From contig OY757010.1 of assembly GCA_963580285.1 (NCBI GenBank), positions 213,498,138 to 213,562,137 of the forward strand: a stretch of DNA of 64,000 nt, in the 5' to 3' direction. Below the pieces are notes generated by a model. It was not told the DNA's origin, searched no databases, and saw nothing but the letters and a program-made list of their open reading frames with translations. Positions within the stretch are counted from its first letter, which is position 1. Each line of letters starts with the position of its first letter. The DNA comes from Lucinisca nassula (taxonomy: Eukaryota; Mollusca; Bivalvia; Lucinida; Lucinidae). This document shows positions 1-64,000 of this stretch, in pieces. Position numbers and translations under genes: made by a program.

Positions 1-40
1 AGAAATTGTAAAGCAGTGATTGACTAATATATAAAATCAT

Positions 41-412
41 CATCAGAACACGTCTATATAATTCTGACTCCCTTGAACCCCAAAGGAGTAAAACTGGGGT
101 TTACAAGGGTAAACCTTATTTTCTTATTTCTGATCTAAGATATAAATTGTGGGTACTTGTTAGAACCGCCTCATCGAGGTGGTTCTAACGAGTACCCACA
201 ATCTATATCTTAGAGCTGAAATTTCTTATTTCTGATCTAAGATATAGATTGTGGGTACTTGTTAGAACCGCCTCATCGAGGTGGTTCTAACGAGTACCCA
301 CAATCTATATATAAGAGCTGAAATAAGAAAAAATATCACTTTTTTCATCTTAGAACTTACGTTTCTTCTGCGGTAAAATTCACAATGTATTTGTATAGGC
401 GTGTTTTCGTAT
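41..412 (+). mobile_element. Family A MITE, copy with duplicated core
   Basis: Left end CATCAGAACACGTCTATA and right end TATAGGCGTGTTTTCG are near inverted repeats of each other. The interior has the family pattern: a CCCCTTGAACCCC / GGGGTTTACAAGGG arm, then the palindromic core around TTAGAACCGCCTCATCGAGG. The core plus its AT-rich shoulders (about 124-228) is repeated in tandem (about 228-332), so this copy has two adjacent hairpins. It encodes nothing recognisable. Confidence 0.8.
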
Positions 413-670
413 AGTGTGATTGTGAAGAGTTAGAAAGTGCCAAGAAAAAGTTAAATATTCTGTCATTCGATCAATATGTGTTTGTAAACAAAGCAAAAAC
501 TATGTTAAATGTAACGAATAACCTTGTTCCACAGTATATGATCGATCTTCTTCACAGAAGTGCTGATTCCTTGCCAAACCCATCACTTTGATCAGTTTCT
601 AATCAAAATGTTACGATACCAAAACAGATCTACTCTGGTTCTGGGATATGGAATGATATTTCACCTGACG
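413..670. other. No recognisable feature
   Basis: AT-rich spacer between a family A copy and a family Z MITE. I see no coding potential and no repeat ends. Confidence 0.4.
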
Positions 671-674
671 TTAA

Positions 675-877
675 CGCATATCTGCCTGGTGGCCCTTTTT
701 GGGGCATTGGCAAACAGAGTAGAAGCAGATCAGATGCAACAGAACGCGGCGTCTGATCTGGATCTACACTGTTTGCTGAACGTACAACTTGCATTAAACA
801 AAACAACCCTGACAACCTATTATTAGAAATGGACCACTCCAAACTTACTAGGTGGAAGATTCCATCAACATAATGGG
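675..877 (+). mobile_element. Family Z MITE (TTAA type), decayed
   Basis: The left flank is TTAA followed by GCATATCTGCCTGGTGG; the right end reads CATAATGGGCTAA. The middle has the family Z palindrome (GTGGGTCTACACTGTTTGCC-like arms around GCGGCGTCTGATC). Short ORFs on both strands are by-products of this palindrome. TTAA flanks plus CCC/GGG ends in better copies suggest a piggyBac-like origin; this copy has lost the CCC. Confidence 0.55.
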
Positions 878-881
878 CTAA

Positions 882-1172
882 GAACTCACGCTCGAATAGT
901 GCATTTACAAATAAGAAAAAATGGTTGGAAACAGTTAATCAAGAAACGTTTAATATTAAGTTTATTACTAATCATTATATCCGTCGATAATATTTAGCAT
1001 TTTCTTTCCTCAGTGTAATGTTATATTTTTTATTCATTTTTTTTTTTTTTTTTTTGTTTTACGACCCTGTCAAGATTTTTAACTTATTTCGAGCCGATCG
1101 TTAATCAGAGGTGGGCGGTAACCGGAGTGCCCGCAGAGTAAAGCTTGACCGTCCGTTGCAAAACATGGCAGT
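882..1172. other. Spacer with poly-T tract
   Basis: AT-rich sequence with a T run near 1036-1057. No gene or element end is recognised. Confidence 0.4.
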
Positions 1173-1176
1173 TTAA

Positions 1177-1374
1177 CCCATTGTAGGCGGGAAATCCTTA
1201 AAGGCAGTGCAGGCCCAGATCAGGCGCGGCGTCTGATCAGGAGCCTACACTATTTGCTAACAGAATTTTCGTTCAAAAATAGAATAAGAACGAAAAAATA
1301 GGTCTACCGCCCCTTATATGAAAATACACTTGTCCAACATATAGCAATGGAAGAGTCCACTAGTATGTAATGTG
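1177..1374 (+). mobile_element. Family Z MITE (TTAA type)
   Basis: Starts CCCATTGTAGGCGGG directly after TTAA (1173-1176). The right end GTCCACTAGTATGTAATG is a degraded version of the GTATACAATGGGTTAA seen at 3017. The centre carries the GCAGGCCCAGATCAG / CTGATCAGGAGCCTACAC palindrome. Non-coding. Confidence 0.65.
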
Positions 1375-1489
1375 TTATTGTACAAAGCATATCGGTGTGA
1401 CATAATTTCCCAAACAGTTATTTTCTGATGAAATTGTGAAATTCTCCATTCATTTGTTGTTTGTGCCCGTTAGAACCCAGTTTTCTTAA

Positions 1490-1708
1490 CCCACATATGA
1501 CAATGGAATCTTCCATCTTATAAATTTGGAGTTGTCCATTTTCAATTATAGGGGTGTCAGATTTGTTTTGTTTAATGTAAGTTGTACAAAAATGTATATT
1601 CTTTGAGCAAACAGTGTAGACCCAGATCAGACGCCGCGTTCTGCGGCGTCTGATCTGGGTCTACACTGTTTGCCAACGTCCCAAAAAGGGCCACTAGGCA
1701 TATATGGG
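1490..1708 (+). mobile_element. Family Z MITE (TTAA type), intact ends
   Basis: TTAA at 1486-1489 and 1709-1712 flank an element that starts CCCACATATGACAATGG and ends GGCATATATGGG. It contains a strong palindrome (about 1606-1678) with arms GCAAACAGTGTAGACCCAGA and the CGCCGCGTTCTGCGGCG turn. TTAA target duplication with CCC...GGG termini fits a non-autonomous piggyBac-like element. Confidence 0.75.
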
Positions 1709-1712
1709 TTAA

Positions 1713-1860
1713 TATAAATTTGGGCCCGGGAAAATGAAAAATTAAAAACACCCCTGTAAACCCAGATTTCTTTATATAAATTGGGGCCCATGAAAATGAA
1801 AAATTTATGAACACCCCTGTAACCCCCAGTTTTCTTTATATAAATTGGGGTCTAGGTATA
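1713..1860 (+). repeat. Short tandem repeat, ~63-bp unit
   Basis: TATAAATT followed by TTGGGG or a close variant recurs at 1713, 1775 and 1839, giving units of 62-64 bp with ACACCCCTGTAA and TTTCTTTATATAAA in each. The unit resembles the arm of the family A/B MITEs and probably arose by local expansion of one. Confidence 0.65.
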
Positions 1861-2484
1861 TTTTAGGCGAGAGCAACCGTATCCTATGAACACATTTCCA
1901 GTTTCTGTATAAACTATAGTTTACAAGTGTATTAAATGCAAGTGCATGTTAACGCGATGTTTATTTAAAATTGCTTTACATTGGTCGTTGAACATTAACT
2001 GAATTATGCTTTTCAAGAACACTTATGACTTAGCGTTGCTTTTAGTTGTTATGACAACGAAGATCATAAAACTTGGACTGTCTTGTTATATCTGGATCAA
2101 GATCCGTTTATAAGATTGTATGATCAGCATCTGTTGCATTGGAATAGCCATAAAATTTAATGATTTTCATTCTTACAAGATGCTTTAAGGTGTATCTATA
2201 TGCTTGACCAATAGTCCGCTACTTTGACGAAAATACAACTTTTGTGACGTCCCCTTTTACTTACATATACTCTGAGTCCCTCAAAAAATGGACCAGTTCT
2301 TCCTTCACGGCTAGACATTTATCAGTAAGACAGGCAGAAAATCAGAGTTGCTTTTCCCTCCAAATATATCCAGCATTTGTAAATGGGGCCGAGAAATGCT
2401 AAAAGGACCCTTGGAATGTCAAGAATTGTCTGCGCGCGCAGCTGTCCAATATCATTATACGCCTGAAGTATTGCATGAAGCTTA
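1861..2484. other. No recognisable feature
   Basis: About 620 bp of moderately AT-rich sequence. I see no ORF of note, no repeat ends and no hairpin larger than chance. Confidence 0.4.
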
Positions 2485-2792
2485 ACACGTTAACAAGTCC
2501 GTGTAATGAATATTCCCTTAAACCCCACTTTATATAGAGAAAACTGGTGTTTACAGGGATATACATTATTTTTCTTGTTTCTGCTCCAAGACATAGATTG
2601 TAGGTGCTGGTTAGAACCGCATCGTTGATTGTGGGGACTCGTTAGAACCGGTTGAGGCGGTTCTAACGAGTACCCACAACCTATAATTTGGGCATTATTT
2701 AGAAAATTATAAAACAGGGTTTTCATCAGGAAAAAAAAAAACTTTTTTGAGACATGAATGTATGCACTATGTCACACGGATGTGTTACGTAC
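2485..2792 (+). mobile_element. Family B MITE
   Basis: Left end ACACGTTAACAAGTCCGTG, AACCCCACTTTATATAGAG arm, a partly duplicated core near 2610-2690, and the right arm GCACTATGTCACACGGATG. A family Z MITE begins only a few bases beyond the right end. Confidence 0.7.
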
Positions 2793-2797
2793 CTTAA

Positions 2798-3017
2798 CCC
2801 GTTGTATGCGGGTCACCCCTAAAGGGGTACCGTGGCAAACAGTGCAAGTCCAGATCAGACGCTGCAGTTCGTGGCGTCTGATCAGGGCCTGCAGTATTTC
2901 CTAACAGAATTTTCCGTCAAAATAGACTAAAAACGAAAAATAGACCTGATACCCCTTATATGACAAATGGACTTGTCCAACATATAGCAATGGAAGAGTC
3001 CACTAGTATACAATGGG
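2798..3017 (+). mobile_element. Family Z MITE (TTAA type), intact ends
   Basis: TTAA at 2794-2797 and 3018-3021 flank CCCGTTGTATGCGGG...GTATACAATGGG. Contains the CCAGATCAGACGCTGC palindrome and the family right arm ATAGCAATGGAAGAGTCCAC. 220 bp, no coding sequence. Confidence 0.75.
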
Positions 3018-3021
3018 TTAA

Positions 3022-3427
3022 GATCTCAAAATATCTGCGAGCAACAAAGACTCTGGAGCGACGGCGCCTAGGCGCATGCTCGTTGGATCCTTTGCTGGCC
3101 ACACAAGCGATAAGTACCTATTCTATGGACTAACTTATTTGATTATGTATCTGATCAGTCGCTGTTGTGATTTATGCCATTATTTATGATACTGCGGAAG
3201 CAGCTTGCACAGGTAAAGAAACCGTTGCCCACGAAAATCCCACCATTAATAATCACAGCCCACCAATAATGCAAAATTACCAGAAGGTAGACCATTATGG
3301 TTATGTGAGGCGTAAATTCGAGTTTCATTCCTGCACTGTTTTGTATAACTTGTGATGTGTATTGTGAATGAAGCAAACGGAAGTCAAAAACCTTGAGTAC
3401 CAGACCATAACAGATTGAAAAAAAAAG
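3022..3427. other. Apparently single-copy stretch
   Basis: No repeat match to the rest of the window. Overlapping short ORFs on both strands (3155-3376) share the same bases, lack splice or domain signals, and are judged chance. Confidence 0.4.
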
Positions 3428-5735
3428 AATAAAGCGCCATAATTACCCGGGATCGCTCACCTGGACCCAAGATGTTACATAGCTTATGGAAGTGAAGGAA
3501 TCACTGGTTTAAGGAAACGTGGACTGAATATGTTTTTATTTTATTTTTTGTTCTTCTATTTTTAGTTTTGGAGGCTATCTTTTTCATTGGATTGGGATCA
3601 TATTAGCAGAATTAGAGGACATTTCTCAGAAATTATTTTGAAATAGGGCCATTGGCCTAGATGTAGTTTACAGGTTTTGTTGTTTAAGCTCTAGTGGCCA
3701 TTTTGTCTAGCAGAGCGGAACCATTTAGCAATTTTAGTAAAGGGGCGTAAGTAAAACATTCCTGTCAATTTACTTTGAAATCAAGCCTTAAGCCTACGAG
3801 GAGATGATGTTAAAAGGTTTTTCGTATTTTTAGCTGAACGGGACCACTGAAGCAGTTTTGGGGCCATTAGAGGGGCCATTGGGGCCATTAATTTCTGTGA
3901 AATTATTTTGAAATCTGGCCATTTAGGAGAAGTTGTCATTTTAGGTATTTCTATTTTTACCTCTGGTAGCCATTTTGTTACATGAAACGGTATGATTTTA
4001 TCAATTTCAGAAATGGATCATTAGAGGAAATTCCTATGAAATCATGTTGAAATTGGACCATTGGCCTGGAAGGAGATGTCCTTTAAAGCTTTTTTCTTCT
4101 ATATTTTTAGCCCTTGCGACCATTTTGTTCATTTGAATATAACCATTTAGAGGATCACCCAAGAAATATTTCTGTGGAATGATTTTGAAATCTGGCCATT
4201 TGCCTTTGAGCAGATGTCGCTTAAAGGTTTTCCCATGTATAGCTTTGCTATTGGTCAGTTTGTTCAGAATCGGATCAGAAGTGTTACTGGTGACACGTCA
4301 AATGACATTCATTCACCAAGACCTGCGATATGGGAAGTTCGTCCCTAGCTCTCAGCAAAGAAATATACTTAGCTACACTACTCTCTGCACCTTCAGATGA
4401 GGAAATAATCGAATCGGGAGGGCATTCCAATCTCTAATGGTCCGTAGGAACAAACGTTCTTTATAAATGTCAGTTCTTGCAGTAAGGGTCCGAACCGCCA
4501 ACGAGCCATTATTTATACAGCATCTAGCGTGGGGAACAAGGTCATACATTGGAATGCTGGCAGCACCCATTAGACTTTTATATAATAGTATGAGCCTACT
4601 GCCTCTTCTCATTCTCTTGAGATACTCCCAACTTAATATTTTTAGTATTCCAGTCACACTCCCAGTTTCAAAGCAGTAATTGCTTCTTACAAAGCTAGCA
4701 GCTCTATTCTGATTTTTTTTTCAATTTCTTCTTGGAGGACCACTCCACTGGGGTCCCAGATCCAACTACTATATTTCAAGACTTGGCGAACAAGTCCTTT
4801 ATATGCTGCCTCTTTTACATCCTGGAGACACGGATGAAGGTTTTGCCCCAGATAACCAAGCGTTCTGTTTGCCTTAGTACACATATTGCTAATATTCAAT
4901 CTCAAATCGTGTGGGACTGTCACACCAATGTATTTAATTGAATCCACATTCTCTAGCACCATGCCATGGTACGTGTAAGAAGCCCCAATTGTTTGGTTCT
5001 CTTCCTAGTTATCTGCATAATACTGGATTTAACAGTATGAAATCACACGCCTAATGTTCGTGCCCAACATCCTAGTCTATCCTTATAATTCTGTAGTTTC
5101 AGTGCGTCCTCTGTATCTCTAATTCTACCGATATCAAACACAGTCGTCTACGAACAGTCTTATTTCGGAGTCACGGTCAGTGGAAGTACATGTATCCTTA
5201 ATGTAAAGGCAGAATAACAGTGGGTCAAGAACAGTCCCTTGTGGGACCGTAGACAAAACTGTAGCCCATTCCTAATTTTCACCATTAACAACAACTAATT
5301 GTTTTCTGTAGCAAAGAAAGGGATCAGCCCATTTGAATTTTCAGCCGAGCAGAACGACTTTAGCCAATTTTGGAGAGGGCACCCAAGGTCATTTGCTTAG
5401 GAGGATATGTCTTTTATTTTTTTTATCCATTTTCTTAGCTCTTGCGACCGTTTTGTTCAGCAGAGCGGAATGATTTTAGTAATTTAAATGAAGGGTCAAA
5501 AGGGGAACGTTCCTGTGAAATTATTTTGAAATCGAGCAATCGGCCTAGCAGAACTATTTCAACAATGTTTGGTTTTAGTAATTTCAGTAAAGGGTCGTTA
5601 TTCCTGAGAAATAATTTTATAGGCATAGGTGGAGATGCCGTTTTAACGTATTTCTATTTTTAGCTCTGGTGGCAGTTATGTTCAGTGGAGCGGAACTCAT
5701 TGTCAAACGTATTTTGTATCTTAAAAGTTTAGAAC
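3428..5735 (+). repeat. Diverged array of ~160-bp units (array I)
   Basis: Begins with a GGGATCGCTCACCTGG boundary motif like that near 5760. Then degenerate units recur, each with a version of TTTTTAGCTCTAGTGGCCAT, TTGTTCAGCAGAGCGGAA, CTGTGAAATTATTTTGAAAT and GGAGGAGATGTC. Visible in 3560-4265 and 5340-5735; the gap between is filled by a LINE remnant. Bivalve 'pearl'/Helentron-type non-autonomous elements have similar ~160-bp core arrays; that assignment is inference. Confidence 0.55.
4268..5335 (-). pseudogene. LINE reverse-transcriptase remnant (jockey/CR1-like)
   Basis: Reading the minus strand from about 5300 down, fragments in shifting frames match the C-terminal half of a non-LTR retrotransposon RT. 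They run in order: VPQGTVLDPLLFCLYI (RT motif VPQGxxLxPLLF), then FVDDC at the catalytic F/YxDD box, then SIKYIGVTVPHDLRLNIS, KANRTLGYLGQN, AAYKGLVRQVLKYSSWIWDP, and finally TIRDWNALP near 4430. This order is that of jockey/CR1/RTE-like pol C-termini in marine invertebrates. Stops and frameshifts (between 4687 and 4657, and upstream of 4962) make it inactive. The endonuclease and N-terminal RT are absent, so it is 5'-truncated. It interrupts array I, whose units resume on both sides near GTTCAG (about 4267) and CCGAGCAGAACG (about 5345). Confidence 0.85.
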
Positions 5736-6069
5736 AAACAAGAGGGCCAAAATGGCCCTGGATCGCTCACTTGATCCATAGAGTAACAAGTGGGCCCCAG
5801 GGAGTGCCATTATTGACCCAAGGGCTATAATGTGCATAATGTTGAGGGAGGTCTAAAAAGGTGAAGCGTCATAGCTTCATACCAAATATCAACAAAGGCT
5901 ATAATTTGAAAATCTTGGCAAAGGTCCATAAGATGAAGCTACACACCAAATATCAAAGACCTGGGCCTTTCAGTTTCAGAGAAGATTTTTTTCAAGATAT
6001 TCCCTACATAAGCCTATGTAAAACCAAATGTCCCTGGGGCGGGGGAATTTTTGGCCTCAGGGCTATAAT

Positions 6070-8028
6070 TCAAACAATCTTGATAGAGGTCCACTAGATG
6101 CAGCTTCACATCAAATATCAAAGACCTGGGCCATGCTGTTTCAGAGAAGAAGATTTTCAAAGCCTATCTCTATAAGTCTATGTAAAACCAAAAAGCCCTT
6201 AGGCGGGGACATTTGGGGCCCAAGGGCTATAATTTGCACATTCTTGGTAGAGGTCCACTACATGAAGCTCCATACCAAATAGCAAAGACATGGGCCTTGC
6301 AGTTTCAGAGAGAAGATTTTTTTAAAGATATTCCCTATGTAAGTCTATGTAAAACAAAAGGGTCTCGGGACAGGAACATTTTTGACCACAGGACTATAAT
6401 TTGAACAATCTAGATAGAGGTCCACTAGATGAAAGTTCACACCAATCATCAAAGACCTAGACCTTGTGGTTTCACAGAAGAAGATTTTTAAAGATTTCCC
6501 CAATGTAAAACCAAAGGGCCCCGAGGCGGCGGCATTTTTGGTCTCAGGGCCATAATTTGAGCAATCTTGGTAGAGGTCCACTAGATGAAGCTTCATACCA
6601 AATTTCACAGACCTAGGCCTTGTTGTTTCAGAGGAGAAGATTTTTCAAGATTTTCCCTATATAAGTCTATGTAAAACCAAAGGACCCCGGAGCAGGGGCA
6701 TGTTTGGCCACAGGGCTTTAATTTGAACAATCTTGGTAGAGGTCCACAAGATGAAGCTTCATACCTTATATCAAAGACCTGGGCCATGCTGTTTCAGAGA
6801 AGAAGATTTTCAAAGCCTATCTCTATAAGTCTATGTAAAACCAAAAAGCCCTTAGGCGGGGACATTTGTGGCCCAAGGGCTATAATTTGCACATTCTTGG
6901 TAGAGGTCCACTACATGAAGCTCCATACCAAATAGCAAAGACATGGGCCTTGCAGTTTCAGAGAGAAGATTTTTTTAAAGATATTCCCTATGTAAGTCTA
7001 TGTAAAACAAAAGGGTCTCGGGACAGGAACATTTTTGGCCACAGGACTATAATTTGAACAATCTAGATAGAGGTCCACTAGATGAAAGTTCACACCAATC
7101 ATCAAAGACCTAGGCCTTGTGGTTTCACAGAAGAAGATTTTTAAAGATTTTCCCAATGTAAAACCAAAGGGCCCCGAGGCGGCGGCATTTTTGGTCTCAG
7201 GGCCATAATTTGAGCAATCTTGGTAGAGGTCCACTAGATGAAGCTTCATACCAAATTTCACAGACCTAGGCCTTGTTGTTTCAGAGGAGAAGATTTTTCA
7301 AGATTTTCCCTATATAAGTCTATGTAAAACCAAAGGACCCCGGAGCAGGGGCATGTTTGGCCACAGGGCTTTAATTTGAACAATCTTGGTAGAGGTCCAC
7401 AAGATGAAGCTTCATACCTTATATCAAAGACCTGGGCCATGCTGTTTCAGAGAAGAAGATTTTCAAAGCCTATCTCTATAAGTCTATGTAAAACCAAAAA
7501 GCCCTTAGGCGGGGACATTTGTGGCCCAAGGGCTATAATTTGCACATTCTTGGTAGAGGTCCACTACATGAAGCTCCATACCAAATAGCAAAGACATGGG
7601 CCTTGCAGTTTCAGAGAGAAGATTTTTTTAAAGATATTCCCTATGTAAGTCTATGTAAAACAAAAGGGTCTCGGGACAGGAACATTTTTGGCCACAGGAC
7701 TATAATTTGAACAATCTAGATAGAGGTCCACTAGATGAAAGTTCACACCAATCATCAAAGACCTAGGCCTTGTGGTTTCACAGAAGAAGATTTTTAAAGA
7801 TTTTCCCAATGTAAAACCAAAGGGCCCCGAGGCGGCGGCATTTTTGGTCTCAGGGCCATAATTTGAGCAATCTTGGTAGAGGTCCACTAGATGAAGCTTC
7901 ATACCAAATTTCACAGACCTAGGCCTTGTTGTTTCAGAGGAGAAGATTTTTCAAGATTTTCCATATATAAGTTTATGTAAAACCAAAGGGCCCCGGAGCA
8001 GGGGCATGTTTGGCCACAGGGCTTTAAT
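6070..8028 (+). repeat. 653-bp higher-order tandem repeat
   Basis: Within array II, four ~163-bp units form a block that repeats with a period of exactly 653 bp. Identical landmarks occur at 6723 and 7376, and at 6213, 6866 and 7519. The second and third blocks look nearly identical; the first differs at scattered positions (for example TTTTTGACC near 6380 versus TTTTTGGCC near 7033). The sets of short ORFs that recur every 653 bp are consequences of this. Confidence 0.9.
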
Positions 8029-8314
8029 TTGAATAATCTTGGTAGAGGTCCACAAGGTGAAGCTTCATACCTAATATCAAAGACCTGGGCCTTGCGGTTT
8101 CAGAGAAGAAGATTTTTTATAGATTTTCCCCATATAAGTCCATGTAAAACCGAAGGGCCTCGGAGCAGGGGCATGTTTGGCCCAAGGGCTTTAATTTGAA
8201 CAATCTTGGTAGAGGTCCACAAGATGAAGTGTCATACCTAAAATCACAGACCTGGGCCTTGTGGTTTAAGACAGGAAGAGTTTTAAAGATTTTCCCTATA
8301 TAAGCCTATGTAAA

Positions 8315-8474
8315 GACTGAGTGTTTGAGTTTTACGTCCCACCAACAGCTAAGGTCATACGGAGACGAGACCTCGGTTTAAAGACTCATCCGAAAGTCTG
8401 GAGAAGCCCGGGATCGATCCTGCGACCCCTGGTTTACAAGGCGAGTAGCGTTACCACTACACCACGGAGGCTTC
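8315..8474 (-). mobile_element. SINE-A (tRNA-derived)
   Basis: On the minus strand it starts with AAGCCTCCGTGGTGTAGTGG (box A-like) and has box B-like GGATCGATCCC 30-40 bases on, then a tRNA-unrelated body and the 3' end GACGTAAAACTCAAACACTC. It is flanked by a perfect 16-bp target duplication, TATAAGCCTATGTAAA (8299-8314 and 8475-8490), inside array II. Other copies are at 26191, 46500 and 63405. Confidence 0.85.
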
Positions 8475-9195
8475 TATAAGCCTATGTAAAACCAAAGGGA
8501 CCCGGGGCGGGGGCATTTTGGCCCCAGCATTATAATTTGAACAATCTTGGTAGGGGTCCACTAGGTGAAGCTTCATTGCAAATAGCAAAGACCTGGGCCT
8601 TGTGGTTTCAGAGAAGAAGATTTTTAAAGATTTTCCCTATGTAAGCCTAGGTAAAACCAAAGGGCCCATGGGCGGGGGCATTTGTGGCCCAAGCACTATA
8701 ATTTGAACAATCTTGGTAGGTGTCCACTAGATAAAGCTTCATGCCAAATAGCAAAGACCTGGGCCATGCGGTTTCAGAGAAGAAGATTTTTAAAGGTTTT
8801 CCCTATATAAGCCCATGTAAAACCAAAGGGCCCCGGGGCGGGGGCTTTTTTGTCCCAGCACTATAATTTGAACAATCTTGGTAGGGACCCACTAGATGAA
8901 GCTTCATACCAAATATCAAAGACTTGGGCCTTGTGGTTTCAGAAAAGAAGATTTTTAAAGTTTTCGGTGAAAAAAAATCTATTTTTGGCTCCTGTGACCC
9001 AGATATGCAACTGACCGGAACCATTTGAACAACTTTGAAAGGGGACCACCTAAGGATCATTGCTGTGAAGTTTGGTCAAAATCTGATCAGTGGTTTAGGA
9101 GGAGATGTAGTTTGAAGAAATTGTTTACGCACACACGCACGCACACACGCACGCACTGACGACGGACCACGGACGAAAAGTGATCACAAAAGCTC

Positions 9196-9227
9196 ACCTT
9201 GTCACTATGTGACAGGTGAGCTAAAAA
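9196..9227 (+). other. Terminal hairpin of array II element
   Basis: AGCTCACCTTGTCAC / GTGACAGGTGAGCT are inverted arms of about 14-15 bp with a tight loop, followed by AAAAAG. Rolling-circle transposons carry a 3' hairpin close to a CTRR end; here CTAA immediately follows the stem. Confidence 0.7.
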
Positions 9228-9379
9228 GTAATGATTCGCCTTGTTTTATCACACGCTATTACATTATTATTTTCTAAGTAGGGAAACCTGCAGTTTCCCG
9301 TGGTAAATACATAAAATGGTGGATACACAGATTGGCTGTAAACGACAAGTCAGTGCAGAGCGCTACGTATGACGACATT

Positions 9380-9700
9380 GGAGCGGAACAATTCCTGCAT
9401 TTTTGGTATAGAGTCACCCAAGACATTATTCTGTGAAACAAATAGGAATCGGTACATTTGCCGAAGATGCCGCTTAAAAGTTTCTTTTTTCTTTTTTTAG
9501 CTCTAGTGGCCAGGCGGAAAGATTTTCGCGATTTCTGTATAGGGTCACCAAAAGATTCTTTAATCGAGCAATTTGCCTAGGAGGAGATGTCATTTAATTA
9601 TTTATTTGTATTTTTTTCTATTTAAAGCCTTGTCGGCCATTTTGTTCAGCCAAGCAATTCAATGTTAGCGATTTCGGAAAAGAGTTTATCTGAATGCTGC
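9380..9700 (+). repeat. Array I-type units, fragment
   Basis: About two decayed units with GGAGCGGAACAATTC, TTTTAGCTCTAGTGGCC, GGAGGAGATGTCATTTAA and GCCATTTTGTTCAGCC, matching array I at 3.5-5.7 kb. Confidence 0.6.
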
Positions 9701-9805
9701 TCGACTGTATACAAACCCCAAAACAACCATTCGCGACAGCTCGACAAACACTACGTGATATGAACCCCATCATACCAGCACATGTACCATCATTGATCAG
9801 AATTG

Positions 9806-10036
9806 AGCCCCGCCAAGCGAATTTGTGTCTTCGAGCATTCCGTCATGACAAATTTTAACTGCGCATGCCCATTCAGAGGGGCCAGGGTTATGGCTTTCTG
9901 TCTGAAGGTTCCTCTTGAGTCACTGCTTGTATGAGCGAGCAGCGAAGGTTCTGGCGAGACTGCGCGGATGCGCAGTCTCGCCTTAACCTTCGCTGCTCGC
10001 ATAAGCGATAAGTACCAAAATCGCTTGACGGGGCCC
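9806..10036 (-). mobile_element. 5-bp-TSD MITE with GC-rich palindrome
   Basis: Termini AGCCCCGCCAAGCGAA and TCGCTTGACGGGGCCC are imperfect inverted repeats. The interior has GCGAGCAGCGAAGG / CCTTCGCTGCTCGC arms around a GCGCAGTCTCGCC turn. Flanking 5-mers do not match here (AATTG and AGATA), unlike the other four copies. Confidence 0.75.
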
Positions 10037-10253
10037 AGATAAAAAAGTCAGTGTGATCCCGGTAACAAGTTGATTGTGACGTGGAAACAGCTGGAAATTG
10101 AAGGAAACAGATTCTGCAACAGACGGGATAGAATAATATCTTGAGATACTGAATTTAAATAGCTCCAGTTGCAGATGTTCATTAAATGCTATATTTATGG
10201 CACCATGTTTCCCTTTTATGAGGTCTGGGGTCAGCTGTTCAAAACCAACAATC

Positions 10254-10534
10254 ATTAGGAAAACGCACCCTTGTGACATAGTTCATTTTTTACATCCCAA
10301 AATAGCTATTTTTCTGTTGAAAAATGATGATATTATCCTTATTTATACTGCAAACATAGGTTGTGGGTGCTCGTAAGAACCGCCTCATTGAGGCGGTTCT
10401 AACGAGTACCCACAACCTATGTCTTGGAGAAAAAAAATAGAAAACAAATATTGCATACCCCCGTAAATCCCACTTTTCTCTATAGAAAGTGGGTTATAAG
10501 GGGGTGTTTATTTCATGGACGTGTTCATGTGATG
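10254..10534 (-). mobile_element. Family B MITE
   Basis: Starts CATTAGGAAAACGCACCC, followed by GTGACATAGTTCATTTTT, the core GTGGGTGCTCGTAAGAACCG and its inverted partner, the arm AAATCCCACTTTTCTC / GAAAGTGGGTT, and the end GGACGTGTTCATGTGATG. Complete and non-coding. Confidence 0.8.
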
Positions 10535-10647
10535 GTTGGTTTTAAATGTGAGGTATTAATATGGCTTATATGTTAATAGTTTACTGAAAAGTGTGAATAT
10601 CATTTGCATTTGCAAAAGCTGCTCTCATTTTCTTTTATCAACAACAA

Positions 10648-11035
10648 CGATGCCCCCGCCCATCGGGGCTTGGAAAAATATATTATATGGGCTGCATGAT
10701 TCTTCCACGCAGAGCTGAAACCAACCCTCACACGACTACTAGTAAAACGCTTAGAGGATCTAAGCCTGTCCAAGCAAAGCGGTCCGATTTCCATACTTAT
10801 TGGTTTCATTGGGCGGCAGGGCTTGAAATGTCATTTCATCTCAATGTCGGGTAAAAGTCCAAAAAAATGGAAGCAACGTCTCCAAAATGACCTTTACAGT
10901 GTTGACGGGGACATAAAACCTCAAATCAAACAAACAAATCAACAACAACAACAATAATAACAACAACATCAACAACATTAAAAAAACAACAACAACAACG
11001 GTCACACCATCACCACCACCAACACCGCAAAAATA
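10648..11035 (+). mobile_element. SINE-E with (AAC)n tail
   Basis: Head GCCCCCGCCCATCGGGGCTT, central GGAAGAATC-type region with CGCTTAGAGGATCTAAGCCT, then CATTTCATCTCAATGTCGGG and the 3' end ACATAAAACCTCAAATCAAA. It runs into an AAC/AAT-rich tail (10925-11035), where microsatellite expansion has occurred. Confidence 0.8.
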
Positions 11036-11065
11036 GTATTATTTATTTCGTTGTGTTTTTTTTAA

Positions 11066-11327
11066 GGCTAACGCCCCCGTCAACACTGTATAGGTCATTT
11101 GGAGACGTTGCTTCATAATTTGTAGGACTTTTACCCGACAATGAGACGAAATGACATCTCAAGCCCTGATGCCCAATGAAACCAATAGGTTTTACAAGGA
11201 CGGTCCGACTCGCAATTCTTTTCCTGGACAGGCTTAGCACCTCTTAGTGGTTTACTAGTACTTGCGTGCGGTCAGTTTCAGCTCTGTGTGGAAGCATCAT
11301 GCAGCCCATCTACTTTTTCAAGCCCCT
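11066..11327 (-). mobile_element. SINE-E, opposite orientation
   Basis: Reverse complement of the same family: CCCCCGTCAACACTGTATAG, TTTTACCCGACAATGAGAC, GGACAGGCTTAGCACCTC and TTTCAAGCCCC. It lies tail to tail with the preceding SINE-E, so the two form a large imperfect inverted repeat. Confidence 0.8.
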
Positions 11328-11357
11328 TGCTACAATGGTCGAATAGAATAGTAGAAA

Positions 11358-11641
11358 AATATGTTCTATAAAAGGGTTATTCTTTGGAAGCAAGGAATAC
11401 ACAACAGAACTGAAAAAAATATGGAGTGTACATGTTTTCTCGGCCAGACTAGCTAGTTTCGGCCAATTAGGCCTCATCAGTGACCCTCAGATATTTTAAA
11501 AATTCACAATGGAATCAATGATCCCAAAGGACAAGAACATATAATCTACATTATGATGTAGGACAGGGAGACGTTTTACCGCCGCCACACATTCCCACAC
11601 ACCAGCTGTAGTGAAGTTAAATATGTTCTATAAAAGGCTCG
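11358..11641 (-). mobile_element. Hammerhead (retrozyme-like) unit, ~1.1 monomers
   Basis: The landmark AAATATGTTCTATAAAAGG occurs at both ends (ATGTTC at 11361 and 11623), a spacing of 262 bp. The interior is the reverse complement of the 20.6-kb and 60.6-kb units, including the GGCGGTAAAACGTCTCC and GTGTAGATTATATTTTC regions. It contains one hammerhead motif on the minus strand. There is no ORF; the function implied by similar animal retrozymes is a self-cleaved, circularised RNA copied by a LINE machinery (inference). Confidence 0.75.
11438..11491 (-). ncRNA. Type I hammerhead ribozyme, core intact
   Basis: On the minus strand: helix I strand TCTGAGGGTCA, core CTGATGA, stem II GGCC-TAATT-GGCC, core GAA plus A15.1, stem III ACT-AGCT-AGT, cleavage triplet GTC, then helix I partner TGGCCGAGA. 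All catalytic-core positions match the hammerhead consensus. One helix I pair is lost compared with 60742-60795 (G:G instead of G:C). Predicted cleavage lies between 11447 and 11446. Confidence 0.8.
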
Positions 11642-11790
11642 TTAAGTCACCCACTGGTGGACTCTTCCATTGATATATGTCCATTTGTCATTTAATGGTA
11701 TGTCGGATCTAATATTTTCGTTTTCATTCTGTTTTTTGACAAATAACTACGTTAGCAAACAATGTAGACCCATATCAGACGCCACAACTG
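11642..11790 (+). mobile_element. Family Z MITE fragment
   Basis: GTCACCCACTGGTGGACTC, ATTGATATATGTCCATTTGT and AGCAAACAATGTAGACCCAT resemble the right arm and central palindrome of family Z in shuffled order; no clean ends. Confidence 0.4.
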
Positions 11791-11989
11791 GCCTAAATGT
11801 ACAGAGGAACGTGCCTGCTAAGATTCAACACTGTTGTTAAAGATGAATACTATCGTTAAAACAGATCGGGAATTTCGACCCCCTTTACTTTTACTTTTCT
11901 GATGAAAACTCGTGAATAAGACAAATACCAGTGCTTCAGCTGAAGTGCCGGATGCTTTTAGCTTTATGAGTGTTACCATATATGGGTAT

Positions 11990-12682
11990 GGCGGCCATTT
12001 TGGTCATGTGACCTGGACCTAAAACGGTTCCCCCAATAAATGCGCCTTATCGTAAGGAGCAAAAATACATATTATACTTCAGTACTGTATTCTGAATCGT
12101 TTGCAGGATAAAATGCATTCTCACTTTTCCAATACAAAAGCATATGTGTCAAAGTTTGACCTAGGCACAAAGAAGGTCAAGGTCAACCCAGGGTCACCAT
12201 TTTAGCAATTTATGATGGGCCTACGTCCCAGATGCTATTTATCAAGTTTCATGGAAATCTGCCCAGTGGTTCTGGAGAAGACTATTTTTGAAGGGTTTTT
12301 ACCATATATGGCTTGGCGGCCATTTTGGTCATGTGACCTGGACCCCATGAGCAAATTTTGTTTCCCCCATCCCATAGAGGCTCCATTTGAAATTTGACTT
12401 CAATCGGCCCAACGGTTTCCGAGGAGAAGCAGTTCGAAAATTTTCAAATTTTTCCTCGGCGAGGCTATACTAAATAAAATGTAATATTTCGCAAGTTCAT
12501 TGGTTAGATCTCATTGATATCTATCAGTATGCCAAAAATTGTTTAAATATTCCAAGCGGTTAAGTCACTATCACTAATTTTCACAAACGGGTTACGGACG
12601 GACAGACTGACAGACTCCGAATGACAGAATGACACGGTGATTTTAGGGCACTCTTAGAAATCAACCGACTTCAGTCGGTTGC
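11990..12682 (+). repeat. Bivalve-type repeat with terminal hairpin (array III)
   Basis: Two related stretches carry ACCATATATGG, GGCGGCCATTTTGGTCATGT, GACCTGGACC (near 11975-12015 and 12300-12345) and GGTCAAGGTCAACCCAGGG. Near the right end there is an ACGGACGGACAGACTGACAG tract and then a perfect hairpin CAACCGACT/AGTCGGTTG at 12662-12681. Same family: 26.5, 27.3, 28.4-29.8 and 49.4 kb. Confidence 0.6.
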
Positions 12683-12868
12683 TTTTTCTGCGGGTCGTGC
12701 AATCACATGTCGCATGAGTGTTCACGGACTTGAAATACACTGAGTGAAATATGTTTGGTTCTTAGAATGATGTGTTGGGAACAGTTGTATGCTACAAGTG
12801 GCAGTTTTAGCCGTTTTCGTAAACTAGAGAGAGGACATTTCGGAGATAATCAGGAAAATGCACTCCAC

Positions 12869-12990
12869 AGGCAGGCAGGCAGGCAGGCAGGCGGGTGGGC
12901 GGACGGACGGGCGGACGGACGGACGGACGGACGGACAGACAGACAGACAGACAGACAACAGAGAGACAGACAGACAGACGAAAACGAACC
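12869..12990 (+). repeat. Compound tetranucleotide microsatellite
   Basis: Successive (GGCA)n, (GGAC)n and (GACA)n runs with small interruptions. Long ORFs on both strands through here (threonine/aspartate-rich or serine/valine-rich) are artefacts of the period. Confidence 0.95.
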
Positions 12991-13283
12991 GACAGACAGA
13001 TGGATGGACAAACTAACACACACGTATATCTGTATGCTCGCAGAAACCAGCCTTAGAAATTGAAATATGCACGTACTGCTTTAGTGCGCAAAGTAATCAA
13101 GTAATCGTAGCTCATATTCCCTCAGAAAAAAAAACACATCAGAAGAAAAGGTGCCTCCCAGCACGCACCGTCAGCGTAGACTGGAATCAGCCTTTCAGTT
13201 ATCGTTCAGCCTTCCCAACATTGGGATATTATGAGCTTCCCAATAGCGCACATTGTCAAGTTAGCAAATCGGTGGTTTGATTT

Positions 13284-13480
13284 TTTATGTAAACAGCACT
13301 TTATAGAGATTGATCATCTATGTAAACAGCACTTTATATAGATTGATCATCTATGTAAACAGCACTTTATATAGAAAAAAGTGGTGAGTTGCATGGGTAT
13401 ATCAAGGATCTTTATTTAAACTTCAGAGCATAGATGGTAGGCACCGCCATACTGAGGAGGTTTTAGGTAGCTGTGCACTA
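13284..13480 (+). repeat. 33-bp triplication inside a decayed family B copy
   Basis: ATGTAAACAGCACTTTATA recurs three times at 33-bp spacing (13288-13372). The last copy continues into TAGAAAAAAGTGGTGAGTTG and a decayed core (GCACCGCCATACTGAGGAGG), so a family B arm was locally amplified. Confidence 0.6.
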
Positions 13481-15066
13481 AATACGGGCGGTACTGGATT
13501 TTATCACTTTGGGACAGAGCTTTTAGTTGCAATCTAAATACCAGGCAGGCTTCCATTGGATAAATATATAAAAGGATAGTTATAAGGAAATAAAATGATG
13601 TGTGTTTTATAATTATATCTGCAAGCTCAAAGAGATTGTTGCTGATTTTATATTGTCACCTCTCCTTTAAAAAGCCGGCTTGTATTCACTGCGAATCTGC
13701 ATGTAAACAAACATGGCGGACCATAACTTGAAAAGGAGACGAGCAACATGTGGATTTTTTCTCATCAACTTGTTGACCTAGGATGGCTCTATAAATGAGT
13801 AAGGATTGAAAAGTTTTGTATGTGTAGTTTTTGTGGGAGCATGTAAAAGGTTACCATTGTCGCCTATGGAAAATATTTAGTGGTAAGCTCCCTATACCAA
13901 AAGTTGAAAAATTAGCCCCACACTCCAGTTTTCAGTCATTACATCATATTTTAACACATTGGTAGGTTCTATCCAAATCTGTATCATAAAATGGATATTC
14001 CTGGCATGTGGTTTGTCACAGAAACTGTAAAAAAAGTGTAAGGTTAGTGGTAATTAATAATTAAGTCTAACTGGGTGTATTTGATCAGTTTTTGCTTCTG
14101 ATCTGTGCATTGGGGGGGGGGGGTACTTTAAAGCCATGCTAATCAATTGTTATTGGGTTTGTTTTGGAAAAAAGCTTACAGTAAGTGTTTAACCGGATAC
14201 ACAAGAGAAAGAATCTACTCCATCTGGAATTTAACAGTAAGGTTACATGGTTTATGAACTTGGTCTCTAGCCAAAGCAAAACTTCAAAATTGTCTCTGCT
14301 GCAATATCGCGATAAGTTTTCTCATCTATTATTGGTTCTAATTGATTAGATCATGTTAAAGGATCTGAACAGATATGTATCCACTGTTTCATATGGTATT
14401 AAGGCATTTATAATCATTTTTGTCAAAGTTTTATCGTCAAAATACCCTCAAAATGCCATTTTTACATAAAATAGAGGGTATAGGTGTGAAATCAGCCATA
14501 AATACCAGTTGGTATGCTATTAAGGCATAATTTAGTGCATTTTAGGATTGAAGTGTTCCAAAGACATAGGAGAAGAACCACTGATGCAAGCCGGTGTCTG
14601 GGTCCATTCCAGAAAGAGGTAAAATTTGCGCTTTTTCACAAAATATGGTTTGTTCGGCTTTCATTACAGAATCTGAAAGCGATAACTTTTTCGCAACTTT
14701 CAAAGATTCTTTGCCACTGAACATTTATTGTGCATGCTTAAATTATTAGATATGATATAATTTCTATTTGACAATGCTTTTGATGGATCATAAAGACAAT
14801 AAGGGTTTGGTATAATGAGTGTGGAAGCAGAAAGACCGGAAGTGAACGAACCATCATGACCATCTGCATATCATTTTTATGAAGAAACCATGCTTAAAGA
14901 GCGACATGATTACAGTAAACAGAAATTGGATATACACTTGTTTGTCTTATTAAAGTACACTTGAGTTCAGCCTTTTGGTGTGACCGGTCAGTACTATTGA
15001 CCCTTACACCCCTGAGTTTCTGATATGGACATTTGGATATATCTCTTTTGCCAATCACGACAATTG
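13481..15066. other. Low-repeat stretch, no gene recognised
   Basis: About 1.6 kb with little similarity to the rest of the window. It includes a G11 run near 14112 and a GTAAACAAACATGGCGG motif near 13703. Overlapping short ORFs at 14514-14724 on both strands show no domain, start context or splice signal that would single one out. It could be intronic or intergenic. Confidence 0.4.
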
Positions 15067-15104
15067 TCGTCTGCTTTTTCGTCTGCCGGTTGCTTTAAAA
15101 AGTC

Positions 15105-15190
15105 ACTTTTGCAAACAGCGTGGACTCAGATCAGACTGCTTATGTAGGAGGTCTGATCTAGGCACACACTGTTGTGCCTGTTTGCCAAAA
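15105..15190 (+). mobile_element. Family Z central palindrome, fragment
   Basis: TTGCAAACAGCGTGGACTCA and CTAGGCACACACTGTTG form the family Z inverted pair around TCAGACTGCTTATG; terminal CCC/GGG ends not found. Confidence 0.45.
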
Positions 15191-15368
15191 TATTTTTTAA
15201 ACGTTTGCAAAAAGAATCAGCAGACGACATAAGCAGACGACATTTTGGGGAGTAGGTTTTTCTCTGCATCTTAATGGGTCAAACAGGACGATAAACTGTG
15301 TAAATACTAACGATGTGGCTAACGACGAGCCTTCACATCTGGAGCTACACTGTTTCCATTGATATATG

Positions 15369-15600
15369 ATCCCCGCCAAGCGAATTTGTGTCTTCGAGCA
15401 TTCTATGACAAATTTTAACTGCGCATGCCCAGCCATTCAGAGGGACCAGGGATATGGCTTTCTGTCTGAAGGTTCCTCTTGATTCACTGCTTGTATGAGC
15501 GAGCAGCGAAGGTTCTGGCGAGACTGCGCGGATGCGCAGGCTCGCCTGAATCGTCGCTGCTCGCATAGGCGATAAGTACCAAAGTCGCTTGACGGGGCCC
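15369..15600 (-). mobile_element. 5-bp-TSD MITE with GC-rich palindrome
   Basis: Ends ATCCCCGCCAAGCGAA and CGCTTGACGGGGCCC, flanked by the perfect target duplication ATATG (15364-15368 and 15601-15605). Same interior hairpin as the 9806 copy, with a few substitutions in the loop. Confidence 0.85.
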
Positions 15601-15666
15601 ATATGTATCTATACAGGGCTATTGGGTTGAAAGAGTGATCGCCCTGTATGCTGGGTATTTTTTTCG

Positions 15667-15849
15667 CAGCAGACGACATTTTGAAATATTTTTTCTAATT
15701 TTCCCAGAATGCAGGATTTGACATCTTATGCAAATTGTCTCCTTTGGAGACAATATGCAAGTTGTCTCCTTTGGAGACAATTTGCATGAGATGTCAAATC
15801 CTGTTTTCTGCGAAAAATAAGGAAACTATCAACTATTTGTCGTCTGCTG
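15667..15849. mobile_element. Fold-back element with CAGCAGACGACA ends
   Basis: Terminal inverted repeats CAGCAGACGACA and TGTCGTCTGCTG bound it. Inside is a strong palindrome with arms GGATTTGACATCT and AGATGTCAAATCC and two GTCTCCTTTGGAGAC mini-palindromes. Partial copies of the same terminus occur at about 15067 and 15208-15235, so an older element may surround the 5-bp-TSD MITE. Confidence 0.7.
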
Positions 15850-16050
15850 AATTCGACAAGAGTCGTACATACGAGATGATTGACGAGCGGAAATGATGTA
15901 TATTTACCCTTTAACGCTCTTTGACTAATACAAATACTTTTGCACAACGTGTAGATCCAAACGTGAGGGGTCGTAATCAGCCGTCCAATCAGGACCTACG
16001 CTATTCACTATGCTGTGAATGATTTCGACAACAATCTGGGTAGACACGAT

Positions 16051-16323
16051 GCATTAGGAAAACATGCCTATTTACATGTAAAATATTGAAAATTTTACCA
16101 CCCAAAATGAAAATTTGCAGATAAACTTTTTAATATTTTTCATATTTCTGGGCAAAACATAGATTGTTGGAACTCCTTAGAACTGCCTCTGGGAGGCGGT
16201 TATCTTTGTTTTTGAGCAGAAATAAAAATAAAAAATATATTGATATCCCTGTAAACCCCAGTTTTAATATATAAAAGTGGGATTTAAGGGACTCAAAATA
16301 ATCTAGGCGAGTTTTCATGATGG
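16051..16323 (-). mobile_element. Family A MITE
   Basis: Starts CATTAGGAAAACATGCC and ends GGCGAGTTTTCATGATG, with the AAACCCCAGTTTTAATATAT arm. The core is eroded on one side (CTCTGGGAGGCGGTTATCTT). Confidence 0.75.
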
Positions 16324-16365
16324 GTAGTGTACAGAGTTCAAGATGGAAGGGTCCATTTAAGAATC

Positions 16366-16808
16366 TCAGGGCTGTAAGAGTAATTGGTTGATGGCATTCC
16401 AAAACACGAGAAAAACAAAAACCGCCATTATTGTCAGAAACAAAACCATTGAAGACAGAGACGACACAGTAAACTGAGACGGTACTGTGAACTGAGACGG
16501 CACTGTGAACTGAGACAGTACTGTGAACTGAGATGGTACTTTGAGTTGAGACGGCACTGTGAACTGAGACGGTACTGTGAACTGAGACGGCACTGTGAAC
16601 TGAGACGGTAATGTGAAATGAGACGGTACTGTGAAATGAGACGGCACTGTGAACTGAGACGGTACTATAAACTGAGACGGTACTGTGAACTGAGATGGTA
16701 CTGTGAACTGAGACGGTAACTGAGACGGTACTGCGAACTGAGACGGCACTGTGAACTGAGACAGTACTGTGAACTGAGACGGTACTGTGAACTGAGACGG
16801 TACTGTGA
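16366..16808 (-). other. Repeat-encoded ORF with hydrophobic tail
   Basis: On the minus strand an open frame without an ATG runs through the minisatellite as VPSQFT repeats (about 20), leaves the repeat at SSLSSM and ends in a 20-residue hydrophobic stretch (VLFLTIMAVFVFLVFW) before the stop at 16366. It resembles a repeat stalk plus membrane anchor, but the frame is open chiefly because the unit lacks stops. I do not call it a gene. Confidence 0.2.
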
Positions 16809-16945
16809 ACTACAAATGTACTGTGAACTGAGATGGTACAGTGAACTGGGACGGTACTGTGAACTGAGACGGTACTGTAAATCTAGACGGCACTGTAAAC
16901 TGAGGCTGTGCTGTAAACTGAGACGGCACTGTAAACTGAGACGGC
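16455..16945 (+). repeat. 18-bp minisatellite, ~27 copies
   Basis: Unit GGTACTGTGAACTGAGAC with variants GGCACTG and AGTACTG, repeated head to tail; one 12-bp unit near 16715. Because 18 is a multiple of three, the minus strand reads as a VPSQFT hexapeptide repeat and the plus strand as a RYCELR-like repeat. Confidence 0.95.
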
Positions 16946-17092
16946 TATGCCTATCCGCATGGCATACGCGTTTGTGCTTCTGTCCCGTTGGTGTCGTGGG
17001 TGGATGCGTAAGGTAATATTACATGTATAAATTTCCAATCATTTCCTTGAATAGATTTTAACAACATACAAAAACGAGCAGCGAGAATAATA

Positions 17093-17277
17093 CAGTAAAA
17101 TTTCTATTTAAAGACCACCTTTGGGACTGTTCAATAGTGGTCTTTAAGACCACTTTTGAACAGTCCCAAAGGTGGTCTCCCACTAGAGCACACTGGATGC
17201 AGAAAGCACAAAACACAAAGAAACTGTAACTATGTTTTCAAAAAGCATAATTGTCTCAATTTTAGGTGGTTCCACTG
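17093..17277. mobile_element. TA-flanked MITE with CAGT ends (pogo/Tigger-like)
   Basis: TA at 17091-17092 and 17278-17279 flank CAGTAAAATTTC...GGTTCCACTG. Inside is a palindrome with arms GACCACCTTTGGGACTGTTC and GAACAGTCCCAAAGGTGGTC. CAGT termini and TA duplication are typical of Tc1/mariner-pogo elements. Related fragments: 35000-35162, 40430-40520 and 44940-45020. Confidence 0.75.
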
Positions 17278-17314
17278 TACTTCAACCTGATATTATAACT
17301 CCGTCTGAGTAGGT

Positions 17315-17606
17315 CCCCGCCCATCGGGACTTGTAGAAATAAATGGGCTACATGATGCTTCCACGCAGAGCTGAAACCGACCGCACTGGTAAACCGCTTA
17401 GACGATCTAAGCCTGCCCAGGCAAAGTGGTGCGAGTAGGAACCGTACATTCTTATCAACTCTAGTGGTGTCATTGGGCGACAGGGCTTGAGATGTCATTT
17501 CATCTCAATGTCGGGTAAAAGTCCCACAAAATTGGAAGCAACGTCTCCAAAATTACCTATAGAGTGTTGAGGGGGACGTTAAACATCAAATCAAACAAAC
17601 AAACAA
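17315..17606 (+). mobile_element. SINE-E
   Basis: CCCCGCCCATCGGGACTTG head, GACGATCTAAGCCTGCCCAG centre, CATTTCATCTCAATGTCGGG, and the 3' end ACGTTAAACATCAAATCAAA followed by CAAACAAACAAA. Confidence 0.85.
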
Positions 17607-17931
17607 AATTCCGTCTGAGAACATGGTCTGAGAATTACAGCGGTTACCATTCCAAAAAAACGATTACCATATTTACCCTTGTTGGTTTGGTCGCCATGAG
17701 GCGGGCAAACCGGGTATAATGATCAGATTGTAGCTATTCCATGGAGGGGCACGTGACGCGATCAACCAATCAGCTTAAACGATGATGCAATACTATACTG
17801 CAATTACAGGAAACAGCCTGTCTGAATAGCGAAACAGACCGAAAAGCAAGCGTTTCAACTCCAACAATAAAAATATCTTCAGGGAAATGGATACACCTGG
17901 CAGTTGTGGCAGTTAGTCTACCAGTTTTACC
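17607..17931. other. No recognisable feature
   Basis: About 320 bp without repeat matches. A 65-codon minus ORF (17770-17967) runs into the next MITE and has no supporting signal. Confidence 0.4.
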
Positions 17932-18162
17932 GTATTTCGAAACACACCTATTCAAATACATTGTCATTTTTTGGCCAAAGAAAAAGAAATTTAAAAAAAA
18001 AAATGGAATATGTGCCTTTTTTGCTCAAAACATAGATTGAGGGGAGTCGACAGAAACGCCTCGACGAAGCGATTCTATCGAGTACCCACAATCCAGTGTC
18101 TCAGAGCATGAATACGGAAATTAATGTATACCCCTGCAAACCCGAGCTTTACTATACAAAAG
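17932..18162 (-). mobile_element. Family A MITE, left part of an interrupted copy
   Basis: Starts TTTCGAAACACACCTATTCA and runs through the core (GAAACGCCTCGACGAAGCG) to CTTTACTATACAAAAGTG. The missing right end, TTAAAGGGGATCACAATTC to GATTTCGTAATG, lies at 20862-20897, 2.7 kb away, beyond nested insertions. Confidence 0.75.
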
Positions 18163-18351
18163 TGTAGATTATATTTTCTTGTCCTTTGGGATCATTGATT
18201 CCATTGTGGAATTTTGACAATATCTGAGGCCTATGATGAGGCCTAATTGGCCGAAACTAGCTAGTCTGGCCCAGAAAACATGTACACTCCATATTTTTCA
18301 GTTCTGTGGTGTATTCCTTGCTTCCAAAAGATAACCCTTTTATAGAACATA
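18163..18351 (+). mobile_element. Hammerhead unit, 5'-partial
   Basis: Begins mid-unit at TGTAGATTATATTTTCTTGT and runs to TATAGAACATA, where a transposon interrupts it. It joins in register with the unit that resumes at 20595. Confidence 0.75.
18223..18276 (+). ncRNA. Hammerhead ribozyme, core mutated
   Basis: Stem II, GAAAC, stem III and the GTC triplet are intact, and the 3' helix I strand TGGCCCAGA is present. The first core base is A instead of C (ATGATGAG at 18233) and the 5' helix I strand is altered (TCTGAGGCCT). Substitution of C3 abolishes hammerhead catalysis in known ribozymes, so this copy is probably inactive. Confidence 0.7.
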
Positions 18352-20594
18352 CTGTAAATGACCAATTAATTCGAACAGTAAAAAAATAAATACTGATCCG
18401 GGTGTTGGAACTATTAGAAAATATCAGATTGGAAATAACTGTTTGATCTGAAAGAATTCCATACATTGGATCAGGCTGTGTTCAATATTTTATACAACTA
18501 CGTTTTTTTTTTTTCCCGTGGCCCTGTCAATCCGCAAGTGATTAGAAGTTATAAATATCAATTATGCAGTGCAGAAAAGTTTGATCTATAAATAAGTCAG
18601 TGTGTGCAGGGGGGTCTTTGAATGCGATACACATTGTCATTAATGACATTTACACCTATTGAACTATCACTATTCCCTTTAAAATGGGCGAGTCAATTTG
18701 TGATCTCAAAAATAACAGAAATTGATTTGTTTGGAGCAATTTTTTTTTCTTAAGAGTAGCCCATATCTAGGAAAAAGAGGATTTTTCAAAGAATTCCTTT
18801 TAGTCTGTAATATTTTTTTTGTTCCGGCTACACCGCAGCAGACAAAGTCCAGCTACATGTATATATGGGATGGGATGTTGAAACCCGCACGTGCAGCTAC
18901 CCAGTGGAGCTAGGCGCATAGATACTTCACACCCCCCACCCCCACCTATATTGTTTAAGCGCATAGTGAAGCCTCAGGCGAGACTGCGCAGCCTTGTTTG
19001 TGTGTTCTCTGTTTACTAATAAGCAGTCTCAAACCAGCGTGAGCCGGGGGCATGTAGCAATTCAATGCCCATCGAAGTAGTCCGGTGAAGACTGATTAGA
19101 CTGTGCGGATGCAAAACCATCATGTTATTTAGATAGGCAAGTAACAAGAAAAAGAAAATGCGGACATCATACACAAATTTGATCTTCACTTTATGCGCGA
19201 TGAAACATTTCAAACCTCTTGAACATTGAAGACACAATCCCGATTGCACAACTGTGCAGACTTATCAGTCTTTTCTGTACGCACATGCGCAATAAGTATT
19301 TTACTCGAGATAGGAGATCTGAACAGACTGATCCTTGCACTTGGTAGCTTAGGATGTGTTTGTAACGTCGCAAGCAGATTGGGCCGGTCAAATGTACACG
19401 CCGTCGTTTTAAGCCGGCGCACGGCGAAAAAAAAAAGGTTTCAAACGAAAGACCAGATTAGCCTGCGCATCTAGCCAATGTGGCCATAGTTTTCGCCTGT
19501 TGTTCTTTGATTAGCACAGAGGCCATGGTAGGCACATACGAACAACGAAGACTATTCAGACTATTCAGACTGCATGAATGTGCAGGCTGACCTGAGTCTT
19601 CCCCCACACCGAATATGATTTATTTTCTTAATCAAGTTCCCCGAAATTACTTCCAATAAAACCTTGTCACCGTGAAATAAATGGGCATCTTCACTTGCTC
19701 CTCAGAAAACCAGGGTAGCCGCTTCTGCTATCAAAGAGGCATTGAATCAATGCCACGGCACATGGAAAAAGGGTAACACTGTCACACAAATAATAATGAA
19801 AGCTGAAGCTACGCTCCAAAGAGTCTGAGAGCAAAGCGAAAACACTTACAAATGCATGGTGATCCAAGCCTTTGTAGGCCACAATGCTACATCACCGACT
19901 AGGATCAGCCTGAACATCGATGCAATGTGATCAGTCTTTATTGAACCCTTAAATCTTACGAAGTCACAAGGCTAAGTGAAACCCCTTGCCTTGCATACCG
20001 GTAGTCGGTGCGCATGTTCAGTGTTTGCAGGTCGTTGAGAAACCAGCGAAGACACATCTTAGCGTACTCATTCATGCAATCCGATTAGAGTCTTCGCTGA
20101 TCGCATGAGCCTGATGCAGACGATGGGATTTTCACAACATAAATAAGCGAAACTCCTGTGGCTCATCAAGGTTGATCTAAGCACTTGCAGCCTGCGTTTC
20201 TCGCAGTCTGATCAGTATTCGGTGAGGGTATGAACCTTCCACTACCACAGGGCTATCCAAAGTGAGAGAAGCGAAAACCATTTGCCTTACAGAGTGCATG
20301 TTAATCCGAGTCTTTGGAAGTCGCACACATTTCATGCTAAGTTTTCTTCTTTTTTTCGTGCGCTATCTCATATACGACCAGTACGATGTTGTAATGATAA
20401 ACCCGGGAACGGTCCGAAATGCTTGTTCTGGATGCATTTTTCGGCATTTTTTTTTGTGTGTTCGAAGTATTAAAAATTCTGATTTCTGAAAAATTTGGGA
20501 GTTCGAATTAAATGAGAAAGTTTTCAGCCATAAATTCGGAATAATTTTGGGTGTTCGAACTGCTAGGGTGTTCCAATTAATTGGTCACCTACCG
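18352..20594. mobile_element. 2.24-kb TA-flanked DNA transposon-like element
   Basis: Left end CTGTAAATGACCAATTAATT and right end (inverted) CGGTAGGTGACCAATTAATT are TIRs; TA is present on both sides (18350-18351 and 20595-20596). Removing it restores a continuous hammerhead unit (TAGAACATA to TTTAACTTC), so the ends are well supported. The right end has subterminal repeats of GTTCGAA (near 20460, 20502 and 20552). No transposase ORF is recognisable. The interior (18950-19620) holds decayed copies of the GCGCAGTCTCG/AGACTGCGC fold-back family also seen at 33977 and 37035. Confidence 0.7.
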
Positions 20595-20861
20595 TATTTA
20601 ACTTCACCACAACTGGTGTGTGGGAATGTGTGGCGGCGGTAAAACGTCTCCCTGCCCTACATCATAGTGTAGATTATATTTTCTTGTCCTTTGGGATCAT
20701 TGATTCCTTTGTGGAATTTGGAAAATATCTTAGGGTTACTGATGAGGCCTAAATGGCCGAAACTAGCTAGTCTGGCTCAGAAAACATGTGCACACCATAT
20801 TTTTCAGTTCTGTGGTGTATTCTTTGCTTCCAAAGGATAACCCTTTTATAGAACATATTAA
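20595..20861 (+). mobile_element. Hammerhead unit, complete monomer
   Basis: Continues the 18163 unit after the transposon: TTTAACTTCACCACAACTGG, GGCGGCGGTAAAACGTCTCC, GTGTAGATTATATTTTC, the hammerhead, TTGCTTCCAAAGGATAACCC and the end TAGAACATATT. The complementary 9-mers TCCTTTGGG-like and CCAAAGGAT would pair in the RNA, adding to a rod-like fold. Confidence 0.75.
20728..20781 (+). ncRNA. Type I hammerhead ribozyme, core intact
   Basis: Core CTGATGAG (20739-20746), stem II GGCC-TAAAT-GGCC, GAAAC, stem III ACT-AGCT-AGT and triplet GTC ending at 20772. Helix I strands TCTTAGGGTTA and TGGCTCAGA pair less well than in the 60.7-kb copy (one mismatch, extra G:U pairs), so activity may be reduced. 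Confidence 0.78.
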
Positions 20862-20897
20862 AGGGGATCACAATTCTATAGGCATGATTTCGTAATG

Positions 20898-21197
20898 TTT
20901 GTTTTGTTTGTTTGAGGTTTAACGTCCCCGTCAACACTGTAAAGGTCATTTTGGAGACATTGCTTCCAATTTTGTGGGACTTTTACCCGACACTGAGATG
21001 AAATGACATCTCAAGCCCTGTCGCCCAATGAAACCAATAGGGTTTATTAGCATGGACGGTCCGCCTTGCACCGCGGTTCCTGGAGAGGCTTAGATCCTCT
21101 AAGCGGTTTACCAGTACTAGTGTGCGGGCCGGATTCAGCTCTGCGTGGAAGCATCATGCCGCCCATATATTTCTTCAAGCCCCTATGGGCAGGGGCT
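20898..21197 (-). mobile_element. SINE-E with 13-bp TSD
   Basis: Perfect target duplication TGATTTCGTAATG at 20885-20897 and 21198-21210, taken from the end of the interrupted family A MITE. Tail TTGTTTGTTTGAGGTTTAAC at the left, head ending CCCCTATGGGCAGGGG at the right. Confidence 0.9.
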
Positions 21198-21225
21198 TGA
21201 TTTCGTAATGAAAATACAATTTTAA

Positions 21226-21766
21226 AGGTGCATTATTTAGCTATCTGGAAAAAATGCTTCCAAAAATAAAATACATATAACCAGTATTTTTCTTTAAAAC
21301 AATACAAATGAATGCATTTTATGCAAAAATGCGAACAATTATGATGACAGGTAAACGAGTTTGAGAGGGATTCCCTAACTAGGTTTCGAACACTAGTTAG
21401 ATCTATTTTTAGTTCGTGACAAAAATAGAATCCCCATATATGACGTTATGCGACGTTCGTTTTTGGCCTTGTTTGCTTAGGCCATACCTGAATCGGAAAA
21501 AAATATGACGCTGAATACCATGTCATAAGTAACGACTCTCAGAGACGATACTGTCGCCATGTATGTGTAAAGTGACAGATTTATTTTTAGAACAAAAATT
21601 CCGAACACATGTTCAGAGCGAAGGGTAAACATGAATGAAAACGACCATTTTCACAAAGTTCTGAAGCTGTATTTGGCTCCAAAAGTGTACACATGACAAA
21701 GGAGTATGCATTGAAGATAAAAACCAGAAAAAAAAAGTTGAGACCCGGTAGCTCAATAATGCACCT
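21226..21766 (+). mobile_element. TTAA-flanked MITE, 541 bp
   Basis: TTAA at 21222-21225 and 21767-21770; TIRs AGGTGCATTATTTAGCTA and TAGCTCAATAATGCACCT. The interior is AT-rich with GACGTTATGCGACGTTCG and GAGACGATACTGTCGCCATG. A second copy in the opposite orientation lies at 41382-41920. TTAA duplication suggests a piggyBac-like transposase. Confidence 0.9.
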
Positions 21767-21771
21767 TTAAG

Positions 21772-22055
21772 GACCTTATGGTTGCTACTCTGTTGGCTCT
21801 GTCCAACTGAAAAAGGGGTCTACTCTAAAAGGGGAAGAATTTGCTTCTCAAGGGGTCTACTCTAAAAGGGGAGAATTGGCTCCCCAGGAGCAAATTCTTT
21901 CCTTTAAGAGTATACCCCTTGACATATCCAAAGAGAAACTACTTTTGCAGGAGTAGCAGTCATTTTCGCAAATTTTACGTCTTGCAATGCCATTATGGAG
22001 TAAGTCCATGGGGCCATGGAAACGAAAAACAACAGAACATAACTACTACTACTCA
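21772..22055. other. Spacer with short tandem GGGG(A/T)CTACTCTAAAAG
   Basis: GGGGTCTACTCTAAAAGGGG occurs twice (about 21815 and 21853), with an inverted CTTTAAGAGTATACCCCTT after it. Otherwise nothing recognised. Confidence 0.4.
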
Positions 22056-22365
22056 CAAAGTGTGGCTGGCTGTGGAAGCTCAGTCGGATGCAGTCTGATT
22101 GGCGATAAGGAAGACTCGGGTTCGATACCTACCGGGGTCGGCAACATTCTTTCGTGGAGATTATGAAATCTTTTCTATGGTCATTCTCTCCTTTCCGCTG
22201 ATTCAGGAAGGGCAGGGGTCAGTTTTTGGCGACAGAATGTGCACTGAACTGGTAAACCGCTTACGGATAAGCCTGCTCTGGAAAAGCGTGGATAGGTATA
22301 CTGATATGCTAAAAAAAAGACCCAAATCAGTGTTGACTGGGCCGTTAAATACAAATAAACAAAAC
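22056..22365 (+). mobile_element. SINE-C (tRNA-derived)
   Basis: Box A-like TGGAAGCTCAGTCGGATG and box B-like GGGTTCGATACC about 35 bases later, then a body with GAACTGGTAAACCGCTTACG and the 3' end GGGCCGTTAAATACAAATAA. The central and 3' parts resemble SINE-E, showing a shared domain behind a different head. Confidence 0.8.
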
Positions 22366-22504
22366 TTGCAAAGTTTACTTCACACAGATAGGAACAGATT
22401 TATATATTCTGAACATCTTTCGGTACGCTCTAATAATAAGTATATGTAAATGTTGGAAATACAGAGAACGTTATTTTTCCACATTTATAAAGATCGCTGG
22501 GTGT

Positions 22505-22725
22505 AACGGGCCTCCGTGGCCTAGTGGATAAGAGTGCTGACTCTTAATCATTAGGTCTTTCAACGGTGTATGTTTGAGCATGGCTCAGGTCACATAATGA
22601 GAAGTTCTGCAACGGAAGGTCAGGAGGTTTTTCATCGGGTACTCTAGTTTTCACTCACCTCCGATTAACGATCGGCTTGATGTGAGTGAAATAATCTTGA
22701 AAGGATCGTAAAACCAAACATAAAA
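22505..22725 (+). mobile_element. SINE-B (tRNA-derived)
   Basis: Head GGGCCTCCGTGGCCTAGTGG with TGTTTGAGCATGGCTC as a weak box B. The 3' part GAAATAATCTTGAAAGGATC ends in AAACCAAACATAAAA. Target duplication AAGATCGCTGGGTGT before and after (22490-22504 and 22726-22740). Confidence 0.85.
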
Positions 22726-22740
22726 AAGATCGCTGGGTGT

Positions 22741-23261
22741 GTAAAAACATTTTCATGTCTTTGCTACTAGAATTAACGCCAGTGCCAAGGTCGAAGGTTC
22801 TAACTCTTCCAAATATATAAAATATTTAGGGAGCGAAACAAAGTCATAACGTTGATGGGTCGCTGTATATTGTTCTTGAGCCCAGCACAGATAGCAATAG
22901 TTTCTTTTCAAAAACTTCATGACTACTAAGTGACCTGCCACCAGTTACAGACTGAGTTGTTAAAAGACTTTTTGGCGCATTCGATTGGAGCTATTGTATC
23001 TGATAAGCCGAGAATGGTGTTCTTTATTTCCACTCAATACTTGACGTTTTTTTACAATTAAATTGTGATCCAGAAAGATATACAAAAGGATAGCAAATTT
23101 CAGGTTTTTGCGGAGGTACCGCTCAAAGAAACTGCCGAGGTTTAAGATACAGTCTGATTCGCAGCACTTTGTCTGGGAAGGCTTAGATCTTCCTAGGCGG
23201 TTCAGCAATACTTCAAAGTTCGGTCGGTTTCAGCTCATGCAGTCCAATATATTGCCCCAAG
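22741..23261. other. No recognisable feature
   Basis: About 520 bp with short ORFs on both strands but no domain, splice pattern or repeat ends that I can support. Confidence 0.35.
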
Positions 23262-23565
23262 GTCTGATCGGCCCCCGTCCATCGAGGATTGAAGAAATAG
23301 ATTGGGCTGCATGATGCTTCCACGCAGAGCTGATACCGGCCGCACATGAGTAGTGTTAAATCGCCTAGAAAGTCCAGGAAAAGTGGCTCGAGTCGGACCG
23401 TTCATGCATTCAACCATTTAGTTTCATTGGGTGACAGGGCTTAAGAAGGAGATTTATCTGCCCGTTTTATCTCAGTACTGAGTAAAAGTCCCACAACATT
23501 GGAAGCAATGTCTCAAAAAGACTCATACAGTGTTTACAGGGACGATAACAACAAATGAAATAGAT
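23262..23565 (+). mobile_element. SINE-E, diverged
   Basis: GCCCCCGTCCATCGAGGATT head, CATGATGCTTCCACGCAGAG, AATCGCCTAGAAAGTCCAGG and a GTTTACAGGGACGATAACAA tail. A fragment of the same family in reverse (CCTAGGCGGTTCAGCAATAC, 23160-23250) abuts it. Confidence 0.75.
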
Positions 23566-24394
23566 AACCAAGGCCCTACAGAAGGCCTGATGACTTAGGA
23601 AAAATCTTTTCATATGCCCGTTTGAAAAACAACAATAACAAAAAAAAAACGGTCGTATTAAGTTACGGGGTTGGTGTCCGTCCGTCCGTTCGTAAACTTT
23701 TTTTCGTTTCCGTATAAATCCTACTATACAGTTTTCATCCGATCAAGCCTAAAATGTGTATGTAGTAAGGCTAAGATGTGAAGATATGCCACCAAATATT
23801 AACAGAGTTATGACCCTTTGAAAAATTCGGTTTACCTTTTCGTTTGGTTAAGTTTTGTGCTATACATGTGCAAACCATATGTAATTACATTTAGTTTATA
23901 CTTGTCATGGCGTTAAACAATTTACCACAGAATACTCATCACTACCTACCCTTCCTGATACCAAGGTCACAGACTTCGAAATTTTATATACACGTTTTGT
24001 ATTAAAGTTTATTTTTTTGTATTCAAAAAATGCACTAAGTGGGATAATGATATCAGCTGGCTCAAATCAGAATGTAGACTGACAAGACCAAACCTATTGG
24101 ATGCTTTTTGAAAGCAGCCAACTTGTCATACATGTGTACACTTGGATACTGCAATGACGTTTAAAGCACTAAATGGGTTTCACCAGGCTACATAAGAAAC
24201 ATTTTTGGAGGAGCTGGGGTGGGGGTGGGTGGTTAGGGTCGGTGAGGGAGGTCGGGGGGCTTATGGCAGGTTCGAGATTATTTCACTTATATCGAGTATG
24301 TTATGTATACACACTGGAATCGCATTAGTGAGGCTATTCGAATGAGTATACATACCGTACCATATATTTATTTTATAGACGACTTATCCTGCTG
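23566..24394. other. Spacer with GTCC microsatellite and G-rich tract
   Basis: Includes GGTGTCCGTCCGTCCGTTCG (about 23670) followed by a TTTCGTTTCCGTATAAATCC stretch that looks like another dispersed repeat, and a G-rich tract at 24210-24262. No gene recognised. Confidence 0.4.
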
Positions 24395-24490
24395 TTCACA
24401 ACAACCCGTACCTTTACAAACAATGTAGATCCAGACCAGGTGGCTTCTGAAGAAGACATCTGATCAGCATCTACACCGTTTGCCATTCAG
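24395..24490 (+). mobile_element. Family Z fragment (CTTATCCTGCTG subtype)
   Basis: CTTATCCTGCTG, ACAAACAATGTAGATCCAGA and GATCAGCATCTACACCGTTT match the subtype at 36376 and 57893. Confidence 0.5.
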
Positions 24491-25145
24491 TTTGTAAATT
24501 TGAGCGAAAATATTATATCCTGTAATCCGATTTGCTAGTCAGCAAATACGAGTAAGTCCTAATTATTCCTCATGGCCTGGTTATTAGTTCAAACAATTTA
24601 CATTGGCCCTAAAGGAATTTGAGGTTCTACTGTAGTTTAGTGACAGCTTGGATGGATATATATATATATAAAAAAAAAAGATATTTCACCGTTTTTCACA
24701 TGTCCATGCTTTATAATTATTTGTTTATTTCGGAAGTATAGAAATGAGTGGGTTTATTTCCAGCTTAATTTCATTTGCCTGGTTTCAAATGTTTGAAAGA
24801 TTCAGAAGAAATCATGAAATATAGATGATCATTCCAAATAATGACTGACGGCCTGTCAAGAGTAATTACATGAAGCATGACTCACTGGATGACATGCCTA
24901 TGAAACATAATGCTGTGTTTCATGATCATGATGTAAGAACTACTTTTCTTGCACACCAGACAAGGAAATCCGTGATTTTACCCTGGGATAGAAATTTATG
25001 TTCCGACCCTGATGTTCCAACCCAGGCAACTAACATAAATGCGCTTCAATTCCATTCAACTGTCGAAACTACTTCCGCACTACTTTATTTTGTAAACAAT
25101 ATACATGTGCGAGCTGTCAAAACTAACCGGAGGTGTTGTGCAAGA
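24491..25145. other. No gene supported
   Basis: Contains (TA)n/poly-A near 24655-24680 and a 101-codon ORF (24870-25175) without recognisable domain, whose end enters a fold-back element. I treat that ORF as chance. Confidence 0.4.
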
Positions 25146-25147
25146 AA

Positions 25148-25302
25148 AAGAATCCAATATGGGATTCTGTTGTAGATGGGCGTTTCCAACCCTCGGGATG
25201 ACCGTGCTGAGCGGAACCTCGGCATAGCCTCGGTTCCGCTCAGCACGGTCATCCCTTGGGTTGGAAACGTTCATCTACAACAGAACCCCATATCAGATTC
25301 TT
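25148..25302. mobile_element. Fold-back element with ~70-bp arms
   Basis: Left arm 25148-25217 and right arm 25231-25302 are inverted copies. Both include TGTTGTAGATG, GTTTCCAACC and GGGATGACCGTGCTGAGCGG or their complements. The loop is only about 12 bases. No copy elsewhere in the window. Confidence 0.85.
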
Positions 25303-25399
25303 ATATTCCTGAAAAAAAGTGTGTGATTTTGTGTCTTTCATACATTTATACGTGCGTATGCCCATTGTTACATCCATCTTTTACATATTTCTAGAACTG

Positions 25400-25617
25400 G
25401 CATTTTTTTTTTCAGATGAAAATGTTCGATATTTTTTATTATTATTTTTAGTTCAGATATAGATTGTGGGTGCTCGTTAGAATCGCCTCAATGAGGTGGT
25501 TCTAACGAGTAACTATAATCTATGTTTTCGAGTAAAAAAAATAGGGAAATAATGAACACCTCCGTAAACCCCAATTTTCTCTATATAAACATAGGGCTTC
25601 AGAGGGATGTTCATTTC
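25400..25617 (-). mobile_element. Family B MITE, interrupted near its end
   Basis: CAGATGAAAATGTTCGATA, core TGGGTGCTCGTTAGAATCG with partner, ACCTCCGTAAACCCCAATTT arm, up to GATGTTCATTTCA. A family A copy follows, and the expected remaining end GGACTTGTTAACTTGATG resumes at 25890. Confidence 0.75.
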
Positions 25618-25619
25618 AT

Positions 25620-25888
25620 CATCACGAAAACACGCCTATATAATTTTGACCCCCTTGAACCCCACTTTTGTATAGTAAAACTGGGGTTTCCTGGGGTATA
25701 CCTTATTTTTCTTATTTCTGCTCTAAAATATAGATCGTAGGTACTCCTCGATGAGGCGGTTCTAACGCGTGCCCACAATTTATATTTTGAGCAGAAATAA
25801 GAAAAATATCACAATATTTCATCATAAAATTTTCATTTTTTCGGCGATAAACGTGGCAATGTATTTGTATAGGCGTGTTTGCCTAATG
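25620..25888 (+). mobile_element. Family A MITE nested in family B
   Basis: CATCACGAAAACACGCC to GTGTTTGCCTAATG. One core side is shortened (TAGGTACTCCTCGATGAGG). Insertion lies inside the terminal inverted repeat of the preceding family B copy. Confidence 0.85.
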
Positions 25889-26016
25889 TGGACTTGTTAA
25901 CTTGATGTTAATAGGTCCAGTTTTAAGATGCGGGGTGTTAGACTTATACTTGAAGCACCAGAGAGGACTCAGGTCACGGTCTCCAATGTTTACGATTTAC
26001 CATATTTTCAGACGTT

Positions 26017-26447
26017 AATAACGATAACACACTCGTGTGACATAGTGCATTCTTTCAGTGTTCCAAAATGGCCACTTCTCCGATGAAAATTTGTGATATC
26101 TCCTTACATAGGTTGTGGGTGCTCGTAAGAACCGCCTCACTGAGACGGTTATAACGAGTACAAACAACCTATGTCTTGGAGCAGAAATAAGAGTGCGTGA
26201 GTGTTTTAGTTTTACGTCGCACCGACAGCTAAGGTCATGCGGAGACAGGACCTGGATTTAAAGACTCATCCAAAAGTCAGGAGTAGCCCGGGATCGATCC
26301 TGCGACCCCTGGTTTACAAGGCGAGTAGCATAACCACTACACCTCGGAGGCTTCTAAGCAGAAATAAATACCCCCATAAACCCCAATTTTCTCTATATAA
26401 TATGGGGTTTAAGGGGGTGATCATTACACGGACTTGTTAACGCGATG
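26017..26447 (-). mobile_element. Family B MITE carrying a SINE
   Basis: TAACGATAACACACTCGTG to CGGACTTGTTAACGCGATG, complete except for a SINE-A inserted at AGCAGAAATAA. Confidence 0.85.
26191..26356 (-). mobile_element. SINE-A with 11-bp TSD
   Basis: Target duplication AGCAGAAATAA at 26180-26190 and 26357-26367. Minus strand: AGAAGCCTCCGAGGTGTAGT head, GGATCGATCCCGGG box B, 3' end ACGTAAAACTAAAACACTCA. Confidence 0.88.
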
Positions 26448-26529
26448 AATATGTATAAAGGGCCCGCTAGCACCGAAAAGTGTCTTTTTGTTTCAGTATT
26501 GAATTGTTCAAGTCAGGACCATTTTCCAG

Positions 26530-26800
26530 CCCATACTATAACCAGAGTACCAATGATCCTGAGCCGCTCACCTGAGTGCTGTGTATATCTGGAGCCATTT
26601 GGTTTCTGAAGTATCCAGCTTGGTCATGTGACCTAAACCATTTGAAGAAAATTTTGTAAGGACTCCGTATGAAATTTGGTTAAATTTGTTCAGCTGTTTA
26701 TTTTTTATTATTATTATTATTTATTTACTTATTTATTTATTTATTTTTAAGATTATTTTAATATCTGATTGAACCTGGGCAAAGGTAAACAAGTAATCTC
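26530..26800 (+). repeat. Array III-type repeat, 5' part
   Basis: Boundary motif AGTACCAATGATCCTGAGCC / GCTCACCTGAGTGCTG, then GGTCATGTGACCTAAACC, plus an (ATT)/(TTTA) microsatellite at 26700-26745. The same boundary occurs at 49373. Confidence 0.5.
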
Positions 26801-26948
26801 ACCTGTTCATAAGTAGTTCATAAGGTTCAAATTCAAAAGTGACACTAATCCATTTTTTGAAATTGCAGCAGAGTCTATGTACTGTATTTGGACATTTTTC
26901 AATACGTTTTGATGGACCAAACTTCAAGCGCCTGTGTTAATCTTGATT

Positions 26949-27229
26949 CATCACGAAAAAACGCCTGTATAAATTTGACCCCCCTTGAACCTCACTTTTA
27001 TCTAGTAAAACTGGGGTTTCAGGGGGGTCTTCCTTATTTTTCTTATTTCTGCTCTAAAATATAGATTGTGGATACTCGTTAGAACCGCCTCGATGAGGCG
27101 GTTCTAACGAGTGCCCACAATCTATATTTTGAGCAGAAGTAAGAAAAATATCACAATTTTTCATCATAAAATTTTCATTTTTTGGCGAAGAAGGTGGCAA
27201 TGTATTTGTATAGGCGTGTTTTCGTAATG
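26949..27229 (+). mobile_element. Family A MITE, complete
   Basis: CATCACGAAAAAACGCC to GGCGTGTTTTCGTAATG with an intact core hairpin (ACTCGTTAGAACCGCCTCGA and partner) and both AT-rich shoulders. A good representative copy. Confidence 0.9.
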
Positions 27230-27289
27230 AGAGGCAATCACAGTTTTCGAAAACCTAAAAACTGCCACTTTTTCTCCTATAAAAGTGGA

Positions 27290-27880
27290 AGTGGCCAACA
27301 TTGACCTTAACGTAAAATGGATCAAGGTCAGCCCAGACTCGTCATTTGAATAAATTACAATTGGCTGGAATCCCGAATGCTATATTCATATATTCAAAGT
27401 ATTTTTTTTACAAACATGGATATGGCAGCCATCTTGTCATGCGACCTGGACGAATTGAACTTTTCATGTTTTCCATCCCATAATCATGTAAAACTTCAAT
27501 TTGCCCTGGGTTTTTTTCATCACTTGAATAAGTCCGTGAAATGAACAGCTCTCTAAACCGCATTTTTTATACAGAAAAATGGGGTTTACGGTGGTACACA
27601 TTATTTTCCATATTTCTGCTCCTAGACTAAGGTTGTGGGTACTTGTTAGAACCGCCTCGATGAGGCGGTTCTAACGAGCACCCACAACCTATGTTTGCAG
27701 TATAAATAAGAAAAATATCACGGATTTTCGTCAGAAAAGTAGCCATTTTGGAGATGTGAAAAAATGCACTATGTCGCACGGGTGTGTTGTCGTAATGATT
27801 TCCTCAACCCCATACTCATTTGAAACTTGACCTCAATCCGCCCTGCGGTTTTTCAATAAATATGGAGTTTTTATGTTTGA
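27290..27880 (+). repeat. Array III-type repeat split by a family B MITE
   Basis: AGTGGCCAACATTGACCTTA, GGATATGGCAGCCATCTTGT and CATCCCATAATCATG before the MITE; CCTCAACCCCATACTCATTT and CCGCCCTGCGGTTTTTC after it. Confidence 0.5.
27518..27797 (+). mobile_element. Family B MITE, complete
   Basis: CATCACTTGAATAAGTCC to CACGGGTGTGTTGTCGTAATG-like right end, 280 bp, intact core GGTACTTGTTAGAACCGCC with partner. Good representative copy. Confidence 0.9.
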
Positions 27881-27884
27881 TATG

Positions 27885-27942
27885 TGTGTGTGTGTGGGGG
27901 GGGGGGGGGTGGGTGTGTGGGTGGGTGTGGGTGTGTGAATTC
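27885..27942 (+). repeat. GT/G-rich simple sequence
   Basis: (TG)n leading into G16, then GGGTG-type repeats; several G runs in a row could form a quadruplex. Confidence 0.8.
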
Positions 27943-27944
27943 GG

Positions 27945-28275
27945 GTTTAACCGTCGCTTTCAACAATGTTTAAGTCATATCACGACGGTGTCTGGTTGCA
28001 ACAGGGAGCTCAATGCTCACTTTTATAGTGCTGCCTCACTGAAGTATCATGTCCCAGACACATTACATGATACCACACCCAGTCACATTATCCTGACACT
28101 GGGTTGACCAGTCCTAGCTCTACCCCGTAAATCTGAGTGCCAAGCGAGAGGCAGCCAGTACCGTTCTTAACGACTTTGGTATGTCGCGGCCCGGGATCGC
28201 GCGGCCCGGGATCGAACCCGTGACCTCCCGTTCCCCGAAGCGGACACTCTACCAACTGAGCTATCGGGGCCGGTT
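27945..28275 (-). mobile_element. SINE-D (tRNA-derived)
   Basis: On the minus strand the head CCCCGATAGCTCAGTTGGTA has a canonical box A, and GGTTCGATCCC is a perfect box B 38 bases later; GATCCCGGGCCGCG is then duplicated. The body continues to CGGTTAAACCCG next to the simple repeat. The tRNA-like part is followed by several hundred bases of body, so this is a SINE rather than a tRNA gene. Confidence 0.8.
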
Positions 28276-28329
28276 TGATATATGAGTGACCTTGGTCTTT
28301 TGTACTCATGTAACTTCATTAACTCATTT

Positions 28330-29850
28330 AGTTGATTGCATTTTCAAACTTAAAGTTCACAGACAAAATTTTCAATTTTTCATACCAAAGTGTACGCGAC
28401 AAAATTTGACCTTGACTTAAATTACGTCAAGGTTAAGTCAGAGTCATCATCTGTATAAACTACGGTAGGCTGGAGACTCCAATGCTATATAACAAGGCTC
28501 AAGGCAATTGGCAAATTGATTCTCGAGAAGGTTTGTTTTTGAAGCGTTTTACCATATATGAGCATGTTGGCCGTATTGGTAACGTGATCAAATAACATGA
28601 TATATACAGTTGTATGTGTTGTATTCAAATGTATTTATAGATGAACATTGACGTAAACAGTACAGTAGGAAAGGACTAAAATAGGCTATGCCTACGCCCA
28701 ATCCAATGGTACATATGTATGTACTCTTCTGTGTGTGTAAGCCTAAAATAGTTCAAGGTCATCCAGAGGTCAACATTTGAACAAATTATTTATTATCTTG
28801 AGTCCCCAATGCTTCTTACCAAGTTCCATGACAGTCGACTGGTTGGTTCCGGAAAGGAAGATTTTGAAGGGTTTTACTTATGTGGGCATGGTGGCTATAT
28901 TGTCATGTGACCAAACATATATAAATTGAAAGTTTCATTCCTCTGTTCCTAAATGCTTTCATGTAAAATTCTGTTACAAGTGGCCTGGTGGTTTCTGAGA
29001 AAAAAGTATCTAAATTACTTTTGATAGGGTCAGTGATTGACCATGATCTTGAATACTCGTGTACTTTTGTTTACTCATTGAGCTCTAAGTTTCTACGTAT
29101 TTTCAAATCACAGGCTGCAATAATTTCAGAAAAATAAATGGTTTTGACTTTTTCCCACTTAAAGATAATGTGATCCAATTTGACCATGGCCTAAAATAGG
29201 TCAATGTCATCCAGATGTCATCAGTTGAACAAGCTATAGTTGGCTCAAGTCCGCAATACTACTTACCAAGTTTCATGACAATCGGCCACTTGGTTCCGGG
29301 GGAGAATAATTATGAAGGACATTTACCTTATATGGGCAAGGATGTACATTGTGGGATGCACCCCGCAATGGCTACTGTGGCGTGCAATTTGCATCCCACA
29401 AAGTACCTAGCTGCATCCCATATTATTTCTGGGAGTGTTCGTTTATATACCAATGTATATAGTAATTATTTAAATGTGAACATGTGTAAAAGTAACCTTG
29501 GTTGGGCACCTTTCAAGTGGGTTAAACATGCATCACTTATATTTTCCTCCCAACGGCGGGCCATCATTGTGGGATTCACCCCATAAAATTATCGGATGTA
29601 CATTGTCAAAAAATTGACAGATGTGTCCATACATATTCTAGGTTGCAACCCTTAAAATGCGAAATTTAGTCTTTTAAGCTTAATTGCAAGTGAATCAATA
29701 CTTGTTTATGCATTAGGGTGTGCAACACAAAATGCAAAATCCCCACACAAGGTGCCTAGACCAGCCCACAATGTAGCTCTGGTAAGAGCGACAGACAGAC
29801 AGAAAACGGAGCCTTACCATACTATAAGTTCACCTCATGTGAGCCAATAA
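28330..29850 (+). repeat. Array III-type repeat, several diverged units
   Basis: Recurring CAAGGTCATCCAGA(G/T)GTCA, ACCAAGTTCATGAC-like, GGTTCCGG and TTTTACCATATATGAGCATG blocks at roughly 370-400-bp intervals. It ends with GACAGACAGACAGAAAACGG and a weak hairpin TTCACCTCATGTGAG near 29830. Confidence 0.55.
29353..29593. mobile_element. Unclassified 241-bp insertion with 13-bp TSD
   Basis: Flanked by GGATGTACATTGT at 29340-29352 and 29594-29606. It starts GGGATGCACCCCGC and has TGTGGGATTCACCCC near its other end, so its two ends are similar in direct orientation. It interrupts the array III repeat. No tRNA-like boxes. Confidence 0.6.
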
Positions 29851-30167
29851 TCAACCCGCCAGTTTTGTTGGTGCTTCCATGTCTAAACCAACCGGGTAAT
29901 TCGGGAGCGCTTACTCACAAGTCTACCTAAATGTGTTATATAGGCGATTCAACTTAAAAGGCTTTATAAATCATTAATTTTGAAAACCTGAAATATGTTT
30001 GAACACTGAACCGTATCATCTGAATATTCATATGCGTCTAAAATGCAAATGGACGTTTAAATTATGCAATGCGTGCTGATTTGTGTATAGGCACGTACTT
30101 TATCATTTTGATCTGAGAGCTACAAGGTCCGGAGTCAATCACCTGAATTCAAAATTAATCAAGGCTG
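29851..30167. other. No recognisable feature
   Basis: AT-rich spacer; nothing supported. Confidence 0.4.
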
Positions 30168-30402
30168 ACATAAACACGCCAATTCAAATACACTGTCAAT
30201 TTTACCGCCGAAAAATGAAAATTTTTAGAAGAAAAATTGTGATATTTTTCTTACTTCTGCTCAAAATATAGATTGAGGGTACACAATCTATATTTTAGAA
30301 CAGATATAAGAAAAATAAGGTTTACCCTTGTAAACCCATGCAGTTTTACCATATAAAATTGGGGTTAAAGGGGCCAAAATATACAGGGCATGTTTTGTGA
30401 TA
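30168..30402 (-). mobile_element. Family A MITE, core deleted
   Basis: ACACGCCAATTCAAATAC to GGGCATGTTTTGTGAT. The hairpin centre is gone: AGATTGAGGGTACACAATCT joins the two shoulders directly, a loss of roughly 50 bases. Confidence 0.75.
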
Positions 30403-30521
30403 AACGCTATACTTACCTTGTGTAATATTTTCGAAATAAAGAAAGAGTTCCAACAGGATAAAATCGAGAAAAAAAACGACATTCATTTGAATATTTTCAC
30501 AATGCTAGCAAGATCATGTGA

Positions 30522-30746
30522 CATTACGTTAACACGCCCCTGTGCTAAAATGGCGTATTCCTGACCTATAGAACTAGCATTTTTCAGGTGAAAACGTTCA
30601 CTATTTTTTTCTTATTGCTAGTCCAAATACAGATTGTTTGTATTTTGAGCACAAATATAGAAAATAATAAATAACCTCGTAAACCTTTCTCTATAGCAAA
30701 AAGGGATTATGAGGGCCGTTCATTATACGGACGTTTTAATCTGATG
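30522..30746 (-). mobile_element. Family B MITE, core deleted
   Basis: CATTACGTTAACACGCCC to CGGACGTTTTAATCTGATG; the core is reduced to ACAGATTGTTTGTATTTTGA. Same type of centre loss as the neighbouring family A copy. Confidence 0.7.
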
Positions 30747-30798
30747 TAAGAACATTGTAAAATAAAAGTAAATGCAATGATCAGGAATCGATACAATT

Positions 30799-31033
30799 GG
30801 GCCCCGTCAAGCAATTTTGGTACTTATCGCCTATGCGAGCAGCGAAGGTTCAGGCGAGCCTGCGCATCCGCGCAGTCTCGCCAGAACATTCGCTGCTCGC
30901 TCATACAAGCAGTGAATCAAGAGGAACCTTCAGACAGAAAGCCATATCCCTGGCCCCTCTGAATGGCTGGGCATGCGCAGTTAAAATTTGTCATGATGGA
31001 ATGCTCGAAGACACAAATTCGCTTGGCGGGGCT
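30799..31033 (+). mobile_element. 5-bp-TSD MITE with GC-rich palindrome
   Basis: GGGCCCCGTCAAGC to CGCTTGGCGGGGCT, with target duplication CAATT (30794-30798 and 31034-31038). Host family Y reads ATACAATTAACCC without the insert, which confirms the boundaries. Confidence 0.92.
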
Positions 31034-31097
31034 CAATTAACCCACAGCTCCCATCAGAGACACCAAATGGAAAGGAATACGAACATGAAAAGCTAGA

Positions 31098-31376
31098 CAT
31101 TACGCAAACACGCCTATACAAATACATTGCCAATTTTATCGCCGAAAAATGAAAATTTTAAGAGGAAAAATTGTGATATTTTTCTTATTTCTGCTCAAAA
31201 TATAGATTGTGGGCACTCGTTAGAACCGCCTCATCGAGCCGGTTCTAACGAGTACCCACAATCTATATTTTAGAGCAGAAATATGAAAAATAAGGTATAC
31301 CCCCGGGAACCCCCGTTTTACAATATAAAAGTGGGGTTCCAGGGGGTCAAAATGATATAGGCGTGTTTTCGTGATG
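31098..31376 (-). mobile_element. Family A MITE, complete, nested in family Y
   Basis: CATTACGCAAACACGCC to GGCGTGTTTTCGTGATG. Host family Y reads CTAGACCCTAATGG elsewhere; here CTAGA and ACCCC flank the element, so at most one base is duplicated. Confidence 0.88.
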
Positions 31377-31825
31377 ACCCCATAGGAAAACGACACTTTC
31401 CCACAAAATGGCCATTTTTTGTTATTCAAAACAAAAATATATAAGCGATACACACATTCAGAGACGAACAAAAGTAACACCCGACAGAAGAACAGCCTTG
31501 GAACTTGGAACGGCCAGTGTTTCAATGGGGAGGAAGAACAGCCTTGGAACTTGGAACGACCAGTGTTTCAATGGGGAGGAGGAGTGGGTGGGGAGGGGGT
31601 GTCTTATCGATTTTACGTGGCCACACTTCTGTCGTGGCTTGGACAGATAATCTTTCCGTCCGCATGAAGGCTTCCAAACTGATCAGTGCCGAGAAGTTTA
31701 CAGAGATGAAACAATGGTGAGGGCTCGACAGCAGATATAACTGAAATGCTTGGGTAAACGAAAGCCATAAGTTAGACTCCGGTGGCCCAACCAGAGACAG
31801 AGCATCAGGTACCAATCAACGTAAA

Positions 31826-32710
31826 TCTAACTTTATATAAAGATAAGGATGTACAACATTTTTTTTCTAATTTCTGTGCAAAACCATAGAATGTAATTGA
31901 AGGGGTTAGTGCAAGAAGGGGCCCAAGTCCATTTTTGGAAAAAATGTGGGATATTATCATTTTCAGATACATCATATCAAGACCTACAATCTGATATATA
32001 GTTTGTTATACCTTATTTCTTCACTGACATTAAAATACGGTTAATACAATTTTTGGTAGGGTCCTAAGTCCAATGTCGTATCTTTGGTGCAAGAAGGGGT
32101 CTAAGTCTGTTTTACCACATAAAACTATGAGTTTCCATTGTATGTATTGTCCATTTGTTTCAGATTTTGTTATAATAAACTAATAAAGAGTCGTGATACT
32201 ATAAAATATACATGTTCATCTAAATGACATAGGTTTCTGCTTTTCATAGAGAAAACTTTGTTGTATTTGTTTAGTGCAAGAAGGTGCCTAAGCCCAATAA
32301 ATCCTGGTCTTAGGCCCCTTCTTGCACTAAACCATTATTGTAACAAATGAGTATCTGCGATATACTCAGAACTATTTATGCGATTTCTGTACCATTTCAG
32401 ATGACACGATAACACATCAAATTAAATTATTTCAATTCAAGTACGAAAAATATGAAAATTTAGCAAAATATTTTGTTTTTCGCGTTTTTATCGAAATTAA
32501 TAAAATGTGACTTAGGTCCCTTCTTGCACTAACCCCTTCAATTATTTGTCAAAACAACCGCAACACAGCGGCTCTAACAAGCATCTACAATCAATGCTAG
32601 GAAAATTATTCAGAAAAGTATCATATTTATTCCACAGAAAGTTAGCATTCATAGAGCCATTAAAAAATTGCGACATGTCACACGGATGCGATATTTGACT
32701 ACGCAATACC
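31826..32710 (+). mobile_element. Family B MITE split at its core
   Basis: Left part AAGATAAGGATGTACAACAT...CCATAGAATG, right part TTGTCAAAACAACCGCAACA...GACATGTCACACGGATGCG. The 647-bp element sits where the hairpin core begins. Confidence 0.65.
31896..32542. mobile_element. TA-flanked 647-bp TIR element
   Basis: TA at 31894-31895 and 32543-32544. TIRs ATTGAAGGGGTTAGTGCAAG and its complement extend about 36 bp. The terminal motif GTGCAAGAAGGGGC(C/T)(C/T)AAG also recurs inside: direct at 32088, and as an inverted pair at 32275-32326. No ORF. Probably a Tc1/mariner-type non-autonomous element, judged from the TA target. Confidence 0.85.
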
Positions 32711-33035
32711 ATATAAGATTTACTTTTGCTACTGAAGCATTTACATAAAGGTCATGGCTGGACTGGTTGAATGTTGTTTTTTATGAACACGTCATCCATA
32801 TTATTAGCCGCAACGTGTAAAATCCGGGAATGACGCGGGATTATCTTTTTTGGTCGCGCAACTTCGACGGGAGACTTGGGAGAGTGCAGCAGTTCTGTGT
32901 TTGACACTGTGGCCTTCTGGAATTTTTTAAGTGGAATCACGCATTCAGTGCCACAATCAGTGATTTTTCTCCATATCACGAAGGTAAACACTTTAATGGC
33001 TTCCTGTTTCAACCCTTAAAGGACTTTGCTCCCCC
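32711..33035. other. No gene supported
   Basis: An 86-codon minus ORF (32752-33012) has ordinary composition but no recognised domain or splice context. Confidence 0.35.
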
Positions 33036-33064
33036 CACCACACACACACACACACACACACACA
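33036..33064 (+). repeat. (CA)n microsatellite
   Basis: About 14 CA units after a CCCCCCACCA run. Confidence 0.95.
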
Positions 33065-33077
33065 CCCTCAATCGTGC

Positions 33078-33216
33078 AGTTTGTGAAGTTGGCTTGGAGT
33101 TTGGAGTCTGGAATTCGATTTATTCCGTACAGTATCACTGTGCGAATCCCAACCCACTATCGGTAAAATCGATTTCAAAAACTCCAAATTCCAAGCCAAG
33201 TTCACACACTCCAAAT
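33078..33216. mobile_element. Fold-back element
   Basis: GTGAAGTTGGCTTGGAGTTT and CCAAGCCAAGTTCACAC are inverted arms; a second inner pair TCGATTT/AAATCGA lies nearer the centre. About 140 bp, single copy here. Confidence 0.7.
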
Positions 33217-33245
33217 CGCGCCGTTTTTGAGCAGACCTGAACTGA

Positions 33246-33530
33246 CATTCAGAAAACACGCCTATACAAATACACTCAAAACTAAACCGCCGAAAAAGCT
33301 AAAGTTTCAAGATGAAACATTGTGATATTTTTCTCATTTCTGCTCAAAATATAAATTGTGGGTACTTGTTAGAACCGCCTTGATGTGGCGGTTCTAACAA
33401 GTGCATGTACCCACAATCCATATTTTAGAGTAGAAATATGAAAAATAAGGTTTACCGCTGTAAACCCCAGTTTTACTATATACAAGTGGGTTTCAAGGGG
33501 TCAAAATTATACAGACGTGTTTGCCTGATG
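33246..33530 (-). mobile_element. Family A MITE, complete
   Basis: CATTCAGAAAACACGCC to GACGTGTTTGCCTGATG with intact core; a short GCATGT duplication widens one side of the hairpin. Confidence 0.85.
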
Positions 33531-33736
33531 TAAAGATTAAAAACGAAACGTTTTTGAAAAGAGTCTTCTACGCCGAAGGAGTTTTTTTTGTTTGTTAAGT
33601 TTTGTTTTCAATACAGAATCAAAGCACTCGCAGTACTGGTGGGACTGTCTCTGAGAGTAGGCTAGGAAAGATAATCATGATCTGGGGCGTAAACTGTTTC
33701 TTTTTAACTTTAAAACCAAGTAATTTAATAAAAAGT

Positions 33737-33800
33737 GTAGACCCTAACCAAAACCTCGCGTTCTGCGGCGTCTGATCTAGATCGGCCCTGTTTGCCAGTG
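33737..33800 (+). mobile_element. Family Z central palindrome, fragment
   Basis: GTGTAGACCCTAACC and the GCGTTCTGCGGCGTCTGATC turn; ends missing. Confidence 0.45.
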
Positions 33801-33976
33801 CCCCAGCACTTTAGCTCAGTCCAGATTTTACTTTTTACACAGCGCTCTGATGTCACAGTTTTAAATACCATTACCTGGACTTTGTACACGGTTAGTGATA
33901 ATAATGTGGACAATAGCAGGCGAGAAGCTTCTGCAATTAGTAAAAAATCGACCCCATAAACGACGACTAATGAGCC

Positions 33977-34204
33977 AGCGCACGACAAAACCAACAATAA
34001 GACACGTGCGCCCATCGAAAACTCAGATCAGCCTGCGCATCCATATAGTCTAGCCAGAGACTTCTCTTGCTGCTAGAAGTAGCGCTGGGCCCTTAGCTAT
34101 CCTTAGAGCGAACAACGAAGACTCTGATCAGACTGCGCGGATGCGCAGGCTGATCTGAGTCTTCGTTGGGCGCACATGTCTTACAGTAGGTTTTGTCATG
34201 CGCT
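33977..34204. mobile_element. Fold-back element with ~65-bp arms
   Basis: AGCGCACGACAAAACC at the left and GGTTTTGTCATGCGCT at the right; within the arms GACTCAGATCAGCCTGCGC-like and complementary GCGCAGGCTGATCTGAGTC. Decayed relatives at 18960-19620, 34320-34470 and 37035-37265. Confidence 0.75.
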
Positions 34205-34999
34205 GTCTCTAACTTCTGCTTGGTTTACATTGTAGAAAAGGATGGTTTATGTATGGAAGTCTTGAAGATATTAACGAGTGGCCAAGGGCTTACAATCTAT
34301 TAAATACCAAACATGATTAGGGAAAGCAGACAGTTGCCTGCGCATCGTCGCATAATTTGATTTTTAAGCCCGGGCCGATAAAACCTACAGAAACATGGCA
34401 ATCAGTGAAGACTCTGATGTGACTGTGCATTCACGGAGTTTAATCAGAGACTTCGCTGTTCGAAGGATCATTCTATAGCCCTTTTCCAGTAAAGACTCCC
34501 ACCGGAATGACCAGATGCGCGGGCCGAACTATGTGTTGGCACAGTCGCAAAGGGTTTCTAGTAAATTTACATGTATATGTTTTACGATGTTCATTCTTTC
34601 ACACTTCATGTTTAAAAGTCTTTCCAACGCTTGGCTCAAGTACGTTTATTGATTCAGCGACGCGACCTTGTTAGCCCACAGTTCGTCAGTTTCTTAGAGC
34701 GCCGTGGAACTGATCAATATTGTCTGAAGCATCAAAATAAACCGGAGAAACCTTATCTGTTAAGATATTTAGTGTTTTGATCAGCAGAAACTCCTTCTAA
34801 CCCATAAGACAGCGCAAGGAAATTATCAGGTGCAAGTCACAGACATCTGTCAGCGGTTTGATGACAAAATCGCGATTTCCAGACGTGTATCAATTGCGAT
34901 TTGACGCTACAATCGTTATCCCCAGACGCTTCACACTAGATGTATCACTAAACAACTACTAGGAAAAAATATGAGGTTAAAATCGCTTCCTTCAGACAT
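34205..34999. other. No gene recognised
   Basis: About 800 bp. A decayed copy of the preceding fold-back family is suggested at 34320-34470 (CAGTTGCCTGCGCATCG ... GTTTAATCAGAGACTTCGC). The rest is unassigned. Confidence 0.4.
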
Positions 35000-35162
35000 C
35001 TATCTATAATCAGGGGCCACCTTTAAGACCACTTTTGAACAGTCCCAAAGGTGGTCCCTGACCATGGAACATAATGTTCAGAAAACACGAAGGAAGAATA
35101 ACTGCACCCTTCTAAATAAGCTTTCTTAATTTTCGGTTGTCTTAATAGCGGAATTTCACTGT
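35000..35162. mobile_element. CAGT-end MITE (pogo/Tigger-like), partial
   Basis: ACCTTTAAGACCACTTTTGA and CCCAAAGGTGGTCCCTGAC plus the end AATTTCACTGTA match the 17093 element; the left terminus is lost. Confidence 0.6.
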
Positions 35163-35407
35163 AATTAGTTTACTAATGTTAATCAAACTCGTTCACGAGT
35201 TCTTAGAGGCACACGTCGCTAGGGGAACGTCAAGTCTAGGTCGGTGCAACGTCGACGTTGCTGTGACGCCTCAATTACGTCATATGCCTACTTGGATGTA
35301 TTTCCAGACCTCCCAAAGCAAATTTTAGAGCTATTTCAGCGCGATTTGTTTTCTTATTTTACCATAATAATCATGACAATAAATGTTGTGTGTACTTAGA
35401 ATATATA

Positions 35408-35461
35408 AGAACACGCCTATATAACCAACTCTTTTATACAGTAAACCTGGGGTATGAAAGG

Positions 35462-35496
<35 letters not shown>

Positions 35497-35521
35497 TTTA
35501 TATCTCAAAAACGTTTTTTTT

Positions 35522-35554
<33 letters not shown>

Positions 35555-35647
35555 AGATGAAATGTTGTGATTTTTTTTATTTTTATTATTTTTCTAACCA
35601 TTTTCATAATTGGCAATATATATCTGAATAGGCGTGTTTTCGTAATG
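35408..35647 (+). mobile_element. Family A MITE with microsatellite in place of its core
   Basis: ACACGCCTATATAACCA to ATAGGCGTGTTTTCGTAATG, but the hairpin core is replaced by (ATT)n (35464-35496) and a T-run of about 38 interrupted bases (35514-35552). Lysine- and asparagine-run ORFs here are artefacts. Confidence 0.75.
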
Positions 35648-35681
35648 TTGGTGCACACAAAAAACCCTATAATCCCCTCTG

Positions 35682-36244
35682 CATTACGAAAACATGCCTA
35701 TATAATGTTGACCCCCTTTAACCCCACTTTTATATAGTAAAACTGGGGTTTACAGGGTTAAACATTATTTTTTCTTATTTCTGCTCTAAAATATATATTG
35801 TTGGTACTCGTTAGAACCGCCTCGATGAGGCGGTTTTAACTTGTACATAAAATCTATATTTTGAGCAGAAATAAGAACAATATAACAATTGTTCATCTAA
35901 AATTTTCGTTTCTTTCGGCGGTAAAGTTTACAATGCATTTGTTTTCGTTTTGTTTGCCCGTCAACACTATTAAGGTCATTTTGGAGACGTTGCCTGATTT
36001 TGTGGGACTTTTACCCGACATTGAAATGGAATGACATCTTAAGCCCTACCGCCCATAGAAACCGCTAGGGTTTAAAGAGCGGTCCGACTCACATCACCTT
36101 TCCTGGGCAGGCTTAGACCTAAGCTGTTTACCAGTACTGAGTGCTCAAGTTCGGTCTGTTTCAGCTCTGCGCGGAAGCACCGTGCAGCCCAATCTATTTC
36201 TCCAGGCCCCGGTGGGCGGGGGGGGGCGCCGTGTTTTCGTAATG
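35682..36244 (+). mobile_element. Family A MITE split by a SINE-E
   Basis: CATTACGAAAACATGCC to GTTTACAATGCATTTGT, then a SINE-E, then the terminal CGTGTTTTCGTAATG. Confidence 0.8.
35946..36228 (-). mobile_element. SINE-E
   Basis: Minus-strand copy: GCCCGTCAACACTATTAAGG, CCCGACATTGAAATGGAATG, AGGCTTAGACCTAAGC, and head ending CCCCGGTGGGCGGG followed by a G run. Confidence 0.8.
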
Positions 36245-36375
36245 GACACGGCGCTATGACTAATCCTCTGTTGTCTAAACAACTCCTATCTCTAATAAGT
36301 GTTCATGGGCCCAAATTTATTTGAATCATATAAGTTTGACTGCATGTGTATGTTGTATTTAAGAATAATTGTTAA

Positions 36376-36562
36376 CCCTTATCCTGCTGGTAAAATTAAA
36401 TCAACCGCACAACTTTCTGTTATCAACCAATGACTTGATATTATGTACTCGTTACAATTCATAAACTGAATGCCAAACAGTGTTGAAGACGTTAAGATGG
36501 CTTCTTCAGAAGACATCTGACATCGATCTATACTATTTGCAAATATCGAGGCAGGGTAAGGG
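36376..36562 (+). mobile_element. Family Z MITE (CCCTTATCCTGC subtype)
   Basis: TTAA (36372-36375) then CCCTTATCCTGCTGG; right end GGCAGGGTAAGGG then TAAA, so one TTAA is mutated. Interior GATGGCTTCTTCAGAAGACA palindrome. Confidence 0.65.
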
Positions 36563-36624
36563 TAAAGTTTGTGTAACTGCTTTGCTGCTAGTTTAAACTC
36601 GTTCTAACCACAACCTGCAATCTG

Positions 36625-36745
36625 TTTTTGCACCAGACTGCGCGGATACATGGCTTACGAGTATTCATGTGCGGTCGGTTTCAACTCTGCGTGGAAGCAC
36701 TATGCAACCCAACCTATTTCTTCAAACCCCGATGGGCGGAAGCCC
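36625..36745 (-). mobile_element. SINE-E head fragment
   Basis: GTATTCATGTGCGGTCGG, CAACTCTGCGTGGAAGCACT and TTCAAACCCCGATGGGCGG; only the head half remains. Confidence 0.65.
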
Positions 36746-37030
36746 GCAAGGCTCAACCATTGTGTACCAGAATAGAACAAAACAGAACAATTCGTTTATT
36801 GATCTCTCAAGTCATATTGACGAATGAGGCATAGAATATAAAAGTTACATGTTGTAGCAGTGAAAGTAATAATGATAATGATAATAATAATGATGATTAT
36901 AATAATACAAATAAATAATGGTTATCTTGATGATGGCGTTGATGACGATGATGATGACGATGGCATTAATAATCATAAAAGGACTTCGCGATGAGAGTGT
37001 GATGTATCAACTGTGGTAATAATAATAAAA
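36746..37030. other. AT-rich spacer with ATA/GAT simple repeats
   Basis: Imperfect (AATGAT)n and (GATGAC)n at 36870-36965. No gene. Confidence 0.5.
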
Positions 37031-37034
37031 TAAT

Positions 37035-37265
37035 TGATCCGACGCACGGCAAAATCTTCAATGAGACGTGTACGATCAGCAAACACCATCCTGAACAAAC
37101 ACCCAGTTTGGCAACAGTTTTTGGTTATCTCTCTTAGTATCACCCGGAGGCTGAGGAGGCCCATGCGATCAGCCTCGGCTATGATCAGACTGCGCGAATG
37201 CACATGCTGATTTGAGTCTTCGTTGTTCGTATATGCATTATTGCAGTTTTTTCGGGCGCCGGCTC
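37035..37265. mobile_element. Decayed fold-back element (33977 family)
   Basis: CCGACGCACGGCAAAAT at the left and GTTTTTTCGGGCGCCGG at the right, with GATCAGACTGCGCGAATG and TGATTTGAGTCTTCG inside. Confidence 0.5.
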
Positions 37266-37489
37266 AATTATTGCAAGGTATTTCTAAGCTGTGGAAGATG
37301 CATAGCACTTTCTCTTGAGTTGACACATGAGACAATTGCCACAAACATTCTCAAATTTACGTTCTACACAAGCATGTGCGAAATGAGGTAAAATGACCAG
37401 AAGTTTGACTTCCGGAATAACATATCTACATGTCTGCAAGCAGCACAAACTCTATCTATATGACATATAGCAGTCTTTCAGGTCTCACA

Positions 37490-37723
37490 AATGAAAAAAA
37501 GTTCTGGTGTAAACTTGTGATATATTCTTATAATTATTTCGAACATAACATAGGCTGTGGAAACTCGTTAGAACCGCCTCATTGAGGCGGTTATAACGAG
37601 TACCGACAGCCTATGTCTTGGGAGCAGTTTTAAGAAAAATAATGTATACCCCTGTAAACACGGGTTTTCTCCATATAAAGTGTGGTTTACCGGGTGTTTA
37701 TTTCACGGCTTGTTATTGCGATG
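37490..37723 (-). mobile_element. Family B MITE, left end decayed
   Basis: Core GGAAACTCGTTAGAACCGCC and partner, CCTGTAAACACGGGTTTTC arm, end GGCTTGTTATTGCGATGG. Confidence 0.7.
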
Positions 37724-38217
37724 GCTAATGCGCATCTTCGCCGAGGCATAGCTGATAGCCTATGAGATAAGAACAATTTTTGTGAGCTCGCTCATATGTA
37801 TACAATGACGATCCTATCTGGGTCACCTGTAAACAGCGGCAGGTTTGGTGCGGCAAAAGTGATGTGTATCTTACGTCACCAGGGCGTCTAGTTGATACCG
37901 ACTTACAGTTTGACAAGGCCTGCTCTCCCTGTAAGGGTACAGGAGGTGGGGTGTTGCTATATCTTCTGTTTCTACACTTCCATTCATTTTCCTCTTTCTC
38001 CCCTGATCCTCACCTTTATCTCTACTATCTCATCTCTTTCATTTCTCCCTTTCTCTGGGAGACGACACAGCATGACCCACAAGGGTTGATATGTCGTTAA
38101 ACACAAAATAATCAAACAATTAATTATCTGGAAACAGAGAAGAGGGTTATTTCTGATAAACGAAGGATAACTTTTGTCAGTTCTTCATAAAGACCCTATG
38201 TAGCGAGTATTCATTAT
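37724..38217. other. No gene supported
   Basis: Overlapping short ORFs on both strands around 37725-38100, with a pyrimidine-rich tract (37975-38060). No domain seen. Confidence 0.35.
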
Positions 38218-38311
38218 ACCCAGCCAGCAAAGAATGCCGGGCCATCGTCGGGCCGATAACGATACTATCGCTATCGGCCCGACATTGGCCCGCTGTTTTG
38301 TGCTGGCTTGG
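38218..38311. mobile_element. Short hairpin element (CCAGCCAGCA ends)
   Basis: CAGCCAGCAAAGAATGCCGG and CGCTGTTTTGTGCTGGCTTG are inverted; the centre is a near-perfect CGGGCCGATA...TATCGGCCCG stem. It sits in a decayed family B core, whose other side (GAGCCGCCTC) follows directly, then a G19 run (38323-38341). Confidence 0.7.
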
Positions 38312-38612
38312 TAGAGCCGCCTCGGGGGGGGGGGGGGGGGCGGTTTTAATGAATACCCACAACATATGTTTATAAAATTATCCTTCAGTTATTCCCCACC
38401 CTTATCTGCTACTCTGATCTTGTAAATCAATGTTTTTTTTTTTTTTCTTTATAACTATTTTGACGTTCCTCCATTTATAAATCGTTATTAAAAAGCGAAG
38501 AATTCCCAAATGCATCGGTGATCAATCGATCAGAATTTAATAACGATCAAATCTGCATGATAAAATTTGAAATATTTGCTGCTAAGTCTCAACTGCATCG
38601 AGTTGCAGTTAC

Positions 38613-39140
38613 CATTATGAAAACACAGCCGTGTGGCATAGTACATGCACGTTCTTTTATATCTCCAAAACGGTATTTTTTGCAGATGAAATTTTGTGAT
38701 TTTTTTATTATTATTTATACCCGAAATATAGGTTGTGGGTGTTCGTTAGAACCGCCTTAGTAAGGCAATTCTAACGAGTACCCACAGCCTCTGTGTTAGA
38801 GCAGAAATGAGAGAAAATAATGTATAATCCCGTAAACCATAATTTTCTCTATATAAAGCGGGGTATATGGCGTGATCATTTGGGCCCCGTCAAGCGATTT
38901 TGGTACTTATCGCCTATGCGAATAGCGAAGGTTCAGGCGAGCCTGCGCATCCGCACAGTCTCGCCAGAACCTTCGCTGCTCGCTCATACAAGCAGTGAAT
39001 CAAGAGGAACCTTCAGACAGAAAGCAATATCCCTGGCCCCTCTGAATGGCTGGGCATGCGCAGTTAAAGTTTGTCATGACGGAATGCTCGAAGACACAAA
39101 TTCGCTTGGCGGGGCTCATTTCACAGTCTTGTTCACGTAG
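38613..39140 (-). mobile_element. Family B MITE carrying a 5-bp-TSD MITE
   Basis: CATTATGAAAACACAGCC to CAGTCTTGTTCACGT, with core GGTGTTCGTTAGAACCGCC. The inserted MITE lies in the terminal arm at CATTT. Confidence 0.8.
38882..39116 (+). mobile_element. 5-bp-TSD MITE with GC-rich palindrome
   Basis: GGGCCCCGTCAAGC to CGCTTGGCGGGGCT; target duplication CATTT (38877-38881 and 39117-39121). The same insertion is present in unit 2, so it predates the duplication. Confidence 0.9.
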
Positions 39141-39466
39141 TTACTGGCAAAAGAATGCGTACTGTACTAGTTAACCGCTGAGTCGGTTAGCCTGCACAGG
39201 AAAAGTCTGATCATGATAAATGACCCGCTTCACATGACCTACATAGTATATACTTGGCCGTAAAACTCTACTCAGTCAGCAGCTAGTCAAACAATCTGCC
39301 AATAACTGAATCAATCAATCAATCATTCAAACAAACTGAATCCACTTGTGAAAACGTTGTCTTCAGGTGTTACATGTACGAGCCAAGCATTGCAAAGATG
39401 AAATGAAAAGTAAACCCAGCAACAATTTGAGCCTTGAATTATTTAACCGAATAAATAGAAGTGAAG
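39141..39466 (+). repeat. SINE-C-like 3' remnant and spacer
   Basis: ACTAGTTAACCGCTGAGTCGG, TTAGCCTGCACAGGAAAAGT and TTGGCCGTAAAACTCTACTC resemble the central and 3' parts of SINE-C/E, followed by a (CAAT)-rich tail. Duplicated at 44000-44320. Confidence 0.5.
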
Positions 39467-39590
39467 GCAATGATCAGGAATCGATACAATTAACCCACAC
39501 CCAATCAGAGACACCAAGGGAAAGAAACATAAAAAACCTGAAATAACTAGACCCTAATGGAAACATCACTAGCGGAAAGCCAAAAGACAA
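39467..39590 (-). mobile_element. Family Y, short 5'-truncated copy
   Basis: GAAGTGAAGGCAATGATCAG to GGAAAGCCAAAAGACA; about 125 bases of the family's left end only. Duplicated at 44325-44455. Confidence 0.65.
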
Positions 39591-39984
39591 ATCACGATTT
39601 CGATTCTAACACGCTGTAAATCGGCAATAACGTTGTTGTTTCCTTCAAATTCCCACAATATTTCTCCATTGTTAAAAGAAACCACGCAAAATTATTGACT
39701 GTAAAATATGCATTTACGTCCGTTTTAGATGCGAGAAAACGACGTTACATCGTCTAACGTCAAGGATTCTAAGAGTGACGTCATAACTCGCTAGCTTTAA
39801 ATGACGTCATTCGTCACGCTCTTCCGCCCCGTGATTTGTCGCATAAAAGTTCAAAGGTCCTTCCCATAGCCTATATAGGCGCGCTATATAAAATATTGTT
39901 TTAAAGCCATGAACGGCATGGTTATATGTGTATCGCAAGGACGTGTTATCTTTAAATCCGTGTATAGAACAACACCCCAAGCCC

Positions 39985-40285
39985 GGCCCCCGCCCATCGA
40001 GGCTTGAAGAAACAGATGGGCTGCATGATGCTTCCACGCAGAGCTGAAACCGACCGCTCATGAGAACTGTTAAACCACTTAGAGGATCTAAGCCTGTCCA
40101 TGCAAAGCGGTGCGAGTCGGACCGTCCATGCTTATAAACCCTGTTGGTTTCATTGGGCGGCAGGACTTGAGATGGCATTTCATCTCAATGTCGGGTAAAA
40201 GTCCCACAAAATTGGAAGCAAAGTCTCGAAAATGACCTTTACAGTGTTGACGGGGACGTTAAACCTCAAATCAAACAAAACAAAA
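39985..40285 (+). mobile_element. SINE-E, unit-1-specific
   Basis: Target duplication ACACCCCAAGCCC (39972-39984 and 40286-40298). Unit 2 has the uninterrupted site CAACACCCAAAGCCCAC near 44798. Head CGGCCCCCGCCCATCGAGGC, tail CTCAAATCAAACAAAACAAA. Confidence 0.93.
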
Positions 40286-40429
40286 ACACCCCAAGCCCAC
40301 TTCATATAAAGAGATCTATAAGACAAGGGCCATCAGCAATCTTAGATTTAATATCTTCAAATGTGTGTATAGAACCCTCATTGACTATCCTGTATTGATC
40401 GGACGTCATCCGTATTAACACAGGGTCAA

Positions 40430-40702
40430 CCAAAATTATTTGGACTGTTTAAAAGTAGCCCTAAATACCATCTTTGAACAGTTCAAAGGGCCATCTCCCA
40501 CTAGAGCACACTGGATGTAGAGACACTAAGAAAATTTACCCCATGCCTCCCAATTATGTTTTTAAATGTCTCATTGAGGCGGTCCTAGGAGTACCCACAA
40601 CTTATATCTTTGAGAAGAAATAAGCAGAATAATGTATGCCCCTGTAAACCCCAAATGTCTTTATATAAAGTGGGGTTTATATGAGTGTTCATTTCACGGT
40701 GT
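40430..40702 (-). mobile_element. CAGT-type fragment plus truncated family B MITE
   Basis: GAACAGTTCAAAGGGCCATC and CACTAGAGCACACTGGATG match the 17093 element; from 40560 a half family B copy (TCATTGAGGCGGTCCTAGGA, TAAAGTGGGGTTTATATGAG). Duplicated at 44940-45205. Confidence 0.65.
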
Positions 40703-40871
40703 GAAGAAGCTATGGCCCGTCGACACATACTCACAACGAAGACTAGTGTAGATCCCAAACAATTCGGACACTTTGAGGAAACGCTGTACACATGTACAGT
40801 TAATTCTCCTATATTTTTCACAAATTTGTTTCGCGACCCAACAAGTGGTTAATTAAGTAAAGACAGAATAA

Positions 40872-41234
40872 CATTATGAAAAAACACCTATACAAATACA
40901 TTGTAAACTTTACCGCAGACAAAACGAAAATTTTAAGATGAAAAAATGTGAGTTGTCTTATATCTGCTCAAAATATAGATATAGAGTGTGGGCACTCGTT
41001 AGAACCACTTCATCGAGGTGGTTCTAACGCGTACTCACAATCTATATTTTAGAGCAGAATATAGAGTGTGTGTACTCGTTAGAACCACCTCATCGAGGTG
41101 GTTCTAACGCGTACTGACAATCTATATTTTAGAGCAGAAATAAGAAAATAAGGTTTACCCCAGTAAACCCCAGTTTTACTATATAAAAGTAAGGTTCAAG
41201 GGGGTCAAAATTATATAGGCGTGTTTTCATGATG
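40872..41234 (-). mobile_element. Family A MITE with duplicated core
   Basis: CATTATGAAAAAACACC to GGCGTGTTTTCATGATG. Two full hairpin cores follow each other (GAACCACTTCATCGAGGTGG and GAACCACCTCATCGAGGTGG, spacing about 82 bp). The paralogue at 45369 has a single core, so the core duplicated (or was lost) after the segmental duplication. Confidence 0.85.
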
Positions 41235-41381
41235 AAACAGTGCAGACCCTGATCAGACTACTCGATTACGAGAAGTGTGACCTGGATCTTCACTGTTTGC
41301 ATACACTGTCTGTTCCAATACTCAAGATCATTACGGTAATTCACTGCGTCATCTGGGAACTATATCGTACTTACCCCTTAA

Positions 41382-41920
41382 AGGTGCATTATTGAGCTAC
41401 CGGGTCTCAATTTCTTTTCTAGTTTTTATCTTCAATGCATACTCCTTTGTCATGGTACACTTTTGGAGCCAAATACAGCTTCAGAACTTTGTGAAAATTG
41501 TCGTTTTCATTCGTGTTTACCCTTCGCTCTGAACATGTGTTCGAAATTTCTGTTCTAAAAATAAATCTGTCACTTTACACCTACATGGCGACAGTATCGT
41601 CTCTGAGTGTCGTTACTTATGGCATGATATTCAGCGTCATATGTTTTTCCGATTCAGGCATGGCCTAAGCAAACAAGGCCAAAAATGAACGTCGCATAAC
41701 GTCATATATGGGGATTCTATTTTTGTCACGAACTAAAAATAGATCTAACTAGTGTTCGAAACCTAGTAAGGGAATCCATCTCAAACTCGTTTACCTGTCT
41801 TCATAATTATTCGCATTTTTGCATAAAATGCATTCATTTGTATTGTTTTAAAGACAAATACCGGCTATATGTATTTTATTTTTTGGAAGCATTTTTTCCA
41901 GATAGCTCAATAATGCACCT
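41382..41920 (-). mobile_element. TTAA-flanked MITE, 539 bp, unit-1-specific
   Basis: TTAA at 41378-41381 and 41921-41924; TIRs AGGTGCATTATTGAGCTA and TAGCTCAATAATGCACCT. Unit 2 shows the empty site TTTACCCTTAATATTC near 45786. Inverted relative to the 21226 copy and nearly the same length. Confidence 0.95.
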
Positions 41921-42061
41921 TTAATATTCGAACACCTAAAATCCTAACCATACTTGTTCTAAAATTTGAACAAGTACAATTTACTAACCAGTGATGTGTC
42001 CTAAAATTGCTTGTTGTGTGAAAAACAGTGTAGACAAGCTGAGTTGCCGCGTTAAGTGGAG

Positions 42062-42295
42062 CATCACGAAAACACGCCCAAAGTTTATAATTTTGACCCC
42101 ATTTAACCCACCTTTAATATATTAAAACTGGGGTTTACAGGGGTAAACGTTTTTTGCTTATTTCTGCTCTAAAATATAGATATAATATATATTTTGAGCA
42201 TTAATAAGAAACAATATCACAATTTTTCATGTAAAAAAAATCGATTTTTCGGAGGTTAAGTTTACAATGTATTTGTATAGGCGTGTTTTCGTAAT
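42062..42295 (+). mobile_element. Family A MITE, core deleted
   Basis: CATCACGAAAACACGCC to GGCGTGTTTTCGTAAT; the hairpin is reduced to ATATAGATATAATATATATT. The unit-2 paralogue (46224-46499) keeps the full core. Confidence 0.85.
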
Positions 42296-42387
42296 ATCTC
42301 ATCTGGGTCTAAACTATTTGCTCAGGTCTGTCAGAATACATACGGTAAATAAGGCACATGCCATTTATTAGGTGATAATACATAGAG

Positions 42388-42525
42388 ATTATCATATGGC
42401 ATTTTTCATATCATACCCCATATCAGCCCGAGACTTTCATATCAGCCCGAAGGCCGAAGGCCCGAGGGCTGATATGGGTCGAGGGCTGATATGGGGTATG
42501 ATATGAAAAATGCCATATCATAATC
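42388..42525. repeat. Long near-perfect hairpin
   Basis: Arms 42388-42429 and 42483-42525 pair at about 41 of 43 positions (both contain CATATCATACCCCATATCAG or complement); the loop holds a smaller CCGAAGGCCGAAGGCCCG pairing. Directly downstream of the 57-codon minus-strand ORF. Confidence 0.9.
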
Positions 42526-42543
42526 TATTTATCATAAATTTCA

Positions 42544-42717
42544 CTATAAAAAATCAATCTCGCCGACATCGTTCGTCGCTGCATTCACGTTTCCATTGTT
42601 TACTGAATCACTAGAATTTCTTTGCTCGATAATATTATCGAGATCCAAAAGTCTGTCAGCAATCCCCTGCATCGTTCTTTCGCCCATTCTCCTTTTGTTT
42701 TCGCTGCGCCGTGCCAT
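42544..42717 (-). CDS. Hypothetical 57-residue ORF beside a hairpin
   Basis: On the minus strand an ATG at 42717 opens a 57-codon frame ending TAG at 42544. The product is basic at its start (MARRSENKRRMGERTM), has a predicted amphipathic helix (GIADRLLDLDNIIEQ) and ends in a serine/asparagine-rich acidic tail (EIDFL). A run of about 19 A precedes the ATG. The stop lies 20 bases before the hairpin at 42388-42525. I recognise no family. It could be a first exon or a fragment of a mobile-element gene; the segment is missing from unit 2, which suggests it is itself an insertion. Real coding function is uncertain. Confidence 0.3.
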   Translation of the reverse strand: MARRSENKRRMGERTMQGIADRLLDLDNIIEQRNSSDSVNNGNVNAATNDVGEIDFL

Positions 42718-43103
42718 GTTTTTTTTTTTTTTTTTTGCCAAACAGTTCGAACAGACGAAAATATTGCAAATTGCAAATGGCGTCCTGAACAACAAATGCG
42801 AAATGCCGCAAAAGGAAGAACGCCGCGTGGTCCGAATAGGGTGACGTCAGAGGTATGATAAAGGCTTAGGGGTGCGATAAAGGGTTTTGATATGGATTTT
42901 TGGGGTATGATAAAGCCCATGCGATATGGCAGCACGTGCAAGCGTGATACGTGCATTGGTGTCACGTTCGTATCGCATATTCAAAATCTAAGTATTTTAT
43001 ACTAAATGTATGATAAATGATATTTTCTTCCTACTTCTTTTCTCGGACCCAACAATACCGGTATCGGTATTGATGGGTCCGAGTTCTTTTAGAACAATTA
43101 CAG
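42718..43103. other. Unit-1-specific segment, unassigned
   Basis: Contains GGGGTATGATAAAGCCCATG and a degenerate ACGTGCAAGCGTGATACGTG inverted motif, then ATTTATCATACA-like ends. It may be part of the same element as the hairpin and ORF (about 42330-43030). Confidence 0.4.
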
Positions 43104-43594
43104 GGCCTCACTGAGTATACATGCATGAGTGCTCATACTAACGCATTCCAAGAATATATGTTTCAAGCAGAACTAAGAATATCATTGTGTAAACCTCACT
43201 TTTCTGTTTAAAAATGGAGTATATCTTGACTTTATTTTCCACGGATTTATCCACGTGATTCCGCTTGGGGATTATCCCATTTTTTTCCACCTTTTGCATA
43301 ACGCAAACTTGGCGTGTCAAGTTGAGTTACTTTTAGAATTTTATCAAGAACGTGGCTGGGTTTTCGGTCTTACAGTGAGTTTCCATATCGGACGCCGCAG
43401 TCTGGCGCGTCTGGTCTGGACCTTCACTTTGAGCCAGTCTCCTGTTGTGGTATTTCCCGTATAAAATGGATTATTACAGTATCGACTTGCACACTTCTAT
43501 ATTCTGAACAACAAGTAATAAAGAGTTTTTTTTATTATGATTATTATTAAAATGTCATTAGCACATAAAGATGAAATTTCATTTATATTTCTTC
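43104..43594. repeat. Duplicated block X, copy 1
   Basis: CAGGGCCTCACTGAGTATAC to ATTTCTTC, matching 46669-47147 closely; a third, inverted and more diverged copy lies at 57270-57545. It contains a family Z-like palindrome (CATATCGGACGCCGCAGTCT). Confidence 0.8.
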
Positions 43595-43999
43595 CATTAC
43601 GATAACACAACCGTGCGATATAGGGCATATTTCTCATCTCCAAAATGGCTATGTATTAGAGCAGAAGTGAGAAAAAATAATGTATAATCCCGTAAACCAT
43701 AATTTTCTCTATATAAAGCGGGGTATATGGCGTGATCATTTGGGTCCCGTCAAGCGATTTTGGTACTTATCGCCTATGCGAGCAGCGAAGGTTCAGGCGA
43801 GCCTGCGCATCCGCGCAGTCTCGCCAGAACCTTCGCTGCTCGCTCATACAAGCAGTGAATCAAGAGGAACCTTCAGACAGAAAGCCATATCCCTGGCCCC
43901 TCTGAATGGCTGGGCATGCGCAGTTAAAATTTGTCATGACGGAATGCTCGAAGACACAAATTCGCTTGGCGGGGCTCATTTCACAGTGTTGTTCACGTT
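43595..43999 (-). mobile_element. Family B MITE, core deleted, carrying a 5-bp-TSD MITE
   Basis: CATTACGATAACACAACC to TCCAAAATGGCTA, then directly TGTATTAGAGCAG: the left shoulder and half the core are missing. This is the junction between duplication units 1 and 2. Confidence 0.8.
43742..43976 (+). mobile_element. 5-bp-TSD MITE with GC-rich palindrome
   Basis: GGGTCCCGTCAAGC to CGCTTGGCGGGGCT, target duplication CATTT (43737-43741 and 43977-43981). Paralogue of the 38882 copy. Confidence 0.9.
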
Positions 44000-44324
44000 G
44001 TTACTGGCAAAAGAATGCGTACTGTACTAGTTAACCGCTGAGTCGGTTAGCCTGCCCAGGAAAAGTCTAATCATGATAAATGACCCGCTTAACATGACCT
44101 ACATAGTATATACTTGGCCGTAAAACTCTAATTTGTCAGCAGCTAGTCAAACAATCTGCCAATAATTGAATCAATCAATCAATCACTCAAACAAACTGAA
44201 TCCACTTGTGAAAACGTTGTCTTCAGGTGTTACATGTACGAGCCAAGCATTGCGGAGATGAAATGAAAAGCAAACCCAGCAACAACTTGAGCCTTGAAAT
44301 ATTTAACCAACAAAATAGAAGTGA

Positions 44325-44455
44325 AGGCAAAGATCAGGAATCGATGTAATTAACCCGGACCCCCTATCAGAGACACCAAAGGGAAAGAAACATAAAAACA
44401 TGAAATAATTAGACCCTAATGGAAACATCACTGTATAGCGGAAAGCCAAAAGACA
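44325..44455 (-). mobile_element. Family Y, short copy (paralogue of 39467)
   Basis: GAAGTGAAGGCAAAGATCAG to GGAAAGCCAAAAGACA, with a 5-bp TGTAT insertion relative to unit 1. Confidence 0.65.
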
Positions 44456-45043
44456 AATCACGATTTCGATTCTAACACGCTGAAAATCGGCAATAACGTT
44501 GTTGTTTCCTTCAAATTCCCACAATATTTCGCCATTGTTAAAAGAAACCCCCGCAAAAATATTGACTGTAAAATATGCATTTACGCCCGTTTTAGATGCG
44601 AGAAAACGACCGTCAAGGATTCTAAGAGTGACGTCATAACTCGCTAGCTTTAAATGACGTCACTCGTCACGTTGTTCGCCCCGTGAGTTGTCGCATTATC
44701 CATTGCCTATATAGGCGCGCTATGTTTTAAAGCCATGAAAGGCATGGCTATATATGTATCGCATGGACGTGTTATCTTTAAATCCGTGTATAGAGCAACA
44801 CCCAAAGCCCACTTCATATAAAGAGATCTATAAGACAAGGGTCATCAGCAATCTTAGATTTAAATTCTTCAAATGTGTGTATGGAACCCTCATTGACTAT
44901 CCTGTATTGATCGGACGTCATCCGTATTAACACAAAGTCAACCTGTTTAAAAGTAGACCTAAATACCATCTTTGAACGGTTCAAAGGGCCATCTCCCACT
45001 AGAGAACATTGGATGTAGATTTACCCCCAGACCTTCCAATTAT

Positions 45044-45215
45044 GTTTTAAATGTCTCACTGAGGCGGTCCTAAGAAGTACCCACAGTCTATGTCTTGGAG
45101 TAGAAATAAACAAAATAATGTATACGCCCTATCCCTGTAAACCCCACTTTTCTTTATATAAAGTGGGGTTTATATGAGTTGATTTCACGGTCTTGTGAAC
45201 ACGATGTGAAGAAGC
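45044..45215 (-). mobile_element. Truncated family B MITE (paralogue of 40545)
   Basis: TCACTGAGGCGGTCCTAAGA, AACCCCACTTTTCTTTATAT, then GGTCTTGTGAACACGATG. Confidence 0.65.
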
Positions 45216-45368
45216 TATGGCCCATCGACACAAGCACACAACGAAGACTGGTGTAGATCCAAAAAACTTCGGACACTTTGAGGACATGCTGTCCATGTAA
45301 TTCTCCTAAATTTTTCACAAATTTGTTTCACGACCCAGCAAATGGTAAAAAAAGTACAGACAGAATAA

Positions 45369-45662
45369 CTTTAGGAAAACACACCTATACAAATACATTG
45401 TAAACTTTATCGCCGGAAAAACGAAAATTTTAAGATAAAAAAAGGGGTGACAGTTTTCTTATATCTGCTCAAAATATAGAGTGTGGGTACTGGTTAGAAC
45501 CGCCTCATCGAGGCGATGAGGCGGTTCTAACGCATACTCACAATCTATATTTTAGATGGCGGCAGAAACAAGACAAATAAGGTTTACCCCTGTTAACCCT
45601 AGTTTTACTATATAAAAGTGGGGTTCAAGGGGATCAAACTTATATAGGCGTGGTTTTTTATG
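45369..45662 (-). mobile_element. Family A MITE
   Basis: AGGAAAACACACCTATAC to TATAGGCGTGGTTTTTTATG. Core GAACCGCCTCATCGAGGCGA has a short extra GATGAGGCGG, a slippage product at the hairpin tip. Confidence 0.8.
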
Positions 45663-45822
45663 AAACAGTGTAGACCTTGATCAGACTGCTCCATTCTGGG
45701 TCTTCACTGTTTGCTTAGGCCTGTCTCTTCCAATACTCAGGATCATTACAGTAATTCTCTGCGTCATCTGAGAACTGTATCGTATTTACCCTTAATATTC
45801 AAACACCTCAACTCCTTACCAT

Positions 45823-46099
45823 CGGCCCCCGCCCATCGGGGCTTGAAGAAATACATGTGCTGCATGATGCTTCCACGCAGAGCTGAATCCGACCGCACAC
45901 GAGTACTGGTAAACCGCTTAGAGGATCTAAACCGGTGCGAGTCGGTGCTTATAAACCCTATTGGTTTCATTGGGGGACAGGGCTTGAGATATCATTTCAT
46001 CTCAATGTTGGGTAAAAGTCCAACAAATTGGAAGCAACGTCTCCAAAATGACCTTTACAGTGTTGACGGGGGCGCCAAACCTTAACTCAAATTAACAAA
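45823..46099 (+). mobile_element. SINE-E, unit-2-specific
   Basis: Target duplication AACTCCTTACCAT (45810-45822 and 46100-46112). Unit 1 has the empty site AAATCCTAACCATAC near 41940. Head CGGCCCCCGCCCATCGGGGC, tail CCTTAACTCAAATTAACAAA. Confidence 0.93.
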
Positions 46100-46223
46100 A
46101 ACTCCTTACCATACTTGTTCCAAAATTTGATCAAGTACAGTCTTCTATAACTAGTGATGTGTCTAAAATAGCTGGTTGTGTGCCAAACGGTGTTGAGCAA
46201 GCTGTGTTGCGCGTTAAGTGGAG

Positions 46224-46499
46224 CATCACGAAAACACGCCTATATAATTTTGACCCCCTTGAACCCAACTTTTATATAGTAGAACTGGGGTTTACCAGGG
46301 TAAACTTTTTTGCTTATTTCTGCTCTAAAATATAGACAGTGTGTACTCGTTAGAACAGCCTCGATGAGGCGGTTCTAACGAGTACTCACAATCTATATTT
46401 TGAACAGAAATAAGAAACAATATCACAATTTTTCATGTAAAAAAATTTCGATTTTTCGGAGGTCACGTTTACAATGTATTTGTATCGGCGTGTTTTCGT
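46224..46499 (+). mobile_element. Family A MITE, complete
   Basis: CATCACGAAAACACGCC to CGGCGTGTTTTCGT with full hairpin core (GAACAGCCTCGATGAGGCGG). Confidence 0.88.
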
Positions 46500-46668
46500 C
46501 TCAATAAAGCCTCCGTGGTGTATTGGTTACGCTACTCGCGTTGTAAACCAGGGATCACAGGATCGATCCCGGGCTTCTCCAGACTTTCGGATGAATCTTT
46601 AAACCAAGGCCCCGTCTCCGTATGATCTTAGCTGTTGGTGGGAGGTAAAACTCAAACACTCACTCACA
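46500..46668 (+). mobile_element. SINE-A, unit-2-specific
   Basis: GCCTCCGTGGTGTATTGG box A-like, GGATCGATCCCGGG box B-like, 3' end GGTAAAACTCAAACACTCAC. It sits where unit 1 carries the hairpin/ORF segment, so both units were altered at this point. Confidence 0.8.
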
Positions 46669-47147
46669 GGGCCTCACTGAGTATACATGTATGAGTACTC
46701 ATTCCAACGCATTCCAAGAATATATGTTTCAAGCAGAACTAAGAATATCCTTGTGTAAACCTCACTTTTCTGTTTAAAAATGGAGTATATCTTGGCTTTA
46801 TTTTCCACGGATTTATCCACGTGATTCCGCTTGGGGATTATCCCATTTTCTTCCACCTTTTGCAAAACGAAAACTTGGCATGTCAAGTTGAGTTACTTTT
46901 AGAATTTTATCAAGAACGTGGCTGGGTTTTTGGTCTAACAGTGAGGGTCCATATCGGACGCCGCAGTCTGCCGCGTCTGATCTGGTCCTTCACTTTGAGC
47001 CAGTCTCCTGTTTTGGTATTTCCCGTATAAAATGGATTATTACAGTATCGTCTTGCACACTTCTATATTCTGAGCAACTAGTAATAAAGAGTTTTTTTAT
47101 TAAAATGTCATTAGCACATAAAGATGAAATTTCATTTATATTTCTTC
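46669..47147. repeat. Duplicated block X, copy 2
   Basis: Near copy of 43104-43594: CAGGGCCTCACTGAGTATAC, TTGGGGATTATCCCATTTTC, CATATCGGACGCCGCAGTCT, TTTATATTTCTTC. Confidence 0.8.
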
Positions 47148-47427
47148 CATTACGATAACACAACCGTGAGACATAGTGCATATTTCTCATCTCCAAAATG
47201 GCTACTTTTCTGATGAAATTCCCGGATATTTTGCTTATAAATACTGCAAACATAGGTCGTGGGTGCTCGTTAGAACCGCCTCATTGAGGCGGTTCTAACG
47301 GGTACCCACAACCTATGTCTTTGAGCAGAAATAAGAAACATAATGTATACCCCCTTAAACCCCAGTTTTATCTATATAAAGTGGGGTTTAAGGTGGGTCT
47401 TGATTTCACGGACTTGTTCACGTGATG
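47148..47427 (-). mobile_element. Family B MITE, complete, with paralogous empty site
   Basis: CATTACGATAACACAACC to CTTGTTCACGTGATG, 280 bp. Flanks TTTCTTC and GTTATGTG join directly in the inverted paralogue at 57270 (complement of AGAACGAAGAAA), so this copy inserted there without a visible target duplication. Confidence 0.9.
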
Positions 47428-47504
47428 GTTATGTGTGGAAGTGCTGATTGCTTAATATGTGGAGCTCAAATAGTTGCCTATTCAATAGCATGAATAGCCT
47501 ACGG

Positions 47505-47724
47505 GCCTCCGTGGCTGGTGGGTTAGAGCGCTGACACATAATCATTAGGTGTCCCACCGCTGTGGATTCGAGCCTGGCTCCAAGTGAGACGCCAAGTTCT
47601 GCAACGGAAGGTAAGGTGTTTTTTTCTCCGGTTACTCCGATATTCGCCCACCTCTGATTAACTATCGGCTCGACACGAATGAAATAATCTTGAAAGGGCC
47701 GTACAATCAAAACCACTAAAATAA
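47505..47724 (+). mobile_element. SINE-B
   Basis: GGGCCTCCGTGGCTGGTGGG head, GATTCGAGCCTGG box B, 3' end CTTGAAAGGGCCGTACAATC. Target duplication ATGAATAGCC on both sides; empty site in the inverted paralogue near 57205. Confidence 0.88.
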
Positions 47725-47805
47725 AAATGAATAGCCATCGGCACCAATATTACAGTCGGAATTAACTTAGCCTGCAATGTCATTTGTTCAAAATAAGCGT
47801 TGTTT

Positions 47806-48010
47806 GTTTGATTTGAGGTTAAAGTCCCCGTCAACACTGTAAAGGTCATTTTGGAGACGTTGCTTCCAATTTTGTGGGATTTTAAACCGACATTGAGATG
47901 AAATGACTTCTCAAGCCCTGTCGCCCAATGAAACCAATAGGGTTTATACGCATGGGCGGTCCGACTCGTGCACACCGCTTTGCCTGGGCAGACTTAGATC
48001 CTCTAAGCGG
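47806..48010 (-). mobile_element. SINE-E, 5'-truncated
   Basis: TGTTTGATTTGAGGTTAAAG tail side to CTTAGATCCTCTAAGCGG; head missing. Confidence 0.8.
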
Positions 48011-48032
48011 AAAGATAAGCTAAATTAGAATT

Positions 48033-48075
48033 ACATGCCCTTGGCATTTTTTTTTTTTTTTTTTTTTTTTTTTTG
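48033..48075 (+). repeat. Poly-T tract
   Basis: About 40 T in a row apart from the first bases. Confidence 0.95.
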
Positions 48076-48267
48076 GAATTAAATAGCAACGAGTAGCAAA
48101 TTAACATCCAACCACATTTAAAAACACAAGCATCTCATACCAGTTAAAAATGGTTGACGCAACAATGTTTGTACCAACAAAAAATAAAAGCTGATAGCAC
48201 TGGTTGTTGACCAAACGAGCTACCCTCTCGAAATAAAGGAATTACTTACTTATTGTTTCTAAATCAC

Positions 48268-48537
48268 CATGTTAACAATCCCGTGCTATGAACACCCCTC
48301 TTAACCCCAGTTTATACAGAGAAAACTGTGGTTTACGGGGGTATACATTATTTTTTTTATTTTTGCTCCAAGACATAGGTTGTGGGTACTCGTTAGAACC
48401 GCCTCAAATGAGGCGGTTCTAACGAGCACCCAAAACCTATGTATAAAGTATAAGTAAGAAAAATATCACAATTTTCATCAGAAAAGACTGCTTTGCTGGT
48501 ATGAAAGAATGCATTATGTCACACTGTTATCGTAATG
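48268..48537 (+). mobile_element. Family B MITE
   Basis: CATGTTAACAATCCCGTG to TCACACTGTTATCGTAATG with core TACTCGTTAGAACCGCCTCA and partner. Confidence 0.8.
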
Positions 48538-48589
48538 TGTAGGCTGAGAAAATGGTCCGTAACGGCATACTAGATCCTAATACAGTAGC

Positions 48590-48712
48590 GGTTTCTTTAG
48601 GCGGTAAGGCATCTGATGTCATTTCATCTCAGTATCGGGTAAAACGCTCACCAAATCGGGAGCAACATCTCCAAACTGACTTGGTGGTGACTGGGACGTA
48701 ACACCTCAACCC
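48590..48712 (+). mobile_element. SINE-E 3' fragment
   Basis: TCATTTCATCTCAGTATCGG, GGGAGCAACATCTCCAAACT and CACCTCAACCCAAACAAAAA; the 5' half is missing. Confidence 0.7.
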
Positions 48713-48719
48713 AAACAAA

Positions 48720-48985
48720 AACCTCAATTTATATAGTGAAATGTGGGGTTACAGTGGTTAATTATTATTATTATTATTCATAAACATAGCCTGTTTGTAT
48801 GTTTTTAAACATATACTGTTTGTACTCGATAAAACCGCCTCCTTTAGGCAATTCTAATGAGTACCCACAATCTATTTTCAGAGAAGAAATAACGGAAATA
48901 TATTATAAAAATCTGCCTTAAAAAGGCTAGTTTTATAGATTTGAAACTCGCCATTCTAGCACACGGGTGAATTATTGTCATAAAG
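48720..48985 (+). mobile_element. Decayed family A/B MITE
   Basis: TGTGGGGTTACAGTGG, (ATT)n, decayed core CTCGATAAAACCGCCTCC with partner, and an ACACGGGTGAATTATTGTC end. Confidence 0.55.
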
Positions 48986-49090
48986 AGTAAGAATTTATAC
49001 TCCTGTGCCTTGGAACAGAAATAAGAAAATTGATGTATAAACGAAATGAAGACATTCGCACAAAAAGACAAATAAAGACGTGCGCCAGGG

Positions 49091-49362
49091 TTAGCAGGTC
49101 CGTGAAATGAAGACCCCACTAAACCCCACTTTATAAAGATGAAACTGGGGTTTACGGGGGTATATATTATTTTCCTTATTTTTGCTCAAAGACATAGGTT
49201 GTGGGTACTCGTTAGAACCGCATAATTGAGGCGGTTCTAACGAGTACCCACAGCATATGTTTGCAGTATAAATAAGAAAAAATATCACGGATTTTTATAA
49301 GAAAAGTAGCCATTTTAAAGATGTGAAAAATGCACTACGTCGCACGGGTGTTTTATCGTAAT
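49091..49362 (+). mobile_element. Family B MITE
   Basis: AGCAGGTCCGTGAAATG to CGCACGGGTGTTTTATCG, with core TACTCGTTAGAACCGCATAA and partner. Confidence 0.8.
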
Positions 49363-49372
49363 CCAAGCCAGA

Positions 49373-49800
49373 GGACCAATGGTCCTGAGCCTCTCACCTG
49401 AGCGCTGAGAATTTTTGAAGAGCCTTTACCTTATATGGGCATGGCGGCCATATTGGACATGTAACCAAATTCGTATTAAAAAAAATCATTTGTTTGTTCT
49501 TAAAACCTTTCGTATGAAATTTGGTTACAAATGGAGCAGTGGTTTCTGTGTAAAAATAAGTTCTAATTGTCACATCTGAATGACCTTGGGCTAACGTCAG
49601 GGAATGACCTTAGCCTTTAATACTCATGTAGTTTCACTCACTAAATTAACTAACTGCATCTACCAATTTTCAGATGTCAGGATGCAATACTTCTCGGAAA
49701 ATATCCATGTTTTACTTTTTCCAATACGAATTGCTCAATTTAACTTACAATCCGTTGTGACTAGTGGGGTGGATGGGTTAGGGGGCTAGGGTGGAAGTGG
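49373..49800 (+). repeat. Array III-type repeat
   Basis: Boundary AGAGGACCAATGGTCCTGAG / CCTCTCACCTGAGCGC, then GGGCATGGCGGCCATATTGG and AATGACCTTGGGCTAACGTC. It ends in a G-rich stretch (49765-49805). Confidence 0.55.
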
Positions 49801-50079
49801 GGTTTCGGATGGAAAGAATTGGCATAAGAATCCAGTGGTTTCCTTTGACTAATATGTCACTATCTGGACACATTCTGTACATTGAGAGTCAGGTCCTTAG
49901 TGCAACAGAAGGACATGAAGCCGCTAAGTCTTACTAATAATGTGACATTGTGACAGGTGGTTATGGGTCAGTGGCTCCCTTTAACAATACATAGCTGACT
50001 TGCATGCCACTGTCTAGGTACCTTGTGGACATTGAGGGTCTGTCCCTAGTGCACCAGACAGAGATGAACCGGCTCAGCC

Positions 50080-51445
50080 TTAACCCATTATACAACCAGT
50101 GGGCTCCGGGCAGGTCCATTTTGACCCCATCGGTTTATAATGTGGACAATCTTGGTAGAGGACAACTAAAGGAAGCTTCATTCCAAATATCAAAGACTTG
50201 GGCCTTCTGGTTTCAGACGAGTAGGTATTGAAAGATTTCCCCTATGTAAGTCTATGTAAAACCGGTGGGCCCTGGGGCGGGGCCATTCTTGTAACCAGGG
50301 CTATGATTTGAATAATCTTGGTAGAGGTCATCCACATGAAGCTTCAATGAAGAGGATTTTAAAATGTTTTCCATATATGTCTAAGTAAAACCGGTGGGGC
50401 ACGGGGCGGGGCTGACTTTGGCCCTAGTGCTATGATTTGAACATCATAGTAGAGGTCCACCTGTTGAAGCATTATTCCAAATATAAAAGCCCTTCGCCTT
50501 CTGGTTTCATACAAGACGAATTTTAAAGGTTGCCCATATCTAAGTCGAAGAAAAACCACGGGGCAGGGCCATTTTTGACCCAAGGGCTATAATTTGAATA
50601 ATCTTGGTAGAGGTCTGATAGATGCATCTTCACACCAAATATCACAGACCTTGGCCTTGCGGTTTCAGAGAAGAAGATTTTTTGAAGATTTTTCCTATTT
50701 AAAAATAGAAGTGAAGGCAATGATCAGGAATCGACACAATTAATCCACAGCTCCCACCAGAGACATCTAAGGGAAAGAAGCACAAACATGAAACAACTAG
50801 ACCCTAATAGAAACAACAATAGCGGAAAGCCAAAAGGACAGTTACTTTCCCACAAAATGGCCAATTTGTAATACAAAACAAAAAGATAAGCGATACGCAC
50901 ACTCAAAGACAAAAGACAAACCATAACAAAAATAAACCACGACAGAAGACCCACCTTGGAACGGTCAGTGAAACGAATTCCATCGACTTAAATCGATTAC
51001 TTCGCCACAATCCTCGCCCTTATTTCCGTCGCGATTTAGACAAATAATTTGTTCAGTCCGCCCGTAGCCCCCTAACTCATCCGTGCAACATCTCCGTTAA
51101 CACAAAAATCAAACAACCACAGAGATAAAACAACGTTGTTGAGTCGATTGCAAGCAACCACTGAAATGCTGGAGCAAAAGAAGACCAACAGTTAGGCTCC
51201 GATGGGACCGACCAGAGACAGAGCATCAATGTCAATAAGTCAAAGTAAAACCAAAGGGCCCCTGGCGGGGACTTTTTTTGGCAAAAGGGCTATAATTTGA
51301 ACAATCTTGGTAGAGGACCACTAGCTGAAACTATACAGCAAATATCAAAGACCTGGGCCTTGCGGTGTTAGAAGAGAATTTTTTTTAAAGATTTTTACTA
51401 TATAAGTCAATGAAAAAACCAAAGGGGTCCGGAGCGGGGGCTTTT
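50080..51445 (+). repeat. Array II-type ~160-bp units split by family Y
   Basis: Units with GGACAATCTTGGTAGAGG, GACTTGGGCCTTCTGG, CTATGTAAAACCGGTGGGCC and GGGCTATAATTTGAATAATC match the 6-9-kb array. A family Y copy interrupts it at 50704; the array resumes at about 51240. Confidence 0.7.
50704..51232 (-). mobile_element. Family Y, long copy
   Basis: AATAGAAGTGAAGGCAATGA to GACCAGAGACAGAGCATCA, about 530 bp. On the minus strand its constant end reads CATTGCCTTCACTTC. No protein domain found. Confidence 0.75.
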
Positions 51446-51690
51446 TTTCACGTCTCCAAAATAGCTACTTTTCTGGTGAAAACCCGTGATATATTTTTTT
51501 ATTTATACTGCAAACATAGGTTGTGGATGCTCGTTAGAACCGTCTCATTAAGGCGGTTCTAACGAGTACCTACAACCTATGTCTTGGAGCAAAAATACGA
51601 AAAATAGTGTATACCCCCGTAAACCCCAATTTTCTCTATATGAAGTGGGGTTTAAAGGGGTGTTCATTTCACGGACTTTTTCTCGTAATA
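51446..51690 (-). mobile_element. Family B MITE, left end lost
   Basis: TTCACGTCTCCAAAATAGC to CGGACTTTTTCTCGTAATA with intact core GATGCTCGTTAGAACCGTC. Confidence 0.8.
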
Positions 51691-51879
51691 GGTAAAGTAA
51701 AAACAGGTGATACAGAACTAAAATTTATTTTAAAAAATATCAGGCACCCAACCTAAGTAAAAATAAACAAAATTTGAACATTTATCAAAAATACACATGA
51801 TTTTAAAGGACAGAAATAAATCTTAATCACTTATTAAGCAAATAAGACAGGAGAAACAACCCGACTAGTAGTGCTACAG

Positions 51880-52412
51880 AATAGAAATGAAGGCAATGAT
51901 CAGGAATCAGTACAATTAACCCACAGCTCCCATCAGAGACACCAAATGGAAAGAAACACAAACATGAAATAACTAGACCCTAATGAAACATCAATAGAGG
52001 AAAGCCAAAAAGACAGTAACTTCCCACAAAATGGCCAACTGGCTATCCAAAACAAAATAATATAAGCGAGACACACACTCAAAGACACGCCATAACAAAA
52101 CTTAATCTTGACAGAAGAACCGCCTTTGAACGGTCAGTGAAACGAATTACACTGTGGGGCTTAAATCGATTTTACGCAGCTATAATCCTCGCCCTTACTT
52201 CCGTCGCGATTTAGACAAATATTTTGTTCAGACCGCATAATGGCCTCCTAACTCATGACTGCAACATCTCCGAGAACACAAAATTCAAACAACTACAGAG
52301 ATGAAACAACAGCCAGGACTCGACAGCAAGAAACCACTGAAATGTTGGAGCAAAATAAGCCACCAGTTAGACTCCGATGGACCCGACCAGAGACAGAGCA
52401 TCAGGCACCAAC
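51880..52412 (-). mobile_element. Family Y, long copy
   Basis: AATAGAAATGAAGGCAATGA to GAGACAGAGCATCAGGCACC; same length class as the 50704 copy and co-linear with it. Confidence 0.75.
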
Positions 52413-53544
52413 CAACATTACATAGAATTAAATCCTCTAAATTACCAGTAAGCCTTACGCTGGAACCGTCATAGAATCTGACGCATGGCCCCCGGCATAC
52501 AATTAAAGCCTATATGTTACATTTTATTTCATCTTTTGTGTTTGTGTGTTGACTACTATCTTCTCTGTTTTGTCTTTTGTATTATCTACTCTGAATTATA
52601 GATACGTATGCATGAAGGTTGTATAATACAGATAGGCCAAGGGAATGACTACTTACACATAACACAGATTAGAAAAGGTTAACTAACGATGTATATAGGG
52701 TTATTTCAGGAACCACCCTTGACTTTTGTGTTTTGATTTTTCAGTATTGTGTTTTGACTGAAGTGTGTTGTATTTTGACTTGTTTGTGTGCGGAATAATG
52801 TTTCCATCGAAAAGTGATTTTCCACATTTAATGGGGACATATTTTTAAACACAAAGTATAAAAGTGAAACTCACAAAAGTAAAAAAAGATATACAAAAAG
52901 CAAAATTCAAACCAAACCGTTTTCATTTTCCTTCAAAACTTTGTATTCAGCGGCAGTTTTCATTTGCATTGGCTATTAGGGTTATGTTTTGAGCTAAATA
53001 CATGTCCTATGACAACCTAAGGCAACCTGACAAGCAAACCTTAATTTATTTTAGGCTATTCTATCTAGCTGAATAGAAAATTAATAAAAGAACACATAGC
53101 ATAAAAGTCAAAACGCGTAGCATAAAAGTCAAAACCCAAATTATAATCAAAACACAATGTCACATATAGGCTTCCGTAGATTTCCGAGAGTCTGTCGTAG
53201 AATATACTGTCGCAAATTCTCGTTACATACGCGAGTGCACTTGAACCGCTTTGTCGTTCTTTAGATGTGGCTGGTTTTTGGAGCGTAGCTGTTGCAGCGT
53301 AGCTCCAGTGAAATGAGAAGTGATTTCGGCACTACTTTCGGTGTTACTGCGTATGACCCAATCACCAGTGAGAATATAGTACCCCGTGTTAACATAGTAG
53401 ATTACTACGCCATGCGGTATCTTCTTATAGACTGCTTCACAGACCACCTATTTCAAACGGAATAGATGAATATTTTTAATAGATGAACTGTGTAGCAGTC
53501 TAATCTTTTTATAGTTCAGTTCATATAACCCAGTTTACAGCCCA
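52413..53544. other. Unassigned AT-rich stretch with inverted GTTTTGACTTTT motifs
   Basis: TTGACTTTTGTGTTTTGATT and TTGTGTTTTGACTG (52716-52775) are matched by inverted AAAAGTCAAAAC copies at 53105-53150; a possible ~500-bp TIR element with weak ends. No gene recognised. Confidence 0.4.
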
Positions 53545-53766
53545 TTTGTACCATAAAATCCCAAACCTGGCAACATGCAAACAGGAAAAACCCAGATCAG
53601 ATACCACAGAACGCGGAGTCTCATTATGACCTTCACTGCATACTCACAAAAAGGTTCAGCCATTTTTGCCAAATATTTCGTGGAAGCCACAACCCGACAT
53701 CCCTGATTTACAATGAACTCATTCAATACTGATATAAGGTGTTGATGATTCTACTCGTTTAAAATG
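53545..53766 (+). mobile_element. Family Z MITE, diverged
   Basis: CCCATTTGTACCATAAA at the left and GTTTAAAATGGG then TTAA at the right; the centre CCCAGATCAGATACCACAG is eroded. Confidence 0.55.
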
Positions 53767-53869
53767 GGTTAAAAAGTACGTAGTGTGGGTCGATAATGTA
53801 TTACCAAAATAAGACAGTTGGAATGAGTTTGGACAGGTGCACGTCAAGGCTTAAGGCAGTAAATTTTGC

Positions 53870-53970
53870 AGTTTAGTCACAGATGAGACGCCACTTCCTG
53901 TAGCGTCTGATCTGGGTCTGCTATGTTTGTCCCTAAAAAGGCTGCTAGGCATATACTCAGAGTATGGGTT
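53870..53970 (+). mobile_element. Family Z fragment
   Basis: CAGATGAGACGCCACTTCC, GCGTCTGATCTGGGTCTGC and AGGCATATACTCAGAGTATG; followed by a G13 run (53989-54001). Confidence 0.5.
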
Positions 53971-54079
53971 ACTGTGTATGTGTGTGTGGGGGGGGGGGGG
54001 AAGAGAACAATGTTACTTTTTTAAAGCGACCTGTCTGCGTCCTAGGTATGTGACCATAAATAAAGCAAATTATCAGCTC

Positions 54080-54224
54080 AGACACAAGTTCGATACCTGC
54101 CGGGTTCGGCAACATTCTTTCCAGGAGATTGATCGTGAAATCTGCTCCACGGTGATTCTATCCCTTTCGCTGATTCAAGAAGGGCAATTGTTGGTTTCCG
54201 GTAAAAGACTGTGCACTGTGCTGT
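54080..54224 (+). mobile_element. SINE-C, partial
   Basis: CAAGTTCGATACCTGCCGG (box B), CGGCAACATTCTTTCCAGGA and GACTGTGCACTGTGCTG; head and tail missing. Confidence 0.7.
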
Positions 54225-55450
54225 ATTAACAATATCTAACCAAAGAAATTGCCTTAATGCCAGATCATTTCATAAATGGCCTCGTCGAGGCAATTTATTT
54301 TTATATAATTTTGTTTTTGTTTGTTTGATTTGAGGTTTAACGTCCCCGTCAACACTGTAAAGGTCATTTTGGAGACGTTGCTTCCAATTTTGTGGGACTT
54401 TTACCCGACATTGAGATGCAATAACATCTCAAGCCCTGTCGCCTAATGAAATCAATAGGGTTTATTAGCATGGACGGTCCGCCTCGCACCGCGGTTCCTG
54501 GACAGGCATAGATCCTCTAAGCGGTTTACCAATTAGTGCGCGGGCCCGATTCAGCTCTGCGTTATTTTTATATAATAATAAGGAGTATAATGTCTAAACC
54601 TCTTCAAATATTCCTATGGATTGATATTGACAATAACTAACCCAAGAAACTGTCGTATGCAAGATCACTTCATAAATGGTCGCACCGATACAATATTTAT
54701 TTAGAAAAATGTTAACAGAGTATAATGTTCAAACCTCTCTGAATATTCCGATCATTTTTGGCATTCGGATTGATATTGACAATACCTAACCCATGAGACT
54801 GTTTTATGCAAGATTAGTTTATGAATGGCCGAGGCAAAATAATATAAAAAATGAATACGGAGTATAACATCTAAACCCGGCTTTGATCATTTTCGGCATA
54901 CCGGTTGATATTGACAATACATAACCCGCAAAATTGCCTACGCCAAATTACTTTGCACTGACGGCCTCGCCTAGGCAAACTGAAAAATTATTTCGAAGTG
55001 TAACTTATAATCTACTTGGAATATATTTGACAACTGTAAGCATACAGATAGATAATGTACAGATCTAACCAACGAGATTCCTGAATGCCCAATTTCTTTA
55101 TTTTAGCCTCAGCAAGGTAAAAAATTCGACCACTGCCACGGTCGTATAACTTTCAAACCGACGGGTATATTTTTATAATGTTTTGCATGCAGATGTAAAT
55201 TGACAAGATCAAGCTAATGATATTGTCGAATGCCAGATAGCTTTATAAACAGCCTCACCGAGGCAATTTTTAAAGACTGATTACGGATGTATTACTTATA
55301 AACTGCATGGAAAATTATGATAATTTTTCACATGAAGATAAACATCATCAATACGTAACCAAGGAGAATATCTAATGCAAGATAAATAACCTCCCCAAGG
55401 TAATTTTTCAAAAACTGATTACATAAAATATAACTTTAAAGCCGCCAAAC
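54225..55450 (+). repeat. Diverged tandem array, ~140-bp units
   Basis: AACCAAAGAAATTGCC-like, CAAGATCACTTCATAAATGG, GGCCTCGCCGAGGCAA-like and GATTGATATTGACAATA blocks recur at roughly 135-150-bp intervals (near 54237, 54639, 54790, 54925, 55059, 55210 and 55357). Low identity suggests age. A SINE-E is inserted at 54310. Confidence 0.75.
54310..54561 (-). mobile_element. SINE-E with 15-bp TSD, 5'-truncated
   Basis: Target duplication TTATTTTTATATAAT at 54295-54309 and 54562-54576. Runs from the TTTGTTTGTTTGATTTGAGG tail to GATTCAGCTCTGCG; the CCCCGCCCATC head is missing. Confidence 0.92.
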
Positions 55451-55527
55451 AATTGCGCAAGTTGCGGTAATTGCACGAACTATAGCTCAGCAGAAATCTT
55501 CAAGTAAACTGTAGAACTGCATGTATA

Positions 55528-55625
55528 GGTTAGAAGTCATGAAGAGATTTCTTCACAAGTAAGAATCTGCGAAGCGAAGCGTAGCAGATTCTTACTGTGA
55601 AGTAATCTCTTAATGACTTCTAACT
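55528..55625. repeat. Fold-back palindrome
   Basis: GTTAGAAGTCATGAAGAGAT and ATCTCTTAATGACTTCTAAC are inverted, as are AGTAAGAATCTGC and GCAGATTCTTACT; the loop is GAAGCGAAGCGTA. Confidence 0.85.
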
Positions 55626-55792
55626 GGCTTAGACTGCTGTCAGTTTTCTTGAATTATGTCCACTGATGGTCTCTTGAGATCACCTTGCTCAAAACTTTAT
55701 TGTACTTTCATTCATTCACTTAGTTGCTCTGCACTGAGAAGTTATCATAAGAAAGTGTCTTTTTACATTTTTTTTTTAATTTGAACTTGAAG

Positions 55793-56540
55793 AAAAAATG
55801 TCAGATGGGAGACTCAATCTGGATTTCAATATTTTGAAATACCATTAGCAACACAATTGTTTTCTACTCCTGCGAAGAACAGTAAATGGGTGTTCGTCAT
55901 GTCAGGTATGAAATTTATTTTATTTTGTATTTTTTACTTATTCTCACTCACAAGCTCTGGTCTGGAACAAATTTTGTTTTGTATGATAAAATTTTTGTTA
56001 AAACAAGAAAAAGTGTTGCAATTCTGACAAACTGAAGCCTCCCTTGGAAGTGTACCCATTGCATTCCCCTAAACCCATTTTGTACTGGAAACCCCTGAAC
56101 GGCTAATTGGCAAACAGTGCAGGCCCAGATCAGACGTCACAAAACACGGCCTCTGATCGGGGCCTACAATTTTTGCAAAAAGTTCAGCCAATTTGCAAAG
56201 TTTGAAGAAAACACAACCTGACACCCTTAATTTTAAAATGAACCTGTGCTATATATAAGGTGGATGTTTTCATTTGGTACAAAAGGGTTAAATAAGTAAA
56301 CCTATATTTTTTTCATTTATTGTGTCAATAAAGACTTTGAATATGCATGCTTTGTATTGATTCTCCTACATCCTTTGATCTGTCAGTCAATCTATTTCTG
56401 CTAATTTCTTTTCTCATATTCCAGAAAAAAGGAAGACCATGGATAATTCAATGTACATTAAAATCACCTTGCTTGATTTCCCTGTCAGGAACAGGGTGAA
56501 GTTTTATTGCTTTTCAGTCACTCGGAAGCAGCTGGGCTGA
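55793..56540 (+). CDS. Possible two-exon C-terminus of an unknown protein
   Basis: Exon-like block 55793-55905 is open in one frame for 37 codons (contains FQYFEIPLATQLFS and KWVFVMS) and ends at a good donor, CAG|GTATGA. After a 519-bp gap, a strong acceptor (TTTCTTTTCTCATATTCCAG, ending 56424) precedes a second block that continues in phase for 38 codons (MYIKITLLDFPVRNRVKFYC) to TGA at 56538-56540. Phase matches across the junction and neither block is low complexity. The first acceptor (AG at 55791-55792 after a T-rich tract) is weaker, and no upstream exon was found. I recognise no domain. A family Z MITE lies in the putative intron. This could be the 3' end of a real gene, an old pseudogene, or coincidence. 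Confidence 0.35.
56074..56287 (+). mobile_element. Family Z MITE (TTAA type)
   Basis: Left CCCATTTTGTACTGG, right TTTGGTACAAAAGGG then TTAA (56288-56291). Central GCAGGCCCAGATCAGACG / CTCTGATCGGGGCCTAC palindrome. Confidence 0.75.
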
Positions 56541-56690
56541 TAAATTTATGTGTTAAGAATTCTTCTTAATGGTTAAGAACCTTTCTTAATCATTAAGAAG
56601 GTCTCTTCACAATATAGACAGCAGCAGAAACGACTTCTGATTGGCTGAAAGAGAAGAAACGTCACAAACCGCAGTCTAAGTTGCTGTATT

Positions 56691-56866
56691 GCTCAAAAAC
56701 ATTGATTGTGGGTACTTGATAAAACTGCCTCGTCAAGGCGGTTCAATCAAGTCCCCGCAATCAATGTTTTGAGCAGCGAGAAGAAAATATCACAATTTTG
56801 TATCTTAAAATTTCCATTTTTGCCGAAAAATTGACAATGCATTTGTACAGGCGTGTTTTCGTTATG
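56691..56866 (+). mobile_element. Family A MITE, right two-thirds
   Basis: Core GGTACTTGATAAAACTGCC with partner and the right end CAGGCGTGTTTTCGTTATG; the left arm is missing. Confidence 0.7.
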
Positions 56867-57149
56867 GTTTTTGCGGGGACTACACCTTAGCGTTAATTTC
56901 AATATAGGTCTTGTTGCTTTAAAACGACTTCTGGCCCAGAATAGCTTCAAACAGCTATGTTCATTGGATCAATGTGAGCCTGAATTAAAATAGCAATCAG
57001 ACGCTAAATCAAATCATCAAAGCTACGCTCCATCAGCACTTTCAGTACTTTGATTAATTTATAATGCCAGCTATGTTACCCGTTGGTTGCTATTTAATTA
57101 CAAAAATGCCAGAGACGTGAAATTCTAACTCGCTAAACTCGCTTTAGCT

Positions 57150-57547
57150 TATCTTCAACAAATGACATTGCAGGCTAAGTTAATTCCGACTGTAATATTG
57201 GTGCCGATAGCTATTCATTTATTGTATAGGCAACTAATGGACCAGCACATAAGCAATCAGCTCATCCACACAGAACGAAGAAATATAAATGAAATTCCAT
57301 CTTTATGTGCTAATGGCATTTCGATAAAAAAGCTCTTCATTATTCGTTGGGCAGAAAGAAGTATGGATTGTGTAGAAGTGTGTCCGTCGATAATAATCCA
57401 TCCCGAAATGGCGAATAGCGCAGGTCCTGTTCAGATGCCCCTAAAAGCGGCGTATGATCTGTGCGTTCCATTAGGAAAACATTTCCTTATAAAAAAAATG
57501 GTGTTCAATATGGAGTCATAAATGACAAACGGTCAAACTGCGATAAC
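57150..57547. repeat. Inverted paralogue of 46.93-47.79 kb (empty sites)
   Basis: GACATTGCAGGCTAAGTTAA, AATATTGGTGCCGATAGC, ATTGTATAGGCAACTAATGG and AAGAAATATAAATGAAATTC match, inverted, the flanks of the family B MITE (47148) and SINE-B (47505) but without those insertions. A 119-codon ORF here (57162-57521) is not supported as a gene. Confidence 0.8.
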
Positions 57548-57825
57548 ATCACGTGAACAAGTCCGTGAAATGAAGACCCCCCTAAACCCCACTTTATATA
57601 GAAAAAGCTGGGGTTTACGGGGGTCTTCACTATTTTTCTTATTTCTGCTCCAATACATAGGTTGTGGGTACTTGTTAGAACCGCCTCAATGAGGCGGTTC
57701 TAACGAGCACAAACATCCTATGTAATGAGCATTTATAAGAAAATTTTGACAGATTTTCATCAGAAAAGTAGCCATTTTGGAGATGTGAAAAATGCACTAT
57801 GTCGTACGGATATGTTATCGTAATG
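57548..57825 (+). mobile_element. Family B MITE, complete
   Basis: CATCACGTGAACAAGTCC to CGTACGGATATGTTATCG-TAATG, 278 bp, intact core GGTACTTGTTAGAACCGCC with partner. Good representative. Confidence 0.92.
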
Positions 57826-57892
57826 ACTCGAACACTTTCGGGCCTATAAAATGTTCTTTGAGATAGTTGTTCTAACTATTGAGGGTTACTAA

Positions 57893-58076
57893 CCCTTGTC
57901 CTGCTGAATATTCATATATGCCACCATCAGATTACTTGATGCAAATTATTACAACAAATTCACAACCTGAATGGCAAATAATGTAGATCCTGATCAGATG
58001 GCTTCTTCAGAAGCCATCTGATCTGGATCTACATTGTTTCAAAGAAAAGGCATATCCGGGCTCAGCAGGACAAGGG
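57893..58076 (+). mobile_element. Family Z MITE (CCCTTGTCCTGC subtype)
   Basis: CCCTTGTCCTGCTGAATA and GGCTCAGCAGGACAAGGG are perfect 14-bp inverted ends; TTAA at 58077-58080 and CTAA on the left. Strong central palindrome GATCAGATGGCTTCTTCAGA. Confidence 0.8.
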
Positions 58077-58129
58077 TTAATACTGCCAGGATATAACGGG
58101 GATAACCTTATGATATATTTTAGACTTTT

Positions 58130-58215
58130 TATAAAGTAAATGCATGTTGTGTGTACTCAATAAAATAGCCTCAATGAGCGGATTCTAATGAGCAAACACA
58201 ACATATCTTTTCAAG
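58130..58215. mobile_element. Family A/B core fragment
   Basis: GTGTACTCAATAAAATAGCC and GGATTCTAATGAGCAAACAC; arms not recognisable. Confidence 0.5.
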
Positions 58216-58371
58216 TTAAAATCAAACGAACATGCGTTAATATATCTAGACACATGGCTATCTGGAGCTACAGGAAAAAATCTCTATGGACCCAAGAGCA
58301 AGTTCGAATTAGCCACCGTAAACGAATTATCCGTGTCCGACTTATCGAAGTTTCACTGTATGTGCGGTAAA

Positions 58372-58563
58372 CATTGTCACATCTTTCTTATTTTTGCTTC
58401 AAACATAGACTTTTGGTGGTCGTTAGAACCGCTTCTAACGAGCACCCACAATGTATGTTTTGAGCAAAAATAAGGCATACAATGATTTCCCCTGTAAACC
58501 CCAATTTTCCCCGTATAAAGTTGGGTGTAGAGGGGCCTTCGTTACACGGACTATATCTTGATG
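58372..58563 (-). mobile_element. Family B MITE, shortened core
   Basis: TCGTTAGAACCGCTTCTAACG shows the loop of the core deleted so that the arms meet directly; right arm CCCGTATAAAGTTGGGTG and end CACGGACTATATCTTGATG. Confidence 0.75.
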
Positions 58564-58690
58564 ACTTCTTTGCCATTTTCTAAATAACATGCTCAAAGTA
58601 ACTCAAAATGCCTAAATTCTGTTATGCATAAGGCGATGGCTTCTAATTTGTACAAAATTGGATAATCTAATCTCCAGGGCCCAGTTATTC

Positions 58691-58969
58691 AATTACGAAA
58701 ATACGCCTATACAAATGCATTGTAAACTTTATCACACTAAAAACGAAAAATTTTAAGATGAAAAAAAGTGATATTTTTCTTATTTCTGCTCAAATATAGA
58801 TTGTGGGTACACGTTAGAACCGCCTCATCGAGGCGGTTCTACCGAGTATCCACAATCTATATTTTGGAGCAGAAATAAGGAAAATGAGGTTTACCCCTAA
58901 AATTCCAGTTTTACTATATAAAAGTGGGGTGCAAGGGGGTCAACACTATATAGGCGTGTATTCGTGATG
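58691..58969 (-). mobile_element. Family A MITE, complete
   Basis: ATTACGAAAATACGCC to GGCGTGTATTCGTGATG with intact core. Confidence 0.88.
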
Positions 58970-59296
58970 CAAAGCATTGTTAACTTAGTAGTCAAATTGT
59001 TAACTCTTCTAGCGTGTACAATACCCAATACTTTGGTATTGTTGTTGAATCAATGTGAGTTACGATGTGTTACTGAAACAAGAACTCCGCTGAAGGCTTT
59101 GTCGCGCATGTGGGTTGCAAAGCCATCAAACGATAAAATCTGGCCAAGGTCAAACATGGACACTTTCATAAAAGTTGCCATTCCCTGATGCAAGCTTGCA
59201 ACTAGTATCATTATGAAGCTCCTTGTTCTTGATGAATGAAATTAAACATTACCGTGAAAGCTTCGGTTGACACATTAGTTCTCTAAGTCAGTAAAC

Positions 59297-59578
59297 CATT
59301 ATGATAACACACCCGTGCGACATAGTGCATTTTTTTCACATCACCAAAATGGCGATTTTTCTGATGAAAATCCGTGATATTTTTATTATAAATACTGCAA
59401 ACATAGGTTGTGTGTACTCGTTAGAACCGCCTCATTGAGGCGGTTCTAACGAGTACCCACAACCTATGTCTAGAATCAAAAATAAGAAAAGTAATGTTTA
59501 CCTCCCGTTAACCCCATTTTTCTCTATATAAAGTGGGGTTTAAGGGGGTGTTCATTTCACGGACTTGTTCACGTGATG
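59297..59578 (-). mobile_element. Family B MITE, complete, nested in array IV
   Basis: CATTATGATAACACACCCG to ACTTGTTCACGTGATG. The host unit reads GTGAACCATGAAATG elsewhere; here AAAC precedes and ACCATAAAAT follows, so two bases (AC) may be duplicated. Confidence 0.92.
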
Positions 59579-59734
59579 ACCATAAAATATAGGTCAAGGT
59601 CAAACATGGATGCTTGCCTTATAGTTGGAATTCCTATATGCAGGTTTGTACCATTTATCATTAACGAATCTCTTGTAGTTTTTGAGAAATAAACTTGACC
59701 ATTTCGGTGAGCCCGCTAGGGTGGTCGCAAATGT

Positions 59735-60090
59735 TAACAAAATAGAAGTGAAGGCAATGATCAGGAATCGATACAATTAACCCACAGCTCCCATCAGAGA
59801 CATCAAAGGGAAAGAAACATAAGCATGCAATAACTAGACCCCAATGGAAATACCAATAGCGGAAAGCCAAAAGGACAGTTACTTTCCCACAAAATGGCCA
59901 ATTAGCTATCCAAAACAAAGCAAAGAAATATAAGCGTTACACCCACGCAAAGACAACACATAACAAAAATACACCGCGACCGAAGAACCGCCTTGGAGCG
60001 GACAGTGAAACGAATTCCATGTGGGTGGGGTTTAAATCGATTCTATGCGTGGCCGCAATCCTCGCACTTTCATCCGTCGCGATTTAGACG
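59735..60090 (-). mobile_element. Family Y, truncated copy nested in array IV
   Basis: AATAGAAGTGAAGGCAATGA to CATCCGTCGCGATTTAGACG; about 355 bp, sharing its left end with the long copies but stopping about 175 bp short on the other side. Confidence 0.8.
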
Positions 60091-60490
60091 AAGTCAGTGA
60101 ACCATGGAATGTAGGTCAAGTTCAAATGTGAATGCTTGCATTAAAGTTGCCATCCAAAGATGAAAGTTTGTACCCAGTATCATGGATGAGCCTCTTATAA
60201 TTCTTCAGTAATGGCCTCATACATTAGGCAGAACGCTAAAGTAAACGCAAATGTTTACACAGTCAGTGAACCATGAAATGTAGATCAAGGTCAAATATGG
60301 ATGCTTGCACTGAAGCTGCCATCCCAAGATGAAAGTTTGTACCCAGTATCAAGAATAGCCCCTTATTGTTCTTCATCTAGGGTGAACGCAAATGTTTACA
60401 GAGTCAATGAACCATCAAATGTAGGTAAAGGTCAAATATGGATGCTTCATTAAAGTTGTCATCCCAAGATGCAAGTTTGTGCAAAGTATC

Positions 60491-60534
60491 ATTGACGAGG
60501 CCTAATTGGCCGAAACTAGCTAGTCTGGCCCAGA
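60491..60534 (+). ncRNA. Truncated hammerhead ribozyme
   Basis: TTGACGAGG replaces CTGATGAGG, and the 5' helix I strand is host sequence; stem II, GAAAC, stem III and GTC remain. Not expected to self-cleave. Confidence 0.7.
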
Positions 60535-60741
60535 AAACATGTACACTCCATATTTTTCACTTCTGTGGTGTATTCCTTGCTTCCAAAGGATAACCATTTT
60601 ATAGAACATATTTAGCTTCACTACAGCTGGTGTGTGGGAATGTGTGGCGGCGGTAAAACTTCTCCCTGCCCTACATCATAGTGTAGATTATATTTTCTTG
60701 TCCTTTGGGATCATTGATTCCATTGTGGAATTTTGAAAATA

Positions 60742-60795
60742 TCTGAGGGTCACTGATGAGGCCTAATTGGCCGAAACTAGCTAGTCTGGCCCAGA
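60742..60795 (+). ncRNA. Type I hammerhead ribozyme, complete
   Basis: Helix I: TCTGAGGGTCA pairs with TGGCCCAGA over 9 base pairs with a 2-base AG bulge. Core CTGATGA at 60753-60759. Stem II GGCC(TAATT)GGCC has the usual G10.1:C11.1 closing pair. Core GAA is followed by A15.1. Stem III is a 3-bp ACT/AGT with an AGCT loop. Triplet GTC ends at 60786, where cleavage is predicted. The closed short stem III and open helix I make it type I. This is the best preserved copy in the window. Confidence 0.88.
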
Positions 60796-60985
60796 AAACA
60801 TGTACACTCCATATTTTTCACTTCTGTGGTGTATTCCTTGCTTCCAAAGGATAACCCGTTTATAGAACATATCTAATAGATCTTGAGGACGGTCTGTTAC
60901 ATCGAGGGGAACGCTATGGTGAACATAATTGTTGGCGGCTGGACGATGGAACGGTCGAGCGGACGGAAAACCGGACTCTTATATC

Positions 60986-61734
60986 GCGCCATGCTAAAAA
61001 ATCGTTAGTTCCGGAAGAAAATGCTACTTTCAATGGAAACATACAGAAAATGGCAATAGGTATTGCAACGCGCTATCATTGAATTTCCTGCATTATTTCC
61101 CATCGTTGTTTTCACCAATGGTTTTTACACAGCGTCGTTTACAGAAACTGCATAAAAACTTCGAAAATTGTTACATTTTTAACTGAGAGGGAGATACTCT
61201 GCGCATTTGACAAATTAAAATCTCCGTTGTTATGCAAGAGCATGAGATGTTGTAATGGTAAAGTGTTGTCCTATGGCCTTTTAGCTTAGACACAAAAAGG
61301 TTATCTGCGCGCGCGCAATACACCTTTCCCTGCAAAACTTTTCTATGCGCACATTTCAATACAACCCTTGGGCATCTGCGCACGCGCATTCTTTGCAAAA
61401 CTTTTCTATGCGCACATTTCAAGACAACTATTAAGCAGAAAGGTATTTGATCAATTTCTAGCTAAACGTCATGTTCAACCACTTTTAGCTGAATAGCTAC
61501 CAGATGGCTAGTAAGTTTGTTGTTACTTTTTTACTAGGCAGAGAAACACTGTTGAAAATTATTATACGGTTATCTTGTCAGAGCAACGCGAAATAAACGT
61601 GACTGATGTGTGGCATTATTGATAAAATTTTGCGAGAGATCATTTACTACGAAATATCACCTTCATGGCATTAAAACTAGCAATTGTTACTGAAGCAGAT
61701 TTGAGATGTGATGGCTCCGTAGATCGTAAGTGGT
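60986..61734. other. Mostly unassigned; one short duplication
   Basis: TGCAAAACTTTTCTATGCGC occurs twice 61 bp apart (about 61332 and 61393), each followed by ACATTTCAA and GCGCACGCG-type sequence. No gene recognised. Confidence 0.45.
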
Positions 61735-61800
61735 AGGTCCTTGAATATAGCCTCACTGAGGCGATTCTATCCAGTATTTATCATCTATGGGTTCCATCAA
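61735..61800. mobile_element. Family A/B core fragment
   Basis: TAGCCTCACTGAGGCGATTC with ATCCAGTATTTATCATCTATG; no arms. Confidence 0.45.
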
Positions 61801-61839
61801 AACAAGAAAATAATGAAAACGCTTGTAAATTCCTACATA

Positions 61840-62180
61840 AATACGATTATAGACGGAAGTAAGGGCGGGGATTTCGGCCGCGTAAAATCGATTAAAGCCC
61901 CTCCCTCCGACCCACCACTGAGACGTGTTTCATTGACCGTTCCACGGCGGTTCTTCTGTCGCGGTTAATTTTTGTTTTGTTTTGTCTTGGAGTGTGTGTA
62001 TCACTTATATATTTTTGTTTGGCCATTTTGTTGGAAAGTAACTGTCGTTTTGGCTTTCCGCTATTGATTTTTCCATAAGGGTCTAGTTATTTAATGTTTG
62101 TGTTTCTTTCCCTTTGGTGTCTCTGGTGGGAGGTGTGGGTTAATTGTATCGATTTATGGTCATTGCTGTCACTTCCATTC
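61840..62180 (+). mobile_element. Family Y, truncated copy
   Basis: Reads in the opposite orientation to the other copies: GTAAAATCGATTAAAGCCCC, GGCGGTTCTTCTGTCGCGG, GTTGGAAAGTAACTGTCG, ending GTCATTGCTGTCACTTCCAT. Truncated at nearly the same internal point as the 59735 copy. Confidence 0.75.
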
Positions 62181-62640
62181 TATGGAATTCTGGGACCAGG
62201 AACAATTTGTTTAAAACTAACGATGTCATTAGTTAACGTATCGTTAAAATTTTGATCATTTAATATGGCAAATATATTGAAATATTTGCTGAAAAAATAT
62301 GAGCAGCTTTTGCAAATGCAAAAGCTGCTCGCATTTTTCAGACAAAATACGACTATTAGGTATTTTACTTACAAGAACAGTCAGCAGTTTAACAAATAAC
62401 GAGCTCGTTAAGATAGCAGTGCTTGAACAACCGGGCCCAGATGTTGATATCATCGTAAACTTAATGAGCTAGTTAATGGTCAAGTTTTGGCTGTTCTGGT
62501 AGGCAACTGGCTGTTATGGTAGGGGCAGTATCTTTTATGGTGAGTGGGTTTGTTGCTGATTCTGTCCGAGACGCTTTTGCAAATGGAAAAGTTACTCACA
62601 TTCTGTGGACACAAAAATATTTTTTGTTAAAACATTATTT
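62181..62640. other. Unassigned stretch with a perfect 30-bp palindrome
   Basis: 62301-62330 reads GAGCAGCTTTTGCA, AA, then its exact complement. No gene recognised. Confidence 0.6.
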
Positions 62641-63232
62641 TTCTTATTTCTGCATAGGTTGTGGGGACTCGTTCAAACCCATGACAAAGACACGCCTATA
62701 TAATTCTGACCCCCTTGAACCCCACTGATATAAACTGGGGTTTACAGGGGTAAACCTTATTTTTCTTATTTCTGCTCTAAAATATAGATTGTGGGTACTC
62801 GTTAGAACCGCCTCACGAAAACACGCCTATATGATTTTGACCCCCTTGAACCCCACCTTTATATAGTAAAACTGGGGCTTTCGGGGGTACACCTTATTTT
62901 TCTTATTTCTGCCCTAAAATATAGATTGTGGGTACTCGTTAGAACTGTCTAAATGAGACGGTTCTAATGAGTACCACAATCTATATTTTGAGCAGAAATA
63001 AGAAAAATATCACAATTTTTCATAATAAAATTGTCGTTTTTTCGAAGGTAAAGTTTACAATGTATTTGTATAGGCGTGTTCTCGTAATGACCTCAATTAG
63101 GCGGTTCTTACTAGCACCCGAAACCTATGACTGGAGTACAAATAATACGAACATGTTAAAACGTCATTTAAAAACGTTTTGGAGACACGAAATAATGCAC
63201 TATGTCACACAGAATAAGTTATCGCAATGGCA
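62641..63232 (+). mobile_element. Nested/chimeric stack of family A and B MITEs
   Basis: Left: family B shoulder (TTATTTCTGCATAGGTTGTG) to 62679. Then the left half of a family A copy (62680-62812) that stops in its core at GTTAGAACCGCCT. Then a complete family A copy (62811-63089). Then a family B right half beginning CCTCAATTAGGCGGTTC and ending ATCGCAATGG. All breakpoints fall in or beside the shared palindromic core. Confidence 0.8.
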
Positions 63233-63257
63233 TTTGCGATGCGTATATGAACTGACC

Positions 63258-63720
63258 GCGATTCATTATACGTTAACAAGTCAGTTAACGTAATGAAAAA
63301 ATTAAAACTCTTGTAAACTCAAAAGTATCTAAAAAAGTGCAGTTTAAAACAGTTAATGTTTTGTTCTCATTTTTGCTTGAAAAACATATATGGTGGGTAC
63401 ATGTGAGTGACTGAGCGAGTTTTACGTCCCACCAACAGCTAAGGTCATATGGAGACGGGACCTCGGTTAAAAGACTCATCCGAAAGTCTTGAGAAGCCCG
63501 GGATCGATCCTGCGACCCCTGGTTTACAAGGCGAGCGCGTAACCACTACACCACGGAGGCTTCTGGTGGGTACATGTACATATAAGAATCGCCTCAAACA
63601 GGCATTTCTAATGAGACCCCCAAAACCTACGTTTGGATAACAGAATGTGGTTACCCATTAGACCCGCCAAAATTAAGCGGCTCCAACAAGATCTAAATAG
63701 TGAAAATAAAACAGTTTCAC
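63258..63720. mobile_element. Decayed A/B-type MITE split by SINE-A
   Basis: GTTAACAAGTCAGTTAACG, decayed core GTACATATAAGAATCGCC and CATTTCTAATGAGACCC, with the SINE inserted in the core's GGTGGGTACATGT. Confidence 0.5.
63405..63564 (-). mobile_element. SINE-A with 13-bp TSD
   Basis: Target duplication GGTGGGTACATGT (63392-63404 and 63565-63577). Minus strand head GAAGCCTCCGTGGTGTAGTG, box B GGATCGATCCC, 3' end GACGTAAAACTCGCTCAGTC. Confidence 0.92.
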
Positions 63721-63844
63721 GCGTGAAATAAAAGGTTTACAGACCCCGATGTTAGTGTTCCCATTCAGCGCCATTAAAGACTACGGGCTCGCTATCCATA
63801 TGTACTATTTGACACCTAGACCAAAGGTTTTGTCAGAGTCTACA

Positions 63845-64000
63845 TCATAATAACACAACCGTGTGCCATAGTGCATACTTTCATATCTCCAAAATGCTTA
63901 CTTTTCTGGCGAAAATTTGATAATTTTCTTATTCATTACGAAAACACGCCTATACAAATACATTGCCACCTTTATCGCCGAAAAAATGGAAATTTTATGA
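63845..64000 (-). mobile_element. Family B MITE start interrupted by family A, cut by window edge
   Basis: CATAATAACACAACCGTG to GATAATTTTCTTATT, then a family A copy starting CATTACGAAAACACGCC at 63934 that runs off the window. Confidence 0.8.

Follow-up and report, generated by a model that had tools for sequence, protein, structure and literature searches.

Insertions of a 261-bp hammerhead repeat in the bivalve Lucinisca nassula share one 3′ end and differ at their 5′ ends

Three insertions of a non-coding 261-bp repeat that carries a type I hammerhead motif are present in the 64,000-nucleotide stretch of the Lucinisca nassula genome analysed here (the window). All three stop at the same 3′ end, start at different points of the unit and are longer than one unit. 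We consider it probable that the repeat represents a new family of metazoan retrozymes, whose RNA would cleave itself and, in circular or multimeric form, would be copied by an enzyme of the Penelope type. The mobilizing enzyme of animal retrozymes and its priming on an endless circle are described as open questions in the available sections of PMC7229834 and PMC7761336, and the common end of the insertions, about 86 nt past the site of ribozyme cleavage, may be a pointer to this enzyme.

The hammerhead motif of the 261-base repeat is real. An earlier note on this DNA had placed type I hammerheads at 60742–60795 and 20728–20781 on the plus strand and at 11438–11491 on the minus strand, and we found the elements in place at all three. 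The intact cores consist of CTGATGA, a GGCC/GGCC stem II with a 5-nt loop, GAAA, stem III and TC, with a stem III of two pairs (C-G and T-A) and a self-complementary AGCT loop. A core search matched 60753–60776 (+), 20739–20762 (+) and 11457–11480 (−), which include the CTAGCTAG-TC stretch, and an intact type I core is thus found in three of the five repeat copies. The motif is complete at 60742–60795, with a predicted cut after 60786 and a helix I of 9 bp with a 2-base bulge, just as the note had read it from the letters. By reading, the copy at 20.7 kb retains nine helix I pairs, three of them G-U, and the one at 11.4 kb has lost one pair (G-G). The remaining two copies had been described as broken. 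This is true of the ribozyme at 18.2 kb, in which the helix I strand is altered and the C of CTGATGA is lost. The copy at 60491, on the other hand, is not decayed but truncated at its 5′ end, and its first bases belong to a flanking repeat at the insertion junction. At 18227–18250, the helix I strand of the 18.2-kb copy is replaced by letters that repeat the start of stem II (GAGGCCTA), as though a stretch slightly farther downstream had served as the source.

A full descriptor, which required NUH, both other stems (II and III) and 5 bp or more in helix I, matched these three loci, and 300 dinucleotide-shuffled versions of the complete window gave no match. As the three loci are copies of one motif, they represent one independent event and not three. 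We infer that the hammerhead of the repeat cleaves itself. The contrary explanation, that the resemblance to a hammerhead is accidental or decayed and the repeat is no ribozyme, draws on the Rfam results and on folds of the single motifs that were no better than those of shuffles (z −0.8, −0.6 and −0.2). The note had proposed a covariance search, the outcome of which depended on the model: nothing exceeded the Rfam threshold, and the repeat passed with a model built here. At the gathering score, Rfam reported no family in the window, and among the 68 matches in the whole window up to an E-value of 10 none was a hammerhead. When 141 nt were scanned alone, RAGATH-1 (19.7 bits, cut-off 56.3) and HH9 (17.6 bits, cut-off 52) appeared below threshold, as did two snoRNA families.

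As a control for Rfam, we used viral contigs with the same kind of core pattern, 122 loci that contain 75 full-descriptor hammerheads. Seventeen of these loci were scanned, 12 of which contain 16 full-descriptor hammerheads (one pair is common to L005 and L010), and Rfam reported a hammerhead in none of the 17. Its silence at the repeat is therefore uninformative, and the gathering score was dropped as a judge of the motif because of this insensitivity. The covariance model built here was derived from 14 unrelated viral hammerheads from metagenomes, 6 of the 20 initially chosen having been left out for alignment reasons, and was run over the window with its filters switched off. Ranks 1 to 5 went to the five repeat copies, with scores of 40.5 (60742–60795; E 8.9e-12), 37.4 (20728–20781), 33.9 (11438–11491), 27.2 (the damaged copy at 18.2 kb) and 16.9 bits. 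Their E-values, 9e-12 to 0.003, are rough, and the training motifs are predicted hammerheads; the next match reached 11.8 bits (E 0.21). Since the training set was chosen by its core pattern, the core makes up part of these scores. Set against the empty shuffles, the E-value of 9e-12 from a model of independent hammerheads and the silence of Rfam on the 12 viral loci as well, a fortuitous or decayed resemblance is very improbable.

Twelve viral loci (L005, L010, L014, L016, L033, L044, L061, L066, L080, L106, L114 and L122) each carry two or three hammerheads, spaced about 0.3–3.1 kb apart, and Rfam reported no hammerhead on the four of these contigs that were scanned (L005, L010, L016 and L080). 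Pattern scans of IMG/VR and GTDB gave no relative of the 261-bp repeat family; the core was also present in two IMG/VR contigs, there combined with a long stem III. No match to the repeat was found in phage records. A looser pattern scan returned at least 120 stretches, and among the 80 matches listed, one locus had two, 1.7 kb apart.

Concerning the unit itself, the tandem spacing of 261 bp given in the note was verified by direct repeat. The cut positions in two tandem units delimit a cleavage-to-cleavage unit of 261 nt at 60526–60786 (+), which is the predicted monomer or circle. The GC content of the unit is 0.395–0.41, and no stop-to-stop open reading frame (ORF) of 90 aa, and thus none for the reverse transcriptase and GIY-YIG endonuclease of a Penelope-like element, overlaps any of the three insertions. 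A profile of the copies detected no additional member in the window (next matches at E of at least 0.14), nor does the window contain a long array of the unit. The copies are 92–97% identical to one another, and their differences, the count of which is inflated in the alignment row at 60.49 kb by leading bases that are flank, are nearly all private to single copies, as would be expected for retro-copies of one source.

The reading as an animal retrozyme, which the note had put forward, is supported by the 261-bp unit, the type I hammerhead with a short stem III, the low GC content, the lack of an ORF in the insertions and the dispersed partial tandems. The metazoan non-LTR retrozymes of Cervera and de la Pena (2020; PMC7229834) are described, in the sections available, by the same combination: tandem units of 170–400 bp that are low in GC, lack an ORF and carry a single type I hammerhead with a short stem III, in dispersed partial tandem copies. 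Their criteria include about 170–400 bp, a GC content below 45–50% and no long ORF, all of which are found in the 261-bp unit, as well as no LTRs, primer site or polypurine tract and, when duplications are present, a length above 4 bp. Members of that family also occur in metazoan hosts, in tandem from dimers upward, and their biochemical hallmarks are transcription, self-cleavage and circular RNA. The units of mussel retrozymes are longer in that account (350–390 bp, versus 261 bp here). Amphibian satellite-type retrozymes, compared by description only, likewise have a weak stem III of one or two pairs with a tetraloop; their units measure 330–350 bp and number about 120,000 copies in axolotl. 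The same sections state that weak stems make the amphibian hammerheads act as dimers and that these retrozymes work best as dimers. By analogy, the CTAGCTAG stretches of two tandem units could pair in the repeat studied here. In the available portion of PMC10886601, retrozymes are mentioned as LTR elements only.

The claim that the RNA would form a compact rod was only weakly borne out. Predicted circles gave minimum free energy (MFE) z-scores of −1.8, −1.8 and −2.6 with 59–64% of bases paired, a modest gain over shuffles, and the hammerhead is absent from the MFE structure of the predicted circle. Among the single-motif MFE structures, only that of the 60.7-kb copy contained both helix I and stem II.

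The note had counted five independent copies, two of them with decayed ribozymes. Comparison of the flanks instead gives three insertions, which we designate A, B and CD. Insertion A occupies 60498–60872 (+) and spans 1.42–1.44 units (370–375 nt), as judged from the repeat spacing of 261 and alignment of the joined flanks. Its 5′ end lies inside stem II of the first ribozyme, at a GCCT-type microhomology to the flanking 141-bp repeat, which is continued by the bases that precede the insertion. The joined flanks align across the junction to flanking-repeat copies at 60.09 kb (score 137) and 59.58 kb (score 90), and alignments to two other copies end about 10 bases before the junction. The target of insertion A is a degenerate, partly tandem repeat of about 141 bp that extends over 59129–60491. 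Insertion B, at 11359–11637 (−), measures 277–279 nt or 1.06 units, and 15 nt of tail sequence overlap at its 5′ end. A target-site duplication at B, whose ends share 15–19 nt, was considered and ruled out, because the shared stretch also forms the tail of the other insertions.

Insertion CD lies in two parts. The upstream part (18161–18351, +; 191 nt, 0.73 unit) includes the damaged hammerhead, and the downstream part (20597–20858, +) is one full unit, with a 3′ flank that continues the MITE-like repeat of the 5′ flank at 18.1 kb. Between them, at 18352–20594 (+), is a transposon of 2243 bp with terminal inverted repeats, placed at TA (18350–18351 and 20595–20596). The ends of its inverted repeats are identical at 22 of the 26 outer bases, no stop-to-stop ORF of 90 aa is found inside, and it is probably a non-autonomous TA-inserting DNA transposon. 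The left flank at 18.2 kb and the right flank at 20.7 kb are two halves of one MITE-like repeat; joined with five N, they align to unbroken copies at 35.7, 25.6, 46.2 and 31.1 kb, and to a copy at 58.7 kb with the left half only. Once 18352–20594 is removed, the units meet at the same junction as in the 60-kb dimer. The restored junction and the joined MITE-like flanks indicate that CD was a single insertion, about 453 nt or 1.74 units long, that was split later, and the transposon is younger than the insertion it splits.

Each insertion thus exceeds one unit (1.06 to 1.74) and reads across the cut site. In terms of tandem structure, A and CD contain 1.44 and 1.74 units and B 1.06, and two complete units are present in no insertion. 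Lengths beyond one unit require a circular or multimeric template, and here a linear multimer and a circle are equally possible. Both units of insertion A carry one variant that is absent from the other loci (alignment column 213), a pattern in keeping with one template having been traversed twice. Between the parts of CD there is no clear joint private variant; the only one is at column 141, in the damaged helix I strand.

All three insertions share the 3′ end GAACATAT, with an ambiguity of 0–2 nt and in different flanks. In A this end is at 60865–60872 (+), and we propose it as the start of reverse transcription. It is located 86, 88 and 86 nt downstream of the predicted cut, the value of 88 being due to two extra Ts in one copy. 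Chance alone would place two further ends no more than 2 nt from the first with a probability that we roughly estimate, for the three insertions of this one window, at (5/261)^2, or about 4e-4. The 5′ ends, in contrast, differ: one is in stem II, one in the tail and one at AGTG in the middle of the unit. Such a combination, one fixed 3′ end and variable 5′ ends, is characteristic of target-primed reverse transcription. At the 5′ junctions of A and of CD, target and repeat match over short stretches. Comparison with empty sites, which were found for A and CD but not for B, revealed no target-site duplication: the target of A has neither duplication nor loss, and that of CD, which reads GGTTAAAGG, has lost about 3 nt. 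According to the available sections of PMC7229834, animal retrozymes sometimes have target duplications, and those of PMC8490949 mention a presumptive one in a single case of a related Schistosoma hammerhead repeat. A fixed 3′ end is not among the features reported in the former, where priming and mobilizer are left open.

The same 3′ end in three different flanks would be unexpected if an old satellite had been dispersed as DNA, through extrachromosomal circles or recombination, with the hammerhead as a passenger. End joining of circular DNA could also account for the partial tandems and the 5′ microhomology. In view of the repeated end and of a window without a long array of the unit, we regard dispersal as DNA as improbable.

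The pattern of ends is equally the signature of LINEs and SINEs. In that case, a linear multimeric transcript ending at GAACATAT would be recognized at its 3′ end in the manner of a SINE and reverse-transcribed at the target by the machinery of a LINE; LINEs are named as possible mobilizers in the sections of PMC7229834 consulted. However, none of the three 3′ ends is followed by a poly(A) or simple-repeat tail, and the two testable loci have no duplication. Moreover, good matches to the 32-nt tail are confined, within the window, to the repeat's own copies (the next best has 11 mismatches), and so no LINE in the window shares it. The distance from cut to end and the sequence of the end also match a start of the Penelope type, as described below. 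Mobilization by a LINE therefore appears to us unlikely, though a more serious contender than dispersal as DNA.

In the sections available of PMC11167929 (Frangieh 2024), the purified protein of a Penelope-like element of Anolis (Poseidon, PAc) is reported to initiate reverse transcription inside the RNA, most commonly at ORF positions +111–118, an 8-nt range, with a second start site as well. The enzyme prefers AT-rich targets, with ATT favoured. The hammerhead cut is given as 26 bp past the start codon, and is after +29 in the printed template. From this template we computed that the PAc start is 82–89 nt downstream of the hammerhead cut, compared with 86, 88 and 86 nt in the repeat. We had recorded the shared end before consulting the paper, and the distances were computed afterwards. 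As the start is published as a range and a second site exists, an accidental match in spacing has a chance of perhaps 4–10% by our own estimate.

The two RNAs were also compared in sequence, ungapped and each counted from its cut, with one reference element and three loci. The likeness had been noticed by eye before testing. Across all offsets, the two agree best at the shared end, in 16 of 20 bases (offset 4), a score of 12. This score was reached by 3/2000 shuffles within offset 10, by 1/2000 that also covered base 86 and by 3/500 at any offset. Random segments of the window attained it in 9/3000 cases (2/3000 covering base 86) and in 7/4000 (2/4000), and at any offset in 12/600, so that the match is weaker when all offsets are considered. 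The score of 12 is that of the majority sequence, whose letters are the same in locus B; loci A and CD score 10, a value reached by 81/4000 random segments, 9/4000 of them covering base 86. We regard the likeness as suggestive.

PAc and the repeat have in common a hammerhead and partial tandem copies; genomic copies of PAc end at its start sites, as those of the repeat would do at the proposed one. They differ in that PAc encodes its own enzyme, whereas the repeat is non-coding, and in that only stems I and II are described for the PAc hammerhead, whereas that of the repeat is a complete type I motif. The word "retrozyme" is absent from the sections of PMC11167929 available, and among the open-licence papers matched and listed, no title or abstract start joined retrozymes with the findings on internal starts of Penelope elements. 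A Penelope-type mobilizer as such has been proposed in print: the accessible part of PMC7229834 considers target priming of the circles possible and regards Penelope-like elements as a strong candidate, and that of PMC11722881 proposes that retrozymes are reduced Penelope-like elements, while that of PMC7761336 states that the repeats show no motif indicating their mobilizer. The idea is therefore not new, and the shared end and its spacing are added evidence. No Penelope element was found in the window itself, which has no other CTGANGA..GAAA with stem II and gave no Pfam match for the 8 ORFs tested.

Taking these results into account, we can outline how the putative retrozyme may spread. Tandem copies of a non-coding 261-nt unit that contains a single type I hammerhead would be transcribed, and these transcripts would cleave themselves and be ligated into circles, as in the published family. 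A Penelope-like reverse transcriptase, primed at a nick in the chromosome, would then copy this RNA in circular or multimeric form from an internal start that lies about 86 nt downstream of the cut. The enzyme may run through more than one round of template and halt at variable points, after which microhomology would serve to close the 5′ junction; neither of the two testable sites has a target-site duplication. More tentatively, animal retrozymes in general may possess a Penelope-type start module, made up of the hammerhead and an initiation site 80–90 nt downstream, and may be stripped derivatives of Penelope elements, a generalization to which we give somewhat less than even weight. If true, retrozymes and Penelope-like elements would have a start module in common, in place and partly in sequence, and the circles of retrozymes would be copied from an internal site, repeatedly round, into a nicked chromosome.

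Other features of the window were also noted, and its repeats and ORF fragments have an animal, perhaps bivalve, character. Two ORF pieces at 4373–5004 (−), without a Pfam match, resemble what we take to be the end of a non-LTR reverse transcriptase. A MITE-like palindromic family with strong hairpins is abundant throughout (for example 120–324, 31179–31290, 40979–41139 and 62654–62945) and yields many sub-threshold matches to miRNA families in Rfam. A long tandem array with a period of about 166/331/489 bp occupies 5893–8965, and an 18-bp minisatellite of 26.6 copies, with several frames open, is located at 16472–16944. Finally, 30761–31096, 38811–39140 and 43671–44030 are three copies of a dispersed repeat, the translation of which has 6071 relatives in the protein collection.
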